A stretch of 64,000 nt of DNA from Fluviicola sp. XM-24bin1 (lineage in GTDB: Bacteria > Bacteroidota > Bacteroidia > Flavobacteriales_D > Crocinitomicaceae), in NCBI GenBank assembly GCA_003149635.1, contig QCWI01000003.1, forward strand, positions 186,001 through 250,000, given 5' to 3'. The position numbers were made by a program, and so were the translations under genes. The notes below the pieces were generated by a model that did not search any database, had not been told where the DNA came from, and worked only from the letters and a program-made list of their open reading frames with translations. Positions 1 through 64,000 of this stretch are shown in pieces (positions within the stretch are counted from its first letter, which is position 1; the number at the start of each line of letters is the position of its first letter).

Positions 1-39
1 TGAAGCGCACACAAGACGACCGACGCAATGTTAATCCAT

Positions 40-75
40 AAAAAACCCTGACAATCCTTTCGGATGTCAGGGTCT
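40..75 (-). terminator. Rho-independent terminator of the T9SS gene
   Basis: Read on the minus strand, a hairpin with CCCTGAC/GTCAGGG arms and a TTTC-type loop is followed directly by six T residues. It lies about 20 nt after the stop codon of the T9SS gene ending at 98. A very similar hairpin ends the TonB receptor gene at 28137-28170. Confidence 0.8.
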
Positions 76-97
76 CCTTTTTCAATGTAGGTTGAGT

Positions 98-1741
98 TTA
101 TTTCTTAATCAATCTGAATTGAGCAGATTGTCCAATTGTATTGTTGATTTCAACTACGTAAACTCCCGCGCTCAAAGCACTGATGTCTAATGTAGAAATC
201 GCCTCTGTAAGCGTGTGAGATTGCACCTGACGACCTTTCGCATCGTACAATACCGCAGTACCTTCAGAAATGTAATCCTGAAGTGATACTGTAACCTCAG
301 AGGAAGCCGGGTTTGGATACACACTTACACCTTCTAGAGTAGCTTCCCCAATCGATGCACAATCTTGCACATAGAAAATAACAGAAGCCGATTCATAACA
401 AGGCCCGTTGGTAATTTCGTAAAGGACGATATTCCCTCCAAGACTTGCTGAAGACGGATCGAACATGTCTCCGTTCACACCTGTTCCTGAGTACGTGCCT
501 CCAGCTGGCGACCCGTTCATGCTAAATGGATCTTCCTGCGCACAAATAGTATCTCCTGGGTTCGTAAATGAGATGTTCGGAGGAGAAGTGATATCCAAGA
601 ATGTTACAATTGTACTATCACATCCCAATACAGTTTGAAGGCTGTCCGTGTAGAAACCTGCAGTCGTTTGGTAAGCTCCTCCCAATAGGATACTATCTCC
701 CAAACAAATGTTTTCAGTTGCTTGGATGAAGTAAGACTGATCTGTAGACAAAGTAGTTGTTACTACACTATCACATCCACCGAAAGAAAGCAAAGAGTCA
801 ACGTAAACACCCGCGGTCGTTTGGTAAGCTCCTCCTAAGAAGATGCTATCTCCATCACAAATAGTTGCGTTAGCAGCTGTCGTTTGTGGGTAAGGAACAG
901 TAACATTTACTGGCGTTGCAGCACCTAATTGTGGGTTCACATCGTAGAAGAACTCAACACGTGAGATACTTCCTGAAGCTTCTTGGAAGATGTTTTGCAT
1001 TTGGTTCGTTTGAAGTGACAATTGCATCCCTGAACGTGTGAAAGTAACTGTGTTTCCATCAATTGTTGACGAGTAAGGAGAAGTACCGTATGAATTTTGA
1101 GAACCACGCTGACCATAGATTCCGATAACATCTCCAGCTGAAACCTGGATACAAGCATCAATGGTATCGTTCGCAGGGTAGTTATTCCAGTAACCTTGAG
1201 AAACGAACGCATTCGTTGTACTAGACCATAATGGCGGAGGTGTTTGGTTATCAAAAATCACACATTCCACATTTTGGTTGGCAGTACTTCCTTCTGTTGG
1301 AATCCAGAATCCTGTGATGATCATATCTACTGGGGAAGTGAACCAGTATCCACGAACGTTTCCAGAGAAGTTCGAATTATGGCTAGGAAGTGGAGCTGAG
1401 TTCGCCTGAGATCCAGTCAATCCCACCAAGTATAGTGTAGTGTCGGCCGTAATCGGACCGAAAACCAAAGTATCATTTGGCGAAAGGATGTTAGTTCCAA
1501 GGCTATCGCTGGCCCAAACCGCACCACAAGATCCGTTGTTGATTAGTGTATCTGTTCCACCACCACAAGGGAAAATAGTTCCAGCAATTGAAGCTTGAGG
1601 CATCACAGGAGCCGAAGGCACTTGAATGGTCGATTTAGAAACAGATTGATTTTGTACTGTCGGGTCGTCCGATGAAACCTGGGCAAAAGAACCGAGGCTT
1701 AATCCGAAAACACACAGTAACGTAGCGCAGAATGTTTTCAT
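98..1741 (-). CDS. T9SS-exported protein with two GCDS-type repeats
   Basis: This is a 547-residue protein with a signal peptide (MKTFCATLLC start, cleavage near FAQ-VSS). The last 75 or so residues form a type IX secretion type A sorting domain, starting at VYPNPASSEV and ending in RLIKK. Residues about 290-385 hold two tandem copies of a roughly 50-residue unit (ICxGDSIxLGGAYQTTAG, then GCDSxxxT), a module common in Bacteroidota surface proteins. The protein should cross the inner membrane by Sec and the outer membrane by T9SS, then be anchored or released at the surface. Its substrate is unknown; the middle resembles adhesin-type beta domains. The gene is intact, unlike three other T9SS cargo genes in the window. 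Confidence 0.85.
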   Translation of the reverse strand: MKTFCATLLCVFGLSLGSFAQVSSDDPTVQNQSVSKSTIQVPSAPVMPQASIAGTIFPCGGGTDTLINNGSCGAVWASDSLGTNILSPNDTLVFGPITADTTLYLVGLTGSQANSAPLPSHNSNFSGNVRGYWFTSPVDMIITGFWIPTEGSTANQNVECVIFDNQTPPPLWSSTTNAFVSQGYWNNYPANDTIDACIQVSAGDVIGIYGQRGSQNSYGTSPYSSTIDGNTVTFTRSGMQLSLQTNQMQNIFQEASGSISRVEFFYDVNPQLGAATPVNVTVPYPQTTAANATICDGDSIFLGGAYQTTAGVYVDSLLSFGGCDSVVTTTLSTDQSYFIQATENICLGDSILLGGAYQTTAGFYTDSLQTVLGCDSTIVTFLDITSPPNISFTNPGDTICAQEDPFSMNGSPAGGTYSGTGVNGDMFDPSSASLGGNIVLYEITNGPCYESASVIFYVQDCASIGEATLEGVSVYPNPASSEVTVSLQDYISEGTAVLYDAKGRQVQSHTLTEAISTLDISALSAGVYVVEINNTIGQSAQFRLIKK

Positions 1742-1772
1742 ACTAATTAGTTAAGGTTGTCAATTACAGGGG

Positions 1773-1804
1773 TAAAGATAGCGCGATAGTATGCACACGT
1801 GCAA
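1773..1804 (-). promoter_or_regulatory. Bacteroidota-type promoter of the T9SS gene
   Basis: On the minus strand TTG (1804-1802), a 21-nt spacer and TATCTTTA (1780-1773) match the TTG / TAnnTTTG pattern in seven of eight -7 positions. The predicted leader is about 27 nt. Confidence 0.5.
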
Positions 1805-1818
1805 GGAAAAGGCGGGCA

Positions 1819-1843
1819 AAATGATTAAATCGGCCGTTTAATC
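1819..1843 (-). terminator. Possible terminator overlapping the DUF3109 stop codon
   Basis: GATTAAA and TTTAATC arms flank TCGGCCG. On the minus strand the hairpin is followed by ATTTT. It overlaps the last codon and stop of the DUF3109 gene. It has a stronger T tract on the plus strand, where no upstream gene needs it, so the assignment is weak. Confidence 0.35.
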
Positions 1844-2416
1844 GTTTTTTTTGAGTTCTCCGTCGATAGTTTCGAGTTCTTTATAGAAGCCTTCTCCAAA
1901 GGCACGAACCAATGGTTCTTTCAAGAATCGAAAAACAGGCACGTTTAAGCTGTCTCCGCAGGCACATGCGGGCTCACAGATCGACCATTTATCGTAGTTA
2001 AGCGCTTTGTAATCGTTGAATTTCTTCACTCGAATGGGGTACAAATGACAAGAAATCGGCTTTTTGAATTCGGTTTTACCATCTAGATAAGCAGCTTCTA
2101 CGGCACATTTCGTAATTCCCTTCTCATCGAAAAAGACAAAAGCACATTCGTCTCCATTGACAAGCGCAGTAACCGGTTCGTTTTCTTCGTCCAGATACGA
2201 AACGCCGTTAGCTTCTACCTCCTTAATGCCTTCTTTGCGCATATACGGCTTGATTTTCTCAAGGTCTTTCTCAAGGATTGCCACTTCTTCACTCGTGAGC
2301 GGCGCTCCGGCATCTCCTTCAATACAACACGCACCCTTGCAGGCATTCAAGTCGCACACAAATTTCTTCTCGAAAATCTGGGTCGAAACTATTTTATCGT
2401 CGATTTCAACTAGCAT
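1838..2416 (-). CDS. DUF3109 family cysteine-rich protein
   Basis: This 192-residue soluble protein has no signal peptide. It has the family's cysteine pattern: C21, C26, C30 and C31 (FVCDLNACKGACC), further cysteines in DECAF and TKCAVE, SCHLYPIR in the middle, and CEPACACG near residue 150. The many conserved cysteines suggest bound zinc or an iron-sulfur cluster. The family has no established biochemical role, and I infer only a metal-binding cytoplasmic protein. It is transcribed away from the lipoprotein gene at 2525, with about 108 nt between the two starts. Confidence 0.8.
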   Translation of the reverse strand: MLVEIDDKIVSTQIFEKKFVCDLNACKGACCIEGDAGAPLTSEEVAILEKDLEKIKPYMRKEGIKEVEANGVSYLDEENEPVTALVNGDECAFVFFDEKGITKCAVEAAYLDGKTEFKKPISCHLYPIRVKKFNDYKALNYDKWSICEPACACGDSLNVPVFRFLKEPLVRAFGEGFYKELETIDGELKKND

Positions 2417-2524
2417 GCTGCAAATTTCTGAAAAATACTAACAGACAGCGCAGTCATTTCGAGATTTGATCCAACACATTGTGATTGAATATTATTAACT
2501 TATGGCAACCAAAAACAACATAAC

Positions 2525-2812
2525 ATGAAAATTACACTAATCATGGGTGCTGCCCTTTCAGCAGCGGTACTAACGTTCTCGGCTTGTTCAGGTGGAGCGG
2601 AAGAAGAAGGAGAAGAGGCAAAGGATGGAGCGGCATTAGCAAAAGAAGTTTGTGAATGTACCTCAAAAGCGAATGCTTTACCAGCGGATGATCCGAATCG
2701 AAGAGCCGAACAAGACAAGTGCTCTAAACTTCAAAAAGACAACTGGGACAAGATTAAAGGGGATTCAGAACAAGAAAAAGCCTTTAACGATCAATTCCCT
2801 TGTGGAATGTAG
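2525..2812 (+). CDS. Small lipoprotein, four conserved-looking cysteines
   Basis: This 95-residue protein has a lipoprotein signal (LTFSAC, lipidated C21), an acidic Glu-rich linker, then a short helical domain with cysteines at VCECTSK, DKCSK and FPCGM that could form two disulfides in the periplasm. It ends with two TAG codons in a row. I do not recognise the family. An 8-codon open frame (ATG at 2502) overlaps its start as ATGA, which could be a coupling leader or chance. It is followed by the rimP promoter, so it is probably monocistronic. Confidence 0.65.
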   Translation: MKITLIMGAALSAAVLTFSACSGGAEEEGEEAKDGAALAKEVCECTSKANALPADDPNRRAEQDKCSKLQKDNWDKIKGDSEQEKAFNDQFPCGM

Positions 2813-2834
2813 TAGGGCAAAAAACGCGCAGATA

Positions 2835-2863
2835 TTGTCATTTTAAATATTTGAGTATATTTG
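2835..2863 (+). promoter_or_regulatory. Promoter of rimP-nusA-infB
   Basis: TTG (2835-2837), an 18-nt spacer and a perfect TAnnTTTG box (TATATTTG, 2856-2863). This implies a leader of about 55 nt, long enough to hold the hairpin at 2893-2917. Confidence 0.65.
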
Positions 2864-2892
2864 TGGCGTACAAAATATAGACACACACGAAC

Positions 2893-2917
2893 GAGGGGAC
2901 GCAAGTCCCCTCTTTTT
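2893..2917 (+). terminator. Terminator-like attenuator in the rimP leader
   Basis: A perfect 8-bp stem (GAGGGGAC / GTCCCCTC) closed by a GCAA tetraloop and followed by TTTTT, ending 8 nt before the rimP ATG. It lies downstream of the promoter at 2835-2863, so it cannot serve the preceding lipoprotein alone. It has the form of an intrinsic terminator that RNA polymerase must pass to express rimP, nusA and infB. Attenuation by NusA itself is an inference from NusA's known effect on hairpin pausing and termination. Confidence 0.7.
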
Positions 2918-2924
2918 ATCTCCC

Positions 2925-3401
2925 ATGATAGACAAAAAGTTAGTAAGGAAATTAGTTGAAGAACGAATGGCAGAGCTGGATAACGGACTGTTTATCGTTG
3001 AATTGAATGTTTCCAGCAACAACGTCATTCAAGTCGAATTGGATAAACACGAAGGGGGCGTAAGTGTAGATGATTGTATTCGAGTTTCACGTAACGTTGA
3101 GCACAATTTAGATCGTGAAGAGCAAGATTTTGAATTGCAAGTATCTTCTGCCGGATTGGATAAAGGACTTCGAGTTTTTGCCCAGTACAAAAAGAATATC
3201 GGAAGAAACGTAAAAGTGAAATTTGTAGAAAGTGGCTCCATCGAAGGTGAATTGGTCGCGGCTACAGAAGAGGAAATTACGGTACGCACCTCTCGAAAAG
3301 AGCGCATCGAAGGAAGAAAGAAAAAGGAAACAATCATTGAGGACCACGTGGTTCCAATGGAGAAAATAAAAGAGACAAAAATTATCATCTCATTTAAGTA
3401 A
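2925..3401 (+). CDS. rimP: Ribosome maturation factor RimP
   Basis: This 158-residue cytoplasmic protein is needed for late 30S subunit assembly. The N-terminal domain (about 1-85) contains the typical IxxxNVxLDRE-like stretch (RNVEHNLDREEQDFELQVSS) followed by SAGLDKGL. The C-terminal Sm-like domain (about 86-158) has the GxSIEGELV and EDHVVPMEKIKE strands. It is the first gene of the rimP-nusA-infB unit, with nusA starting 11 nt after its stop, the order found across most bacteria. Length is normal. The start at 2925 is the only ATG that keeps the family N-terminus. Confidence 0.95.
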   Translation: MIDKKLVRKLVEERMAELDNGLFIVELNVSSNNVIQVELDKHEGGVSVDDCIRVSRNVEHNLDREEQDFELQVSSAGLDKGLRVFAQYKKNIGRNVKVKFVESGSIEGELVAATEEEITVRTSRKERIEGRKKKETIIEDHVVPMEKIKETKIIISFK

Positions 3402-3412
3402 ATAGCAAGACT

Positions 3413-4648
3413 ATGGATAGTTTGGAATTAATAGATTCGTTTTCGGAGTTTAAAGAACTGAAAAACATTGACAAGCAAACGATGCAGCACGTGTTGGAAG
3501 ACGTGTTCCGTGCCATGTTGAAGAAAAAGTTCAATACCGATGAGCATATTGATGTCATTGTAAACATTGATAAAGGTGACGTTCAGATTTTCTTGAACAA
3601 GGAAATCGTTGATGACGGAGAGGTAGAAGATCCGAACACTGAAATGGCACTGTCCGATGCACAGAAAATCGAAGAAGATTTCGAAATCGGGGAGGAAGTA
3701 ACAGAGGAATTCAAGTTCGTAGATTTCGGACGTCGAAACATCCTTTCATTGCGCCAGAATTTGATTTCCAGAATTTTGGAATTGGAAAAAGATCACCTTT
3801 ACAAATTGTACAAAGAGCGTATTGGAGATATTATCACAGGAGAAGTTTACCAGGTTTGGAAGAAAGAAATCATGGTAATCGACGATGAAGGTAACGAGTT
3901 GATCCTACCGAAATCAGAGCAAATTCCTTCAGATTACTTTAAGAAGGGCGAGTCCATTCGTGCCGTTGTAGCCAAAGTGGACATGCGTAACAGCAGCCCG
4001 GTAATTATCCTTTCACGTACAGCACCAGAATTCTTGGAGCGCTTGTTCGAATTGGAAGTACCAGAAGTATTCGACGGATTGATCACAATCAAACGCATCG
4101 TTCGTGAGCCAGGTGAGCGCGCGAAAGTAGCAGTAGAATCGTACGATGATCGTGTAGATCCGGTAGGAGCCTGTGTAGGTATGAAAGGATCGCGTATTCA
4201 CGGAATCGTTCGTGAGTTGCGTAACGAAAATATTGACGTAATCAACTTCACAAATAACCCACAATTGTTCATCCAACGTGCATTGTCACCAGCGAAGATC
4301 ACAAGTATTGAGATCGACGAGGAAGAAGGAAGAGCAAAAGTATTCTTGAAACCAGATCAGGTATCACTGGCAATTGGTAAAGGTGGACACAACATTAAAT
4401 TGGGTGGACGCTTAACAGGATACGAGTTGGACGTTTACCGTGAAGGAGAAGTAGATATCGAAGATGTTGATTTGGAAGAGTTTGCAGATGAAATCGACTC
4501 TTGGATTCTAGATGAGTTGAAGGCAATTGGTTGCGATACAGCGAAAGCAGTATTGGCAATCAGCGCTGAAGACCTCGTGAAACGTACTGATTTGGAGCAA
4601 GAGACGATCGAAGAAGTGTTCAAAATACTGAACGCTGAGTTCGAGTAA
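3413..4648 (+). CDS. nusA: Transcription termination/antitermination factor NusA
   Basis: This 411-residue RNA polymerase-binding factor controls pausing, termination and antitermination. Domains in order: N-terminal RNAP-binding domain (about 1-125), S1 domain (about 135-200, GEVYQVWKKEIMVI to KGESIRAVV), and two KH domains (VGACVGMKGSRI and SLAIGKGGHNIKL). A short acidic helical C-terminus ends at EFE and fits the compact NusA form of Bacteroidota. It sits between rimP and infB, as usual. Because NusA acts on RNA hairpins, the hairpin in this operon's leader is a plausible autoregulatory target. Confidence 0.96.
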   Translation: MDSLELIDSFSEFKELKNIDKQTMQHVLEDVFRAMLKKKFNTDEHIDVIVNIDKGDVQIFLNKEIVDDGEVEDPNTEMALSDAQKIEEDFEIGEEVTEEFKFVDFGRRNILSLRQNLISRILELEKDHLYKLYKERIGDIITGEVYQVWKKEIMVIDDEGNELILPKSEQIPSDYFKKGESIRAVVAKVDMRNSSPVIILSRTAPEFLERLFELEVPEVFDGLITIKRIVREPGERAKVAVESYDDRVDPVGACVGMKGSRIHGIVRELRNENIDVINFTNNPQLFIQRALSPAKITSIEIDEEEGRAKVFLKPDQVSLAIGKGGHNIKLGGRLTGYELDVYREGEVDIEDVDLEEFADEIDSWILDELKAIGCDTAKAVLAISAEDLVKRTDLEQETIEEVFKILNAEFE

Positions 4649-4708
4649 ATCATTGCAAAAACAGTATATTTAACGCATTTATAAAGAAAACAAAGGACGC
4701 ATAATTTT

Positions 4709-7399
4709 ATGGCGAGACCAATAAGACTAGGAAAAGCAGCAGGGGAATTGAACGTAGGTATGTCTACCATCGTTGATTTTCTTGAGAGCAACGGTGTGAG
4801 CATTGATGCCAGTCCCAACACTAAGTTGACGCCTGAGCAATACGATATGCTTCGCACTGAGTTTGCTGCGGACCAAGATCTGAAAGAACAAACAAAGCGA
4901 GTGACTCCAGCCCGTGAAAAGCGCGAAACGATTTCTATCCGAGACAAAAAGGATGAAGGAGAAGAAGCGCCTACACCAGAGCCGGAACCAGCTCCAAGGC
5001 CAGTAGCTGAAACTCCAGCACCGGAACCAGAGGTTGAAAAACCAGCTGAGGAGCCGGCGGCCGCAGAGGAAGATGGCAAGCCTGGCGTGAAGATGGTTGG
5101 AAAGATTGATCTCGAATCTATCAACCAAAAAACACGTCCTGAGAAAAAGGCGAAAGAGGAAGCTCCAGCGAAGGAAGAACCAGCTCCAGAAAAAGAGGAG
5201 GTAAAACCAGCAGCAGAAGCACAGAAAGAAGAGGCGAAACCGGAAGAGAAGAAGGAGGAAACTCCGGCAGAAAATCCTGCAGCTCCGAAAGAAACGGAAA
5301 CTATCCGCGCCGAATCAAAGAAACTTACTGGGCCGAACGTTGTCGGTAAAATTGAACTCCCTGTGGAAAAACCGCGTTCGAGTGGTGGAGCAGGCGAGCG
5401 CCGTAAACGTAAGCGTGTTCGAAAAGTTGACGTAAACAAACAAGCTCAGCAACAAGCGAAAAGTAAAGGTAAAAAGAAGGTGGATAAGCCGGAAATTACC
5501 GAACAGGATATCCAACGCGAGATCAAGGAAACACTTGCACGCCTTTCGAGCAAAGGAGGAAAGTCCAAAGCTTCGAAAAACCGTCGTGCGAAACGTGACA
5601 GTGTAGCTGCACGTCGTCAAGAGGAAGAGTTGCAAGCAGAATTGGAAGAGAAAGTACTCAAGTTAACAGAGTTCGTTTCTGTATCCGAGTTGGCAACCAT
5701 GATGAACGTAGGTTCTACGGATGTTATCTCTGCATGTATGTCCCTTGGAATCTTTGTGTCGATCAACCAGCGTTTGGATGCTGAAACGATTCAAATTGTA
5801 GCGGAAGAATTCGGTTACGAAACAGAATTCGTTACGGCAGAAGTTCAGGAAGCAATTCCAGTTGTTGAGGACAAAGAAGAAGACTTGATCACGCGTCCAC
5901 CGATCATTACGGTAATGGGGCACGTTGACCACGGTAAAACATCCCTTTTGGATAGAATTCGTGATGCGGATGTAATCGCTGGCGAGGCCGGAGGAATTAC
6001 CCAGCACATTGGTGCATATAGCGTTACTTTGGAAGACGGTCGTAAAATGACCTTCCTTGATACACCGGGTCACGAAGCCTTTACGGCGATGCGTGCTCGT
6101 GGTGCACAGGTAACAGACGTTGCGGTAATTATCATTGCAGCAGATGACGATGTGATGCCTCAAACGAAAGAGGCGATTGCTCACGCGCAAGCAGCAGAAG
6201 TACCGATGGTATTTGCAATCAACAAAATTGATACTCCAGGTGCGAACCCTGATAAGATTCGTGAGCAATTGTCCACGATGAACATCCTTGTTGAGGATTG
6301 GGGAGGTAAGTTCCAGTGTCAAGAAATCTCAGCGAAGAAAAACTTGAACATCGACGAGTTGTTGGAGAAAATCTTGTTGGAAGCGGAATTATTGGAATTG
6401 CGCGCGAATCCAAACAAGAACGCTCTCGGAACAGTTATCGAATCGTCTTTGGATAAAGGAAAAGGATACGTAACCAACATGCTCGTTGAAGCAGGAACGT
6501 TACGTGTTGGAGATGTAGTCCTCGTGGGACGTCATAACGGTAAAGTGCGTGCGATGCACGACGAGCACGGAAAACCACTCAAAGAAGTGGGGCCAGCACA
6601 ACCGGTTTCTATTTTAGGAATCAATGGCGCACCTTCTGCGGGAGACAAATTCCACGTAATGGACGATGAGCGTGAAGCGAAGTCGATTTCAACGAAACGT
6701 GAGCAATTGTACCGTGAGCAAGGATTGCGTACAACGAAGCATATTACTTTGGACGAAATCGGTCGTCGTTTGGCGATTGGAGACTTCAAGGAGTTGAACT
6801 TGATCATCAAAGGGGATGTGGATGGATCTATCGAGGCCCTTTCCGATTCCATGTTGAAACTTTCAACGGAAGAGATTCAAGTGAATATCGTACACAAAGG
6901 CGTTGGGGCAATTTCAGAGGCAGATGTCAACTTGGCGTCAGCATCAGATGCAATCATCCTAGGATTCCAGGTACGTCCATCAATGCAAGCGCGTAAGTTG
7001 GCGGAGAACGAACAAATCGATATCCGATTGTACTCTGTCATCTACAAGGCGATCGAAGAAATCAAATCTGCAATGGAGGGAATGTTGTCTCCAGATGTAG
7101 TAGAAGAGATTACTGGATCGGCAGAAATCCGCGAAACGTTCAATATTTCGAAAGTTGGAACCATTGCAGGATGTTTCGTATTGGATGGAATCATCAAGCG
7201 TTCGTCTCAGATTCGAGTGATTCGCGACGGAATTGTAGTTCACACAGGAACACTAGGTTCTTTGAAACGTTTCAAAGACGATGTGAAAGAAGTTAAAAAC
7301 AACTACGAATGTGGATTGAACATTGAGAAATACAACGACATCAAAGTAGGTGACATTATCGAAGCCTTCGAAGAAGTAGAAGTAGCAAGAAAGCTATAG
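4709..7399 (+). CDS. infB: Translation initiation factor IF-2
   Basis: This 896-residue GTPase delivers initiator tRNA to the 30S subunit. An IF2_N helical domain (1-55) is followed by a long Lys/Glu/Ala/Pro-rich linker (about 75-300). A second IF2_N domain (about 317-370) precedes the G domain with G1 GHVDHGKT (near 404), G3 DTPGHE and G4 NKID. Domains II, III and IV follow, ending in [10 protein letters not shown] as expected for the family. It ends with TAG, which shows TAG is a real stop in this genome. It is the last gene of the operon, and a strong terminator follows at 7421. Long open frames on the opposite strand of the repetitive linker are shadows. Confidence 0.97.
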
Positions 7400-7420
7400 T
7401 ACTTCCCGCAGATAAATTTA

Positions 7421-7461
7421 AAACCCCGCACACTGAGGATCTCGAAGTGGCGGGGTTTTTT
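7421..7461. terminator. Bidirectional terminator between infB and the decayed T9SS gene
   Basis: AAACCCCGC pairs with GCGGGGTTT, extended by CACT/AGTG inside. A T run follows on the plus strand and an A run precedes it, so it can stop both infB and the convergent gene ending at 7480. Confidence 0.85.
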
Positions 7462-7479
7462 CTTTGGTGTCAGTTAGTA

Positions 7480-8823
7480 TTATCGTACTATAAACCGTTC
7501 GGTGAGTGTTCCTTTTTCGCTTTGAACAAGAACCATATAAACGCCAGGAGTTAAGGAAACATCTGCTGTAAACAAATTGGTTCCTTTTTGAACCGGTACA
7601 TGCGAATGCTGTTCAATGATCTTCCCAGAGAAATCGGTGAGAGGACTGTTACAATCTCTGGTAGATCCGTCATTATCGCGTAGTTCACTGGCCTTGTAGT
7701 TGGGTTAGGATAAACAGCCAGATCAAATTCTTCATCTGAATTACAGCGTACATAAATAGTAGCCAATGTTTCGATATCACCGTCCATGTTGCGTTCCTTC
7801 AAGCGATAGTAAGCCCCCGTTATCAATATCCCATTGCCAAGCAATATCACAAACTCCAGAAAGAATGCCTGTACAGTTGGTATAAACACCGTTATCGGTA
7901 GTACTCAAATCGTTTAGTAATATCACATCTCCCTTACATGCTGTAGGTTGGCTGATAGAAAAGTCGACGGCTGGAACCTCACAAGATGAAATCATGATGT
8001 TGTCAACGTTGAAACTTGCTCCTAATGCATAATCTCCTGTGTTATCAATATCACCATCGTCGTACCAACGCATGGCGATTCGTAAATCATTTTGATTGTT
8101 CGCGTTGGTAGGAAAAGCAAAGGAACGTCTGAACCAGTTGTTACATGTTCCAGCGAGAAAAGGGGAACACGAACTTAGGTTGTCCTCCAAAATTTCCCAT
8201 GTTACTCCGGTATCAACACTATATAAAATGGTTCCATGCGATTTAATTCCATCTGAATCTCCTCCTAAATAGAAATCGGCTGTGAGAATGAGATTACAGT
8301 GTCCGGTAGCGTCAATGTTTTGGTTAAGGAAGGCAATTTGCTCTGTTTGCGTTTGCACATCTCCGTTATCAGGGTCAGAAATACAGTTCCAAGCGTTGGA
8401 TTGCGGAGTTCCTGCGTAAAGTAACGTCGCACAACAGGCGTAAGCCGTAATATGCAAACTTTGATTGGGCCCTGGTTGCACACCGTTGATGAATGGGTTC
8501 GGCAAGTTACTAGGCGCTACACAATCGTAATGACGTCCACGAACCAATTGCCCTTGATTTTGAAGTGACTGACCAATTACGATGTCAGCATCCAACTCCG
8601 GAGTATTTTGATCGTTGATAATAAAATTATCGTGTGCAACGGGATCGTTCACTCCATAGGTAAGGCCAGTGATTCCGGCAGGTGTAGGATTCGTCAATGA
8701 ACCCAGGGCATTCTCAATCGTCCAACGACCGCCACCGCCATCATCAAAATCCTCGTACCAAAAGACTTGGGAATACGTATTTAGTGTGCATAACATGCAC
8801 AATGCCATTAGAGTAGTTCGCAT
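7480..8823 (-). pseudogene. T9SS cargo gene broken by two frameshifts
   Basis: The 5' part (8823 down to about 7815) encodes a signal peptide (cleaved near TYSQ-VFW), a MAM/lectin-like beta region with EDFDDG and VDNIMIS motifs, and a PKD-like WQWDIDNGG. At a run of five C (plus strand, 7814-7818) the frame shifts; the next frame continues with DGDIETLATIYVRC and the sorting-domain start VYPNPTT. Near 7643-7645 a second shift is needed to reach TDFSGKIIEQ and the terminal LTERFIVR, stop at 7480-7482. Restored, it would be about 447 residues and end in a normal T9SS type A domain. Both lesions are single-base and one is in a homopolymer, so sequencing error is a serious alternative to gene decay. 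Confidence 0.75.
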
Positions 8824-8936
8824 AGTTTAGTATTGACCTTCAGTAATATACTGAAATCTAATCCGTCTTAAAAACTTAGTTAGTATTTGGCAGTATTTAC
8901 CGTTTATTCGGTGATTTGACAGACTTTTGAGCCAAG

Positions 8937-8980
8937 AAAAGCCCCCATATCATCAAATGCGGTTGAGATATGGGGGGCAT
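8937..8980 (-). terminator. Terminator of the T9SS gene at 9077
   Basis: On the minus strand GCCCCCCATATC and GATATGGGGGC form a near-perfect 11-bp stem, followed by TTTTC. It lies about 97 nt past the stop of the gene at 9077. The remainder of 8824-9076 holds no gene; a short TTCAGTA/TACTGAA dyad lies at 8839-8855, just upstream of the start at 8823. Confidence 0.75.
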
Positions 8981-9076
8981 AAACTAGCTTTCAATAGTGG
9001 CTAGATGTTGTACCTTACAATTAATTAACTCTCTTTCTCTCTTACTATGATAATTGGTTCGGTACGGGAAATACGA

Positions 9077-10702
9077 TTATTGAACTACTAAGCTTTTAGC
9101 CACTTTGCTATGCGGTGATTGTACGATCACCTGATATATTCCTGCAGGGAGATCTAAATGGATTTTATTGATCTCAACTGAAGAAATTTCTGAATAAACC
9201 GACCTTCCTGAAACATCCCGCACTTCAATAATTACCGGATCGGTGCTATTGGTAATTTGAACAGTGATGTCGCCATAGGAAGGGTTGGGAAAAACATTGA
9301 ATTCTACAGGAGTGATTTCAGGAGTAAATGCTGTGAAATTCCCACAAGGGAAATCTGAACTGTTATCATAGAGAATTTGCAATGCACCAGCGATGTTTCT
9401 AACGTTCAGTACATTTTGATAGGGGTCGTTCGCTGCGTCACCGTTGAAAACAAAGGCAAAGTCGGCGCATATAGAGGTTCCGGCTGGTAAATCTCCCCGG
9501 GAAATGGACATTACACCTCTTCTATCATGCGGTGGATTAGGAGAACCTCCGTTGGCATTGTATTCACCCCAGTCGTCGTTAATTATTGCGCCATTTGTTG
9601 CTAATCCAAGGGGGTCGGAGTCGCCGGGAAACAAGATTTTAGTTTCGGTTGTAGTTACCCCTGCATTGTATCCATTACCTCCATAAAACATGGGAGAGTC
9701 ATCGGCCCATAAACCACGCATAATGTTGTATTTCTCAGCAACAGTAATTGGAGCGGCCGTTGGAAATACATTCCCGTTGTTGAACGTAACCGAAGCGTGC
9801 AAATCGTGATTCAACGCCATGATACCTTGGCAAGGAGGGTTGGCTGCATATCCTGGAGAAATACTATTGGTATCATCAAATGCATCTCCGTTGTAACCGT
9901 ATATCATGTTGTTGGTGACATCACTCCCGAAATAATCATCTTCGTAATAACCAATATCAAAATCTGCGTAAATGGACATTCTGAAATCCATGTAACTGAT
10001 TGTAGAACGGTTGAAAACACGAGCATTTAAGAAGGTTGTTTCACCCATATAACCATTATCGTTGAACTGATAAAACATCATGTGTAATTCTACCCCGAGA
10101 TTACCCGGCTGTGGTAAGTACGATTCATCGTTTTGAATTACATACACTACTTGGTCTCCAGGAAAATCAGGATAGTCTCCATCCAAAGGTTCGTAAACTC
10201 CGTCGCCGTCTTGATCAACGAAGGGAGCAAACTGGTCTGCAACACCAAGGCTAACATCACCATTTCCTGGCTAATCAGCGATTGCTGCGACAGGGATATA
10301 TCCTCCCTGCAGATATTGAGCAATGTGGTCATCAACTTCTTGCCGCGTCACTTTCCAAATCGATTGGCCAGAAGCCGTTTGATACGCCACTGTGCCGCAT
10401 GAATTCATATCGGCAATGGGGCTAGATCGCCACCCGAGACTTGAATTCGAAGGAGCCGTTACGTGTACTTGTCCATTTGCGTCAAGACCTCCCGCCCAGA
10501 GACTTGCAGCATAAAAAGTTCCTACGCCAGATCCTGCGGGAATTGTATATCCATGCACCGTGGATTGAAAATCATTAAAAAAGAATCCTTCGTCGGAAAT
10601 AATCGCACTCGCGTCGTTCGCATTGAGAATTTCCGTGTCAGCCAATTGTGCGAATGTGGGAGTCGCAGCCAACGCCGTAAGAAGCAGCAGTGTCTTTTCC
10701 AT
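9077..10702 (-). pseudogene. T9SS cargo gene split by an in-frame TAG
   Basis: The start at 10702 (MEKTLLLLTALAATPTFAQ) gives a clear signal peptide. The frame runs to a TAG at 10273-10271, then continues in the same frame with PGNGDVSLGVADQFAPFVD, an EF-hand-like DQDGDGVYEPLDGDYP and a long beta-rich domain. It ends in a sorting domain starting at VFPNPSYGD and finishing AKSLVVQ. In this protein type the residue before PGNGD is normally Trp, so TGG to TAG is the simplest change. Restored length is about 541 residues. It could be a real nonsense mutation, a base-call error or, less likely, a read-through site. Confidence 0.75.
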
Positions 10703-11046
10703 AAGCGTGAGTTTGATACCAAGGTAGTTCGATGTCGCTGCGAAAATGACCCGATTTGGAACAAGAGTGTCACACCTTATACACTTCTAGGAAGGTAGAA
10801 AAAGGGGGCGATTTACGCTTCAAATTGGAAAAAATGGAGTTCAATCAATGAGAACTACCTGTGAAGTGAACAAAAATGTAAGGTATTCTATCATTCAAAA
10901 CACTCATTTTTGACCGCTTTTTGTCATACAACTGTCACAAAGTTTCCAATTAAAGGAATGTTGCGAAAAATTAACAGAATCCCCCACAGTCACAGGCGCC
11001 TTTCATCAATAATACGTACCTTTGAAGTTCATTAAAACCTATTGAA
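10703..11046. other. 344-nt intergenic region between divergent genes
   Basis: No convincing gene is seen. It should hold the promoter for the T9SS gene on the minus strand (CTTACATTTTTG near 10880 is a possible -7 region). On the plus strand a perfect TAnnTTTG box (TACCTTTG) lies at 11017-11024. Confidence 0.5.
11017..11024 (+). promoter_or_regulatory. -7 box of the tatA promoter
   Basis: TACCTTTG matches TAnnTTTG exactly and lies 22 nt upstream of the tatA ATG. I do not see a clear TTG at the expected -33 distance. Confidence 0.45.
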
Positions 11047-11232
11047 ATGATTTTAGGAGTTTTCGGTCCTTGGCAGGTTATTGCAATTTTGGTAGTTGCG
11101 CTTTTGTTGTTCGGTGGTAGAAAAATCCCTGAACTAATGAAAGGACTTGGTAAAGGAGTTAAGGAATTCAAAGATGCTTCCAAAGCGGATGACGCTGAAG
11201 CTTCGATTGAATCTACAGACGAAAAGAAATAA
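11047..11232 (+). CDS. tatA: Sec-independent translocase subunit TatA
   Basis: This 61-residue protein forms the pore-like element of the twin-arginine pathway. One membrane helix (about 8-22, WQVIAILVVALLLFG) is followed by the diagnostic FGGRKIPELMKGLGKGVKEFK amphipathic region, then a short charged tail. TatA and TatE cannot be told apart by length here. It is the first gene of a run that continues with gatA 8 nt downstream. No tatC is present in the window. Confidence 0.92.
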   Translation: MILGVFGPWQVIAILVVALLLFGGRKIPELMKGLGKGVKEFKDASKADDAEASIESTDEKK

Positions 11233-11240
11233 ATTCTCGC

Positions 11241-12662
11241 ATGCTGCGCACCTACGCTGAAGTTCAAAACGCTATTACTTCGGGTACTACAGTAGTGTCC
11301 ATTTTGGAAGACTATTTGACCCGAATTCAGGAGAATCAGCACCTCAACGCTTTTTTGGAAGTTTTTGAATCGTCTGCCCGCGAACAAGCGGAAAAAGTAG
11401 ATGAGAAAATCAAAAATGGAAATGCCGGAAGACTGGCAGGAATGGTTATTGGCCTTAAGGACAACTTGTGTTACGAAGGTCATAAGGTATCTGCTGCGTC
11501 AAAAATTCTGGAAGGATTTGAATCCTTGTACACGGCAACAGCTGTGCAACGCTTGATTGACGAAGATGCTGTGATCATCGGTCGTTTGAATTGTGATGAA
11601 TTCGCCATGGGGAGTTCCAACGAGAACTCTGCATTTGGCCCAGTGAAAAACGCTTTGGATCCGAATAAAGTTCCAGGAGGATCTTCTGGAGGTTCAGCAA
11701 CTGCGGTAGCAGCAGGCTTGTGTACAGCAACCTTGGGCAGTGACACGGGTGGATCGATTCGCCAACCTGCGAGCTTCACAGGAACGTATGGTGTGAAACC
11801 GACATACGGACGCATTAGTCGTTATGGTTTGATTGCCTACGCATCGTCATTCGATCAAATTGGGCCGTTTACCAATTCACTGGAAGATGCCGCTCTTTTG
11901 ATAGAAGTAATGGCGGGTCCTGATGAGTTTGACGCAACGGCATCTACGGAAAATGTAGACGATTATTCATCAGTGGAAACACCAGGTTCCAAGAAAATTG
12001 CGGTGATTAAGGAGTGTTTGGACTCCGCAGGAATTGATCCGGAAATCAAAGCGGCAGTGGAACAACAAATCGAAGCGTTGAAAAATGATGGACATACTAT
12101 TGAGTATGTTTCGTTCCCGTACCTTGATTACATGGTTCCGACGTATTACGTTTTGACGACGGCAGAAGCATCTTCCAACTTATCTCGTTTTGACGGTGTA
12201 CACTATGGGTACCGTAGCGATGCCGCGAAAGGAGTGGAAGAAACTTATAAAAAATCGCGCTCGGAAGGGTTTGGCCCCGAAGTACAGCGCCGGATCATGG
12301 CAGGAACCTTTGTGTTGTCTGCTGGATACTACGATGCGTATTACACGAAAGGACAAAAAGTACGTCGTGTACTGCAGGATAAGACGAATGAAATTTTCAA
12401 GGATCATGATTTCGTTCTTATGCCAACAACGCCAACAACAGCATTTGATTTGGATGCCGTAACGGATCCGATCTCAATGTATTTGCAAGATATTTATACC
12501 GTGCACGCCAACCTTACGGGGAATCCGGCGATTTCATTGCCACTTGGGAAGCACTCGAATGGTTTGCCTTTTGGAATTCAATTGATGGCGCCACATTTTA
12601 AGGAAAAAGCCTTGTTCAACTTCGCACGGTTGATGGAAAATAAAGCTGTAACATCTGCATGA
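11241..12662 (+). CDS. gatA: Glutamyl-tRNA(Gln) amidotransferase subunit A
   Basis: This 473-residue amidase subunit of GatCAB releases ammonia from glutamine to convert Glu-tRNA(Gln), or Asp-tRNA(Asn), to the correct amide. The Lys-cisSer-Ser triad is complete and correctly spaced: K73 (GLKDNL), S148 (PGGSSGGS) and S172 (SDTGGSIRQP). The C-terminal half has the TTPTTAFDLD and LTGNPAISLPLG segments of GatA. It follows tatA by 8 nt and overlaps mltD by ATGA, so the genes are probably co-transcribed. gatB and gatC are not in this window. Confidence 0.95.
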   Translation: MLRTYAEVQNAITSGTTVVSILEDYLTRIQENQHLNAFLEVFESSAREQAEKVDEKIKNGNAGRLAGMVIGLKDNLCYEGHKVSAASKILEGFESLYTATAVQRLIDEDAVIIGRLNCDEFAMGSSNENSAFGPVKNALDPNKVPGGSSGGSATAVAAGLCTATLGSDTGGSIRQPASFTGTYGVKPTYGRISRYGLIAYASSFDQIGPFTNSLEDAALLIEVMAGPDEFDATASTENVDDYSSVETPGSKKIAVIKECLDSAGIDPEIKAAVEQQIEALKNDGHTIEYVSFPYLDYMVPTYYVLTTAEASSNLSRFDGVHYGYRSDAAKGVEETYKKSRSEGFGPEVQRRIMAGTFVLSAGYYDAYYTKGQKVRRVLQDKTNEIFKDHDFVLMPTTPTTAFDLDAVTDPISMYLQDIYTVHANLTGNPAISLPLGKHSNGLPFGIQLMAPHFKEKALFNFARLMENKAVTSA

Positions 12663-14107
12663 TCAAACAATTCTACATAGCATTTGCAATCTTCTTCGTT
12701 TCTGGAGCAACATTCGGACAGGATAGCCTTATGAATGCGCGTATGGTAGAAACGATCGACCAAAGTTTGTTGATGTTCTACACGGAAGCTGCATCTAGCA
12801 CCGGAAACATTGACTCGGCAGCTCAAGCATTGAACTTCGAAAGCTCAGATGTTCCGACATATTCTGACGCAGTTTATTGTGACCGCTTGGACAAACTCAA
12901 TGAAATGAGTCCGTTCCACTTGGATTGCAACGAAGCCACCTTGAAAACAATCAAATTCTTCGCTGAAAAACGCCGCGGATTTATCAAAGTCTGCATGGGA
13001 CGATCAGAGTTATACTTTGATATGTTCGAGGAAAAATTGGACGATTATGGCTTGCCGATCGAATTGAAGTATCTCGCAGTCATTGAAAGCGGATTGCGTC
13101 CACAAGTGAAGTCCAGAGCGGGCGCATGTGGTTTGTGGCAGTTCATGTATCGCACGGGTCGAATGTTCGGATTGGAGCAAAATTCCTACGTGGATGAGCG
13201 TATGGATCCCGTGAAAGCTACCGAGGCAGCATGTCAATACCTGAAGAAGTTGTATGGAATGTACAACGACTGGAATTTAGCATTGGCGGCTTATAACGCG
13301 GGCCCAGGGAATGTCAACAAAGCGATCCGTCGTTCAGGTAACAAGAAAACGTACTGGGAAGTACGTCCTTTCCTTCCACGTGAAACACAAGGATATGTAC
13401 CCAACTTCATAGCCGCAGCCTACATGATCAACTACCACAAGGAGCACAATATTGTGCCTGAGGAAGCCATGATCAAGTACTACGAATTGGACACGATGTG
13501 CTTGCAAAAAGGGGTGCACATGGAAACCATTTCGGATTTGTTGGAGGTTCCTTTGGAGGATATCCAGCGATTGAATCCGATTTACAAACGCAACTTCATT
13601 CCAAAAGGAGTAGACGGAGATCTGTATTGTGTTGCACTTCCTTTGGATGAGATCGGAAAATTGGTGAGTCTGGAAGACAGTTTGTACGCTCTTGAGATCG
13701 AAAAGTATGAAGCGCCGGAAGTTGAGGTAGAAGAGCCAACGGCGAACAATACAGCGCAAAGCACGAAGACCTATGCTTACCACAAAGTGAAGTCGGGGGA
13801 AACCTTGGGCACGATCGCTTCGAAGTACAAAACAACGGTGAGTGAAATCCAGCGTTTAAATAGTTTGAGTTCTTCGCGTATATACGTAGGTCAGCGCCTG
13901 AAAGTGAAAGCCACAGCAAAACCTGTCGCGAATAACACGAGCAACAATACGAACTCAGGTAGTCGTCAATATTACACCGTTCGATCCGGAGATACTTTCG
14001 GTCGAATAGCGCAACGTCATGGTACGTCCATCTCACAGTTGCGACGCCTAAATCCAGGGATCAACATCGATCGCTTGAGCATTGGGCAGAAAATACGCGT
14101 GAAATAG
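12659..14107 (+). CDS. mltD: Membrane-bound lytic transglycosylase D with two LysM domains
   Basis: This 482-residue exported protein cleaves the MurNAc-GlcNAc bond of peptidoglycan, forming anhydro-MurNAc. A signal peptide (residues 1-20, ATFGQ) is followed by an SLT domain with catalytic E143 (LAVIESGL), then SRAGACGLWQFM and AYNAGPGNVNKA. Two LysM peptidoglycan-binding repeats lie at about 378-420 and 437-482, each with the VKSGETLGTIA / VRSGDTFGRIA start. There is no lipobox, so it is periplasmic rather than a lipoprotein. It ends with TAG. It overlaps gatA by 4 nt. Confidence 0.93.
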   Translation: MIKQFYIAFAIFFVSGATFGQDSLMNARMVETIDQSLLMFYTEAASSTGNIDSAAQALNFESSDVPTYSDAVYCDRLDKLNEMSPFHLDCNEATLKTIKFFAEKRRGFIKVCMGRSELYFDMFEEKLDDYGLPIELKYLAVIESGLRPQVKSRAGACGLWQFMYRTGRMFGLEQNSYVDERMDPVKATEAACQYLKKLYGMYNDWNLALAAYNAGPGNVNKAIRRSGNKKTYWEVRPFLPRETQGYVPNFIAAAYMINYHKEHNIVPEEAMIKYYELDTMCLQKGVHMETISDLLEVPLEDIQRLNPIYKRNFIPKGVDGDLYCVALPLDEIGKLVSLEDSLYALEIEKYEAPEVEVEEPTANNTAQSTKTYAYHKVKSGETLGTIASKYKTTVSEIQRLNSLSSSRIYVGQRLKVKATAKPVANNTSNNTNSGSRQYYTVRSGDTFGRIAQRHGTSISQLRRLNPGINIDRLSIGQKIRVK

Positions 14108-14152
14108 AATTTCTGCACAATTTTTGCAGGAGTTCATCAAAATGATTGCATT

Positions 14153-15220
14153 ATGAAATTACTTTTTGCGAGCTCGGTGCTACTCCTACTTTTTATCTTC
14201 TCAAGTTGTGATGGATACAAAAGCAAAAGCGGTTTCAATACCGTCACCGGAAAAGTTGGCGAAATTTTAGTGGTAACCGAGAAAGGCGTTTGGGAATCTG
14301 ATTTGAAAGAATGCTTGGATTCCAACCTCACACAGTGGATCATGCCTTATTTTCCTGATGTAGCAACATTTGAATTGATTCACAAGACTCCTGCCCATTT
14401 CGAGAAAGGAGTGAAGCGATACCGTAACATCCTCTTCCTTAAAATCGATCCGAAGTTCAAAGGAAAGAAGGGAAAGATTATAAAACACAAAGATGTTTGG
14501 GGAAAAGGCCAGATAGTCATTGACATCACAGCTCGCGACTACGCAATGCTAGAAAAAACGTGTAAATCCGGATTGGATGAGGTACACGACATCTACGACC
14601 GAGCATCTTGGACACGACTCATCGATCATTTCAATGCATACGATAACGGAAAGGTGAAATCAGCCATTCAAAAGCAGTTTGGAATCGATATCGCATTGCC
14701 GGCACGAACCAAAATGGTCACCAAGCAAAAGAACTTCTATCGATTGGAATTCCCGGCTGCGTCACGTCCTATGGAATATGCCTCGTCGGGAGGAAATTCT
14801 GAAGATGTCGGGTTGATCTACTCCGGCTTGATGATCTACGAATACGATTTCAAAGATTCAACACAGTTTGAGTTTGATAAATTGCTGCGCGATCGCGACA
14901 CGATGTTAAAGGCATACATGCCGCATGAAACTCCGGGGATGTACATGGGAACGCAGTACGAGAAGATCGTTTACCCAGAAGGAAATGTGGCGTATAGTCA
15001 GGATGGAAAGGTCAAAGGATACGATATCCGCGGGATGTTTATGTTCAAAGGACGACCAATTTATAGCACGGGAGGAGCATTTTGGGAATTCCATTTCGTA
15101 CATCCGAACCGAAAGAAAATCATTTGTCTGAGTGGGTATGTGGACGCCGATCCTACCACCAGTTGGACACATCCGCTGCGAGAAGTTCAGGCCGTTCTGA
15201 GGAGCGTCAAGCTAAAATAA
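14153..15220 (+). CDS. DUF4837 family lipoprotein
   Basis: This 355-residue lipoprotein has the lipobox FSSC (lipid on C19). The family is largely restricted to Bacteroidota and has no known function. The N-terminal part carries the typical VTGKVGEILVVTEKGVWESDL opening. It lies between mltD and a glycosyltransferase whose GTG start directly abuts this gene's TAA, so it is translationally coupled to cell-envelope genes. An envelope role is inferred from that context and from its lipoprotein nature. Confidence 0.8.
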   Translation: MKLLFASSVLLLLFIFSSCDGYKSKSGFNTVTGKVGEILVVTEKGVWESDLKECLDSNLTQWIMPYFPDVATFELIHKTPAHFEKGVKRYRNILFLKIDPKFKGKKGKIIKHKDVWGKGQIVIDITARDYAMLEKTCKSGLDEVHDIYDRASWTRLIDHFNAYDNGKVKSAIQKQFGIDIALPARTKMVTKQKNFYRLEFPAASRPMEYASSGGNSEDVGLIYSGLMIYEYDFKDSTQFEFDKLLRDRDTMLKAYMPHETPGMYMGTQYEKIVYPEGNVAYSQDGKVKGYDIRGMFMFKGRPIYSTGGAFWEFHFVHPNRKKIICLSGYVDADPTTSWTHPLREVQAVLRSVKLK

Positions 15221-15979
15221 GTGAAGATATCCGCCACCATAATTACGCTGAATGAAGAGCGCAACATTGGACGTTGCATAGAATCATTGGTGGGTGTAGC
15301 GGATGAAATCATTGTTCTGGATTCCTTTTCTGAAGACCGTACGAAAGAGATTTGCGAGAAAGCAGGCGTTCGATTCGAACAGCGCAAATGGGAGGGATAT
15401 TCTGCCAGTAAAAACTATCTAAACAGCCTTGCTCAATACGAATACATCTTGTCGCTTGATGCGGATGAGGCCTTGGATGCAGATCTTCGTGAGGCTTTAT
15501 TAGCCTGTAAGAATGACGACGAACCGGGAATTTACTCTGTGAACCGAATCACAAACTATTGCGGTAAGTGGATCAAGCACGGAGGGTGGTATCCGGATGT
15601 AAAAATTCGATTGTTTCCTAAGGCCGGAAGTCAATGGGTGGGCGCGCATGTACACGAAGAACTTGAATATCCTGCCGGATTGAAAGAACGCCAATTACCC
15701 GGACACTTGGAGCACTATTCGTACTATTCCTTCAAAGAACACCGCGAACGTGCTGATAAATACTCAGCCCTAACGGCAGCGAAATTTTATGAGCAAGGGA
15801 AACGTGTTGGGGCGATGAAGCCGTACGTGAGTGCGATTGGACGATTTATTGGAATGTATTTCGTTAAGAAAGGCATCCTTGATGGGCGCATGGGCTTCAA
15901 AATAGCGTGGATCAGTGCGCAATCGAATGTGTTCAAATACAAAGAATTGCTACGTTTGCAACGAGAGAATGCCGCATGA
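15221..15979 (+). CDS. Family 2 glycosyltransferase, LPS core type
   Basis: This 252-residue GT-A enzyme starts with GTG immediately after the previous stop. Motifs are IITLNEERNIGRCIESL, VLDSFSEDRT, the DxD-like LSLDADEALD, and a C-terminal HYSYYSFKEHRERADKYS block shared with the WaaE/KdtX group of LPS-core glycosyltransferases. The acceptor is probably lipid A or inner-core sugar on the cytoplasmic face of the inner membrane. It overlaps the following family 9 glycosyltransferase by ATGA. The two are likely successive enzymes in LPS core assembly. Confidence 0.85.
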   Translation: MKISATIITLNEERNIGRCIESLVGVADEIIVLDSFSEDRTKEICEKAGVRFEQRKWEGYSASKNYLNSLAQYEYILSLDADEALDADLREALLACKNDDEPGIYSVNRITNYCGKWIKHGGWYPDVKIRLFPKAGSQWVGAHVHEELEYPAGLKERQLPGHLEHYSYYSFKEHRERADKYSALTAAKFYEQGKRVGAMKPYVSAIGRFIGMYFVKKGILDGRMGFKIAWISAQSNVFKYKELLRLQRENAA

Positions 15980-16965
15980 ATTTAGACGGAAAACGCATCA
16001 TTGTAAGCAGAACGGATAGCATTGGCGATGTCATGCTCACCCTTCCTATTTGCCATTGGATCAAAGAAATGGCGCCCTCATCTCATCTCATTTTTCTTGG
16101 AAAAGGGTACACGAAATCAGTAGTGGAAGCCTACCAAAAAGTGGATCAATTTGAAGATTGGGGAGCTTGTGCGGAGTCGGATGCGCAAACGCAATTAAAC
16201 TGGTTCAAAGCTTTGAACGCCGACATTATCATCCACGTATTTCCGAGTAAGAATCTTGCATCGTTGGCGAAAAAGGCGGGAATTTCCATGCGGATAGGAA
16301 CCTCTCATCGATTGTATCATCTGCTAACATGTACGCATCGTGTGAATTTCACTCGAAAAAAGTCCGATTTACACGAATCGCAATTAAACTTCGAATTGTT
16401 GCGTCCGATGGGACTTTCCGAGATTCCCGAGTTGGAGGAAGTATCGAAAGCAACGGAAGCGTTTCAACCAAAGAAAGAGACACTCACGGAACCCTTTCAA
16501 TCTTTGAAAGATTATGTGATTTTGCATCCGAAATCGCGGGGAAGTGCAAGAGAGTGGCCGATGGAGAAGTATGTGGCGTTGGCAAAAAAATTGACCGAAT
16601 CGGGTAAAAACGTCGTGTTTACAGGGACTGAAAATGAAGGAAAGTTATTCCGAGACCAGTTGCCGTCTCATGATAAAATTTACGATTCCACCGGGCAATT
16701 ATCGCTGGAACAACTCATCACATTGATCGGAAAATCACAAGGGTTGATTGCATGTTCAACGGGGCCTTTGCACATCGCAGGATACTCGGGAATTCGCGCG
16801 GTAGGGTTATTTTCTCCTCAACGACCGATTCACCCAGGAAGATGGAAAGCCTTGGGGCCCGACGTGCGCATTTTGGTTTGCCCAGGAAAGAGTTCGGAAG
16901 ATGCGGATTACAATTGCTTGCAGGACATCACAGTAGAGAGCGCTTTCGATGCGTTGACTACGTGA
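15976..16965 (+). CDS. Family 9 glycosyltransferase (heptosyltransferase-like)
   Basis: The start at 15976 is chosen because it overlaps the upstream stop as ATGA and gives the family N-terminus RIIVSRTDSIGDVMLTLP. The product is 329 residues with two Rossmann domains. The C-terminal domain has ILHPKSRGSAREWP, VFTGTENE and the ACSTGPLHIAGYSG motif that binds ADP-heptose in WaaC/WaaF/WaaQ enzymes. It probably adds a heptose-type or similar sugar to the LPS core. It overlaps the next gene by GTGA. Confidence 0.88.
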   Translation: MNLDGKRIIVSRTDSIGDVMLTLPICHWIKEMAPSSHLIFLGKGYTKSVVEAYQKVDQFEDWGACAESDAQTQLNWFKALNADIIIHVFPSKNLASLAKKAGISMRIGTSHRLYHLLTCTHRVNFTRKKSDLHESQLNFELLRPMGLSEIPELEEVSKATEAFQPKKETLTEPFQSLKDYVILHPKSRGSAREWPMEKYVALAKKLTESGKNVVFTGTENEGKLFRDQLPSHDKIYDSTGQLSLEQLITLIGKSQGLIACSTGPLHIAGYSGIRAVGLFSPQRPIHPGRWKALGPDVRILVCPGKSSEDADYNCLQDITVESAFDALTT

Positions 16966-17828
16966 ATTGCGTATTTTTACAGAAAAGAAGAACGATCCAA
17001 TCCTTTCTCCGATATATCATTTACCTAAACGTCGTGGTTTCATTGGCGGCCGGAATTCTTTGCGCTGGATTTGCTAAAATGATAGGTTGGAGTCCAGTCT
17101 ATATTTTGCTTTTCGGAGGGTTTGCATTTTTCGGAACCTTGGCGGTTTATAACGGTCAACGGCTGTTCAAAGTATCCGATGTAAAAACACCTTGGCTGGA
17201 TTGGGTACAAAAACGCACCGATGCCATCCGAATTCTGACCATTGTAGCGTCAATTCTTTCTTTAGCCTTGAGTATTGTTGCTGTATGGGGGCATGACATC
17301 CTGAGGATCGCAATTTGGATGAGTCCGGCGGTCGTAGTTTCGTTTCTGTACGTGTTCCGTATGAAAGGAAAGAACTTGCGAGACATTCCGAACCTTAAAA
17401 TCCATTTGATTGCATTTTCATGGGTGTTTATTTTGATATTATTCCCGTTTCTGACCCGCTTCTATGTTGAACCTGTTTTCGTCCGACCATTTATTGCGCT
17501 AATACTGGGACATTATTTCTACGTGGTCGCAGTGACGATCCCTTTTGATATTCGAGATCTTAAGTACGATAAGGAAAACCAAAAAACGATACCACAGCGT
17601 GTTGGCGTTCACGGATCTAAGCTCATTTCTGTTGGATTGCTTCTCGTTTCAGCGGCTTTTCTTACAGGATTAACACCGATTCGCATTGATAATTATTGGT
17701 TCTGGGGCGCGATTCTCGTTCAGGTAGCATTGGTACTTGGAATGAATACGAAACGTTCGGATTTCTATTGCGCCGGTTGGATTGACGCATCGATCGCCTT
17801 GTTGGGGTTGGCGTATTTTATGAATTAA
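16962..17828 (+). CDS. UbiA-like polytopic membrane protein
   Basis: With the overlapping GTG start at 16962 the product is about 288 residues with seven or eight hydrophobic segments. The loop FDIRDLKYDKENQKTIPQ matches the second Asp-rich motif of UbiA prenyltransferases. The first motif (YNGQRLFKVSD) is weak and lacks the usual NxxxDxxxD, so activity is uncertain. The substrate cannot be named. It is the last gene of the tatA-to-UbiA run. The open frame extends further upstream, but that part lies inside the glycosyltransferase gene and is unlikely to be translated. Confidence 0.6.
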   Translation: MNCVFLQKRRTIQSFLRYIIYLNVVVSLAAGILCAGFAKMIGWSPVYILLFGGFAFFGTLAVYNGQRLFKVSDVKTPWLDWVQKRTDAIRILTIVASILSLALSIVAVWGHDILRIAIWMSPAVVVSFLYVFRMKGKNLRDIPNLKIHLIAFSWVFILILFPFLTRFYVEPVFVRPFIALILGHYFYVVAVTIPFDIRDLKYDKENQKTIPQRVGVHGSKLISVGLLLVSAAFLTGLTPIRIDNYWFWGAILVQVALVLGMNTKRSDFYCAGWIDASIALLGLAYFMN

Positions 17829-17986
17829 TAAAGAATCTAGACCACTCGGCTTCGAGAGCCTCAGCCTTCGTTCAAGAAGCTAAACACTAGACTTAGTTAT
17901 TCGATGTTATCCAGTCTAGTTTCTAGTGTCTGAAAGTCTAGTGTCTTTTCTCTTTGCTCTTTCTGTCTTTTTTCTAACTTAGGAAT
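17829..17986. repeat. Intergenic repeat region with CTAGAC/AGTCTAG words
   Basis: ACTAGACT near 17887 is repeated and inverted as AGTCTAGT and AGTCTAGTGTC up to about 17943. This can fold into alternative hairpins, and one may end the upstream operon. No gene is seen. Confidence 0.4.
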
Positions 17987-18319
17987 ATGAAATATCTATT
18001 TACCCTACTCACAATCATTTGTTTTCAAGACGTTTACGCGCAATCTGTTTACACGGTTAAATACGAAAGTCAGGCCGATGTAAAGGTCTACGTAGTTGAC
18101 TATGAAAGCCAGGCCGATCTATTGGTGTTCAAACAGAAATACGAGTCCAATGCGGATGGAAACGAAGGCAATTGGTACTTCAGTGATTACGAATCGCAAG
18201 CGGACAAGACGATCTTCTTCGTGGATTATGAATCACAAGCGGATCTTAAAATCTACTTTGTGGACTACGAATCACGCGCAGGCTGGAAAAATAGCGGGAA
18301 GAAGCATTTGATGTATTAG
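17987..18319 (+). CDS. Exported YESQAD-repeat protein (DUF6150-like)
   Basis: This 110-residue protein has a signal peptide (cleaved near VYAQ-SVY). The mature part is almost entirely six copies of a 13-20 residue unit, Y-E-S-(Q/N/R)-A-(D/G), followed by an alternating hydrophobic strand such as KIYFVD. Five units carry a charged residue after AD. The periodicity predicts a small all-beta periplasmic or secreted protein, each repeat giving one strand. I recognise the pattern as the DUF6150 type; its function is unknown. It converges on radA. Confidence 0.8.
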   Translation: MKYLFTLLTIICFQDVYAQSVYTVKYESQADVKVYVVDYESQADLLVFKQKYESNADGNEGNWYFSDYESQADKTIFFVDYESQADLKIYFVDYESRAGWKNSGKKHLMY

Positions 18320-18398
18320 AGGAAGTGCTGCGTTGGCAGAATGCTAAAAGTTGAAAGTAGAAAGTCTTTTTTCCTTCTGCTTTCCACCTTCTACCGAA
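18320..18398. repeat. Purine/pyrimidine inverted spacer
   Basis: A purine-rich arm (AAAGTTGAAAGTAGAAAG) is mirrored by a pyrimidine-rich arm (CTTTCCACCTTCTAC). The convergent 3' ends of the YESQAD gene and radA meet here, so it may act as a weak two-way terminator. Confidence 0.35.
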
Positions 18399-19760
18399 TT
18401 ACGCAAACAACGCCTTTACCACCTCTACAATCGTTCCGCAGGGAACCAATTCTATTTTGTAGTCTTTTTGCGAGATGCCTTTGTTGTATTTCGAAAGGAT
18501 GATTTTCTCGAATCCGAGTTTTTCCGCCTCGTGGATCCGCTGATCAATACGATTGACAGGTCGAACCTCACCCGATAGTCCAACTTCTGCACACAGCGCG
18601 ATGTTATTGGATACCGGCATATCGGCATTGGAGGAAAGTACGGAGGCCACAACGGCCAAATCAATAGCTGGATCGTCCACTTTAATGCCTCCTGCGATGT
18701 TCAGGAATACGTCTTTTGCGCCCAATTTGAATCCACATCGTTTTTCCATGACGGCCAAGAGCATATTCAACCGTTTACTATCGAAACCAGTAGACGATCG
18801 TTGCGGAGTTCCGTACGCTGCCGTACTCACTAAGGCCTGAACTTCAATCATCATGGGGCGCATTCCTTCCAAAGTGGCTGCAATGGCAATTCCACTCAAA
18901 GAACTATCCGTATTTGTAATCAGAATTTCGGAAGGATTTTCTACCTGTCGTAGACCTGAGCCTAACATCTCGTAAATCCCCAATTCATTAGTGCTTCCAA
19001 AGCGATTTTTGATAGAACGAAGCAATCGATATACGTGATTGCGATCGCCTTCAAACTGCAATACCGCATCTACCATGTGTTCTAAAACCTTTGGCCCAGC
19101 GAGCGATCCTTCTTTTGTAATATGACCAATCAAAAAGACAGGAACGTTACTTTGCTTGGCATATCGAAGTAGTTGCGCTGTAGATTCTCTCACTTGAGAA
19201 ATACTTCCCGGCGAGCTTTCGATATGCGATGAGTATAAGGTTTGAATGGAATCGATGACCAATAAATCCGGTTGGGTTTGCTCGGCTTGTTTGAAGATGT
19301 TTTGAACGTTGGTCTCCGTCAGAATGAAACAATTCTCGTTCTGGATTCCGATGCGTTCGGCTCGCATTTTAATTTGCTGATCGCTTTCCTCCCCAGAGAC
19401 ATAGAGCACTTTCAGTCCTTTGGTGGAAACAGCCAACTGCAACAACAGTGTCGACTTCCCAATTCCGGGTTCACCACCAAATAAAATCAAGGATCCAGGC
19501 ACCAAGCCGCCTCCCAATACGCGGGTCAATTCGGCATCATTCAATACGATTCTAGGATGCTCTCTCTGATCGATTTGATCCAAAGATTGTGGCTGTGCAC
19601 TTTCCTTAGAACGCGAAAACGCGACTACTTGTGGCACTTGTTTTTGGATCAACTCTTCTACGAAAGTGTTCCATTCATTACACGACGGACATTTCCCAAG
19701 CCACTTGGGTGTCTCGTAGCCACAATTCTGACAAAAAAACGCTGATTTTACCTTAGCCAT
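18399..19760 (-). CDS. radA: DNA repair protein RadA
   Basis: This 453-residue RecA-like ATPase promotes branch migration during recombinational repair. An N-terminal zinc finger (C10, C13, C24, C27) is followed by a Walker A motif GEPGIGKST (96-104), Walker B LLVIDSIQT and the RadA signature KNRFG (251-255). A Lon-protease-like C-terminal domain follows with DLAVVASVLSS and GEVRPV. Length is normal. All motifs are intact. Confidence 0.96.
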   Translation of the reverse strand: MAKVKSAFFCQNCGYETPKWLGKCPSCNEWNTFVEELIQKQVPQVVAFSRSKESAQPQSLDQIDQREHPRIVLNDAELTRVLGGGLVPGSLILFGGEPGIGKSTLLLQLAVSTKGLKVLYVSGEESDQQIKMRAERIGIQNENCFILTETNVQNIFKQAEQTQPDLLVIDSIQTLYSSHIESSPGSISQVRESTAQLLRYAKQSNVPVFLIGHITKEGSLAGPKVLEHMVDAVLQFEGDRNHVYRLLRSIKNRFGSTNELGIYEMLGSGLRQVENPSEILITNTDSSLSGIAIAATLEGMRPMMIEVQALVSTAAYGTPQRSSTGFDSKRLNMLLAVMEKRCGFKLGAKDVFLNIAGGIKVDDPAIDLAVVASVLSSNADMPVSNNIALCAEVGLSGEVRPVNRIDQRIHEAEKLGFEKIILSKYNKGISQKDYKIELVPCGTIVEVVKALFA

Positions 19761-19836
19761 TTCGGACTTAAAGGTAATACAAACTGCTTTACGGTACGTT
19801 GATGTACCATATTAAAACCCGATATGTCGATTGGAT

Positions 19837-20046
19837 TTATCCTGCGAAAGACTTACGTCCCCATTTTTGGCACTTGCGCTTGCGCTTTTTGTTGATGCGC
19901 TTGTTTTTGCGGGCACCTTTTCCAGGGCCAGGATATACGCTTGAAATCGTTTGAGTTGCTTCTTTGGAAGCAGTTGTGGTGGTCATTTCAGCAGCTGACG
20001 CGGAGAACATCAACATAAGAAACGCCGAAGAAATAAGGAATTTCAT
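19837..20046 (-). CDS. Tiny exported highly cationic protein
   Basis: This 69-residue protein has a clear signal peptide (MKFLISSAFLMLMFSASAA). A short Thr/Ser-rich spacer is followed by a GPGKGARKNKR to KKRKRKCQKW tail with about 14 Lys/Arg in 28 residues, one Cys, and the end GRKSFAG. I do not recognise a named family. The strong positive charge outside the cytoplasm would bind LPS, nucleic acid or polyanions; a self-acting antimicrobial role is possible but not shown. A perfect -7 box (20106-20113) lies about 60 nt upstream, which supports expression. Confidence 0.6.
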   Translation of the reverse strand: MKFLISSAFLMLMFSASAAEMTTTTASKEATQTISSVYPGPGKGARKNKRINKKRKRKCQKWGRKSFAG

Positions 20047-20105
20047 ACTTCGAGTATTTTGAGTGTTGTTACACCACAGTAACGGAGAGATTACTATGAT
20101 ATTGC

Positions 20106-20113
20106 CAAAAGTA
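20106..20113 (-). promoter_or_regulatory. -7 box for the cationic exported protein
   Basis: On the minus strand TACTTTTG matches TAnnTTTG exactly. It lies about 60 nt upstream of the ATG at 20046 in a divergent intergenic region shared with the YceI gene. Confidence 0.4.
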
Positions 20114-20192
20114 ACATTTTCAGGTAGTTAAATATTGCAGATTGGTAAATTTTGTCAATTCGCTGCACAATTTGTCCGTTTTGGCCTCGTTC

Positions 20193-20226
20193 TTGTAAAA
20201 ATCTACCCGGGTTTCTATTACCTTTA
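20193..20226 (+). promoter_or_regulatory. YceI promoter containing the ATCTACCCGGGT element
   Basis: TTG (20193-20195), a 23-nt spacer and TACCTTTA (20219-20226) form the promoter. ATCTACCCGGGT (20201-20212) lies inside the spacer; its core ACCCGGGT is a perfect 8-bp palindrome. The same 12-mer, in the same orientation relative to transcription, lies in the promoter of the pirin-YceI unit at 37505-37516. Confidence 0.6.
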
Positions 20227-20250
20227 TTACATCATTAAAAACTTAGAAAA

Positions 20251-20760
20251 TTGAAAAAGATTATTGCTGCTGCGTTGTTCATGCTTCCAATGATGGGGAT
20301 GACGCAAGATTTACAAATAAACACAGACAAAGCTACGGTTACCTTCAACTTCGTGGCAGAAAACGTAGAAGGAACCGTGAGTGGTATTGACGCAACCATG
20401 TCGTTGAACCTTTCCGACTTGGGAAGCTCTGTCATTAAAGGAACAGCCGATGTTTCTACACTCTCAACAGGCACGAAAATGCGCGATAAGCATTTGAAAT
20501 CGAAGGAGTTTTTCCATGCTGAGCAGTATCCTAAAATGACATTTACTGGATCCTCTGTGGAGCAAAAAGGCGATCAGTACTTTGCGCACGGAACGCTTAC
20601 CATTAAAGGAATTACAAAAGATGTTTCTTTCTTGATGGTGATGAAAGACGGCATGTTGACTATGACTGCAACCATTAATGCAGCGGATTTTGAAGTATCA
20701 CCAAAGAAGTGGGAAAAAAGTCAAGTGGACGTTACGGTAAAAGTGCCGTTTAGCAGCTAA
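20251..20760 (+). CDS. Exported YceI family lipid-binding protein
   Basis: This 169-residue protein uses a TTG start, chosen because it alone gives the signal peptide (MKKIIAAALFMLPMMGMTQ). YceI proteins are periplasmic lipocalin-like beta barrels that bind polyisoprenoid-type lipids. Family features seen are TVTFNFVAENVEGTVSGI, the KMRDKHLKSKEFFHAEQYPKMTF block, TLTIKGITKDV and a C-terminal strand VDVTVKVPF. It differs from the cytoplasmic-type YceI at 36039, yet shares its promoter element, suggesting joint control. Confidence 0.9.
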   Translation: MKKIIAAALFMLPMMGMTQDLQINTDKATVTFNFVAENVEGTVSGIDATMSLNLSDLGSSVIKGTADVSTLSTGTKMRDKHLKSKEFFHAEQYPKMTFTGSSVEQKGDQYFAHGTLTIKGITKDVSFLMVMKDGMLTMTATINAADFEVSPKKWEKSQVDVTVKVPFSS

Positions 20761-20778
20761 GAAGACCAAAGAATATGA

Positions 20779-20810
20779 AAAAGGGGCGATTATTAGATCG
20801 CCCCTTTTTT
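20779..20810. terminator. Bidirectional terminator
   Basis: AAAAGGGGCGAT and ATCGCCCCTTTT form a perfect 12-bp stem around TATTAG, with A and T runs outside. It serves the YceI gene on the plus strand and the decayed T9SS gene on the minus strand. Confidence 0.9.
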
Positions 20811-20813
20811 GTT

Positions 20814-22838
20814 TTACTTCTGAATAATTAGTTTTTCCCGGTAGAGTTTCCCTTCACTTTCGATCTCTACAAGGTAGACACCTGAGGAAAGGTGTTCGAA
20901 TCGAACGAGTGCATCTCCGGTTATTTTCTCTTCCAAAACAATGGCTCCTGCAGGATTCAAAAAGCGGAGGATTCCATTTTGTTTTCCCTTCACAACCAAA
21001 TGATCTTTCGCCGGGTTTGGATACATTACCAATGGACTATCCTTCAATTCATCCAAACTAACATCCGACTCCAGCGTTAATGATAAAATAGCTGTACTGT
21101 CGCACCCATCAGGTTGCGGGAATGTCTGAACATATACACCGGAACTCGTATAAGTCTGTCCGTTCCAATCGTACGAGGAAATTTCGTTAACGAACAAGGT
21201 ATCCCCAACCGGCGCATGACTTCCATCGGTAACGGTATTCAATACTTGGTTGGTAGTGATTGGTGGATTGTAATCAAAGTAAATGTCCACTTGATTTGTA
21301 AATGCCGTTCCGTGCGGCAATCCTTGCGCCTGTTCAATTTCAAAGACGATGTAGCCCATACTTTCAAAGTCTCCCTGCGACTGCGGCGGTAGTTGGATGT
21401 CATCGAACTTGAAATCCAATGTTGTAGGCGTTACCCAATCAAGGTAAAAGTTGTCGGAAGATGCCACGACGCGAAGTGTACTAGGATCAAGATTCGGATC
21501 AATTTCATCACGAAGCCGCACATTGATAGCATTGGCTGTTCCTGTATTTTGGAAACGAATGGTGTAGGTCATCAACTGATCGTTCGGCACATATCCGATA
21601 TCGCAATCTCCCACAGGATATACCCTTTTGTCATTGGGGTCGTAGCTGGCTAAGACTGGGAATATGTAGTTTTTGGTGTTGTCCAATGGATTGGCGTCTC
21701 CCGTAATTGGAGTAATGTATGCATCAACGTGAGTCAGATCACCTGTCACTGCACTTTGACTCGTAAGCACATTCATGTTGATGATAAAATGTGGTCCGTT
21801 TTCGTACAAACTACTGTAATTGTACACAATGGAGTCGCTTGTAACTGATGCGGGCACGGGATTTGATGAAACGAACGAGAGGAGCGAATCCAATTTTATA
21901 ACGATTTCTCCTGATTGATCTGGACACCCCATATTATAGGCATCAAAGAGAATGGCTCCGAGCTGCCCTTGTTGTACAATCGTCTGCGATACAGCCTGAA
22001 TTCCGAGGTCGAAAGAAGCTGACGACATTTCGAGGTACACAGAGTCAGTACAAAGCAAGGTATTGGTAGAATCATACACCTCAACAGTGTACAAACTGTC
22101 TACGGTTCCGGCTACAGTCAAATCCAATGTGGTGTCACCAGTATTCCAGAGGTACGTCATGCCGGGCATAGCGCTGTAGACATTGATATTGTCTACACCC
22201 CAGTTATCACAACAGGTACCGCTTGAGTTTTGTTGAATCCAACGCAAGCTCGTATTGCTTGTTACAGCACTTTGAGGAATTGGAATTGTCTGCGTATTCC
22301 AAGATATATGGAGTAAAACCTGTGGCAACAGAACCAGAAGTTCCAGGGTTTTGTGGCAATTGAAAGCCTCCAGGAGAAAAGTACACAATTGGAATCCACG
22401 TAAGTCCCCCGTCTACACTGAATTGCAATTCAATTCCTTCATGAGCCAAGTCGGGCCCTTCGCAAGGGGCTGCACCACCTTGAACGGCATAAACGAAATC
22501 GAAGGTTAGGTAGCCACCTTGGGTAAAATCGAAGTCGCTGGTTTGAATGTACGGAGTGCTCGTACCTGAAGTCGATGCCTAGAAGTAAGGCGTGTTATCA
22601 ATACCAGAACCACATGGTTGAGCAAAAGCGGTTCCTCCAGAAGTTGACCAACCCGTAGGTAGCGTTCCGGAATTGAAATCTCCTAGCGTCTGACCATAGG
22701 AAATGCCAATTGATGGGACACCAAAAAATGTTGTTGGAAGCCCTGGACATGCCGTGAGTGTATCATTAAAGAAGTCGATGCACTGTCAAAACTAATTGTG
22801 GACAAGGCGCTGAATAGAATGAATAGCGATTTTTTCAT
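20814..22838 (-). pseudogene. T9SS cargo gene with two frameshifts and an in-frame TAG
   Basis: Start at 22838 (MKKSLFILFSALSTISF). A single missing base near 22786 would restore the signal-peptide end SFAQ and lead into CIDFFNDTLTACPG. The frame then runs to a TAG at 22581-22579 between PYF and ASTSGTST, where Trp is expected. Near 22310 a second shift joins VATGFTPYI to SWNTQTIPIPQS. The rest is intact: a SYDPNDKRV DUF7619-type domain, one GCDS repeat and a sorting domain from MYPNPAKDHL to KLIIQK. Restored length is about 675 residues. Three independent lesions make decay more likely here than in the other broken genes, though assembly error is possible. Confidence 0.75.
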
Positions 22839-22905
22839 TGCAGTAAGTTCATGTACAACCGTAATAGTGACGCTGTGCGGATAGAATTCGTTGCGTAGGT
22901 ATGGA

Positions 22906-24012
22906 TTAATACGTCATCATTTCCGAATCCACTTTCACCGCCCAAGCGTGTATTCCTCCTTCTAGGTTACTCAAATTATCGTATCCGTGTTGTTCTAGAA
23001 ACCCGATAACATTCGAACTTCGCATTCCATGATGACAGACCACAATTACTGGGCTATTTGTTGGGATTTCATCCAATCTTGAGGCGATTTGACGCATGGG
23101 AATGTGCAGGGCATTGTCGAAGGAACAAATCTCCAATTCGAAGTCTTCGCGGACGTCTAAAAGGGTGAATTCAGTATTGTTATCGAAAAGTGATTTTAGT
23201 TCGGGTGCTGAAATACGCGGCTCCAAAGTCTTTATAGTAGAACAAACATTCTCGTAAGTAAGCTCCAATTGTTTTCGCTCGAAATTCGATTCGACACGAG
23301 GCACTTGCATGGGAATGTTTCGGTTTTGAAGCAAGTCTGTGATTTCTATTACACCACTCAGGACATTTCCGATCCCCAAGATCATTTTAAGGCATTCCGT
23401 TGCCATTTTTGATCCGACGACACCAGGAAGAACGCCCAAAACGCCAACTTCTGAGCAGTTGGGTGCTCCCTCCGCAGACGGAGCCTTTGGATACAAACAT
23501 CGATACGACGGCCCATTTTGATAATTGAACACGGATACCTGTCCCTGAAACTTGAAAATCGATCCGTGAACGAATGGCTTCTTGAGAATCACGCAGGCGT
23601 CATTTACCAAATATCGCGTTGGAAAATTATCGGTTCCATCAATGATGATGTCATATTCCTGAAGCGTTTCCAATGCATTTTCGGTGCTCAAGGTTGTTGC
23701 ATGCGAAATAAAATTCACGTGCGGATTTAGTTGTCCTAGACGTGAGATCGCGACTTCAACTTTTGCTTGACCAATGTCGTTAGTTCCGTAAAGAACCTGA
23801 CGTTGCAAGTTGCTTTCGTCAACAACATCGCCATCCATGACGCCAATGGTGCCTACTCCAGCTGCGGTTAGGTATTGAAGTACGGGAACACCCAATCCGC
23901 CGGCGCCGACAACGAGCACTTTGGCTGATTTTAGCTTTTCCTGACCTTCCAATCCTACATTTTCCAATGAAAGATGACGGGCGTATCTTTTTATTTCGTC
24001 CTGATTGAGCAT
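22906..24012 (-). CDS. moeB: ThiF/MoeB-type adenylyltransferase fused to rhodanese
   Basis: This 368-residue protein has an E1-like domain (about 1-250) with the nucleotide motif VVGAGGLGVPVLQYL, the RQVLYGTNDIGQAKV stretch and DGTDNFPTRYLVND. The C-terminal 100 residues form a rhodanese domain with the active cysteine in VVCHHGMRSS. Such fusions adenylate the C-terminus of a small sulfur carrier (MoaD or ThiS) and supply persulfide sulfur for molybdopterin or thiamine synthesis. Which carrier is used cannot be read here. The thiamine-regulated locus next door (from 24318) makes a thiamine role possible, but the genes are divergent. Confidence 0.85.
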   Translation of the reverse strand: MLNQDEIKRYARHLSLENVGLEGQEKLKSAKVLVVGAGGLGVPVLQYLTAAGVGTIGVMDGDVVDESNLQRQVLYGTNDIGQAKVEVAISRLGQLNPHVNFISHATTLSTENALETLQEYDIIIDGTDNFPTRYLVNDACVILKKPFVHGSIFKFQGQVSVFNYQNGPSYRCLYPKAPSAEGAPNCSEVGVLGVLPGVVGSKMATECLKMILGIGNVLSGVIEITDLLQNRNIPMQVPRVESNFERKQLELTYENVCSTIKTLEPRISAPELKSLFDNNTEFTLLDVREDFELEICSFDNALHIPMRQIASRLDEIPTNSPVIVVCHHGMRSSNVIGFLEQHGYDNLSNLEGGIHAWAVKVDSEMMTY

Positions 24013-24141
24013 AATTTTAGGTTGTCCAAAAATACGTGTTTTAAACTATTGGGGTTCGAGAAGGTTGATAGTAATTCGGTAGGGTATTTTCGTAATTCGA
24101 CATTTAGCTTCGCTGCTGCCTGCGGCGGTCTATAATTAGAG

Positions 24142-24180
24142 AATTGTACAATTAGGTAATTAGGTAAATGTTTAATTACC
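24142..24180. repeat. AT-rich palindromes upstream of moeB and pnuC
   Basis: AATTGTACAATT (24142-24153) is a perfect 12-bp palindrome. GGTAATTA (24155-24162) and TAATTACC (24173-24180) are perfect 8-bp inverted arms. They lie in the 296-nt gap between divergent moeB and the PnuC-type gene, which otherwise holds no gene. Confidence 0.5.
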
Positions 24181-24303
24181 AAGTGTTAAAACACTAGGAG
24201 TCGTCAATCGAAACTCGTATTTTATAGAGTCAATGATGTGCATAATTCCTCAACACAAACCTTCCTCTGGAGTAAAACCCAACCCATCTCAATTCCTTTC
24301 TAT

Positions 24304-24311
24304 TACCTTTG
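24304..24311 (+). promoter_or_regulatory. -7 box of the pnuC-type gene
   Basis: TACCTTTG matches TAnnTTTG exactly and lies 6 nt before the GTG at 24318. If used, the transcript would begin at or next to the start codon. No clear -33 TTG is seen. Confidence 0.4.
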
Positions 24312-24317
24312 CCTCCA

Positions 24318-24974
24318 GTGGAAGAAGTGGGATTCTTTGAAACATTTTGGAATGGAGTACTGGCGACTTCACCGTTGGAGTGGACTGCAGTGCTGACCGG
24401 AATCGCATACGTCGTTCTGGCCTCTTATCGATCCATTTGGTGTTGGGTGTTCGCTTTTGTGTCATCTAGCATTTACGTGTTCATCTGTTTCAACTATGGT
24501 CTTTTCATTGAATCCGTGTTGCAATTGTTCTATGTGGCGATGGCCATTGTTGGTTGGGTTAGCTGGAACAAATCCGAGAACAAAGTAAAACCCGTCGGGG
24601 AGGATTTATTGGATAGTGCGATGGATCAGAAGAAGATTTTGATTCACACCTGGGGCTGGGAAATGCACGTGATGAATGTTATTGCAAGCGGATTACTCGC
24701 GTTCGCAGTAGGTTGGATTTTTAACAATTTCACGAATCAAGCGAACCCGTACATGGATGCCTTTACCACCGTTTTCAGTCTCGTGGCCACGTTCATGGTT
24801 ACCTTGCGCGTATTGGAAAACTGGATTTATTGGGTGATGATTGACCTCGTATCTATCTTTCTCTATTCGAGCCGAGAATTGTATTTGTCCTCCGTATTGT
24901 ATTTGTTGTTCACCATTCTTGCAGTCGTCGGCTTTGTCGCTTGGCTGAAAGAATACAAAGCGCAACGAGCATGA
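24318..24974 (+). CDS. pnuC: PnuC-family vitamin transporter
   Basis: This is about 218 residues with seven or so membrane helices: the FETFWNGVLATSPLEW start, ASYRSIWCWVFAFVSS, YGLFIESVLQLFYVAMAIVGWVSW and a C-terminal WIYWVMIDLVSIFLY. PnuC proteins move nicotinamide riboside, and close relatives (PnuT) move thiamine, by facilitated diffusion that is driven by phosphorylation inside the cell. The start is GTG 24318; a TTG at 24309 lies inside the -7 box. The kinase gene overlaps it by ATGA, fitting uptake coupled to trapping. The TPP riboswitch downstream favours thiamine; the NadR-like kinase favours nicotinamide riboside. Confidence 0.85.
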   Translation: MEEVGFFETFWNGVLATSPLEWTAVLTGIAYVVLASYRSIWCWVFAFVSSSIYVFICFNYGLFIESVLQLFYVAMAIVGWVSWNKSENKVKPVGEDLLDSAMDQKKILIHTWGWEMHVMNVIASGLLAFAVGWIFNNFTNQANPYMDAFTTVFSLVATFMVTLRVLENWIYWVMIDLVSIFLYSSRELYLSSVLYLLFTILAVVGFVAWLKEYKAQRA

Positions 24975-25480
24975 TTCGGATTGCATTTACAGGCCCAGAA
25001 TCCTCTGGAAAATCAACATTAGCGCAAGCTGTTTCTGAAACGCTCGGAGGAACTTATGTAGAAGAATACGCCCGCGTATATCTAGAAACAAATGGCCCTG
25101 ATTACGATGTGGATGATTTAGAAACCATAGTTCAAGGGCATTCTGAGGCGATCGTTAATTCTACGAATTCGCTCCAATTAATAGATACCGATTTCATTGT
25201 TTTCAAAATTTGGTCGGAGTATAAGTACGATGCTGCATCTCCATTGATTCATCGCTTGGTGAGTGAAAATTGGTTCGATTTACACATCTTGTGTGCTCCG
25301 GATATTCCTTGGGAACCCGATGAATTGCGTGAGAACCCCGATGATCGCGATGAGCTCTTTCTTCAGTACGTTGAGACACTGGAGAAATTCAAAAAGCCGT
25401 ATCTCATTGTGGAGGGGGCCCACCAGAAGCGATTGAAAAAGGTAACCGAAGCCATAAAGCAATTGCAAAGAAACTCGTAA
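24971..25480 (+). CDS. NadR-like P-loop kinase
   Basis: This 169-residue cytoplasmic protein starts at 24971, overlapping pnuC by ATGA. Walker A is GPESSGKST (residues 8-16). The order EYARVYLE, IDTDFIVFKIW, CAPDIPWEPDELREN and LIVEGAHQKRLKKV matches the ribosylnicotinamide kinase domain of NadR, without the adenylyltransferase or DNA-binding domains. It most likely phosphorylates the vitamin imported by the adjacent PnuC protein; nicotinamide riboside is the known substrate of the domain, and thiamine is the alternative suggested by context. Confidence 0.8.
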   Translation: MIRIAFTGPESSGKSTLAQAVSETLGGTYVEEYARVYLETNGPDYDVDDLETIVQGHSEAIVNSTNSLQLIDTDFIVFKIWSEYKYDAASPLIHRLVSENWFDLHILCAPDIPWEPDELRENPDDRDELFLQYVETLEKFKKPYLIVEGAHQKRLKKVTEAIKQLQRNS

Positions 25481-25494
25481 TTTTGTCCCGTCTC

Positions 25495-25614
25495 TAAGGG
25501 GTGCTATGTCGAAAGACAGGCTGAGATTATACCCATTGACCTGATCTGGATAATGCCAGCGCAGGGATTTGACTTAAAAGCTAATTATTAATTACACAGA
25601 GAATTAGCCCCTTG
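25495..25614 (+). promoter_or_regulatory. TPP (thiamine pyrophosphate) riboswitch
   Basis: The aptamer runs from about 25495 to 25568. It has the conserved P2/J element CTGAGATTATACCC and the pyrophosphate-sensor arm ACCTGATCTGGATAATGCC followed by AGCGCAGGGA, which are diagnostic of the THI element. GCCCCTTG (25607-25614) can pair with AAGGGG (25496-25501) of P1, giving a likely switch, and GCTAATT/AATTAGC (25580-25586, 25602-25608) can form an intervening hairpin. It controls only the TonB receptor downstream. Confidence 0.93.
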
Positions 25615-25634
25615 TTCTTGTTAACACATTTTCT

Positions 25635-28100
25635 ATGAAAACAAGAATAGTAACTATGATCTGTGGCCTATTTCTAGTGCCGCTGGTCTCTTTTTCACAA
25701 ACCATTAAAGGACAAATTACCGACGAAGAAGGAGCCCCTTTGTACGGTGTGAAGGTCGCAGTTGAAAACACCTTCCTTGGAACCTACAGTGATCCGGACG
25801 GAAAGTTTGCCATCACCAATGTTCCAGCTGGAGAAGTCAATGTTTGGTTCACCATGGACGGATACGAAACGTTCTACGTAGCCATGGATGTCAAGGCTGA
25901 CGTAGTGTACGAGGGGAATTACACGATGAAATATTCGGTGCAGAATCTCAAGGAAATTGCTGTCATTCAAGTGAAGGCTGATGAGAAAACGCCAACGACC
26001 TATCAAAACTTGGACGCGAAGGAAATCAACAAGCGTAATTTCGGGCAGGACTTACCGATGTTACTTCGCTTTACGCCATCCACAGTTTCTACCTCCGATG
26101 CAGGAGCAGGAGTAGGATACACTGGAATTCGAATTCGTGGGGTGGATCCAACCAGAACCAATGTGACCATCAACGGAATTCCATTGAACGATTCAGAATC
26201 CCATGGGGTTTTCTGGGTAAACATGCCAGATTTTGCATCATCGGCTCAGTCGATTCAGGTACAGCGAGGAGTAGGAACATCTGCGAATGGAGCGGCTGCG
26301 TTTGGAGCCAGCATCAACATCAACACCAATAAATCGCGACCGAAAGCGTACGGTGAAATTGATAACGGATACGGATCTTTCAACACTTGGAGACACACCG
26401 TAAAAGCGGGGACGGGATTGATCAACAATAAGTTCTCCATGAATGCGCGCCTTTCCAAAATCACTTCGGACGGGTATATTGACCGTGCATCGTCTGACTT
26501 GAAATCGTTCTATTTGGATGGTACATGGCAAGGAAAGAAAAGCTCTTTGACAGCGAACATTTTCAGTGGTATGGAGCGCACGTATCAGTCTTGGTACGGA
26601 ACACCGCAAGCCGTAATTGATGGAAACGAAGCAGATATCATCGCCTACGCGGATCGAAATGGAATCTTCGGGCCGGATCGCGACAACTTGTTGAACTCAG
26701 GTCGCACGTACAATTTCTACACGTATGAAAATGAAGTGGACAACTACCAACAAGATCACTACCAGTTGCACTTTACACATCGTTTCAATTCATCACTGAA
26801 GTTGAACCTGAAAGGGCATTACACACGCGGTCGCGGATACTTTGAGCAATTCCGCGAGGATGATGATTTGGCCGACTACGGATTGCAACCTGTGATCTTT
26901 ACCAATGATACAGTAACTTCCGGTGATATGATTCGCCGCCGTTGGTTGGACAACCATTTCTACGGAGGAATCTTCTCATTGAATTACGAGCGTGGCAACT
27001 TTGATTTGGTTGCTGGTGGAGGAGCCAACCAATACTTGGGAGGTCACTTTGGAGAGGTAATTTGGGCTGAGTTTGCATCGAATGGTGCCCTTGGACACGA
27101 ATACTACAACAACGACGGAAACAAATTCGAAGCGCAATCTTACGTGAAAGGAACGTACCGATTGAACCGCACGACTTTCTTCGCCGATCTTCAATTCCGC
27201 CACATCGCATACGATTTCCTTGGAATCGATGAGGTGAACGGATCGTTGCAAGAAGTGACGCAACAAGTAGATTTCAACTTCATCAATCCGAAGGCTGGTT
27301 TCATGATTGACTTCAACAGTTCTAACAACGCTTACCTTTCAGTAGCGATGGCAAATAGAGAGCCTGTTCGTGCCGATTTCCGCGAAAACACTCCAGCGAA
27401 TCGTCCACAACACGAGCAATTGATCAACCTAGAAACAGGGTACCGTTACAAGTCACGCAAATTCATCGCGAATGCGAATTTCTACTACATGATGTACAAC
27501 AATCAGTTGGTATTGACGGGTCAGATCAACGATGTGGGAGGATACACAAGAACCAACGTTGATGATAGCTACCGCGCCGGAATCGAGTTGGACGCTGGAT
27601 ACAAATTGTTGAAGAATCTAAGCGTTGCAGGTAACTTGACATTGAGCCAGAACAGAATTGCGACGTTCACGGAATACGTAGATTCATACGATGCAAGTTT
27701 CAATTACTTGGGACAAGCGGAAATTGTACATACAAATACAGATTTGGCATTTTCACCGAACGTGATTAGCGCATTAGCATTGGATTATCAGCCAGTAAAA
27801 GGTTTGGAAATTGGAATCACATCAAAATTTGTAGGGCAACAATTCCTAGATAATACGTCTTCAGAAGATAGTAAAATTGATGCTTACAATTTCTCCAATT
27901 TGCGTTTGACTTACACGTTGAAAGACGTTGTATTCCAAGAGATCACAATTGGTGTACAAGTGAACAACGTATTTGATCAGTTGTTTGAAAACAACGGATA
28001 CACTTGGGGGTACGATGTTGCCGGAGACAGAACGATAGAGAACTTCTATTATCCGCAGGCAGGTCGCAACTTCATGACGCGCTTGACGATTAAATTGTAA
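25635..28100 (+). CDS. TPP-controlled TonB-dependent outer-membrane receptor
   Basis: This 821-residue protein has a signal peptide (1-21), a carboxypeptidase-like regulatory domain (about 24-110, IKGQITDEEGAPLYGVKV), a plug domain (about 125-240, GIRIRGVDPTRTNVTINGIPLND) and a long beta barrel ending in a Phe/Leu-rich strand (FMTRLTIKL). It uses TonB energy to bring a ligand across the outer membrane. Because it sits directly under a TPP riboswitch, thiamine or a precursor is the likely ligand. It is not followed by a SusD gene, consistent with a vitamin rather than a glycan. Confidence 0.92.
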   Translation: MKTRIVTMICGLFLVPLVSFSQTIKGQITDEEGAPLYGVKVAVENTFLGTYSDPDGKFAITNVPAGEVNVWFTMDGYETFYVAMDVKADVVYEGNYTMKYSVQNLKEIAVIQVKADEKTPTTYQNLDAKEINKRNFGQDLPMLLRFTPSTVSTSDAGAGVGYTGIRIRGVDPTRTNVTINGIPLNDSESHGVFWVNMPDFASSAQSIQVQRGVGTSANGAAAFGASININTNKSRPKAYGEIDNGYGSFNTWRHTVKAGTGLINNKFSMNARLSKITSDGYIDRASSDLKSFYLDGTWQGKKSSLTANIFSGMERTYQSWYGTPQAVIDGNEADIIAYADRNGIFGPDRDNLLNSGRTYNFYTYENEVDNYQQDHYQLHFTHRFNSSLKLNLKGHYTRGRGYFEQFREDDDLADYGLQPVIFTNDTVTSGDMIRRRWLDNHFYGGIFSLNYERGNFDLVAGGGANQYLGGHFGEVIWAEFASNGALGHEYYNNDGNKFEAQSYVKGTYRLNRTTFFADLQFRHIAYDFLGIDEVNGSLQEVTQQVDFNFINPKAGFMIDFNSSNNAYLSVAMANREPVRADFRENTPANRPQHEQLINLETGYRYKSRKFIANANFYYMMYNNQLVLTGQINDVGGYTRTNVDDSYRAGIELDAGYKLLKNLSVAGNLTLSQNRIATFTEYVDSYDASFNYLGQAEIVHTNTDLAFSPNVISALALDYQPVKGLEIGITSKFVGQQFLDNTSSEDSKIDAYNFSNLRLTYTLKDVVFQEITIGVQVNNVFDQLFENNGYTWGYDVAGDRTIENFYYPQAGRNFMTRLTIKL

Positions 28101-28136
28101 AACGGAACACAACTATAAACTCAAACCACACGCTAG

Positions 28137-28170
28137 ACCCTGATGTCCTTTTGGATGTCGGGGTTTTTTT
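28137..28170 (+). terminator. Terminator of the TonB receptor gene
   Basis: ACCCTGATGTCC, TTTT, GGATGTCGGGGT and seven T form a hairpin with G-U pairs. It resembles the terminator at 40-75. Confidence 0.8.
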
Positions 28171-28199
28171 GGAATTTCTCAAATCACCCCTCTTTGATT

Positions 28200-28215
28200 C
28201 TCCCCTCAAGGGGAG
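28200..28215. repeat. CTCCCC-TCAA-GGGGAG hairpin
   Basis: A 6-bp perfect stem-loop in the convergent gap between the TonB receptor and the acetyltransferase. A related CTCCCCTC ... GGGGGAG arrangement lies near 48211-48238, also in a convergent gap, so it may be a dispersed intergenic element. Confidence 0.5.
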
Positions 28216-28293
28216 AGGGGACTTTTCCTCCTCCCTTGAGAAGAGGAAACGACTCAGGAGTTTTCGATAACCGCAGGCGGAGGGTGATAAGAT

Positions 28294-28857
28294 TTATTTT
28301 TCTCTCTTCACCCGATTCAACTTACACGGCATCTCGAAAAACTCCAATTCTTTATCCACGTGCATATCGTTTTTCTCGGTCACGCGTTGCGATGCGACAT
28401 TGTTTATGTGAACGAATGAAACCACACTTTCCACTCTGGAATTCGCAAAAGCCCAATCACGGAAGTAACGAGCTAGTTCCGTCGCGTAACCAAATCCTCG
28501 GGCTTCCGGAAGTAGAGAATATGCGACTTCCCATTCGCCATAAGCTTCCGGCTCTTCGCGGTAGATAATTCCTCCCAAACCGAGAAATAATCCCGTTTCT
28601 TTTTCGGTGACGGCAAGCTGTCCAAACATACCATTTTTCCTGCGATTTATCGACTTTGTGATCCAAGCTTTAGCACGCTCGGGATTGCTTAGACCTTTGA
28701 ATGGGCCAGAGAGCATTCCCACATACGCCAAGGCTTCCTCATCTTTAAAAAATGGAATCCAGCGGTCGATATCAGCTTCTTCCAAATTGCGGAAGATCAA
28801 CCGTTCACTTTCATGTGTTCGGTAATAACGTTCTAATTCTTCTTTGTTTGGTTTCAT
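28294..28857 (-). CDS. GNAT acetyltransferase (RimJ/RimL-like)
   Basis: This 187-residue cytoplasmic enzyme would transfer acetyl from acetyl-CoA to an amine. It shows the SERLIFRNLEEADID start, the GEWEVAYSLLPEARGFGYATE acetyl-CoA binding segment and HINNVASQRVTEK near the end, as in the RimJ/RimL group. The substrate is unknown. It overlaps the upstream Lrp gene by ATGA, so the two form one unit. Confidence 0.85.
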   Translation of the reverse strand: MKPNKEELERYYRTHESERLIFRNLEEADIDRWIPFFKDEEALAYVGMLSGPFKGLSNPERAKAWITKSINRRKNGMFGQLAVTEKETGLFLGLGGIIYREEPEAYGEWEVAYSLLPEARGFGYATELARYFRDWAFANSRVESVVSFVHINNVASQRVTEKNDMHVDKELEFFEMPCKLNRVKREK

Positions 28858-29285
28858 CGTATTTCATTCATTACAAACGAGCTGCGCACGTTGACAATGC
28901 TCGGAATCGTGGTGAGTTTATGACGTAAAAACTGTTCGTAGGTTTCCATGTCTTGGATATCGATCATTAACGCGTAATCATGATCTCCGGCGATATGAAA
29001 GCAAGATACAACTTCGGGTAAGGCGATAACTTGTTTCTCGAAGCGCTGAAGCAATTCCAAGTTGTGTTCCTTCAGTGAAACATAGCAAAACACCTTCAGT
29101 CCCTTGCCGATTTTCTTCTTGTCCAACTCAACGGTGTACCGTCGGATAACGCCTTCGCGTTCCAGTTTTTTGATGCGCTCATAGGTCGGCGTTACGCTAA
29201 GCCCCACCTGTTGTGCAATCTCCTTTGTTCCCAGTTTTGCATTCTCTTCTAGTATTTCCAGAATCGCTCGGTCAATAGCATCCAT
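28854..29285 (-). CDS. Lrp/AsnC family regulator
   Basis: This 143-residue DNA-binding protein has an N-terminal HTH (AILEILEENAKLGTKEIAQQVGLS with VTPTYERIKKLE) and a C-terminal RAM effector-binding domain (GDHDYALMIDIQDMETYE). It is divergent from the PLP enzyme gene at 29428, a common arrangement in which Lrp-type proteins control the sulfur-amino-acid enzyme next door. A dyad lies at the PLP gene promoter (29406-29422). Confidence 0.92.
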   Translation of the reverse strand: MDAIDRAILEILEENAKLGTKEIAQQVGLSVTPTYERIKKLEREGVIRRYTVELDKKKIGKGLKVFCYVSLKEHNLELLQRFEKQVIALPEVVSCFHIAGDHDYALMIDIQDMETYEQFLRHKLTTIPSIVNVRSSFVMNEIR

Positions 29286-29378
29286 GCAGATAATTTTTCT
29301 AAAACGTTATATCGAATACTTGAAAATTAGAAAAAAGGGATTAAAAATCAGATTAAAACAGTAAAATATTCTACAATA

Positions 29379-29422
29379 TTGATTTGTATCAGACTAATTA
29401 ATAGGTTTGATTTAAAATCAAA
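29379..29422 (+). promoter_or_regulatory. Promoter and dyad of the PLP enzyme gene
   Basis: TTG (29379-29381), a 20-nt spacer and TAGGTTTG (29402-29409) fit the promoter pattern. TTTGATTT-A-AAATCAAA (29406-29422) is a perfect dyad overlapping the -7 box and the transcription start, so a bound protein would repress. The divergent Lrp protein is the obvious candidate. Confidence 0.55.
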
Positions 29423-29427
29423 GAATT

Positions 29428-30726
29428 ATGGATTATTCAAAAATGCGCCCGGAAAGTTTGATGATGAGTTATGGATATAAACCTTCTTTGTCGGAAGGAG
29501 CGATTAAGTGTCCCATTTTCCAAACATCGACCTTTGTGTTTAACAATGCCATGGAAGGCAAACGATTCTTCGAGGTAGCTTATGGATTGCGTGAGAAGGA
29601 TCCGAGCGAGGAGTTAGGACTTATCTACAGCCGTTTGAATAACCCAGATTTGGAGATTTTGGAAAACCGCTTGTGTCTTTGGGATGAAGCAGAAGATGCG
29701 GCCGTTTTTGAAAGTGGGATGTCGGCCATTTCAACAGCAATGCTAGAGTTTATGGAACCAGGAGATTTGTTGTTGTACAGCAAGCCTGTTTATGGCGGGA
29801 CCGACCATTTCATCAATCACTTTTTGAAGAAACTAAACATTGAAGCCGTGGGATTCCTGGCTTCGGATACGAAAGAGGAGATTATCGATAGAATCATCGC
29901 TACAGGCAAGGGAAATAAATTGGCGATGATTCATATCGAAACGCCTGCCAATCCAACGAACGCCGTAATCGATATTGAAATGTGTGCGGAGATCAAGAAC
30001 CACTTTGCCACGGAAGAAAAACAAGTGATTCTTTCGGTAGATAACACGTATATGGGGCCGCTTTGGCAACATCCGTTGAAACACGGTGCCGATTTGGTTT
30101 TGTACTCAGCAACGAAGTATATCGGAGGTCATTCGGACGTAATTGCAGGTGCTTGTCTCGGATCTTCAGAGCTCATGGCCCGCGTAAAAGGATTGCGTAC
30201 CTTCATGGGGAACATGGCCGGGCCATGGACAGGTTGGTTGTTGATGCGAAGCTTGGAAACTCTCAAAGTGCGAATGGATCAGCAGGCGACGAACGCAAGA
30301 CATATCGCGAAATTCTTGAATGCGCACCCAATGGTAGAAAAGGTGTACTATTTAGGAGAAATGGCAGAGAATGGATCCTCTGCATTGAAAGCGATCATCG
30401 ATAAACAATACGAGTCGCATGGTGCGATGATTTCCTTCGACATTAAAGGAGGAGAAAAAGAAGCATTTGCCTTTTTGGACAATCTGAAATTGATGCGTTT
30501 GGCGGTTTCTCTTGGTGGTACCGAAAGCTTAGCCGAGCATCCACAAACGATGACACACGCCGATGTAAGTCCGGAGGATAAAATCGCGATGAACATTACT
30601 GAAAAATTGGTTCGATTGTCCATCGGAGTGGAGAACTACGAGGATTTGATTTCAGATGTAAGTCAAGCATTGGATTGCGCGGAGGATGTTTTGTCGATTG
30701 ATGAGAAACTGCTTGTAAACGGATAA
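29428..30726 (+). CDS. Cystathionine gamma-synthase/methionine gamma-lyase family enzyme
   Basis: This 432-residue fold-type I PLP enzyme has the Schiff-base lysine at K230 (LYSATKYIGGHSD), the YSRLNNP phosphate-binding stretch, FESGMSAISTAM, and IETPANPTN before SVDNTY. These belong to the Cys/Met metabolism family. The family covers cystathionine gamma-synthase, gamma-lyase and methionine gamma-lyase, and the motifs do not separate them. The divergent Lrp gene suggests amino-acid-responsive catabolism, so methionine gamma-lyase is my first choice. Confidence 0.88.
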   Translation: MDYSKMRPESLMMSYGYKPSLSEGAIKCPIFQTSTFVFNNAMEGKRFFEVAYGLREKDPSEELGLIYSRLNNPDLEILENRLCLWDEAEDAAVFESGMSAISTAMLEFMEPGDLLLYSKPVYGGTDHFINHFLKKLNIEAVGFLASDTKEEIIDRIIATGKGNKLAMIHIETPANPTNAVIDIEMCAEIKNHFATEEKQVILSVDNTYMGPLWQHPLKHGADLVLYSATKYIGGHSDVIAGACLGSSELMARVKGLRTFMGNMAGPWTGWLLMRSLETLKVRMDQQATNARHIAKFLNAHPMVEKVYYLGEMAENGSSALKAIIDKQYESHGAMISFDIKGGEKEAFAFLDNLKLMRLAVSLGGTESLAEHPQTMTHADVSPEDKIAMNITEKLVRLSIGVENYEDLISDVSQALDCAEDVLSIDEKLLVNG

Positions 30727-30817
30727 ATCGAAAAATTAAACTTCTTTTTTCACCCCTGACACATTCTGACAGTGGGCCCAATTAGATTTGCTTCAACGTT
30801 AAACAAATCTGATTTAT

Positions 30818-31175
30818 ATGAAAAATCCAACAAGCTGGTTTGATATCCCAGCAACAGACTTTGAAAGAGCAAAGAAGTTTTACGCGACAATTCTTGAAGT
30901 AGAATTAGAAGATTACCCAATGCCTGATGGCAAGTATGCCTTGTTCCCGCATCTTACAGAAAAACATGGAGCAATTATGCAAATGGAAGGAGCGAACCCT
31001 TCTATGGATGGCGTAACCATTTATCTTGACGGTGGAGACGACTTGAACACACCGCTAGGCAAAGTAGAAGCCGCTGGAGGGAAGCATGCCCAAGACGCAA
31101 ATCGGAGAGAATGGGTTCATGGCGCTTTTCGCTGATACGGAAGGAAACAAATTGGCCTTCCATTCTATGAACTAA
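30818..31175 (+). pseudogene. VOC (glyoxalase-fold) protein with a frameshift
   Basis: The first 89 residues read as a typical VOC domain: SWFDIPATDFERAKKFY, then VTIYLDGGDDLNTPLGKVEAAGGK. Here the frame shifts at 31082-31086; the frame one base on continues as MPKTQIGENGFMALFADTEG and HSMN with a TAA at 31173. This is exactly the expected end of the family (about 118 residues). As sequenced, the protein would end in unrelated residues and lose the last metal-ligand strand. It may be a decayed gene or a base error. Confidence 0.75.
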
Positions 31176-31191
31176 TTACGATGGTAAAGTT

Positions 31192-31680
31192 TTAAACCGC
31201 AAAGGCCCCGGAAAGAACTGAGATTCCACGTTCGAGCCCGGTATATTCTGTATGCGGGGTGAAATACAAGACCAAACCGAAGAGCAACAGCACGAACGAC
31301 ATGAAAATGAAGAACCATTTCATGGTGAACAACTCGCGGCCATAACCGAGGGAAACGCTCATTGACCAAGCCAGTAAATAGATATTCATCCCGGTATTCG
31401 TGAGGTCTAGAACGACTAAAGTGAATCCTAGAAAGAGACCAAAAAGAGCTATTCCGTAGGCGATCCATTTTTGCCATTGCGTGGTTGTGATCAGTAAGCT
31501 TAGAAGTGCAATCGCTGAAACACTGACAAGGAAAATTTGATGCAGTTCTCCCGTTTCATGAAGAAACATGACTGGCACCAACGCGGCCGACACCTGAATC
31601 AACAAGGAAATTGCTACCCATATTTTGTATTTCGTATGGGAATTAGCAGGGGCAAATATTTCGATGAGGTAGCGCTTCAA
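31192..31680 (-). CDS. Integral membrane protein, unknown
   Basis: About 162 residues with five hydrophobic segments, for example IWVAISLLIQVSAALVPVMFL and WFFIFMSFVLLLFGLVLYF. The only start in this frame is a TTG at 31680. An ATG in the neighbouring frame at 31708 would give MNYLPESL, then, with one added base in a short T run near 31685, FDLKRYLIE. So the real start may be 31708 with a frameshift. No family recognised. Confidence 0.5.
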   Translation of the reverse strand: MKRYLIEIFAPANSHTKYKIWVAISLLIQVSAALVPVMFLHETGELHQIFLVSVSAIALLSLLITTTQWQKWIAYGIALFGLFLGFTLVVLDLTNTGMNIYLLAWSMSVSLGYGRELFTMKWFFIFMSFVLLLFGLVLYFTPHTEYTGLERGISVLSGAFAV

Positions 31681-31748
31681 ATCAAAGGCTTTCAGGTAAA
31701 TAATTCATTCAGCAGCGCCAAAATACGAAAAGAATCAGGGAATTTCAT

Positions 31749-33032
31749 TTAACGCAAAACAACAAACATTCGGCGGGCTGTTCTTCCGTCTTCGAAGTTA
31801 GTTTGTGCCCAGTACGTGCCTTCAGAAAGGGATAGAAGATTCATCCGCAACGGGTTGTTTTTATCTTCCAAAACGACGTTACCTCTCAGATCAAAGATGG
31901 ATACCGAGTAACTGTTCGCATCGGTCTTAATTTCGATAAAATCTTGCGCCGGATTTGGCAGAATGTCAATTTGAGTTTCTGTTTCTTCGAGCGATGCATT
32001 GCAATCTGGAGCGCTCCCCGGAGCTTCCATAAATACACCGTTGTCTACCGACCAGTCCTGCCATTCTCCTCCAGAACCCGTCATCCAATCCGATAGATCG
32101 AAGGTGTTGGTTCCGGCCAGCGTTCCTTTTACCGCGTATGCTTTCACTGCCATACCGTTATGATCCCATGTAAGAGGAACTGAAGAAATCACTTCGGGAT
32201 ATGGATTGCTCAATTCGCAATTTATCTGAAGAAAATAGGCATTGTCGTCATACGTTGGGTATTGGCCAAAAACGCGTGCCAAGCTATTTTCATCGATGCA
32301 AACCGCAGTGTATTCGTCGCAGGCAATACCTTTTACATCCATGTTCGTGAAGTCCAACGATCTCGCCATGAATACCATGTGTCGACCTTTACGATCTGGA
32401 TTATCGTAGTGTGTGTCGGTAATCGTGTATTCTAAGGCGTTTTGAGTCACGATAAAAGGTGCCCAATTCAAGGTAACATTGGCATCGTATGGGTTGGATA
32501 GAGCAGTCGCCGAAGTAACTGTTCCGTTTTCGGCGGTAAATCGGAATCCTCCTAAAATGGCCATTCCGGCGCTGGTTCCACCGACAACTGCACCGTTGGC
32601 AATTGCTTGATTGATCTCCGTTTGGATGGGCGTGTTATACCAATACGAATGGTAGTCCCACTGATCACCTCCGGCAAACCAAATGGCTTCGGCTTGAGAT
32701 ATTTTCTGTTGAATGTAGGCCTCGTTACTCGCAGAAGCATCATTAAAAACGATGGTCTCCACGGAATTCACCGTAACTCCAAGTTGATTGTAGAAATAAT
32801 CGTTGTACCCGTCCGAGCCGCTCGCCCGAAGCACCAAAACATCGCCTCCATCTGCTCTGTTCAGAAACCATTTTATGGCTTCATCCTCTTCGGTAGCGCC
32901 TCCCATCAAGCAAATGCCTCCTTGTGGAATGGTCGAAACATCTGAAGTATTTCCCGTAAAATAAGAGGTGTAGTTCTGGGCATAGCTCATCGTAGCCCCT
33001 AGAATAAGAGCAGACAGTATTACTTTTCTCAT
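31749..33032 (-). CDS. T9SS-exported cyanophycinase-like S51 peptidase
   Basis: The start at 33032 gives a signal peptide (MRKVILSALILGATMSYAQ); upstream methionines do not. The 427-residue protein has an S51 fold with nucleophile S154 in GGTSAGMAILGG, the earlier GGICLMGGATEED and FAGGDQWDY segments, and DTHYDNPDRKGRHM later. Residues after about 345 form a T9SS sorting domain (ILPNPAQDFIEIK, end MFVVLR). Cyanophycinases cut beta-linked Asp-Arg polymers, so an outside-acting enzyme could feed on released storage polymer; substrate is inferred only. It follows the small membrane gene at 33049 by 16 nt. Confidence 0.85.
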   Translation of the reverse strand: MRKVILSALILGATMSYAQNYTSYFTGNTSDVSTIPQGGICLMGGATEEDEAIKWFLNRADGGDVLVLRASGSDGYNDYFYNQLGVTVNSVETIVFNDASASNEAYIQQKISQAEAIWFAGGDQWDYHSYWYNTPIQTEINQAIANGAVVGGTSAGMAILGGFRFTAENGTVTSATALSNPYDANVTLNWAPFIVTQNALEYTITDTHYDNPDRKGRHMVFMARSLDFTNMDVKGIACDEYTAVCIDENSLARVFGQYPTYDDNAYFLQINCELSNPYPEVISSVPLTWDHNGMAVKAYAVKGTLAGTNTFDLSDWMTGSGGEWQDWSVDNGVFMEAPGSAPDCNASLEETETQIDILPNPAQDFIEIKTDANSYSVSIFDLRGNVVLEDKNNPLRMNLLSLSEGTYWAQTNFEDGRTARRMFVVLR

Positions 33033-33048
33033 GAATGATTTGAAGTTT

Positions 33049-33390
33049 TTAGCTGAACATGTGTGTTCCATGGGCAGCACCAAGGAAGAACATAATCACT
33101 CCGAGACCCACACCAATCCATGCAATTTTTTGCTTTTTGATCGCAGGAACAATACTCAATAAGAAGGCCAAGAGTCCTGCTCCCATAACGATTACTCCGA
33201 AATCAGTTGCCGCACTCATGGTTGACATATCTAATTGATGCTCAAGACTTCCAAAGTAAGCGTCGCTCGTGGCCATTCTCCATCGAGATTCTGCAATATC
33301 AGCTGCAGGTACTAATACAAATTGTAAATAACCACCTAAGATTCCGGCGATCGCGCCGACGATGGTTCCAATAATTCCTAGAATTTTCAT
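33049..33390 (-). CDS. Small membrane protein, unknown
   Basis: 113 residues with a Gly/Ile-rich first membrane helix (IGTIVGAIAGILGGYLQFVL), a polar middle, and two further helices (GVIVMGAGLLAFLLSIV and WIGVGLGVIMFFLG). It sits 16 nt upstream of the cyanophycinase-like gene and is probably co-transcribed. I do not recognise a family. Confidence 0.6.
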   Translation of the reverse strand: MKILGIIGTIVGAIAGILGGYLQFVLVPAADIAESRWRMATSDAYFGSLEHQLDMSTMSAATDFGVIVMGAGLLAFLLSIVPAIKKQKIAWIGVGLGVIMFFLGAAHGTHMFS

Positions 33391-33421
33391 AACGTAGTAG
33401 TTTTGATCAAGATAGCAATAA

Positions 33422-34045
33422 TTACTTAATCAACTTACCAATGTCGCGAACTACGACAACTCCTGATCGACGGCCGGTTTTCTGAGTTAAATCTTCCGCG
33501 GTTCCTGAATCAAAAGTCTTTTCGCGGTATTCCGTTTTGTCTTTGTTGTCGCCAGTAATTATTTGACCCGCACTGCGCGAACTTGTGGTCGATTCACTTT
33601 TGTCTTTGTAAGCAGTCCAACTACGAGTCGAGCCATCAGAAACACGTTGTACTTTTCCAGACGCAACAAAGTTGAGTGTTGTCAATTCAAACTCCTTCCC
33701 ATGATCATCGGAATCTGTATCGTTGATCGTTTCGATTTTAGTAGATTCCTTCACTTCCACCTGATCGAATGTGATTAGGAATTCGCCGCCACTTTCCACG
33801 ATAATCACGTTTTCCGTGCCTCCCAATTCGCTCTTGAGACCTTTAATGTACGCTTCAACGTATTGCTCTTGGGTCATGTACGTGGTGAAATTGGAATTTC
33901 CAGTATTAGAAATTACAACGGGTACGTTTCCTGAGATTTCCACTTTCACTTCGCGATCAATTTTCGATTGCAGGTTGACATAACAGCCAGATAATAATAG
34001 AGAAATTGGTAGAACGAGCGTAAGAAGTTTAAGACGTGTTTTCAT
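33422..34045 (-). CDS. Lipoprotein, unknown
   Basis: The start at 34045 is chosen because it gives a lipoprotein signal (MKTRLKLLTLVLPISLLLSGC, lipid on C21); the longer frame has no signal. The mature 187 residues are rich in beta-prone Ser/Thr and charged residues, with a FELTTLNFVASGKVQRVSDG and TAYKDKSEST pattern. The upstream promoter (TATCTTCG near 34068 on the minus strand) shares an 87-nt gap with the divergent helicase gene. Function unknown. Confidence 0.65.
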   Translation of the reverse strand: MKTRLKLLTLVLPISLLLSGCYVNLQSKIDREVKVEISGNVPVVISNTGNSNFTTYMTQEQYVEAYIKGLKSELGGTENVIIVESGGEFLITFDQVEVKESTKIETINDTDSDDHGKEFELTTLNFVASGKVQRVSDGSTRSWTAYKDKSESTTSSRSAGQIITGDNKDKTEYREKTFDSGTAEDLTQKTGRRSGVVVVRDIGKLIK

Positions 34046-34119
34046 GAGTAAATGGTTTGTTATCACGAAGATAAAAGATTTGGAAATGCGCACGACGCCT
34101 AGCGGTCGGAATTCCTTTG

Positions 34120-34127
34120 TACATTTG
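34120..34127 (+). promoter_or_regulatory. -7 box of the helicase gene, 5 nt from ATG
   Basis: TACATTTG matches TAnnTTTG exactly and is followed by only five bases (GTGCT) before the ATG at 34133. Transcription would start at or beside the start codon. Confidence 0.5.
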
Positions 34128-34132
34128 GTGCT

Positions 34133-35956
34133 ATGACCGAACGCCATCCGCATCAGCAAAATCTTCTGGAATGCATCGCATTAGAAATGCAAGAGCAAGA
34201 AGCCCGTTTTCAATTGGAAGATGGAATGGGACTCAAAAAGCTAAAATCGAAAGGTTTGGCCTTGCATCCGATTAAAGTGACGCGGAAATATTTTGGTTAT
34301 GCGGAGTACCCCGAGCTGGAATTTCATTTGCCCTTTGCTTCTGAAACAGAGGCTTTCAAGCCCAATGCTGCCGTTGAATTTTTGATCGAAGGAGAAGAAG
34401 CGGTTAAGGGAATTTACCTAGGAGGAGCAGGTCGAAAAGGAGCGGTTCGTTTGTATGCACCGGAATTTCCAGATTGGGTGGAGGATAATGATACCGTCAT
34501 TAAGTTAGCACCCGATCATCATACGGAAGGCATCATGAAAGAGGCGGTAAAAGTGATTGCTGAGATTCCGGAAATGAAGTCTTTGTTCCACCAAATTCAT
34601 GGAGATGGGTATTTCGGTAATAAAGTTGCCATAGAAAATCCGATTTCAATTGAACACCTAAATGAAAGTCAACGTGTTGCCGTTACGGCGATGGAACAAA
34701 ACGAGCATTTGATGTTGGTGCATGGGCCTCCTGGAACGGGTAAAACAACAACCTTGGTAGCAGGAATCCAGAGATTGATTGAGTCAGAGAAAAGCGTTCT
34801 GGTTACTGCTCCAAGTAATGCAGCGGTCGATCATATTGCAAAGGAACTTTTGAAGGCAGGCGTGAAGATTTTGCGCGTTGGAAATACCTTGAAGGTCGAT
34901 GAAGTAATTTACCCGCATACTTCTGAGGGCGGCATGCAAGGTTCGAAAGAACAAAAGCAGATCAAGAAATTGAAAATTCAGGCTGAAGAACTTCGAAAAA
35001 TGGCACTGCAATACAAGCGCAATTTCGGAAGAGAAGAACGGGCACAACGATCTCTTTTGCTCAAAGAAGTAAAACACATTCGAAAAGAAATTAAGGACAT
35101 CCGTGCATATTTCGATGAGAAATTAATGGCTTCTGCCCAGGTAATTCTCGGCACTCCAGTTGGGTTGAAAAACACATTGGAGGAAGATGCACAATTCGAT
35201 GTGCTGGTGATGGACGAAGCAGGACAATCATTGGAGCCTTTGGCATGGGCCGTTTTTCCCATGGCGAAATCGTGGGTGCTGGCTGGAGACCCCTTCCAAT
35301 TACCGCCAACGGTTTTATCACGAAAAGCGATAAATAAAGCGTTCAATAAGTCCATTTTAGAGCAATGTTTTCGCAATGCGCAGAACGTTTTCTTGTTGGA
35401 CACGCAATACCGCATGCGCGCCTCTATTTCGCAATATTCAAACGAATACTTCTATAATGGTGAGTTAAAAACACCAGAACACCTCAAAGATTCAAACCTG
35501 CATGTGGCCTATTACGACACCGCTGGAACGGGTTTCGAGGAGAAGGCAGGCGAAGATGGAAACAGTCGCATGAATGAAGGTGAACTCGACATGATAGTCA
35601 AACTGATGGAAGCTGAAGGGATCTCCCCGACAAAATCGGCGTTCATTTCACCTTATTCCGGTCAGGTGGCTTTGGCAAAAGACCGACTGGACGAAAAAAT
35701 GCGCGTGAGTACCATTGATAGTTTTCAAGGACAAGAATGCGAGACGGTCATCATCTCTTTGGTTCGATCCAACGCCGAGGCAGAAATTGGCTTTTTGAAA
35801 GATTACAGACGTATGAACGTGGCCATTACCCGAGCCAAAGAAAACTTGATCATCATCGGCGATAGTGCTACTATTGGTCAAGATGCTTTTTACGCGAAAT
35901 TCCTTGAATACGTTGAAGGCATCAACGGGTACAAAAGCGCCTGGGAGTTGATGTGA
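34133..35956 (+). CDS. Superfamily 1 helicase, Upf1/IGHMBP2-like
   Basis: This 607-residue ATP-dependent DNA/RNA helicase has an N-terminal beta-barrel-type region (about 25-125), Walker A GPPGTGKTTT (198-206), motif Ia TAPSNAAVDHI, motif II MDEAGQSLEP, motif III GDPFQLPPTV, motif V IDSFQGQE and motif VI NVAITRAKENLIIIG. This is the Upf1-like 1B subgroup. Its exact substrate in bacteria is unclear, probably DNA repair or R-loop/RNA processing. All motifs are intact. Confidence 0.92.
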   Translation: MTERHPHQQNLLECIALEMQEQEARFQLEDGMGLKKLKSKGLALHPIKVTRKYFGYAEYPELEFHLPFASETEAFKPNAAVEFLIEGEEAVKGIYLGGAGRKGAVRLYAPEFPDWVEDNDTVIKLAPDHHTEGIMKEAVKVIAEIPEMKSLFHQIHGDGYFGNKVAIENPISIEHLNESQRVAVTAMEQNEHLMLVHGPPGTGKTTTLVAGIQRLIESEKSVLVTAPSNAAVDHIAKELLKAGVKILRVGNTLKVDEVIYPHTSEGGMQGSKEQKQIKKLKIQAEELRKMALQYKRNFGREERAQRSLLLKEVKHIRKEIKDIRAYFDEKLMASAQVILGTPVGLKNTLEEDAQFDVLVMDEAGQSLEPLAWAVFPMAKSWVLAGDPFQLPPTVLSRKAINKAFNKSILEQCFRNAQNVFLLDTQYRMRASISQYSNEYFYNGELKTPEHLKDSNLHVAYYDTAGTGFEEKAGEDGNSRMNEGELDMIVKLMEAEGISPTKSAFISPYSGQVALAKDRLDEKMRVSTIDSFQGQECETVIISLVRSNAEAEIGFLKDYRRMNVAITRAKENLIIIGDSATIGQDAFYAKFLEYVEGINGYKSAWELM

Positions 35957-36038
35957 GAAAAGTAAGTGAATAGTGAAAAGCAAGAAGCGAAAAGTAATTT
36001 ACTCACTTCTCACTTCTGCCCTTTTTACTTCTTACTAT
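35957..36038. repeat. Purine/pyrimidine inverted spacer
   Basis: GAAAAGTAAGTGAATAGTG and further purine-rich words are mirrored by CACTTCTCACTTCT and TACTTCTTACTATTC. It lies between convergent genes (helicase and YceI), as does the like spacer at 18320-18398; a weak two-way terminator is possible. Confidence 0.4.
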
Positions 36039-36566
36039 TCATTGTTGCTTCGCAAACTGAACGTCAGCTGAAAGCTTTACTTTGTCTGAAACCACTACAT
36101 TTCCAGCTTCTGTAACGGCGCTCCAAGTCAAACCGAAGTCCTTGCGATTGATTTCTCCAGAGATTTCGAATCCAACTTTTGTTTGTCCGTAAGGATCTAC
36201 CGCTACACCGCTCATGTCAGCATCCAAGGTAACTTCTTTGGTTACATCACGAATGGTAAGATTTCCCGTGATAGAATCTCCATTGAAAGAAGTCGACTCG
36301 AAAGTCATTTTTGGATAATCCGCTGCATTAAAGAAATCATCCGACTTCAGGTGATTGTCGCGATCTTCGTTGTTCGTGCTAATCGATACGATGTCTGCTG
36401 AGAACGAGAAGGTTGCATCCTGAAGATTCTCTTCAGCCGATTCCAAAGTGGCATTGAAATCCTTAAACGATCCGCGAACTGTCGAAATCATCATGTGTTT
36501 TACTTTGAATGAAATTTCAGAGTGTGTTGGGTCTACTGCCCATGCTGTTTTTGCTAATGTTTCCAT
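36039..36566 (-). CDS. YceI family protein without signal peptide
   Basis: This 175-residue lipocalin-like beta barrel has no signal peptide (METLAKTAWAVDPTHSE). Family blocks are ISFKVKHMMISTVRGSF, DRDNHLKSDDFFNAADYPKMTF and GEINRKDFGLTW. It binds a hydrophobic ligand, probably a polyisoprenoid, in the cytoplasm. It lies 26 nt after the pirin gene and shares its promoter, so the pair is one stress-type unit downstream of an AraC gene. Confidence 0.92.
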   Translation of the reverse strand: METLAKTAWAVDPTHSEISFKVKHMMISTVRGSFKDFNATLESAEENLQDATFSFSADIVSISTNNEDRDNHLKSDDFFNAADYPKMTFESTSFNGDSITGNLTIRDVTKEVTLDADMSGVAVDPYGQTKVGFEISGEINRKDFGLTWSAVTEAGNVVVSDKVKLSADVQFAKQQ

Positions 36567-36592
36567 GACTTTTCTTATTTACTTGATTATGA

Positions 36593-37468
36593 TTAGATGC
36601 TCATTGGTACTTCCATGAGCAGTAGTTTTGATCCTGCTTTTCCGTTTACAGTGACTTTATCTGTATCCCAAACACCGTAGCCATCGCGCTTCGAAAGTTC
36701 TTGATCGTCAACGTTTAAATCTCCTTCCAAAACGAAGGCGTAAACTCCGTTTCCTTCCGCATGTAAATCGTATTGAAGTTCTTTGTCTTCCGTGAAATTT
36801 GCCATGCTGAACCATGCATCTTGATGAATCCAGACTCCTTGATCGTCTTCGTTAGGTGACAAGATTTGATAAATTTCGTTGTCCTGTACGAGATCGTTAA
36901 TTGCTACTTGATCGTAACGTGGCTCAACATGCTTCTTGTTTGGGAACACCCAGATTTGTAAGAATTGAACTTCTTCGTCCTCGTTCTTGTTGTATTCACT
37001 GTGGAATATTCCTGTTCCGGCACTCAAAACTTGAACATCACCTTCTTTAATTACGGCAACGTTACCCATGCTGTCTTTGTGCTCAAGGTCTCCCGCTAAC
37101 GGTATAGAGATAATCTCCATGTTATCGTGTGGGTGCGTTCCGAAGCCTTTTCCTCCGTCCACTTTATCGTCGTTCAATACGCGCAATGCACCAAAATGAA
37201 CGCGCTCTGGGTTGTAATAATTCGCAAAACTAAAAGTGTGATTGCTCTTTAACCATCCGTGATCTGCAAACCCTCGTGTGTCTGCTTTGTGTAATACCGT
37301 ATTCATAGTCTTTTTCTCTTTATTTGGTAAATGATTGAATCCAACTTGCGCTGCGAGTTTGTCGTAGTCGGATGTACGATTGGCCATCGCTTCTGAAATC
37401 AGAGCGGGGGCTGCTGCTCCTAACGCGCCTAGCGCAATTGACTTCTTTAAAAATTGTTTTCTGTCCAT
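36593..37468 (-). CDS. Pirin family protein with an N-terminal leader
   Basis: The pirin bicupin core begins at internal residue MNTVLHKADTRGFADHGW, with metal ligands in GTHPHDNMEIIS and the later HSEYNKNEDEEVQFLQIW. Upstream, the same frame continues to an ATG at 37468, giving MDRKQFLKKSIALGALGAAAPALISEAMA, a Tat-like leader (one Arg, not two). A second start at 37306 would give a normal cytoplasmic pirin. The 292-residue form would be exported; which is used is undecided. Pirins act as Fe-dependent quercetinase-like or redox-sensing proteins. Confidence 0.8.
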   Translation of the reverse strand: MDRKQFLKKSIALGALGAAAPALISEAMANRTSDYDKLAAQVGFNHLPNKEKKTMNTVLHKADTRGFADHGWLKSNHTFSFANYYNPERVHFGALRVLNDDKVDGGKGFGTHPHDNMEIISIPLAGDLEHKDSMGNVAVIKEGDVQVLSAGTGIFHSEYNKNEDEEVQFLQIWVFPNKKHVEPRYDQVAINDLVQDNEIYQILSPNEDDQGVWIHQDAWFSMANFTEDKELQYDLHAEGNGVYAFVLEGDLNVDDQELSKRDGYGVWDTDKVTVNGKAGSKLLLMEVPMSI

Positions 37469-37502
37469 AACCTGAAGGTTTATACTACAAATGTGCAAAT
37501 AC

Positions 37503-37516
37503 CTACCCGGGTAGAT
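37503..37516 (-). promoter_or_regulatory. ATCTACCCGGGT element of the pirin-YceI promoter
   Basis: CTACCCGGGTAG (37503-37514) is a perfect 12-bp palindrome. On the minus strand it reads ATCTACCCGGGT (37516-37505), identical to 20201-20212. A TTG lies 7-10 nt upstream on the minus strand and GGTATTTG follows, so the element is inside the promoter spacer. Confidence 0.6.
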
Positions 37517-37588
37517 AACACAAAAAACCGTGCAGGTCTTATGAAAATCCGACATTGGGTGAGAAAACTCCTGTTTTAGGGGAAAACT

Positions 37589-38458
37589 TTAGTTCTTGGG
37601 TTGGAAATTTGACGGACTGGAGCCCGTTTGCTTTTTAAAGAAGGCGCTAAAATTCGCCGGCTCTGAAAATCCGAGGAGGTATCCGATTTCCTTACTTGAC
37701 ATGTCCGAAAAGTAGAGCAAGCGCTTCGCCTCCACGACAATTTTACTTTGGATGTGCTCTTTTGCCGTTTTTCCCGTTTGCGCTTTTACAACGCGATTGA
37801 GGTGATCGGTGGAGATGTTTAGATTTTCCGCGTAGTCTTGAACTCCGTGCCAATCTTGGTAATTGGATTCAATGAGCTCTTTGAAATTTCGTATCAGAGA
37901 ACTCTTTCCATTTTCGGATTGTAAAAAGAGATCATTGGGAAGTGTGCAGGCTTGGTGGCACTCGATTAGGATGAGTTTGAGTAATGCACCGAGCGCTTCG
38001 CTTGAGAATGTTTTCGGGTTGTTCTGAATGGTGAACATATCTGAGCCATACGAACAAATCTTCTGCATGCTTTCATCGGATAATTCTACTGGCGGGGCAT
38101 AGCCAAAGTCGTGGAAGAGGTTCAAGTCGTGAATGAAATGCTCCGAGATATTATTGCGTAATAAGAAGGATTGTGAAAACAAAACAGCGAATCCCTTTGG
38201 CGGAATTTCATCTACCACCTGATGCACCTGTCCGGGAGCAACAAAGAACACTTGTTTTTCTCCGAAGGGATATTCGTTGAAATCGATGAGGTGCTTGCCT
38301 TGAGACTTTTCAACAAGGAGGACGGTGTAGAAATCATGACGGTGCGGCTCATCGGGTTGACCTTGACTTTTTTCGTACGCCGTGATCAATTCATCTATGC
38401 GAATTTCCAAAGAAACAGGATCTCCATTCACTTTATCGTAGTTTTTCACCGTATCCAT
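37589..38458 (-). CDS. AraC-family transcription regulator
   Basis: This 289-residue protein has a cupin-like N-terminal sensing domain (PHRHDFYTVLLVEKSQG, FFVAPGQVHQV) and a C-terminal pair of HTH motifs (about 190-285: LNISTDHLNRVVKAQTGKT and SSKEIGYLLGFSEPANFSAFFKKQTGSSP). It is 120 nt upstream of the pirin-YceI unit in the same direction and is a candidate regulator of it, though AraC sites are usually direct repeats, not the palindrome seen there. Confidence 0.9.
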   Translation of the reverse strand: MDTVKNYDKVNGDPVSLEIRIDELITAYEKSQGQPDEPHRHDFYTVLLVEKSQGKHLIDFNEYPFGEKQVFFVAPGQVHQVVDEIPPKGFAVLFSQSFLLRNNISEHFIHDLNLFHDFGYAPPVELSDESMQKICSYGSDMFTIQNNPKTFSSEALGALLKLILIECHQACTLPNDLFLQSENGKSSLIRNFKELIESNYQDWHGVQDYAENLNISTDHLNRVVKAQTGKTAKEHIQSKIVVEAKRLLYFSDMSSKEIGYLLGFSEPANFSAFFKKQTGSSPSNFQPKN

Positions 38459-38463
38459 GCAAC

Positions 38464-38471
38464 TAAAGGTA
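38464..38471 (-). promoter_or_regulatory. -7 box of the araC gene, 5 nt from ATG
   Basis: On the minus strand TACCTTTA is followed by five bases before the ATG at 38458. This is the same spacing as at the helicase gene, suggesting a leaderless mRNA. Confidence 0.4.
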
Positions 38472-38478
38472 CAAACAA

Positions 38479-38508
38479 AAAGCCTGTCATCACTTAATGA
38501 CAGGCTTT
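38479..38508 (-). terminator. Terminator of the fiber-protein operon
   Basis: AAAGCCTGTCAT and ATGACAGGCTTT form a perfect 12-bp stem around CACTTA. On the minus strand TTTTTG follows. It lies downstream of the gene ending at 38546. Confidence 0.85.
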
Positions 38509-38545
38509 CTGATACAAACTATATGATGAGTAGTTGGTTTGCTAT

Positions 38546-40204
38546 TTAATTAACCACTGGTTCAACAACTGGAGTTGTCACCACAGGCTGCTCTGGTGTA
38601 CTCGTCGGAGTCTCATAACCAGTTACTGCACTTGGCGGTGTAGCATTTCCAGGAGTTACTCCGTTGTCTACATTTTCATTGTAGTACATTCCAGCATTCG
38701 CTGGTTGTCCGTAGTATTCAGGGTTCAAGTATTTTCCTTGACGCTCTCCTGTTTTCTCAACCGACTCTAGTGCTTTATCCGGGTTGTTTTGGATGTATTT
38801 ATCGTTACGATCTGCATATACAGTCCAAGATACTTTTGTATTTGGTGCTCCCGCCACTACGAATTGGTTTCCGTTGATTTCCTGCAATACGTATGGTTGC
38901 TGAGGTGTTCCAATAGCCGTCAATTGGTAGCTAGGGTTGATGTTGATAGCATCAAAGTACGTTGGCAATTCAACCACAGCCTGACCGTTCGCATCCAATT
39001 CTATCACTCCGCGGTACATGTTCAATACCTCATTTGATTCCACTGAAAAGTGCTTAAGCATTTTGTTGGCTGGATCTTCCGGGTGATCGATCACGAACGT
39101 TTTCACACCTGTCGCTCCCATGTCTCCATTTGAAAATACACCATAGAAACCTCCAGTTCCTAAGACACCAACACCCCATCCTGCTAGTGGTGAGGAGAAT
39201 GCTTCCAATCCGATGTGATCGGCCACATCTGTTCCTGTGTATGAGAAGTCGGCAACCGTCATGGTTCCAGCAATGGTATTGCTCTGATTTTGTCCAATGA
39301 TTACACTTCCCTGTCCATTGTGTACAGCGAAAAAGTTAGGATCTGTATTGTTTACACCGTTTAGGTTTACTTCCAATCCGCGTCCTGATGTTCCGTTGTG
39401 TGTCAAGATCCCCGCATGTCCGATACCCCACTGAGTACCTGCGATAATACCACCACTTACAATTCCACCTCCGGAAGTTTGTGTGTTTACCACCCCGTCA
39501 AAGGCGAATCCATCACCACCCGTAGTAGGCGCTGTAAAGTTGTCTACGTTCGTGAATATAAATCCGTCCGCGTCGTTTCCTCCACCTACAAAAGTGTACG
39601 AACCTGTACCACCAGCATTGGAAATGTCATTGACATGACTGATAGTATTCGTTGAAACGATATTCCACACACCAAACCCTGTTCCCTGCTGATCGATTAA
39701 GATTCCGGCTCCAGTTCCCGTATGGTTCACGCGGTAACCGTTTCCTGCTCCTGAATGGAACACCCAGCTTCCGTTACCTGGACCAACATGGTTGATTTGC
39801 TGTCCTGAAAGAGCATTAGTGTTCAAGGAAATATCGATGAACTGACCCACTCCATCATTTGAGTGGAAAATGGATTGTCCACCACCTGTTCCGTCTTGCG
39901 TAATTTGAATCCCGTATGCAGTTGATGCTGTATTGTTCATGTTCAGGTTCATCCCGATACCTGCACTGGCATTTGGAATGAAAATAGAAGATGATGCATT
40001 TGCTGCGTTCGACGGGAAAATCAAGAGTCCATTTCCAGCTGTACCGGATACATCCGAGCGAATACCTGTATTATTGGCTGTTTGATTTACGTGTAGCTTC
40101 GTAGCGGGTGTGTTCAATCCAACACCAACGTTTTGAGCCAAGGCTGCTGGAGCCATAAGAAAGCTCAAAGCAGGAACTGCGAGTAGTTTTGTGTTAATTT
40201 TCAT
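38546..40204 (-). CDS. Exported fiber-like beta-repeat protein
   Basis: This 552-residue protein has a signal peptide (cleaved near ALAQ-NVG). It starts with the NVGVGLNTPATKLHVNQ motif typical of tail-fiber-like and trimeric adhesin proteins of Bacteroidota. The middle is a long series of Gly/Asn/Ser-rich short strands (GAGNGYRVNHTGTGAGILID and similar), consistent with a trimeric beta-prism. A Pro/Thr-rich tail follows and no T9SS sorting domain is present. It follows the T9SS gene by 13 nt, so the two are one operon. Confidence 0.7.
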   Translation of the reverse strand: MKINTKLLAVPALSFLMAPAALAQNVGVGLNTPATKLHVNQTANNTGIRSDVSGTAGNGLLIFPSNAANASSSIFIPNASAGIGMNLNMNNTASTAYGIQITQDGTGGGQSIFHSNDGVGQFIDISLNTNALSGQQINHVGPGNGSWVFHSGAGNGYRVNHTGTGAGILIDQQGTGFGVWNIVSTNTISHVNDISNAGGTGSYTFVGGGNDADGFIFTNVDNFTAPTTGGDGFAFDGVVNTQTSGGGIVSGGIIAGTQWGIGHAGILTHNGTSGRGLEVNLNGVNNTDPNFFAVHNGQGSVIIGQNQSNTIAGTMTVADFSYTGTDVADHIGLEAFSSPLAGWGVGVLGTGGFYGVFSNGDMGATGVKTFVIDHPEDPANKMLKHFSVESNEVLNMYRGVIELDANGQAVVELPTYFDAININPSYQLTAIGTPQQPYVLQEINGNQFVVAGAPNTKVSWTVYADRNDKYIQNNPDKALESVEKTGERQGKYLNPEYYGQPANAGMYYNENVDNGVTPGNATPPSAVTGYETPTSTPEQPVVTTPVVEPVVN

Positions 40205-40217
40205 GGGGAGTAATTTG

Positions 40218-41876
40218 TTAGTTCTTAATTAGTCGTTTTGTTATAGTCTTCCCGGACAGTTCATCGCGCAATTCAACGAGGTAGACGCCGTTGGCCCACT
40301 GGTTCGAAGCGAGATTAACTATGGTGTTTCCGGAATTTAGGAGAAGCTTTTGTTCGTGTACCAACTGTCCAGATGCTGTCATTACAGTCATAGAAATGGA
40401 CATTTGCTGATCGGCGTGAATTGCCACGGCAGTGTTGGAGTTTGTTGGGTTCGGATAAAGAGAAATAGCATTTTCGTTAAATCCTTCTCCGTAACCGTCA
40501 ATACTTGCTACTACGATCGGTGTGTATTCGTACGTCCCATCCAAATTTACACTGCGAACGCGGTAATAGTACTGCTGGAATCCACGAACGTCGTAATCGT
40601 CGCGTTGGTAGCTTAAAGTGTTTGTGGTGTTTCCTTCTGCATCCAACGTTGCTACGTATTCGAAATCAGTTCCGTTCTCGGAGCGTTCCAATTCGTAGTG
40701 ACTCAAGTTCAACTCAGAAGCTACGTTCCATACTACACGGATGTAGTTGTTCATGCCCATGGCACTGATGTCAATCAATTCGATTGGAAGTGCAGAAGTT
40801 GGCGCAGCTACACCGAACTCACTAAAACCGCTGAATCCACTGCGGGACAATCCCACTGGAGATGGCCCACAATCGTTTGCTGTTCCCTGGAACAAATCGT
40901 CTTTTGTGATGATCCACACTGGAGCAGTGATTAGATTGTCATCTTGTGGCCATACTTGAACGGTGTAGGTTCCTGTTCCCGTTCCTGCGATGTCATTAAA
41001 CACCCATTCTCCGTGATCGGTTCCTCCGAAGTAATCGATCAGCTCTCCAGAACATTCCAATCCAGCTGTTCCTGCATTGGAACTTGAAGTTTCGAAGTAC
41101 CCGGTAATTACATCGTAGTTGTTGGCATTCAAATCCAAAAGCACGTATTGCATTCCGCGCTGCGCTCCAGCACCTGCGGGTTCCAATCCAAGTACGTAAT
41201 TGTATTGCCCTCCAAGCGCATTGATTGCTCTTCGTAGGTTTCCTTGAACATATCCGGCATCAATATTGGACATATTTCCATTCATCGTTACCGTATTGTT
41301 GGACATTGGCGTCATCCCCGTTGCCGGATTCATAATTCCGAAAACTGCAGTATAAGCAGATCCGTTCGCCGGATATACAATGGCACCGGTAGCACCAATA
41401 TCGTGGGTTACAATTCGGTTGTATGTCGTTCCAGCATTGAAATCGACATTGTTTCGTACATCAGCAATGTTTCCTGTTCCAACAAGGTAAACGATTCCTT
41501 GATCGTTCGCCAGTTCCAAGTTGTAGAATGAACCGTCATTAACGCCAATTGCCGCTTGTCCACCACGCACTGCGTAGCTTCCTTGGATTAACTGGCGTTC
41601 ACCGGTATTCACATCCGAGTTTTCTACTCGATAGGTTCCAGTTCCGCTTTGTTGAAAGAGATTGTCTGAGTACGAATGACCTTGTACTTTAATGAGTCCG
41701 TTGTTTTGCAAATTTCCAGTGGCTTCACGCATGTGAACATCGCCCCAAACGTGAACTTCAGCTCCCGCTTGAACGTGGATCAAAGCGCCGTCGTTGTATA
41801 GTTCATTATCGTGCTGAGCACAAAGGTTACCTGCAAAGGCAAAAGACGCAAGAAGGTAGACAGACTTTCGCATCAT
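40218..41876 (-). CDS. T9SS-exported surface protein
   Basis: The start at 41876 (first of two ATGs) gives a signal peptide (MMRKSVYLLASFAFAGNLCAQ). The 552-residue protein opens with a repeated GALIHVQAGAEVHVWGDVHM beta-helix-like region and later has a fibronectin-like ISAMGMNNYIRVVWNV to YYYRVRSVN domain. It ends in a sorting domain (SLYPNPTNSNTAV to KRLIKN). It is the first gene of a two-gene operon with the fiber-like gene 13 nt downstream; a shared surface structure is inferred. Confidence 0.82.
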   Translation of the reverse strand: MMRKSVYLLASFAFAGNLCAQHDNELYNDGALIHVQAGAEVHVWGDVHMREATGNLQNNGLIKVQGHSYSDNLFQQSGTGTYRVENSDVNTGERQLIQGSYAVRGGQAAIGVNDGSFYNLELANDQGIVYLVGTGNIADVRNNVDFNAGTTYNRIVTHDIGATGAIVYPANGSAYTAVFGIMNPATGMTPMSNNTVTMNGNMSNIDAGYVQGNLRRAINALGGQYNYVLGLEPAGAGAQRGMQYVLLDLNANNYDVITGYFETSSSNAGTAGLECSGELIDYFGGTDHGEWVFNDIAGTGTGTYTVQVWPQDDNLITAPVWIITKDDLFQGTANDCGPSPVGLSRSGFSGFSEFGVAAPTSALPIELIDISAMGMNNYIRVVWNVASELNLSHYELERSENGTDFEYVATLDAEGNTTNTLSYQRDDYDVRGFQQYYYRVRSVNLDGTYEYTPIVVASIDGYGEGFNENAISLYPNPTNSNTAVAIHADQQMSISMTVMTASGQLVHEQKLLLNSGNTIVNLASNQWANGVYLVELRDELSGKTITKRLIKN

Positions 41877-41904
41877 ATAGTTAGTTATCAGTTGTATTAC
41901 GGCG

Positions 41905-41953
41905 CAAAAATACGGACTTAAACAGGTAAAAACCAAACCACTAAACGGTTTAG
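41905..41953 (-). promoter_or_regulatory. Promoter of the T9SS/fiber operon with an upstream dyad
   Basis: On the minus strand TTG (41936-41934), a 21-nt spacer and a perfect TATTTTTG box (41912-41905). CTAAAC-G-GTTTAG (41941-41953) is a perfect dyad a few bases upstream of the -33 element. Confidence 0.65.
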
Positions 41954-42080
41954 CACCGAATAACCCAGTGAATCTGTAGACTAATTATATCCGAAACCCT
42001 TTATTCATCAGGGGTTCAGGCGATTATATAAAATTCAAATGACACCTATTAATTACACAAAATTAACGTTGAATGTTGGT

Positions 42081-42118
42081 ATTTGAACGATTAATCAAGC
42101 TATTTAAACGATTAACGG
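42081..42118. repeat. Pair of 17-bp direct repeats
   Basis: TATTTGAACGATTAATC (42081-42097) and TATTTAAACGATTAACG (42102-42118) match at 14 of 17 positions and are 21 bp apart, two helical turns. They lie between the recJ stop and the T9SS/fiber promoter, so one protein could bind both on the same DNA face. Confidence 0.5.
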
Positions 42119-42134
42119 TCAGTTTGACACACCG

Positions 42135-43883
42135 TTATTTTGGTGTTGCTGCCTCTCGAACATCTTTAATGTTCAATTGAAGTCGTTCCTGATTGTTCCA
42201 GCGGTTAATTTCTAGTGTGTAAACCACATCAAATGGAACACCGGAAGCAACTAAGTCAACTTTCTGTGCCATGTTGAACCCGATGCCCTCCATAATTACA
42301 TCAGAATTGGGTTGTGTCATCGACATTTTCAGGTGTGCTTCTTTTAAAACTCGCATCTCTGTGCTAAATACGTTCTTTGTAAGGAAGACAGGCTTCATGT
42401 TACCGGGTCCGTGTGGTTCAAATTGACGCAGGATGCGTTTCAAGCGTGGAATCTTCAGACGGTTTTCTTCCGGGGTAAAAATTTGATCGAACTCCAATTC
42501 CAAATCAACGACTTGTTCTTCAACGAGCATCTCTGGAGTTAATGTTTTAGCTGCGATTTTCTCAAATTTTAGAGCAAATGCATCCAAGTTTTCTTCTTTT
42601 AATGTTAATCCAGCCGCATGGAAGTGCCCACCAAACTGTTCTAAAAATTCGGAGCATTGTTCCAGAGCATCGTGTAAATTGAATGACGCGACGGATCGCG
42701 CCGAGCCCGTAATTAATCCATTGGACTTGGTAAGAACGATGGTTGGTTTGTAATGTGTTTCTATGACGCGGGATGCAACGATTCCAACGACGCCTTTGTG
42801 CCAATTGTCTTGATACACAATATTGGAATGACGACCCGGAGCAGCAGTTTCCAATTGAGCCAATGCTTCCTCAGTGATGATTTTGTCTAGTTCTCGGCGT
42901 TCGATGTTATCTGCGTTAATTTCCGCTGCGATTTGCTGAATTTCATCCTGTTTGTCGGAGATCATCAATTGAACGGCATGCCGCCCAGAGCGCAATCTTC
43001 CCGCAGCATTGATTCTTGGTGCGATATTGAAAATCACATCTGTTAAACTCACCGGCATCTGTTTCTTAGCGAGATCTAATAACGCTTTGAATGCAGGTCT
43101 AGGATGCGCATTCAATCGTTCCATCCCATGAAAACATAGCGTTCGATTTTCTCCCGTGATAGGCACAATATCGGCGCCGATACTAACCGCCAAAAGATCC
43201 AGTTGATCGAAAAGCACATCTTGATTCCAATTGTTGACTTCGCTCAGTCCTTGCAAAAGTTTGAATCCCACTCCACAACCAGAAAGCTCTTTGTACGGAT
43301 AGTCACAATCGGTTCTTTTTGGGTCTAGCACGATAGCATCGGGCAGTTCAGCACCCGGCTCATGGTGATCGCACACGATGAAGTCAATTCCCTTGGATTT
43401 CGCATAAGCTACTTCTTCAACCGACTTGATGCCACAGTCCAATGAAATAATCAAAGAAACCTCATGTTCATCCGCAACATCGATCCCTTTTTTACTCACG
43501 CCGTATCCTTCCGCATAACGATCTGGAATGTAAAAATCGACGGGCAAAGTGTCCTTTAGAAATGTATGGAGCAATGCTACAGCGGTAGTACCATCAACGT
43601 CGTAATCACCAAAAAGAAGTACCTTCTCTTGTTGCTCAATAGCTTCTTGCAAACGATCAACAGCTGCACTCATATCCTGCATCAAGAAAGGGTCGTGCAG
43701 AGTGCTCAGATCCGGTCTGAAAAACGCATGCGCTGTATCATAAGTATCAATTTCGCGTTGTAAGAGAAGTTCGGCAACAACAGGATCGACTTTCAACTTT
43801 GAACGAAACGTTTCGACGTTTGTACGATCTTGTGGTGACTTCACCAGCCATTTTTTTTGCATCAAGTTGGTTTCAGGGTGCAT
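42135..43883 (-). CDS. recJ: Single-stranded-DNA exonuclease RecJ
   Basis: This 582-residue 5'-3' exonuclease acts in recombination and mismatch repair. DHH motifs are complete: FGDYDVDGTTA, the LDCG and VCDHHEPG metal-binding segments, and PRINAAGR and the DHHA1 GGHFHAAGLT motif. A second ATG at 43862 (MQKKWLVKSP) fits the family start better than 43883. A TAAATTTA box lies 9 nt upstream on the minus strand. Length is normal. Confidence 0.94.
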   Translation of the reverse strand: MHPETNLMQKKWLVKSPQDRTNVETFRSKLKVDPVVAELLLQREIDTYDTAHAFFRPDLSTLHDPFLMQDMSAAVDRLQEAIEQQEKVLLFGDYDVDGTTAVALLHTFLKDTLPVDFYIPDRYAEGYGVSKKGIDVADEHEVSLIISLDCGIKSVEEVAYAKSKGIDFIVCDHHEPGAELPDAIVLDPKRTDCDYPYKELSGCGVGFKLLQGLSEVNNWNQDVLFDQLDLLAVSIGADIVPITGENRTLCFHGMERLNAHPRPAFKALLDLAKKQMPVSLTDVIFNIAPRINAAGRLRSGRHAVQLMISDKQDEIQQIAAEINADNIERRELDKIITEEALAQLETAAPGRHSNIVYQDNWHKGVVGIVASRVIETHYKPTIVLTKSNGLITGSARSVASFNLHDALEQCSEFLEQFGGHFHAAGLTLKEENLDAFALKFEKIAAKTLTPEMLVEEQVVDLELEFDQIFTPEENRLKIPRLKRILRQFEPHGPGNMKPVFLTKNVFSTEMRVLKEAHLKMSMTQPNSDVIMEGIGFNMAQKVDLVASGVPFDVVYTLEINRWNNQERLQLNIKDVREAATPK

Positions 43884-43922
43884 TTGTAGTTGTAAATTTA
43901 AGGATCAGGTATAATATAAGTT

Positions 43923-44570
43923 ATGAAAATAGTTGCTTTCATCGTTGCACTTCTCTTCGTTTTTTCGTCCAATGCTCAATATTCTTACTATTTCGCTGAG
44001 CCCCTGCCTTCGGCAGGATATGAAGTGGATTTTGTGAAAGAAAAATATTTTGGCAGCTACGCCACGAAAGATGGAACAATCACCTATAAATTCGATGCGG
44101 ATGGAATTACCTTGATCTCCACAACGTTTTCAGCGATTAGCAAAGAAACGGTGCGTGAGTCCGCAGAATATACAGTTCGAAATGGATATCTTTTTGGAGT
44201 TGAGAAAGGTGATTCCGTGCCTTGCGTTTTGGAAGATGACTTCTATTATTTCGCCGTTCGAAACTTCGATCAATTTGTGGGAGGCGCCTCAAAGAATGTG
44301 CTAACTAGTACCTCCACCCCGGGCGTTTATGTGCTCAATATCTACGATAACGGGAATTACATTCCACAGCTTTTGCGTCTCAATGGCAAGAAGCTTGAGA
44401 TCGCGCATTTTGACTACGAGGGCGAAGATTCGGGTGAATTTGACTACATCACTGAGAAGGACGAACTTCCTCTGGATGGCCTTAAATTGGTGATCTTGAA
44501 GCCAGAGGCGACCGACTTCGATAGAATTACTTCTCAGGCCCTCATTGAGGACATGACTCTTAAAAAGTAA
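43923..44570 (+). CDS. Exported protein, unknown
   Basis: This 215-residue protein has a signal peptide (MKIVAFIVALLFVFSSNAQ). The mature part is beta-rich with aromatic residues (VDFVKEKYFGSY, GTITYKFDADGI, YYFAVRNFDQF) and ends with a DFDRITSQALIEDM helix. The N-terminal part resembles barrel lipoproteins that bind ligands, but I recognise no family. It is divergent from recJ, with 39 nt between the two genes. A 19-bp dyad follows its stop. Confidence 0.55.
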   Translation: MKIVAFIVALLFVFSSNAQYSYYFAEPLPSAGYEVDFVKEKYFGSYATKDGTITYKFDADGITLISTTFSAISKETVRESAEYTVRNGYLFGVEKGDSVPCVLEDDFYYFAVRNFDQFVGGASKNVLTSTSTPGVYVLNIYDNGNYIPQLLRLNGKKLEIAHFDYEGEDSGEFDYITEKDELPLDGLKLVILKPEATDFDRITSQALIEDMTLKK

Positions 44571-44574
44571 CGAC

Positions 44575-44593
44575 GGTTAACACATTGTTAACC
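44575..44593. repeat. GGTTAACA-CAT-TGTTAACC dyad
   Basis: A 19-bp dyad with perfect 8-bp arms and a 3-nt centre, starting 5 nt after the previous gene. No T run follows, so it is more like an operator than a terminator. It lies 104 nt upstream of the giant T9SS gene, whose -7 region may be TATTTTAG near 44648. Confidence 0.55.
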
Positions 44594-44696
44594 CCTTAAA
44601 CCCTGAATTTGGAGGCATTTTTTAGTGATTCAGGTACAGCTTTCGTATTTTAGCGTTCCTTGACTAACGCACTACGTAGAACTATTTAATTAGATT

Positions 44697-47600
44697 ATGA
44701 AAGCAAACTTCCTAGTTGCGGCACTAGCTCTTTTCTGCGCTACGAGCACATTCGCACAACAACCCGGAGACACGATTACAGTGGACTCTTGGAATTGGTC
44801 TCAAACAAATTTTGGTTCAGGTATTCGAGATACCATGGTTACGTTCCCGGATGATCCGACCGTTACCTACGAGAAAGTACTCATGAGCTACAACATGCGC
44901 TGTAAAGGCGGAGGTGTAAACACAGGTGGAGGAAACAATGTCGCGTGTGGTGAGTGGGATTACAGCTGTAACACCTATGTTCACGATTCTTCTCGTGTTG
45001 ATTCATTGGTAAGTACACATCCAGATTACATCATCTCTGATTTCTCAGGAACAACATACAGCTACACAACACAACCGCTATTCGATTTCTATCAGTACAC
45101 GCAGCAAAATGTTGTCGTGAACAATATCGTAAGCGAAAGCCAATATGCCTTAGCATCCGGGACAGTTCCCGTGCCGAACGCATTGGCAGGAGCCAACAAT
45201 TCTGGAAAAGCGCAGTTCATGTACACTGCTGCAGAATTGACTGGAGCTGGATTTGCTGCCGGTAACATCGACGGCTTCTTGGTAAACGCGGTGAATGGAG
45301 GTCAAGTGAACTTCATGCGAGTGAACATCAAAGAAACGGCAGCGGCCAACTTGGACCCCGCGAATCCAGAAACAACAGGATTTACCGAAGTATTCTTCAG
45401 CGATTTTGCGTTTGTTGGAGGGCAGAACCGAATTCAATTCCACACGCCATTCACATGGAACGGAACGGATAATATCATCATCGAAATGTCTTTCACGAAC
45501 ACAGTGGGTGCGACGGACATCGTTCTTGATGGATCTGCGGCGTCAGGGATGGCCATTCACGGAAACAATGGATATAATGTAGATCTTACCGGTAACGGAC
45601 ACTTCGATATTCCAGTGAGTGCGATGGCGAGTATTTCTGATGAAATCACAGTGTCATTCTGGGCTTACGGAAACGAAAACATTCTTCCGGTAAACACCTC
45701 TATCGTTGAAGCGACAGGTGCTGGAGGCGAGCGTGACGTCAATATCCACTTACCTTGGAGTAACGGTCAATTGTACTGGGACTGTGGTGGAGATGGCGGT
45801 TACGATCGTGTAAACCAACCGATGACTGCAAATGAAATGGCAGGTGAGTGGAACCACTGGGCATTCACAAAAAACGCAACAACAGGAGTGATGGAAGTGT
45901 ATCACAACGGAACTTTGTGGCTCTCAGGAACAGGTAAGACACGTCCAATTGACATCGCGCAGATGGTGCTTGGTAAAAACTGGAATTATGGAAATAACTG
46001 GAAAGGAAAAGTAGATGAATTCCGCGTTTGGAATAAAGCGTTAACTGGAACTGACATCCAAAACTGGATGAATATTCCTTTGGACAACACACATCCGGAA
46101 TACGGAAGCTTGGTGGCGTACTATAACATGGATGAAGGTACAGGAACTTCCATCAACGACAACTCAGTGAACGCTTTAACAGCGGACGGAAACAGTTCGG
46201 TGGTTTGGAACTTCGAAAGAGGAAAAGACCTAGACAAGTTCTTCGTTGCTGATGGAGAGCGTCCAGCGGTGACCTTAGTTCAAGGTACTTATAATACAAC
46301 AGTAACCCCAACGGATGTTTTGGATTCCATCTTATTGATTCCGAACTCGGTGACAAAATACACGGTAGTTTCAAATGCTGGAACGGTGATGGACGATGAT
46401 ATCAACCCTGTTTCAACGGTAAGTTACTGGGAAGCGGTTCCAGAAAACATTTACGATGGTGTTACGGGAACATTGCTTTCAACGATTCCAGTTACGGCAG
46501 AAGGATTAATTACTCCAGTGGATATGGATTACTGGCGTCGTTGGCCAATGAAATTCGAAATTATGTCGTTCGTAACACCTTACGGAATCGGACTGAACCT
46601 AGGGCCAGATGGAAAAACATGGATCTTCGACGTAACGGATTTCTTGCCGATTCTTACCGGGCCGAAGCGTATGACGATGGAGCGTGGAGGACAGCATCAG
46701 GAAGATATGGACATCAAGTTCCATTTCATTGTAGGTACTCCAGCACGCGATGTGGTAGATATTCAGTCATTGTGGAGAACGGAATCTCGTCCTTACACGA
46801 CTATCGTGAGTGACCAGTACTTCCCGCCACGTGATGTGGTTATGAACCTTGACGCGACGGCATACAAAGTAAGAACAGCAATTACGGGGCACGGACAAGA
46901 AGGAGAATTTATTCCACGTGAGCACTTTGTAGATATCGATGGGGGAGCGAATGAGTTCCAATGGCAAGTTTGGACGGAATGTGCTGAAAACCCAATCTAT
47001 CCGCAAGGGGGAACATGGATTTACGATCGCGCAGGATGGTGTCCGGGAGCTCCAACGGATTTGAACGAGTTCGACATTACAAGCATGGTGACACCAGGTG
47101 CCACACACAATTTCGATTACGGAATGACTGGGGCATCAGGAACATCGAACTACATCGTGAACAACCAGTTGGTATCGTACGGTGATCCAAATCATACGTT
47201 GGATGCGTCGGTAGTCGATATTATCAACCCAACGAACTACGTGGAATACGAGCGCACCAATGCGATTTGTAACACGCCAATCATTGAGATTCAAAACACA
47301 GGAAGTACTACTTTGACTTCAGCAACTATTGAGTATTGGATCAATGGAAGTTCATCTCCACAAACTTATACTTGGAACGGAAGTTTGGAATTCTTGGAGA
47401 AAGCAATGGTTGAGTTGCCAACGCCGGCGGCACTTTGGAATGATTTGACCGGAACTGGAACCAGCACGTTCTACGCAAGCGTTTCTGCCCCTAATGGCGG
47501 AACCGATGAGTACGTTCACAACAATACATACAAAACAGACTTTGTGGTTCCGGATGTTGTGCCTTCGCACTTCTGGATTGAATTCCGAACGAATAGCGCA

Positions 47601-48140
47601 GCAAGCGAAAGCAGCTACGAGTTATTGGACGATGCAGGAAATCAATTGTTGTTCCGTAACGGTATGACAAACAATACAACGTACCGCGATACTTTCCAAT
47701 TGGGGTACGGATGTTACCAATTCAACATCTACGATGGTGGAGATGATGGTATCGATTTCTGGGCAAACAACGATGGAACTGGATTTGCACGTTTCCGACA
47801 AGTAGGCGCTGGAGTAGTGAAGACATTCGAGGGAGACTTCGGTGGATCACTTCAGTACAACTTCACGATTGATTTCCCATTGTCTTACGAAGAGTTGTAC
47901 GATACATACGTTGTTGAATTGTATCCAAACCCAGCGAGTGATAAGTTTGTATTGGCAGCGGGAAGTATTTCGGAAGCAAAGATCGAATTGATCAATCAAT
48001 TGGGTCAAGCAGTTGAAGTGCCAATGAACACGACGTTGGACGAAATCACGTTTGACACCTCTCAATTGCCTTCAGGAATCTACTTGGTTAAAATCAGTTA
48101 CCGAGGAAAGCTGATTACGAAGAAGGTCATAGTAGAGTAA
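44697..48140 (+). CDS. Giant T9SS protein with PNGase F-like and LamG domains
   Basis: This 1147-residue protein has a signal peptide (cleaved near FAQQ-PGD). A PNGase F N-domain-like segment with MRCKGGG and CGEWDYSC lies at about 45-110. A LamG/concanavalin domain (about 295-450, SFWAYGNENILPV to KVDEFRVWNKALTG) follows. A second PNGase F-like segment (about 610-710, IFDVTDFLP, DMDIKFHFIVGTPARDVV) precedes Asn/Thr-rich beta domains and a T9SS sorting domain (ELYPNPASDKF to KKVIVE). PNGase F removes N-glycans; glycan-processing activity is inferred, as the LamG insertion separates the two halves. Confidence 0.75.
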   Translation: MKANFLVAALALFCATSTFAQQPGDTITVDSWNWSQTNFGSGIRDTMVTFPDDPTVTYEKVLMSYNMRCKGGGVNTGGGNNVACGEWDYSCNTYVHDSSRVDSLVSTHPDYIISDFSGTTYSYTTQPLFDFYQYTQQNVVVNNIVSESQYALASGTVPVPNALAGANNSGKAQFMYTAAELTGAGFAAGNIDGFLVNAVNGGQVNFMRVNIKETAAANLDPANPETTGFTEVFFSDFAFVGGQNRIQFHTPFTWNGTDNIIIEMSFTNTVGATDIVLDGSAASGMAIHGNNGYNVDLTGNGHFDIPVSAMASISDEITVSFWAYGNENILPVNTSIVEATGAGGERDVNIHLPWSNGQLYWDCGGDGGYDRVNQPMTANEMAGEWNHWAFTKNATTGVMEVYHNGTLWLSGTGKTRPIDIAQMVLGKNWNYGNNWKGKVDEFRVWNKALTGTDIQNWMNIPLDNTHPEYGSLVAYYNMDEGTGTSINDNSVNALTADGNSSVVWNFERGKDLDKFFVADGERPAVTLVQGTYNTTVTPTDVLDSILLIPNSVTKYTVVSNAGTVMDDDINPVSTVSYWEAVPENIYDGVTGTLLSTIPVTAEGLITPVDMDYWRRWPMKFEIMSFVTPYGIGLNLGPDGKTWIFDVTDFLPILTGPKRMTMERGGQHQEDMDIKFHFIVGTPARDVVDIQSLWRTESRPYTTIVSDQYFPPRDVVMNLDATAYKVRTAITGHGQEGEFIPREHFVDIDGGANEFQWQVWTECAENPIYPQGGTWIYDRAGWCPGAPTDLNEFDITSMVTPGATHNFDYGMTGASGTSNYIVNNQLVSYGDPNHTLDASVVDIINPTNYVEYERTNAICNTPIIEIQNTGSTTLTSATIEYWINGSSSPQTYTWNGSLEFLEKAMVELPTPAALWNDLTGTGTSTFYASVSAPNGGTDEYVHNNTYKTDFVVPDVVPSHFWIEFRTNSAASESSYELLDDAGNQLLFRNGMTNNTTYRDTFQLGYGCYQFNIYDGGDDGIDFWANNDGTGFARFRQVGAGVVKTFEGDFGGSLQYNFTIDFPLSYEELYDTYVVELYPNPASDKFVLAAGSISEAKIELINQLGQAVEVPMNTTLDEITFDTSQLPSGIYLVKISYRGKLITKKVIVE

Positions 48141-48162
48141 AGACGAAAAGAAAAAAGACTAT

Positions 48163-48190
48163 AAGGGAGCATGAAAGTGTTCCCTTTTTT
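48163..48190 (+). terminator. Terminator of the giant T9SS gene
   Basis: AAGGGAGCA and TGTTCCCTT form a 9-bp stem (one G-T pair) around TGAAAG, followed by six T. Confidence 0.85.
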
Positions 48191-48259
48191 GGTGGTCAAT
48201 ATTCAAGTCCTCCCCTCAGAACCCTCCAAAGGGGGAGAATAACAACGAGAGATAGTTTA

Positions 48260-50551
48260 TTAAACCAACAAGCTAGCCTGATACAACTTCAATTCGTCCC
48301 AAGTGAATTCGTCACCGACATGATCTTTAAGCGGAGTAAGTGATCCTCCTTCATAATGATCCTCGAATAAATCGTAGAGCGCATTGCGCTTTTCTTTGTC
48401 CATAATGTCGCGGAGTTCAATTTTTTCCTGTTGCAACAGGCGTGCACAATGCGTACTGATGGTTCCGACCGATAATTGACGTTCACGCGCAATTTGTTCA
48501 ATGGTATTCCCTGCTTTCACAAGCTCTAGGGTTGTTTCGTAGGTCGATTTCTTCTTTTTCTTCTCCGGTTTTTTCTGATCCTTCGTTTGAAGGTCAATGG
48601 TAATCGTATCGAAGTCAAGCGTTGTTTTGTTCGCCATTAATTCACTCTTCACCAACTCAATTTTTGTGACCTTGTAGTTTTTAATTTCAGGTGTTTGCGT
48701 TACAGAATGATCCAAAGATTTTCCATCGCGAACAGCTTGAATGAGCGCTAGACTTTTCTTTAAACGCAAGATGGTTTCGGTGAGCATCAAATCAAGGTCC
48801 AACAACTCCTCAGCGTAATTCTTTGTATTGCTTTTTTGCTGCAACTCGGCGATTTTCTTCAAGTTCGAGTACAGAACGCCATCCAAGGTTTTGTAGAAGT
48901 AATTGTAAGCCGCATTAACACGATCAAAAGTGTGTTCGTAGTCAATTGGGAGTTTTGAGAACAAGCTGGACAATTGATTGCGGAACTTTCGGGAAGCATC
49001 TAGGGTAGTTGATAGCACTTGTACTTGCTGCGTAACCCAAGATCGATTCTTTCCCTTCATCGATTTCGATCCGTGCTCCTTGTATGATTTTTCGTGGCTT
49101 TGCCAGGCATTGACCATATCCAACCAGTCGAAAGTTTGTACCAATTGCTCGTACAGGTAAACAGCGGTGGATTGCTCCAATTGCTGATCTAAAATATCTG
49201 TAGATACTTTGGTGGATGCATAGTCTTTGATTTGCGCATCGGTGGTAAGCCCGTTCTTTCGCATCGGTTGTAATAACACCAATCCGCCTAAGGAACGCAA
49301 TCGCGACAGCGCCACATATGCCTGTCCCGGAGCAAATACGTTGGAGATGTCCAAAACAGCTTTGTCAAAGGTCAATCCTTGGCTTTTGTGGACGGTGATC
49401 GCCCAGGCTAAACGCAAGGGATATTGAACGAAAGTTCCGAGCGTTTCCGCTTCCATTTCCGCGTTGGAATCGTTGTAGGTGTACTTTATGTTTTCCCATT
49501 CGTAAGGTTCTACTTTGATCGTTTTCTTTTCTTCAGGAAACAACACTTTTATTTCATCGTGATCCAATGCTACCACGCGTCCCATTTTTCCATTATAGAA
49601 GAGCTTTTCAGGGGATAAATCATTCTTCACGAACATGACTTGCGCGCCTATTTTCAATTCTAATTTCTCATCAATTGGGTAGAGATATTCGGGGAATTTA
49701 CCTGTTACTTCCGCATCGAAAGTGCGTGCATTGGCATCCAATGCGTCCAAAGCCCGTTGATTGATACTGTCGGCCTCACGATTGTGGGTGGTAAGCGTTA
49801 TGTATCCTTCTTCCTCCTCTGGTTTAAAGTTTGTTTTTACGTGTTGGTTGAGGACTTCAATATCTTGATCCGTAATCTCATTGTTCCGCAAGTTATTTAG
49901 GATGTGTAGAAACTCAGGGTCTTCCTGACGGTAGACTTTTTCCAACTCTACGTACAAAGGCGGCATTTCAGCGATCACTTTTGCATGGAAGAAATACATG
50001 CCGTTGTAATACTTGCTCAAATGCGACCACTCCTGTTGCTTCACCACGGGCGGTAACTGCAGTAAATCTCCGATAAACAAGACTTGCACACCACCAAATG
50101 GAGCATTATTCTTGCGAACGTTTCGAAGCGTCCAATCCATGGCGTCCAAAAGATCGGCGCGGAGCATGGAGACCTCATCAATGACTAACAACTCAAGATT
50201 GCGGAACATCGAACGACGTGCGTTGTTCATCTTGAAATGGTGCATTAAGGTGGATTTACTCTCAATTTTCAATGAATCGGTGGCGGTTCCTGCTCCAAAT
50301 TCTGGAATAAATGCACCGAAAGGCAATTGAAAAAATGAATGGATGGTAACCCCTCCGGCATTCAATGCTGCAATTCCTGTAGGCGCGACAATCACCGTTT
50401 GCTTGTGCGTGGTTTTAACCAGATGACGTAAGAATGTGGTCTTCCCTGTACCGGCCTTTCCCGTTAAGAAAATAGAACGGTTGGTTTGGTTGATAAAGCG
50501 CTCGGTAAAGTCGGCTATTTGGTTAAATTGGGTGTGTGTAGGTTTGCTCAT
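48260..50551 (-). CDS. Pif1-like helicase with C-terminal helix-turn-helix
   Basis: This 763-residue SF1 helicase has Walker A TGKAGTGKTTF (30-40), VAPTGIAALNAGGVTIHSFF, VIDEVSMLRADLLD, FIGDLLQLPPVV, and the late motif TVHKSQGLTFDKAVLDI with YVALSRLRSL, all typical of the Pif1 family. After about residue 520 a coiled/helical region and a C-terminal HTH-type domain (LVKAGNTIEQIARERQLSVGTISTHC) follow. The helicase probably resolves G4 or forked DNA. The HTH extension is a Bacteroidota form. Confidence 0.88.
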   Translation of the reverse strand: MSKPTHTQFNQIADFTERFINQTNRSIFLTGKAGTGKTTFLRHLVKTTHKQTVIVAPTGIAALNAGGVTIHSFFQLPFGAFIPEFGAGTATDSLKIESKSTLMHHFKMNNARRSMFRNLELLVIDEVSMLRADLLDAMDWTLRNVRKNNAPFGGVQVLFIGDLLQLPPVVKQQEWSHLSKYYNGMYFFHAKVIAEMPPLYVELEKVYRQEDPEFLHILNNLRNNEITDQDIEVLNQHVKTNFKPEEEEGYITLTTHNREADSINQRALDALDANARTFDAEVTGKFPEYLYPIDEKLELKIGAQVMFVKNDLSPEKLFYNGKMGRVVALDHDEIKVLFPEEKKTIKVEPYEWENIKYTYNDSNAEMEAETLGTFVQYPLRLAWAITVHKSQGLTFDKAVLDISNVFAPGQAYVALSRLRSLGGLVLLQPMRKNGLTTDAQIKDYASTKVSTDILDQQLEQSTAVYLYEQLVQTFDWLDMVNAWQSHEKSYKEHGSKSMKGKNRSWVTQQVQVLSTTLDASRKFRNQLSSLFSKLPIDYEHTFDRVNAAYNYFYKTLDGVLYSNLKKIAELQQKSNTKNYAEELLDLDLMLTETILRLKKSLALIQAVRDGKSLDHSVTQTPEIKNYKVTKIELVKSELMANKTTLDFDTITIDLQTKDQKKPEKKKKKSTYETTLELVKAGNTIEQIARERQLSVGTISTHCARLLQQEKIELRDIMDKEKRNALYDLFEDHYEGGSLTPLKDHVGDEFTWDELKLYQASLLV

Positions 50552-50605
50552 CCTACATTAAGTTAGAAAAAAAGGTAACATCGACGACAAACATAATTCA
50601 TTTTG

Positions 50606-52696
50606 TCAGTAAACCACCAATCGCTGCTTTTTCCACTTCTGAGAACTGTCTTTGTAAAGAATGAAAACCAAACCTTTAAGGGGACAAGAAATTTTTTCGG
50701 ATGTTCCTGAATAGTGTAATTGCCCAGTGGCATCGTATAGTTTTACTTCGGATAATTGATCTCCTCTGAATTGCAGTATGTCATCCAAAACGAACCAATC
50801 TTCTTGAAGATGACACGACCACGAACTTATCGTTTGTAATGACTGAAACCTCCCGTCGAAATCCGTTTGGGAGATCCGATATAAAGGATAGGACGTTTCT
50901 AAGTCGTAGTGATAATCAGTTGATAGCGTCGTTGTTCCGGAACCATCAATTTTTGCGATCTCTTCGAATTCGATTCCATCGAAAGAACCCTCAATGGTAA
51001 AGAAGTCGTTGTTGAGTTCGGTGATGGTCGTCCATTCCAGAGATTTCTTTCCATCCACACATTGAAAAGAGCCGCCGCCATATTCTACTGGTAACGAATT
51101 GCAAGCAAAAACCAAGGTGTTGGATGTGTCCACACAGGTTCCAGTACCGGCCGTGACGAAGTAACTGCCTTCAGCATTGGCCAAAGTAGTTTGATTCGTT
51201 TCTCCCGCCATGATTGATCCATCGAAATACCACTGCATATTGTCGGCGGTATTGATTAGTGTGAGCGTTGTCGAAACACAGTTTTCGTCCGACACAATTT
51301 CAGGGTTGGGGCGCTCTGAAAAACCGGAGAAATAGCCGGCAAATCCAGCATCTCCACTCGCGCCAAACATTCCTGCAGCCATCGGTTCGTTCGATACAAT
51401 TGCCACGTCTCCAGACAACCCCGTTTCTCGGTAGGTAACCCAATCGGAGGTGCCCGTTACAGCCTGTGGGCTAGCGCTTGGTGCAGACCCGTTGATGGTT
51501 ACGGTGGCTCCTGTCCGTGTGAGGATCGTTACGCCTCCTGTGTAGCTGTTGCTTCGAATCATGTCGATACTCGAAATATTGTCAACAGCGAGCGGAAGCA
51601 GGCAGTTGAGCGGGGGGATAAAATTCAAACCGATGGTGCGCTCATTTGTACTTCCAGCCAAAACCTGATAAACATACGCGGGCTCACTCGTTTCCACAAA
51701 CATATTGTCCTGAGGGGAATAATTAGTACCGTCGAAAATTTGATATTCTCCCTCGTTCAGAGTGACTGTGGGGGCGGAACCATTAATGCTTATGTCCGTT
51801 CCGTTTTGCGTCGCAACGACGATCACCAATTCCGTCGCATCGATTCCGTTGCCCTTCAGAACAATGTGTTCATTTCCCAATCGTGAAGTAGGAAGCGTTT
51901 GATCGAAACAAATGTCTCTGGCTCCACTGCCTGAAATCACACCTCCCATAAGATTTCCGTTGCTCACTACGATGTTTCTGTCAGCATTAATAACAGCTCC
52001 GATCCAGCCATCTTTATTTTCGGCAACGACTAAGTTTACCGCCTCAAGTACGTAGGTTTCACCTGCATCCAAATTCACTGTAATAGAGTTCAACGTGATT
52101 CCACTCGCGTTACTTCCTTGCCGAAACACGCAATTGTTATGGTATCCGCTAATTGTCACGGTGGTATTGTCTTCCATAGCCATAAACCCAACAACTCCAT
52201 TTAAAGCGCTGTTATTTCCAATCATCGGAATTCCACCCCAATAGAAGTGAGTACCACGTGCAATGCGCCCTTTCGCAGTTAGAGATCCTCCTTGAGCGTT
52301 TGATCGCACTCGGTAATTCACATAAAAGTTCTGACTTGCTGTAAAAATGAGGCCGTCGTCGCGTTGCACAGAACCCACTGAATCCGCGTCCATGCATAGA
52401 TAGTTGTAACCGTTGGCCAAATCCAGACGATACGGACTGGTGGCAGAAATCGAATAGGTGCCGATGGGAGTTCCGGTTCCAGTGGTAATAGTGACATCGA
52501 ACGCCGCGGTTTCAGGTGTTGAGAGATAAACGCTGTGTTCGTATGCTCCAGCATTTGAAGCCACATTTCCTGCTGTGATAGGGGGAAGCCAATGGATACT
52601 GTCCAATTGCGCGTGGAGGCCGGGTGAAAAGAGCATCAGACAACTTACAACGAGCCATCGAATGCTTTGAATACTGAAGAGAATGTGCCGTAACAT
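50606..52696 (-). CDS. IgGFc-binding-like exported surface protein
   Basis: This 696-residue protein has a signal peptide (cleaved near HAQL). The region 30-400 has the GAYEHSVYLSTPETAAFDVTI and LNFIPPLNCLLPLA segments of the IgGFc-binding N-terminal domain of Bacteroidota surface proteins. After about residue 540 comes SLEWTTITELNNDFFTIEGS, and the final ~75 residues (YHYDLETSYPLYRISQTDFD to KKQRLVVY) resemble a divergent T9SS sorting domain without a clear YPNP. Export by T9SS is therefore probable but not certain. Confidence 0.65.
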   Translation of the reverse strand: MLRHILFSIQSIRWLVVSCLMLFSPGLHAQLDSIHWLPPITAGNVASNAGAYEHSVYLSTPETAAFDVTITTGTGTPIGTYSISATSPYRLDLANGYNYLCMDADSVGSVQRDDGLIFTASQNFYVNYRVRSNAQGGSLTAKGRIARGTHFYWGGIPMIGNNSALNGVVGFMAMEDNTTVTISGYHNNCVFRQGSNASGITLNSITVNLDAGETYVLEAVNLVVAENKDGWIGAVINADRNIVVSNGNLMGGVISGSGARDICFDQTLPTSRLGNEHIVLKGNGIDATELVIVVATQNGTDISINGSAPTVTLNEGEYQIFDGTNYSPQDNMFVETSEPAYVYQVLAGSTNERTIGLNFIPPLNCLLPLAVDNISSIDMIRSNSYTGGVTILTRTGATVTINGSAPSASPQAVTGTSDWVTYRETGLSGDVAIVSNEPMAAGMFGASGDAGFAGYFSGFSERPNPEIVSDENCVSTTLTLINTADNMQWYFDGSIMAGETNQTTLANAEGSYFVTAGTGTCVDTSNTLVFACNSLPVEYGGGSFQCVDGKKSLEWTTITELNNDFFTIEGSFDGIEFEEIAKIDGSGTTTLSTDYHYDLETSYPLYRISQTDFDGRFQSLQTISSWSCHLQEDWFVLDDILQFRGDQLSEVKLYDATGQLHYSGTSEKISCPLKGLVFILYKDSSQKWKKQRLVVY

Positions 52697-52830
52697 ACCT
52701 GTCCATAGTTAGGGATGGAGAAGTAAATTAGTAAGGTTTTGAGTTGGGATAAAGCGGCATCTTCCGAACGCTCAGAGAGCCTTTCCGAAAGTGAGAAGAA
52801 AAAGGAAAATTGTAAATCGAAGTCTTAAGA

Positions 52831-52917
52831 TCACATGCTTTGCGCAATGACCAATCCCAAAGAGAAAGAAATAACGAAAAGGAATACGATGAATCCTCTG
52901 TAATGCTTTTGTGCCAT
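52831..52917 (-). CDS. Candidate 28-residue membrane microprotein
   Basis: The frame is ATG to TGA: a short basic start (MAQKHYRG), one hydrophobic helix (FIVFLFVISFSLGLVIA) and the end QSM. It is too short for standard gene finders. A TATCTTCG box (52958-52951 on the minus strand) is 33 nt upstream. The surrounding 52697-53019 otherwise holds no gene. The coding status is inferred from the frame and the helix only. Confidence 0.4.
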   Translation of the reverse strand: MAQKHYRGFIVFLFVISFSLGLVIAQSM

Positions 52918-53019
52918 GAATGGTTGTTTAACATTCCCGAAGGAACGGGTCGAAGATACAACTTATTTAGATTAATTCTTAATTAGCATAATTTTTCTTC
53001 CTAAAAAGCATGGGACACA

Positions 53020-54060
53020 CTACTTTTTGACCGTGGTTGTATTGAACGGATTGGATCCGGGATAGTCTTTCTGAAATACAAATCTTCCAGTTAATTCAAT
53101 CAAATCAAGAATCACGTAGTTCTTATCGGGCTTTGCTGTAGAAGCATAATTCACCTTGTATTCCGTTCTGTCAACTTGTGTACTAAAATCAAGAATTACG
53201 GTTGAATCTGTATCGATGACTGTGGCCGTCCAGACTTCCTAATTGCACTTGCCGCGCATACATAATTGTCCTTCAATTTTCCATTCATTGTTTTCCATCA
53301 ATGTCATGGATTCGGCTTTGAACGTTGCTCCTGGATACTTCGATACGTGGAAGAAATCTTTGCTCTTCAAGTGTTCAATGAGCGCTGGAATTTCGTGAGA
53401 CATACTGTCCATGTTGATGCTTACGTTGAGATCCGAGAGAATGCCATCGTTGTATGCAATTTTACCGTTGAATTCGTTCAAGGTGCCGGTTAAAGCGTAG
53501 TCGCCATCACCCTTTCCAGTCCACTTAATATTGGAGTCATCAGCAAGCATGGGCATCACCTGAGTTCCGTCTTCTAAAGTTCCTGCAGTGTACAAAATAT
53601 CGTATCCCATTAAAGTATCTCCTTGAGGATTCACCGCTTTCACATACCAGAAATTCCAGCCTGATCGCGTCCATGGTTCCACACGCCAATTTTTCTCATA
53701 AACGATAGAATCACCCGGGGCTAATTCAAGTGATTTGGTGTCGAATATGTCCATGGTTTGCTCTTCATTGAATGCCGCGCGTTTCCACCAACTTCCATAG
53801 TACAATAAATAGGCGCCCGTTTCTACCACTCGAATTGATTGTTCCGCTTTGATTGTTGTGGAGTGTTTCCAAGCGACCTTTTCTCCTTTCTCAATGTATT
53901 CAGGAAAATTGGGGTTCGGGGTGCTGAAGATGGTGAGTTCGTTCGGTAAGCCTGCCAACTCTGCCGGGAGCGGAATGGCTTCAACTTCTTCCTGCTGTGC
54001 AAGAACGGTTCCTGAGCCGCCCGAGATAAGTAACAAAAGGGCAAAAATTTTGTTTCGCAA
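53020..54060 (-). pseudogene. Exported YceI-like protein split by an in-frame TAG
   Basis: The start at 54060 gives a signal peptide (MRNKIFALLLLISGGSGTVLAQ). After an extra N-terminal domain, a YceI-type end is reached: SHEIPALIEHLKSKDFFHVSKYPGATF and EGQLCMRGKCN, then TAG at 53241-53239. The same frame goes on as EVWTATVIDTDSTV, TQVDRTEYKVNYAS and KKDYPGSNPF-like residues to a TAG at 53022-53020, matching the end of a YceI domain. As sequenced it would lack the last two strands, about 72 codons. Read-through, mutation or base error are the options. Confidence 0.7.
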
Positions 54061-54188
54061 TGGTGTTGATTTACAAAGTAATGTGGAGGGCGCAGCTAGA
54101 GCAAATGTATGGAAAACAATTGATTCGGAGGTTTGCGTAAGAAGTAAGCAGAATTACGGATTGATTGTATCTTTAAGGGAAAAAGAAC

Positions 54189-54743
54189 ATGGCATTAACT
54201 GAATCCAACGTATTTCCCATTGGGACAAAGGCTCCCGACTTTCAACTTCTCGATACCAAGTCTGATGAGATGCTAAATCTTTCTGAGCTAAAAGGAGAGA
54301 AGGGTACGGCGATTTTCTTTATTTGCAATCACTGTCCGTTTGTAATTCATGTGAATGATGAATTGGTTCGAATGGCAAATGCTTATGCAGAGAGAGGAAT
54401 TGGGTTTATTGCCATTAGCAGTAATAATGTGGAAACGCATCCGCAAGACGGCCCGGAATTCATGAAAACGCACGCTGCAAAACAAAGATATCCGTTTCCA
54501 TATCTCTATGATGAAACGCAAGAAGTTGCGAAGGCCTATGACGCCACTTGTACGCCGGACTTATACCTTTTTGACGCGGAATTGAATGCTGTGTATCACG
54601 GACAATTGGACGATTCGCGTCCAGAGAATGAGATTCCTGTTTCCGGAAACTACTTCAGAAATGCCATGGATGAGTTGCTCGCTGGAAATGAAGCTTTGGC
54701 CGATCAAAAACCGAGTATTGGTTGTGGTATTAAGTGGAAGTGA
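54189..54743 (+). CDS. Thioredoxin-fold protein with CNHC motif
   Basis: This 184-residue protein has the redox pair C46-N-H-C49 (FFICNHCPFVIHV), then a peroxiredoxin-like fold with the PFPYLYDETQEVAKAYDATCTPDLYLFD stretch carrying the cis-Pro region. It has no signal peptide. The family is the AhpC/TSA-type thioredoxin-like group; a disulfide reductase or peroxidase role is inferred. It converges on the beta-lactamase gene with 9 nt between the two genes' ends. Confidence 0.85.
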   Translation: MALTESNVFPIGTKAPDFQLLDTKSDEMLNLSELKGEKGTAIFFICNHCPFVIHVNDELVRMANAYAERGIGFIAISSNNVETHPQDGPEFMKTHAAKQRYPFPYLYDETQEVAKAYDATCTPDLYLFDAELNAVYHGQLDDSRPENEIPVSGNYFRNAMDELLAGNEALADQKPSIGCGIKWK

Positions 54744-54752
54744 TCGGTTACC

Positions 54753-55586
54753 TCATTCAATGGTGATCAATTCCAGTGCACGATAGGTGATCTCCTTACG
54801 CATGATAAATAAATCGTCTGCATTTGTTGTTGGGCCCGGTTCAATGTTCGTGGCGAAGTAGTATTGTCCCTTATTAGTTTCTACCCAGCCAACGAACCAG
54901 CAGTTGTCTTGATCCTTTGTGACCGACCATCCCGTTTTACCGCGCAGAACGAAATTTTCATTCTCCTCAATAATCATCATGCGTCGCATCGTTTCGTAGG
55001 TTTTGTCGGAAATAAGCAATCGCTTTTCATTGAATGCTCGTAAGAAATCAATTTGTTCGAACTGAGAAATTCTTGATTTTCCTTCCAGCCAGAACATATC
55101 AATATTGGAGCTGTCGATGTCCATTTGTCCGTAATTGAATTTATAAACGAAGTCCTTCATTCTTCGAACGCCAACTTCTCTTGCAATTTCTTGATAGCAA
55201 GGCACACAGGACTGATGAAAGGCGTCGCGGAAGTACATATCGCGTTCCCAGCGTTTCATGTAGCGAGGCTCACCGTCCCATTCGCTGATGGTACTGTCAT
55301 TTTCCATAATTCCCAGTTCCAATGCAATCAATGAGTTGGGAATTTTGTAGGTAGATGCGGGAAGATGTCCCTTATGGGCCCATTTGAAATCGTTTGAGTA
55401 GAAGTTGGTTCCGTCGAAGATGAGCAATGATCCTTTCAATCCGGAAGACTCAATTAACTCTTTGAAATCTGGAACTTCGACATGGTTGTCCTTTTTCTCT
55501 GGCTTGAACGTTGATTTTTGCTCTTTTTCAGGCCCGCAGGCGGAAATAAGGAGAGTCAGAATTAGGATGATAGGTGCAAATCTCAT
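54753..55586 (-). CDS. Class D (OXA-type) beta-lactamase lipoprotein
   Basis: This 277-residue lipoprotein (lipobox LISAC, C17) hydrolyses beta-lactams through an acyl-serine. Catalytic motifs are S78-T-Y-K81 (PASTYKIPNS), S126-C-V, Y152-G-Q154 (the usual third residue is Asn), WLEG (W166) and K217-T-G. All but the third residue of YGN are standard. The lipid anchor would hold it on a membrane facing the periplasm. An HxlR gene lies upstream in the same direction; palindromes lie in the 112-nt gap. Confidence 0.9.
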   Translation of the reverse strand: MRFAPIILILTLLISACGPEKEQKSTFKPEKKDNHVEVPDFKELIESSGLKGSLLIFDGTNFYSNDFKWAHKGHLPASTYKIPNSLIALELGIMENDSTISEWDGEPRYMKRWERDMYFRDAFHQSCVPCYQEIAREVGVRRMKDFVYKFNYGQMDIDSSNIDMFWLEGKSRISQFEQIDFLRAFNEKRLLISDKTYETMRRMMIIEENENFVLRGKTGWSVTKDQDNCWFVGWVETNKGQYYFATNIEPGPTTNADDLFIMRKEITYRALELITIE

Positions 55587-55619
55587 TTTGATGGGACGTA
55601 ATTTTTGACTTGTTGCAAT

Positions 55620-55676
55620 GTCGGAATATTCCGACGAAGAAACATTCGAATATTTCGGAATTCAGGATTATAATCC
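55620..55676 (-). promoter_or_regulatory. Triple palindrome upstream of the beta-lactamase gene
   Basis: GTCGGAATATTCCGAC (55620-55635) is a perfect 16-bp palindrome. ATTCGAATATTTCGGAAT (55644-55661) is an imperfect copy about 25 bp away. GGATTATAATCC (55665-55676) is a perfect 12-bp palindrome of a different sequence. These look like repressor sites for the beta-lactamase promoter. None resembles the dyad upstream of the HxlR gene. Confidence 0.6.
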
Positions 55677-55698
55677 GTATTTTATATAATGGCACATT

Positions 55699-56085
55699 TC
55701 AATCCAATCGTGCCCGAATCGTTTCAATCAACCCATCGCGATCTTCATGTGCGCGCTTGATGAAGTAATCCGAAACCGCTAAATCACCCTGATACTTATT
55801 CGACCAAACGATTAAATCAACAAGTAGGGGGATGAGATCCTTTCCTTTCTCGGTAAGTGTATATTCTTTCTTAGTTCGAAGTTTTTCGTACACCCTCCAT
55901 TCAATGATGCCGATTTTTTCCAGCTTTTTAAGGCGGTCGGAGAGAATGTTTGTGGCAATCCCTTCTTTGGAACTTTGGAAGTCTTTGTAGAATTTTTTGC
56001 CTTGCACCATATCTCGGATAATTAGAAACGTCCATTTATCACCAAAGAAATCGAGGGCATAGCTAACTGGGCAGTCTGATCTCAT
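55699..56085 (-). CDS. HxlR-type winged-helix regulator
   Basis: This 128-residue protein has C5 in MRSDCPVSYAL, then the family core GDKWTFLIIRDMVQGKKFYKDF, the recognition part GIATNILSDRLKKLEKIGII and the wing KKEYTLTEKGKDL. HxlR proteins bind DNA as dimers and often sense electrophiles through the N-terminal cysteine. An ACTTG-N7-CAAGT dyad lies 29 nt upstream and is likely its own operator. Control of the adjacent beta-lactamase is possible but the sites there differ. Confidence 0.9.
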   Translation of the reverse strand: MRSDCPVSYALDFFGDKWTFLIIRDMVQGKKFYKDFQSSKEGIATNILSDRLKKLEKIGIIEWRVYEKLRTKKEYTLTEKGKDLIPLLVDLIVWSNKYQGDLAVSDYFIKRAHEDRDGLIETIRARLD

Positions 56086-56103
56086 GAAATAAAAATAAAA
56101 TGC

Positions 56104-56130
56104 ACTTGCAATTACTTGTTATATGCAAGT
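56104..56130 (-). promoter_or_regulatory. Overlapping dyads upstream of the HxlR gene
   Basis: ACTTGCA (56104-56110) and TGCAAGT (56124-56130) are perfect inverted arms. ACTTG (56114-56118) and CAAGT (56126-56130), 7 nt apart, share the right half. Three half-sites of one motif right upstream of the gene are typical of autoregulation. Confidence 0.6.
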
Positions 56131-56190
56131 TAATGGTTTTACACCGATTAAACACGAAATTATTCCGATCTTATATAGTTACAAGAACAA

Positions 56191-56232
56191 AAAAGTCCGG
56201 TCACTGATGTTCTCGAAGTGACCGGACTTTTT
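56191..56232. terminator. Strong bidirectional terminator after ileS
   Basis: AAAAGTCCGGTCACT and AGTGACCGGACTTTT form a perfect 15-bp stem with A and T runs at both ends. It ends ileS and insulates the HxlR gene. Confidence 0.92.
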
Positions 56233-56251
56233 CTTATATCTTTTTGATAAA

Positions 56252-59200
56252 TTAACTCTTCACCAATCCGATTTTTGCGTCATCCGCATCCACCAAATCA
56301 GTGACCAAAGCATCATCTCCTAAGGATTCGAACACGACATCATTGGCAAGTACCTCGCTACAAACGTATTCCTTGTTGGAGGTAATCGCATTCTGAATCA
56401 ACTCGTTCGTATCTACTTTCAGCAGAATTCGATCGGTTACTTCCAATCCTGAATCTTTACGAAGATTTTGCACTCGGTTGACCAACTCGCGGGCAATTCC
56501 TTCCGATTTCAATTCATCCGAAAGTGTAACATCCAAAGCAACGGTTAGACTTCCATCAGAACTTACCAACCATCCTGGAATATCCTGTGCAGCGATATCA
56601 AAATCACCCAATTCAAGGGTAATTTCCTCACCATTTACTTCGCCTTTCCAGCCGTTGTTCGCTTCGATTTGAGCAATATCATCCCCAGACATTTGGTTCA
56701 CCATAGCAGCGATCGCCTTCATGTACTTTCCGTACTTTGGCCCAATGGTTTTAAAGTTCGGCTTGATGCTTTTAACCAATACATCGTTATCCTCAGCCAG
56801 TAATTCCAATTCCTTCACGTTTACTTCCGAAAGGATTAAATCTTGTACGTGACGGATGTTCGCCGCAAAGGACTCATTCAAGGCTGGAACCATGATTTTC
56901 TGCAATGGCTGACGAACACGCAAACGTTCCTTCTTGCGCAATCCGAGTACAAGAGATGACGTACGTTGCGCCAAATCCATTTGAGTTTCCAATTCCGCAT
57001 TGATCACTGCTTCGTCGGCTTTAGGGAAGTCTGCCAAATGCACAGATTCACAATCGTGTTTCCCACTCACTGCGTTCAAATCCTGGAACAATTGATCCAT
57101 ATAGAACGGCGCGATCGGCGATCCTAAAATGGCAACAGTTTCCAAACACGTATATAACGTTTGATATGCCGAAAGTTTGTCTTTTGCTCCAGCGGCGTCA
57201 TCCGCAGATTGTTTCCAGAAACGGCGTCGACCCAAACGTACATACCAGTTCGAAAGTTGGTCTCCTACAAAATCTTGAATCAAACGACCGGCTTTCGTTG
57301 GTTCGTAAGAATCGTATGCCGCATCCACTTCTTTGATCAAAGTATTCAACTTGGAAAGTACCCAGCGATCGATTTCTGGACGCTCCTCCAAGGCCAAATC
57401 AGCCTCTGAATAGTCAAATCCATCGATATTCGCATACAATGCAAAGAAGGAATACGTATTGTACAAAGTTCCGAAGAACTTACGTTGCACTTCCGTAATT
57501 CCGTCTACATCGAATTTCAGGTTGTCCCAGGGTTGCGCATTGGTAATCATGTACCATCGCGTCGCATCCGGGCCAAATTTGTCCATCGTTTCGAACGGAT
57601 CTACCGCGTTGCCACGACTTTTTGACATTTTGAATCCATCCTTGTCCAAAACAAGTCCGTTGGAAACCACCGCTTTGTAGGCAACAGAATCGAATACCAT
57701 CGTCGCAATGGCGTGCAATGTATAGAACCAACCACGCGTTTGATCTACTCCCTCGGCGATGAAATCTGCCGGGTAACCCGTGCGGTTGTCAATTAACTCT
57801 TTGTTCTCAAATGGATAGTGCCACTGTGCATAAGGCATCGATCCTGAATCGAACCAAACGTCGATCAAATCTGCCTCGCGTTGCATCGGTTTTCCAGAAG
57901 GAGAAACCAGCGTGATGGCATCCATATAATGTTTGTGAAGATCAACCTTTTCGTAGTTCTCTTTCGACATATTACCTACTTCGAAATCTGCTAATGGATT
58001 CGAATCCATCATACCGGCTGCAACCGACTTATCGATTTCAGCTTTCAATTGCTCCACTGAAGAAATGCATACGCGCTCCTCATCATCCTCTGTTGACCAG
58101 ATTGGGATTGGAATTCCCCAATAACGCGAACGCGAAAGGTTCCAATCGTTCAAGTTTTCCAACCATTTTCCGAAGCGTCCAGTTCCTGTTGAAGCTGGTT
58201 TCCAGTTGATGGTATTGTTCAGTTCTGACATGCGCTCTTTCTTCTCGGTCGCTTTCACAAACCAAGAATCAAGCGGGTAATACAAAACAGGCTTGTCTGT
58301 TCTCCAACAATGCGGGTAACTGTGGACGTATTTCTCCACTTTGAAAGCGCGATTCTCCGTCTTCAACTTGATCGCTAACTCAACATCCACGCTTTTCTCT
58401 GGAGCTTCTCCATCAGCGTAGTATTCGTTTTTCACATATTTGCCGGCGAACTCTCCCATTTCCGGGCGGAATCTTCCCTGAAGATCTACCAATGGAACAG
58501 GATCATCATTTTCATTCAACACCAACAGTCCTGGTACTCCAGCATCTGCGGCTACTTTGGCATCATCCGCACCAAATGTAGGAGCTGTATGAACGATTCC
58601 GGTACCGTCTTCCGTTGTAACGAAATCTCCCGGAATAACACGGAAAGCCTCTTCGGCATTTTCGTACGGAAGCGCGAATGGCAACAGTTGCTCGTATTTC
58701 AATCCAACCAAATCCTTGCCGAGGCATTCGCCTGCCACGTAGTATGGGATCTTCTTGTCCTCTGAAGTGAACGCCGCAAGTTCCTCCGCTGACTCTGCCG
58801 CGAAATAGTTCTTGCTGAATTGATACCCTACCAAGTTCTTCGCAAGAATCACTTGCATCGCTTCTTTGGTGTACTGGTTGTACGTCTGCACCAATACATA
58901 TTTAATTTTCGGCCCAACGGTCAATGCAGTATTCGAAGGAAGCGTCCACGGTGTGGTCGTCCAGGCAAGGAAGAATGTTTCTCCATTACCAGAACCTTGA
59001 GCGGCGTCGAAAGGTGAAGGTAATGTCTCCCCATCACGCAATTTAAACTGCGCCACGACCGTAGTATCTGTGACATCGCGGTAGCAACCTGGCATGTTCA
59101 ACTCATGTGTTGAAAGTCCAGTTCCAGCCTTTGGCGAGTACGGTTGGATTGTGTATCCTTTGTAGATCAACTCTTTTTCGTACAATTGACCCAACAACCA

Positions 59201-59686
59201 CCAAACCGATTCCATGTACTTCGAATCGTAAGTGATGTAAGGATTTTCCATATCCACCCAGTATCCCATTTGGCGGGTAAGATTGTTCCATATGTCGGTG
59301 TAACGCATTACCGCTTCACGACACGCTTTGTTGTATTCGTCAACGGAGATCTTCGTACCGATATCCTCCTTGGTGATGCCGAGTTCTTTCTCAACACCCA
59401 ATTCCACAGGCAATCCGTGCGTGTCCCATCCGGCCTTACGCTTTACCTGAAATCCTTTCAGTGTTTTATAACGACAGAAAATATCTTTAATCGAACGACC
59501 CATGGCATGGTGGATCCCAGGAAGACCGTTTGCAGACGGTGGCCCTTCGAAGAAAATGAAAGGTGTGTTGCCCTCACGAGTATCAATCGATTTTTCGAAG
59601 ATCTTCTCTGATTCCCACTGAGCTAACACGCGACTCGCGACATTTGGCAAGTTCAAACCTTTGTACGTTGGATATTTCTGACTCAT
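56252..59686 (-). CDS. ileS: Isoleucyl-tRNA synthetase, eukaryote-like type
   Basis: This 1144-residue class I synthetase charges tRNA-Ile. The start at 59686 (MSQKYPTYKGLNLPNVA) is chosen over 59710 because it fits the family. HIGH motif is GIHH (57-60, in GPPSANGLPGIHHAMG), KMSKS is at about 683 (FKMSKSRGN), and a CP1 editing domain with WTTTPWTLPSNTAL lies between. The length and the GLPGIHH form match the IleRS-2 group, related to eukaryotic enzymes and often less sensitive to mupirocin. The latter is inferred from the group. Confidence 0.95.
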   Translation of the reverse strand: MSQKYPTYKGLNLPNVASRVLAQWESEKIFEKSIDTREGNTPFIFFEGPPSANGLPGIHHAMGRSIKDIFCRYKTLKGFQVKRKAGWDTHGLPVELGVEKELGITKEDIGTKISVDEYNKACREAVMRYTDIWNNLTRQMGYWVDMENPYITYDSKYMESVWWLLGQLYEKELIYKGYTIQPYSPKAGTGLSTHELNMPGCYRDVTDTTVVAQFKLRDGETLPSPFDAAQGSGNGETFFLAWTTTPWTLPSNTALTVGPKIKYVLVQTYNQYTKEAMQVILAKNLVGYQFSKNYFAAESAEELAAFTSEDKKIPYYVAGECLGKDLVGLKYEQLLPFALPYENAEEAFRVIPGDFVTTEDGTGIVHTAPTFGADDAKVAADAGVPGLLVLNENDDPVPLVDLQGRFRPEMGEFAGKYVKNEYYADGEAPEKSVDVELAIKLKTENRAFKVEKYVHSYPHCWRTDKPVLYYPLDSWFVKATEKKERMSELNNTINWKPASTGTGRFGKWLENLNDWNLSRSRYWGIPIPIWSTEDDEERVCISSVEQLKAEIDKSVAAGMMDSNPLADFEVGNMSKENYEKVDLHKHYMDAITLVSPSGKPMQREADLIDVWFDSGSMPYAQWHYPFENKELIDNRTGYPADFIAEGVDQTRGWFYTLHAIATMVFDSVAYKAVVSNGLVLDKDGFKMSKSRGNAVDPFETMDKFGPDATRWYMITNAQPWDNLKFDVDGITEVQRKFFGTLYNTYSFFALYANIDGFDYSEADLALEERPEIDRWVLSKLNTLIKEVDAAYDSYEPTKAGRLIQDFVGDQLSNWYVRLGRRRFWKQSADDAAGAKDKLSAYQTLYTCLETVAILGSPIAPFYMDQLFQDLNAVSGKHDCESVHLADFPKADEAVINAELETQMDLAQRTSSLVLGLRKKERLRVRQPLQKIMVPALNESFAANIRHVQDLILSEVNVKELELLAEDNDVLVKSIKPNFKTIGPKYGKYMKAIAAMVNQMSGDDIAQIEANNGWKGEVNGEEITLELGDFDIAAQDIPGWLVSSDGSLTVALDVTLSDELKSEGIARELVNRVQNLRKDSGLEVTDRILLKVDTNELIQNAITSNKEYVCSEVLANDVVFESLGDDALVTDLVDADDAKIGLVKS

Positions 59687-59707
59687 TTTATGCGTTTTTG
59701 CAAGGTG

Positions 59708-59715
59708 CAAAGTTA
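59708..59715 (-). promoter_or_regulatory. -7 box of ileS
   Basis: On the minus strand TAACTTTG matches TAnnTTTG exactly, 21 nt upstream of the ATG at 59686. No tRNA-dependent leader is seen. Confidence 0.45.
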
Positions 59716-59881
59716 GTGAATTGTAAGCATATAAAACAGCGATTTAGACTGAGCTTGAAGGGGAATTTTCTGTTGATCTTAGCTGCTGGATTCTGAAGAA
59801 AGAAGTCCGTGAAATTTCATGACATAAAATTCGGCCTTGCTCCAGTACAATCTGGGTTGCGTTTTTTATTGCTTCAATCCC

Positions 59882-60922
59882 TCACATTTGCAACTCCAAA
59901 TGTAAAAGCAATGTTCTCGCAAAGAGCTTGTACGCTTCTGGACTTGGGTGCCCGTCATCGGGGAAGAGGTTGTATTGATCTTTCGTTATGTCCACCTTGA
60001 ATTGGCAAGTCTGCATTCCTTTCTTTTTCACTTTTTTAAGTACGTCTGTAGTAGAGTCGTCGTCCATTAAACCTACTACGACGAGTTGACTATCATACTT
60101 TTTACAAAGTTTCTGGAACGCCTCTAATACGGATACAGCAACGTTACGGTTTTCTACTTCCGAGTTGTTTTTAAGAAAGAGTTTTTCTACTCGGTACCAA
60201 AGAGATGAATACTCCGCCATTTTAGATAATTGCCGCTCCGGCTTGATGTATTGGAAATGTATAGGGCCTTTGGTTTTTGATACGTAAGGAATTCGAATAT
60301 TTTTATCGATGCCGAGAATTTTGTTGGCGAACAATTCCTGCTGCCAAGAAGGGGTACAACGCGTACGCTCGTCTAAAAAAGAAGCATAAGAAATTACAGT
60401 TACAGCGGGAACGATTCCGTTTTCGAAATCCTCCTGCATTTTCAGATATGCTTGTGTCAACCCATAGCCGTTACAGCCGGCATTTCGAACTTTCTTCCCG
60501 CTCAATTCTCCTACGAAATACGGGTAGGTCTCAGTATCGTCTACGCCATAACCATAGGTAAACGAACAGCCGTAAAAGGAGATGTCGGGATCGGTCATGA
60601 AGTTGGGATTTCGAGCCCCAAAATCATCGTGGCGCACGGTAAATTTTCGTCCGGATGGATATTTGAAATCGAAGATTCCAGCGGCATTACGATATCCAAG
60701 AATGGGATCAGAAACCACAGCTTTTTTACCATGAATTTCAATGGGTCGTTCCCGATGAACGTTATAGGTAGAATATCCAAATAAGCGAAGCAATACCTCA
60801 ACGAGAAATAATGCAATCAAGCCGCCAATCAGCCCTCGCTTGAGAATGCTGCCTAATTTGGATCGATTTTTTTTGAGAACGGCCACGTGTATCGCTGCTG
60901 GTTGAGCAACGAAGTAAAACAA
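59882..60922 (-). CDS. SGNH/GDSL-type hydrolase with membrane anchor
   Basis: This 346-residue protein has a single membrane helix (about 29-45, RGLIGGLIALFLVEVLLRLF) and a catalytic domain outside. The nucleophile block is FYGCSFTYGYG (S120) and the catalytic Asp-His pair is FPDDGHPSP (D322/323, H325). Such proteins act on acyl groups of polysaccharides or lipids; the substrate is not apparent. A GTG near residue 13 is an alternative start. Confidence 0.8.
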   Translation of the reverse strand: MFYFVAQPAAIHVAVLKKNRSKLGSILKRGLIGGLIALFLVEVLLRLFGYSTYNVHRERPIEIHGKKAVVSDPILGYRNAAGIFDFKYPSGRKFTVRHDDFGARNPNFMTDPDISFYGCSFTYGYGVDDTETYPYFVGELSGKKVRNAGCNGYGLTQAYLKMQEDFENGIVPAVTVISYASFLDERTRCTPSWQQELFANKILGIDKNIRIPYVSKTKGPIHFQYIKPERQLSKMAEYSSLWYRVEKLFLKNNSEVENRNVAVSVLEAFQKLCKKYDSQLVVVGLMDDDSTTDVLKKVKKKGMQTCQFKVDITKDQYNLFPDDGHPSPEAYKLFARTLLLHLELQM

Positions 60923-60953
60923 TTATTAACTCAACACAAAACGGTTGGGATTG

Positions 60954-61577
60954 TTATCCCGTGTACCAGAACGTATTTTTACTGTACTCGTACAATTCCT
61001 CTTTTGTAAACGATGGACGCCAGCTCATATCCACTTTAAAGAAATCGTCTTCGTCTTCTTCCAGTTCAAAATAGGTATCGAAGTCCCCAATTTCCTCAAA
61101 TTCTTCTTCATCAATACAGGCATGCAAGTCCAATTGTTTATGATGAACGTATTCGGTTTCCGTTGCGAATTCTGAAGTCCCAGCTGAAAACGCATCCTCA
61201 TCGCAAGACAAACAATGATGTTCATATACGGCTATAGATCCGCAAATTTTGCAAGTTGTCCGAATGCGTTTAACCGCTTCAATGTAATCCCGATTGTAAT
61301 TCTTGAATCGGCGGGGAATCTTGTCCAGAAGGAAGAACCAATTCTCAGCATCGTCGTCAAGTTTGATCGGATCAGCGTTCGTTTTTAATACGAGTCGTTT
61401 ATTCTCGTTTTCAAAATGGACATCCAGCACATCGTTCCACAAAATGGAGCGTATTTCCCCCTCCGTATCAGTGGTAAATCCACGCGAGGAAATGTCTTCA
61501 ATGTACACCATTTGAAATGATGAGGGATCCTCTTCCGTTGAAGTATTGAAGAGCTTTTTGATGAACTGGAATGGCAT
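60954..61577 (-). CDS. Unknown protein with a central zinc ribbon
   Basis: This 207-residue cytoplasmic protein has an N-terminal beta domain (about 20-90, SSFQMVYIEDISSRG). A four-cysteine zinc ribbon, C109-C112-C122-C125 (TCKICG, HHCLSCDED), follows, and an acidic C-terminus (EDEDDFFKVDM) with YSKNTFWYTG at the end. I recognise no named family. It lies between the SGNH gene and the TonB-family gene in the same orientation. Confidence 0.6.
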   Translation of the reverse strand: MPFQFIKKLFNTSTEEDPSSFQMVYIEDISSRGFTTDTEGEIRSILWNDVLDVHFENENKRLVLKTNADPIKLDDDAENWFFLLDKIPRRFKNYNRDYIEAVKRIRTTCKICGSIAVYEHHCLSCDEDAFSAGTSEFATETEYVHHKQLDLHACIDEEEFEEIGDFDTYFELEEDEDDFFKVDMSWRPSFTKEELYEYSKNTFWYTG

Positions 61578-61629
61578 TAATTGAGTTTTCTTTGAAGGTA
61601 GGGAAAATTCAATGAAGAGAATGTCAGAA

Positions 61630-62523
61630 TTAACTTAGCACAAAGCGAATAGGAATTCTCATTTTGCAACGAACTTCTTTGTTGCGTTGTTTTCCCGGAG
61701 TCCAGTTGGGCATTTTCGACATGATCCGATTGACTTCTGTATCGAACCCAGGCCCTAACGAACGCAAGATGGTTACATCCGCCAAAGAACCGTCCTTTTC
61801 TACTACGAATTGCACGTACGTATTCCCTTCGATTCCCTGATCGATGCCACTTTTTGGATAATTGAGATTGTCTGAAATGAATTGCATCATCGCGCTTACT
61901 CCTCCGGGAAACTCCGGCATTTCCTCAACGATTTCATAAATCCTGTCGTCTTCTGTATCCTCTTCGATAAATGGCTCCGGTTCATAAATCGGCTCTGGGT
62001 CGGGTTCTGGAATCGGCATGATTTCACCCATTTCTATCATTCCAACGGGTGGTGGTGGAGGCGGCGGAATTGGGACAGGTGCCTTCACGATGGTTTCTGT
62101 TGTATCTTCGATAGGATCTGAAATGGGATCGACATTTGTGGTATCTATTTTATCTCCTGTGTTGTCATCCACCTGCTGAATAACTGCTGGAGGTGTTTTA
62201 ATCTCACCCGTAGGTTCCGATGAGCAAGATGCAAGACTCATACTCACTAGTGCAATGATCAGAAATGGGTTGGATGGTCGATGCTTGCGAATCGCCTCTA
62301 CCAAAACTGGAATGTCCTCGTGTTTGAAATCGAATTGATCACGGCGCATCCGCCCACAGGTACTTTCGCTTGGATTGGACAACAGGTAGGCAATAATTTC
62401 TCCGCGATCCATTTGGGTAAAATCCATGACGCTCTTGTCGCATTGCGCACAGTGTCTGGAAATCAAGCCAATTTTCATCTCGTCCCAGTTGGCAGAACAG
62501 GGCTCTTTGATCGTTACTTTCAT
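61630..62523 (-). CDS. TonB-family protein with N-terminal cysteine module
   Basis: This 297-residue protein has an N-terminal module of about 80 residues with C9, C25, C28 and C56 (CSANWDEMK, HCAQCDKS, STCGRM), then one hydrophobic stretch (LIIALVSMSLASCS), an acidic/Pro-rich linker with a poly-Pro run, and a C-terminal TonB domain (YPKSGIDQGIEGNTYVQFVV to MRIPIRFVLS). The TonB domain normally transfers ion-gradient energy to outer-membrane receptors. The cysteine module is in the cytoplasm if the helix is a membrane anchor; LASC could instead be a lipobox, but it is too far from the start. Confidence 0.8.
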   Translation of the reverse strand: MKVTIKEPCSANWDEMKIGLISRHCAQCDKSVMDFTQMDRGEIIAYLLSNPSESTCGRMRRDQFDFKHEDIPVLVEAIRKHRPSNPFLIIALVSMSLASCSSEPTGEIKTPPAVIQQVDDNTGDKIDTTNVDPISDPIEDTTETIVKAPVPIPPPPPPPVGMIEMGEIMPIPEPDPEPIYEPEPFIEEDTEDDRIYEIVEEMPEFPGGVSAMMQFISDNLNYPKSGIDQGIEGNTYVQFVVEKDGSLADVTILRSLGPGFDTEVNRIMSKMPNWTPGKQRNKEVRCKMRIPIRFVLS

Positions 62524-62660
62524 CGTTCAGATTTTGAAGAAAAGCTGCAAATTTTGAGCCAGAAACCTCGCCGACGACATAGGCGAGATGCTGAAATTGG
62601 ATCGATTCCATAATTGTCGTAGACAAACCTATCTTTCCGTCATGCTAAAGTATTAATGTC

Positions 62661-64000
62661 TTATGGTTGGGACTTAATAAAGCTCATCACCACTCGGAAT
62701 CCAATATTTGGATGCCCGTGAGTAATCCCGTCGTACGGATCATCCCCTTCAATTTTTAAAGATTCAGCCGTATCTAACCAGCCTCCGCCCGCTGTTCCCG
62801 GTTCTTTCTTAAAGGATATAAGATCAGTTCGAGAAGTGAATTCAGACGTTCCGTACACCATTTCGGCTACATTTCCGGAGATATTGTACAAACCAAATTC
62901 ATTGGGGAAATACGTTCCTGTTTTTGATGTGTGAAAGGCGCCGTCGGCTTGCAGCCTTGTCGAGTCTGGAGCAAAATTGGCCAAGTAGCTCCCTTGAGCA
63001 TTTTTTGTAAATGGCCCTCCCCACGGATATACATTTTCACTATTTCCCCCTGATGCAGCATACGTCCATTCGAGACGCTGAGGTAGCCGCAAATCGTTCA
63101 GGAACATCACATCGTCTACATATTTCGATTTGCTCGTTTCCAACGTCAACCATGCGCAATACATTTCTGCTGCTTCGCGAGTCACATTTACCACAGGGTA
63201 ATTATCATAGGCCGGGTGTGTGAAGTAAAGATTTTCCATGACCTCGTGATCGCCCTCCAGTTGATCTGTCCATTGGTGTTCCTGAGGATATGCCTTTTGA
63301 TATTCCTCGTATCGTTCTTGAATGAGCAAATCATTGAGAAATGTTCGGTATTGTAGGTTGCTTACTTCATTGACTTGCATGTAAAATGCCTGAACGGAAT
63401 ATTCCTCTCCTTTGTACGCTGTTGATCCCGATGGAATGTAGGCGTAATGATCTTTGTGGCGCTTTGCCAGTGCTTTCATCATTTTGCGTTTGTACTTCTC
63501 ATTTGCGGAAATTTCATCCTCTGTCAAGGTTGGAATTTCCACGGAATCAGCTTGACTCCTTCTGTCAGATGCCAGATCGTAAATGAATGATTCGTGCGAA
63601 AGATAATCACCATTGAATTGCACCACCTGCGTAATGTTCGGTTCAAATAGGAATACCGATCGTTTCAGTGGAGACATCGGAATAAAACTATCCAGCAACG
63701 CCGGATTCATTGCCTCCAATTGCTCAAAAGTCATTACGTTTTCTGAATCGGATTTGCGAGGTTCTATCTTCTTCTTTTGCCTTGCCTGAGGTGAATTCTC
63801 TGTTAAGCTGTTGATGTTTTGATGTGCTTGGGTATCAGTATTCGATCCAAACCATAGGATTCCGGCTACTGCAGCGCTGAAAAGTAAAGTAATCATGATA
63901 ATCCAGTGTTTACCGCGAAGGATTTTCCACTGACTCGCATTTCTCCGAGCCAATGAAGCGGTAAAAGTTTCCTTCGCCTCATCAAAAGAAGTATGTACAG
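62661..64000 (-). CDS. SUMF1-like protein, N-terminus cut by the window edge
   Basis: The frame is open to the window edge, so the protein begins beyond 64000; the visible part starts VHTSFDEAKETF. A cytoplasmic segment (about 1-25) is followed by a membrane helix (WIIMITLLFSAAVAGILWF) and an extracytoplasmic SUMF1/formylglycine-generating-enzyme-like domain: QAFYMQVNEVSN, the RLPQRLEWTYAASGG stretch, FGLYNISGNVAEMVYG, and GGGWLDTAES ending in GFRVVMS. Bacteroidota gliding proteins GldJ/GldK have this fold, but a catalytic cysteine pair is not visible, so a structural role is more likely. Confidence 0.8.
   Translation of the reverse strand, partial: VHTSFDEAKETFTASLARRNASQWKILRGKHWIIMITLLFSAAVAGILWFGSNTDTQAHQNINSLTENSPQARQKKKIEPRKSDSENVMTFEQLEAMNPALLDSFIPMSPLKRSVFLFEPNITQVVQFNGDYLSHESFIYDLASDRRSQADSVEIPTLTEDEISANEKYKRKMMKALAKRHKDHYAYIPSGSTAYKGEEYSVQAFYMQVNEVSNLQYRTFLNDLLIQERYEEYQKAYPQEHQWTDQLEGDHEVMENLYFTHPAYDNYPVVNVTREAAEMYCAWLTLETSKSKYVDDVMFLNDLRLPQRLEWTYAASGGNSENVYPWGGPFTKNAQGSYLANFAPDSTRLQADGAFHTSKTGTYFPNEFGLYNISGNVAEMVYGTSEFTSRTDLISFKKEPGTAGGGWLDTAESLKIEGDDPYDGITHGHPNIGFRVVMSFIKSQP

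Follow-up and report, generated by a model that had tools for sequence, protein, structure and literature searches.

A palindromic element in a pirin-YceI promoter of Fluviicola: probable operator of an autoregulated MarR-family repressor

In this study, we asked what reads a perfect 12-bp palindrome, CTACCCGGGTAG (37503-37514), that lies in the promoter spacer of a pirin-YceI unit of Fluviicola sp. XM-24bin1. Positions are those of the window, the whole 64,000-nt stretch of DNA that was analysed. A sequence-only reading had pointed to this palindrome, and its perfection is confirmed and its operator-like character supported. The unit is read from the minus strand and starts with a gene for a pirin family protein (36593-37468; Pfam Pirin and Pirin_C_2) with an N-terminal Tat-like signal, followed by one for a cytosolic YceI-domain protein (36039-36566). 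Its promoter comprises, in minus-strand order, a probable -33 TTG element (37523-37521), seven nucleotides, the palindromic operator core TACCCGGGTA (37513-37504), two nucleotides and TATTTGCA (37501-37494); the core is an intact member of the class TACCnnGGTA. Within the probable -7 region (37488-37501) the box may be TATTTGCA, 2 nt from the operator, or CACATTTG (37495-37488), 8 nt from it, as in the G018 and G025 orthologs, and either makes a poor -7 box. The site overlaps an open reading frame that runs upstream of the pirin start, hence the label 'coding' that the script gave it. A gene for an AraC-family regulator (37589-38458, minus strand) lies upstream of pirin, some 75 nt from the palindrome and in the same reading direction as the unit. 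Our findings support a model where the palindrome is probably the operator of an autoregulated MarR-family repressor, encoded outside the window (G000:C11:9978-10421), that would repress pirin-YceI.

The first line of evidence is conservation. Pirin and exported-YceI orthologs were gathered from 60 relatives and their promoters read. TACCnnGGTA, with a variable centre, stands upstream of pirin in 11 of the 14 genomes of the genus whose pirin promoter could be read: as TACCCGGGTA in this genome, TACCTGGGTA in G018 and G032, TACCATGGTA in G025, G010, and G002, TACCTAGGTA in G028, G022, G008, and G013, and TACCGTGGTA in G027. Given a background of 45 such palindromes in 3.63 Mb, or about 0.0025 per 200-nt promoter, the recurrence of the element is significant and chance negligible (about 1e-24 with this genome left out, an order of magnitude, as related species are not independent). 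Many of the genus genomes are incomplete assemblies, and relatedness makes all such p-values indicative only. In G018 and G025, which have the closest orthologs, the AraC gene is missing and the pirin gene has no Tat part; their pirin promoters are therefore not mere copies of the one here, and both keep TACCnnGGTA, unlike the promoters of exported YceI in the same two genomes. The ortholog comparison proposed in the sequence-only reading therefore came out in favour of the pirin site and against the exported-YceI one. In scans of the whole genome, made by pattern, ACCCGGGT occurs 14 times, about half of these within coding sequence. TACCnnGGTA, not the 12-mer, is conserved. The exact 12-mer was dropped as a conserved unit, a scan of 99 genomes being uninformative (CTACCCGGGTAG in three, including this one, the other two in apparently coding sequence).

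The second line of evidence is a regulator that carries the element in its own promoter. A scan of 60 genomes for TACCnnGGTA-N4-13-TAnnTTTG, together with the genes downstream, retrieved a MarR-family gene of this kind; the ortholog of this genome, on contig C11, has TACCATGGTA 14 nt before its ATG and is followed by an OsmC gene. Among 80 family orthologs (from Fluviicola, Taishania, Lishizhenia, and many Crocinitomicaceae assemblies), 66 have TACCnnGGTA at most 70 nt from the start, placed exactly 14 nt before the start codon in 59, while the 620 kb of these loci hold 69 such palindromes in total. Aligned, the promoters read TTG-N7-TACCnnGGTA-N2-TAnnTTTG-N4-ATG, which puts the operator inside the 19-nt spacer of a standard flavobacterial sigma-A promoter, between its TTG and its -7 box, of consensus TAnnTTTG (PMC9723704; the paper makes no mention of MarR, YceI or pirin). 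In the window pirin promoter, TTG-N7-core-N2-TA would fit this spacing, though with a poor -7 box. For marR, transcription would begin at the ATG or close to it, and the transcript is probably leaderless, with the ATG 4 nt past the -7 TAnnTTTG in most orthologs (L225-L304); leaderless transcripts are unusual in flavobacteria (5.5%; PMC9723704). Presence of gene and sites also coincides: promoter-type sites occur in 23 of 23 genus genomes with the MarR gene versus 4 of 11 without it (Fisher p = 6e-5), and of these four, three are less than 90% complete and the other, G019, 93%. The C11 protein matches PF01047 with 46.8 bits (cut-off 24.6), and its AlphaFold model (pLDDT 85.8) displays a normal winged-helix MarR fold, with wing and flanking dimerisation helices, whose best PDB fold matches are MarR-family proteins. 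At the wing, Cys94 is the single widely conserved cysteine (74 of 81 sequences). Taken together, the conservation before pirin and a MarR gene with the element in its own promoter make it very probable that pirin-YceI is repressed by an autoregulated MarR. The preference voiced earlier for a MarR-type protein encoded elsewhere over the neighbouring AraC protein is thus supported. Two further observations concern the spread of the family. A MarR 65% identical to the C11 protein, with the same operator, is also present in CP034120.1 (L239), whose title bears the gammaproteobacterial name Glaciecola amylolytica; either a mistaken title or gene transfer is the probable reason. Elsewhere in the order, in other families (L072, L201, L204; G080, G077, G062), promoters of pirin or of MarR homologs bear a short dyad of a different type, ATGTAnGTACAT, close to the -7 box, which looks like a change of operator along with the regulator.

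The genes found by the scan outline what such a repressor may control. Among 58 genes downstream of promoter-type sites in relatives are 29 for YceI domains, seven for MFS transporters, five for pirins, four for FMN reductases, three for MarR itself, two each for uroporphyrinogen-III synthases and cyclase-family enzymes, and one for a disulphide isomerase-family protein. In this genome, the promoter-type members are marR-osmC (C11), a YceI lipoprotein gene divergent from a cyclase-family gene (C2:63759), an NADPH-dependent FMN reductase gene (C5:172413), a gene for a membrane protein with a YceI domain (C6:77277), a second pirin gene divergent from an exonuclease-III-like gene (C8:164313), and the window pirin-YceI unit. 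MarR seems to govern a conserved group of genes for YceI proteins, pirins, flavin reductases, and efflux. The site with its placement and conservation, the autoregulation signature of MarR, and this gene content are shown by the DNA sequence. As for mechanism, we infer physical binding, and repression rather than activation: bound as a dimer to TACCnnGGTA, with the -33 TTG on one side and the -7 TAnnTTTG box on the other, MarR would block RNA polymerase at the pirin-YceI promoter until a quinone, electrophile, or oxidant, acting as a ligand or through thiols, frees it from DNA. The signal is the weakest step of this proposal. Release would free YceI proteins, pirins, FMN reductase, and OsmC, a set suggestive of redox/quinone or envelope stress.

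The known operators of MhqR, a MarR-type quinone-sensing repressor, are longer than the element described here and of other sequence. MhqR of Staphylococcus aureus and Bacillus subtilis (PMC6798810, PMC12893000) is likewise an autoregulated MarR-type repressor of quinone/redox detoxification genes, and it matches the C11 protein by fold (9qdr, 9smz) and by sequence (9qdr); yet identity in the fold alignment is about 21-22%, and its targets are mhqED rather than the YceI, pirin, FMN reductase, and MFS genes predicted here. The closest solved relative by sequence is a MarR of Planctomyces limnophilus (PDB 3u2r; E 2e-17, about 33% identity in the fold alignment), for which we found a structure only, with no operator or regulon. 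Our search of open-licence PMC papers for MarR with YceI, pirin, Bacteroidetes, or the operator sequence returned no earlier description of such a system.

Several findings speak against MarR as the reader of the window palindrome, among them the differences from the promoters of the closest orthologs, the sites in four genomes without the MarR gene, and the lack of enrichment of TACCnnGGTA in this genome. The palindrome, moreover, has a CG centre, which is seen in none of the 66 MarR-promoter sites and in none of the sites of the 60-genome scan; elsewhere the centre varies and is no firm mark of the regulon. The other MarR-class sites of G000, G018, and G025 have an AT centre, the pirin sites excepted. 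Exact TACCCGGGTA, centre included, is kept in these three genomes at four orthologous intergenic places (G000:C8:176135, C2:108115, C12:131152, and C13:45060; L012, L003, L015, L017), ahead of an RND efflux (HlyD) operon, a 6-pyruvoyl-tetrahydropterin synthase (PTPS)/FolE operon, a TonB-receptor gene, and an adhesin-like gene. The pattern hints at another regulator, whose operator would resemble that of MarR. The window pirin site could itself belong to this CG-centred class and answer to that other regulator together with the four promoters, and perhaps weakly with the one of exported YceI, since RND and exported-YceI promoters have ACCCGGGT-N6-TACCTTTA in common; we regard this as improbable, while giving it more weight than any other rival. 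In G018 and G025 the sites of the pirin orthologs are TACCTGGGTA and TACCATGGTA, both of the MarR-class type; none of the CG-centred sites has a regulator gene next to it; and in more remote members of the genus the RND and PTPS promoters are without such sites. It is because same-species pirin orthologs carry MarR-class centres that we weigh MarR above a CG-class regulator. A wider and tentative proposal, which we think possible but not likely, is that Crocinitomicaceae possess an undescribed MarR stress regulon of YceI and pirin genes plus a second regulator for RND efflux and pterin synthesis, whose operator is akin to the first but set apart by its fixed centre (TACCCGGGTA), the window pirin promoter having drifted so as to be readable by both. 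Beside TACCCGGGTA in the PTPS/FolE (L003, C2:108115) and TonB (L015, C12:131152) promoters we also observed GTTTAAC / GTTAAAC repeats, which resemble tandem operators and are kept in the PTPS promoters of G018 and G025. We take them to be possible operators of a CarH/LitR-like light regulator.

The palindrome has a partial double in the window. On the plus strand, ATCTACCCGGGT (20201-20212) is identical over 12 bases, and in the same orientation, to the minus-strand form of the pirin site, as had been noticed from the sequence; the copy, ATCTACCCGGGTTT (20201-20214), stands in the promoter of an exported YceI-family protein (20251-20760, plus strand), whose gene has a TTG start and is kept in G018 and G025. 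With both promoters belonging to YceI-linked genes, it was natural to propose that one regulator reads the two sites (pirin at 37504, exported YceI at 20203), a view compatible with the MarR explanation. We now find it rather unlikely, slightly more so than a CG-class reader. In the exported-YceI site, TACCCGGGTT, one core base is broken, and it is not an intact TACCnnGGTA. Its ortholog is altered in G018 (TGCCCGGGTT) and missing in G025, despite 77-79% identity between the proteins, so that the site fails the test of ortholog conservation; no such site was found before more distant exported-YceI orthologs among the relatives whose promoters were read, and pirin sites in general do not keep the CCCGGG centre that the two window sites share. 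The copy at 20201 is probably not a site of the regulator of the pirin palindrome and would then lie outside its regulon. A third YceI-like ORF of the window (53239-54060, minus strand), exported and larger, contains LKSKDFFHVSKYPGATF; within the window, there is no TACCnnGGTA near it.

Could both window sites be mere chance, and the palindrome functionless? In the window, ACCCGGGT is present just twice, at the two sites; still, shuffled windows are expected to hold 0.53 on average and 10 of 100 reach at least two, so the window alone gives no significance. TACCnnGGTA, moreover, is not enriched genome-wide here (45 versus 73 for a control). Against this stand the element in 11 of 14 pirin promoters and a placement of the site like that in MarR promoters, and we consider chance very unlikely. 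Less likely still is control of pirin-YceI by the neighbouring AraC-family protein through the palindrome: its gene is close and adjacency of AraC and pirin recurs in G062 and G075, but the pirins there lack TACCnnGGTA, the searched flanks of site-bearing pirins in other species contain no AraC homolog, and AraC proteins usually read direct repeats.

Several other candidates were discarded as readers. The remaining clear MarR genes of this genome (C9:159897, C4:235218), as well as weaker matches, have promoters without the palindrome, and it was not found for an Lrp-type gene of the window (28854-29285) with a weak MarR-domain match. A spacer activator of MerR/CarH type, considered from the placement in the spacer and the GTTTAAC repeats, was dropped, given that the MarR gene carries the site in its own promoter. 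An HxlR-family gene (55699-56085, minus strand) was set aside for carrying a different dyad of its own, ACTTGCA-N13-TGCAAGT, just upstream (56104-56130), which probably reflects autoregulation.

YceI and pirin proteins are widespread, yet what they do in the cell is not well established. A MarR repressor dedicated to them, which regulates itself and whose predicted targets are half YceI, along with pirins, FMN reductase, and OsmC, would place these proteins in a single response, and the predicted regulon gives a direct route to finding the inducer. The motif is, in addition, precise enough for target prediction across a family of mostly uncultured Bacteroidota.
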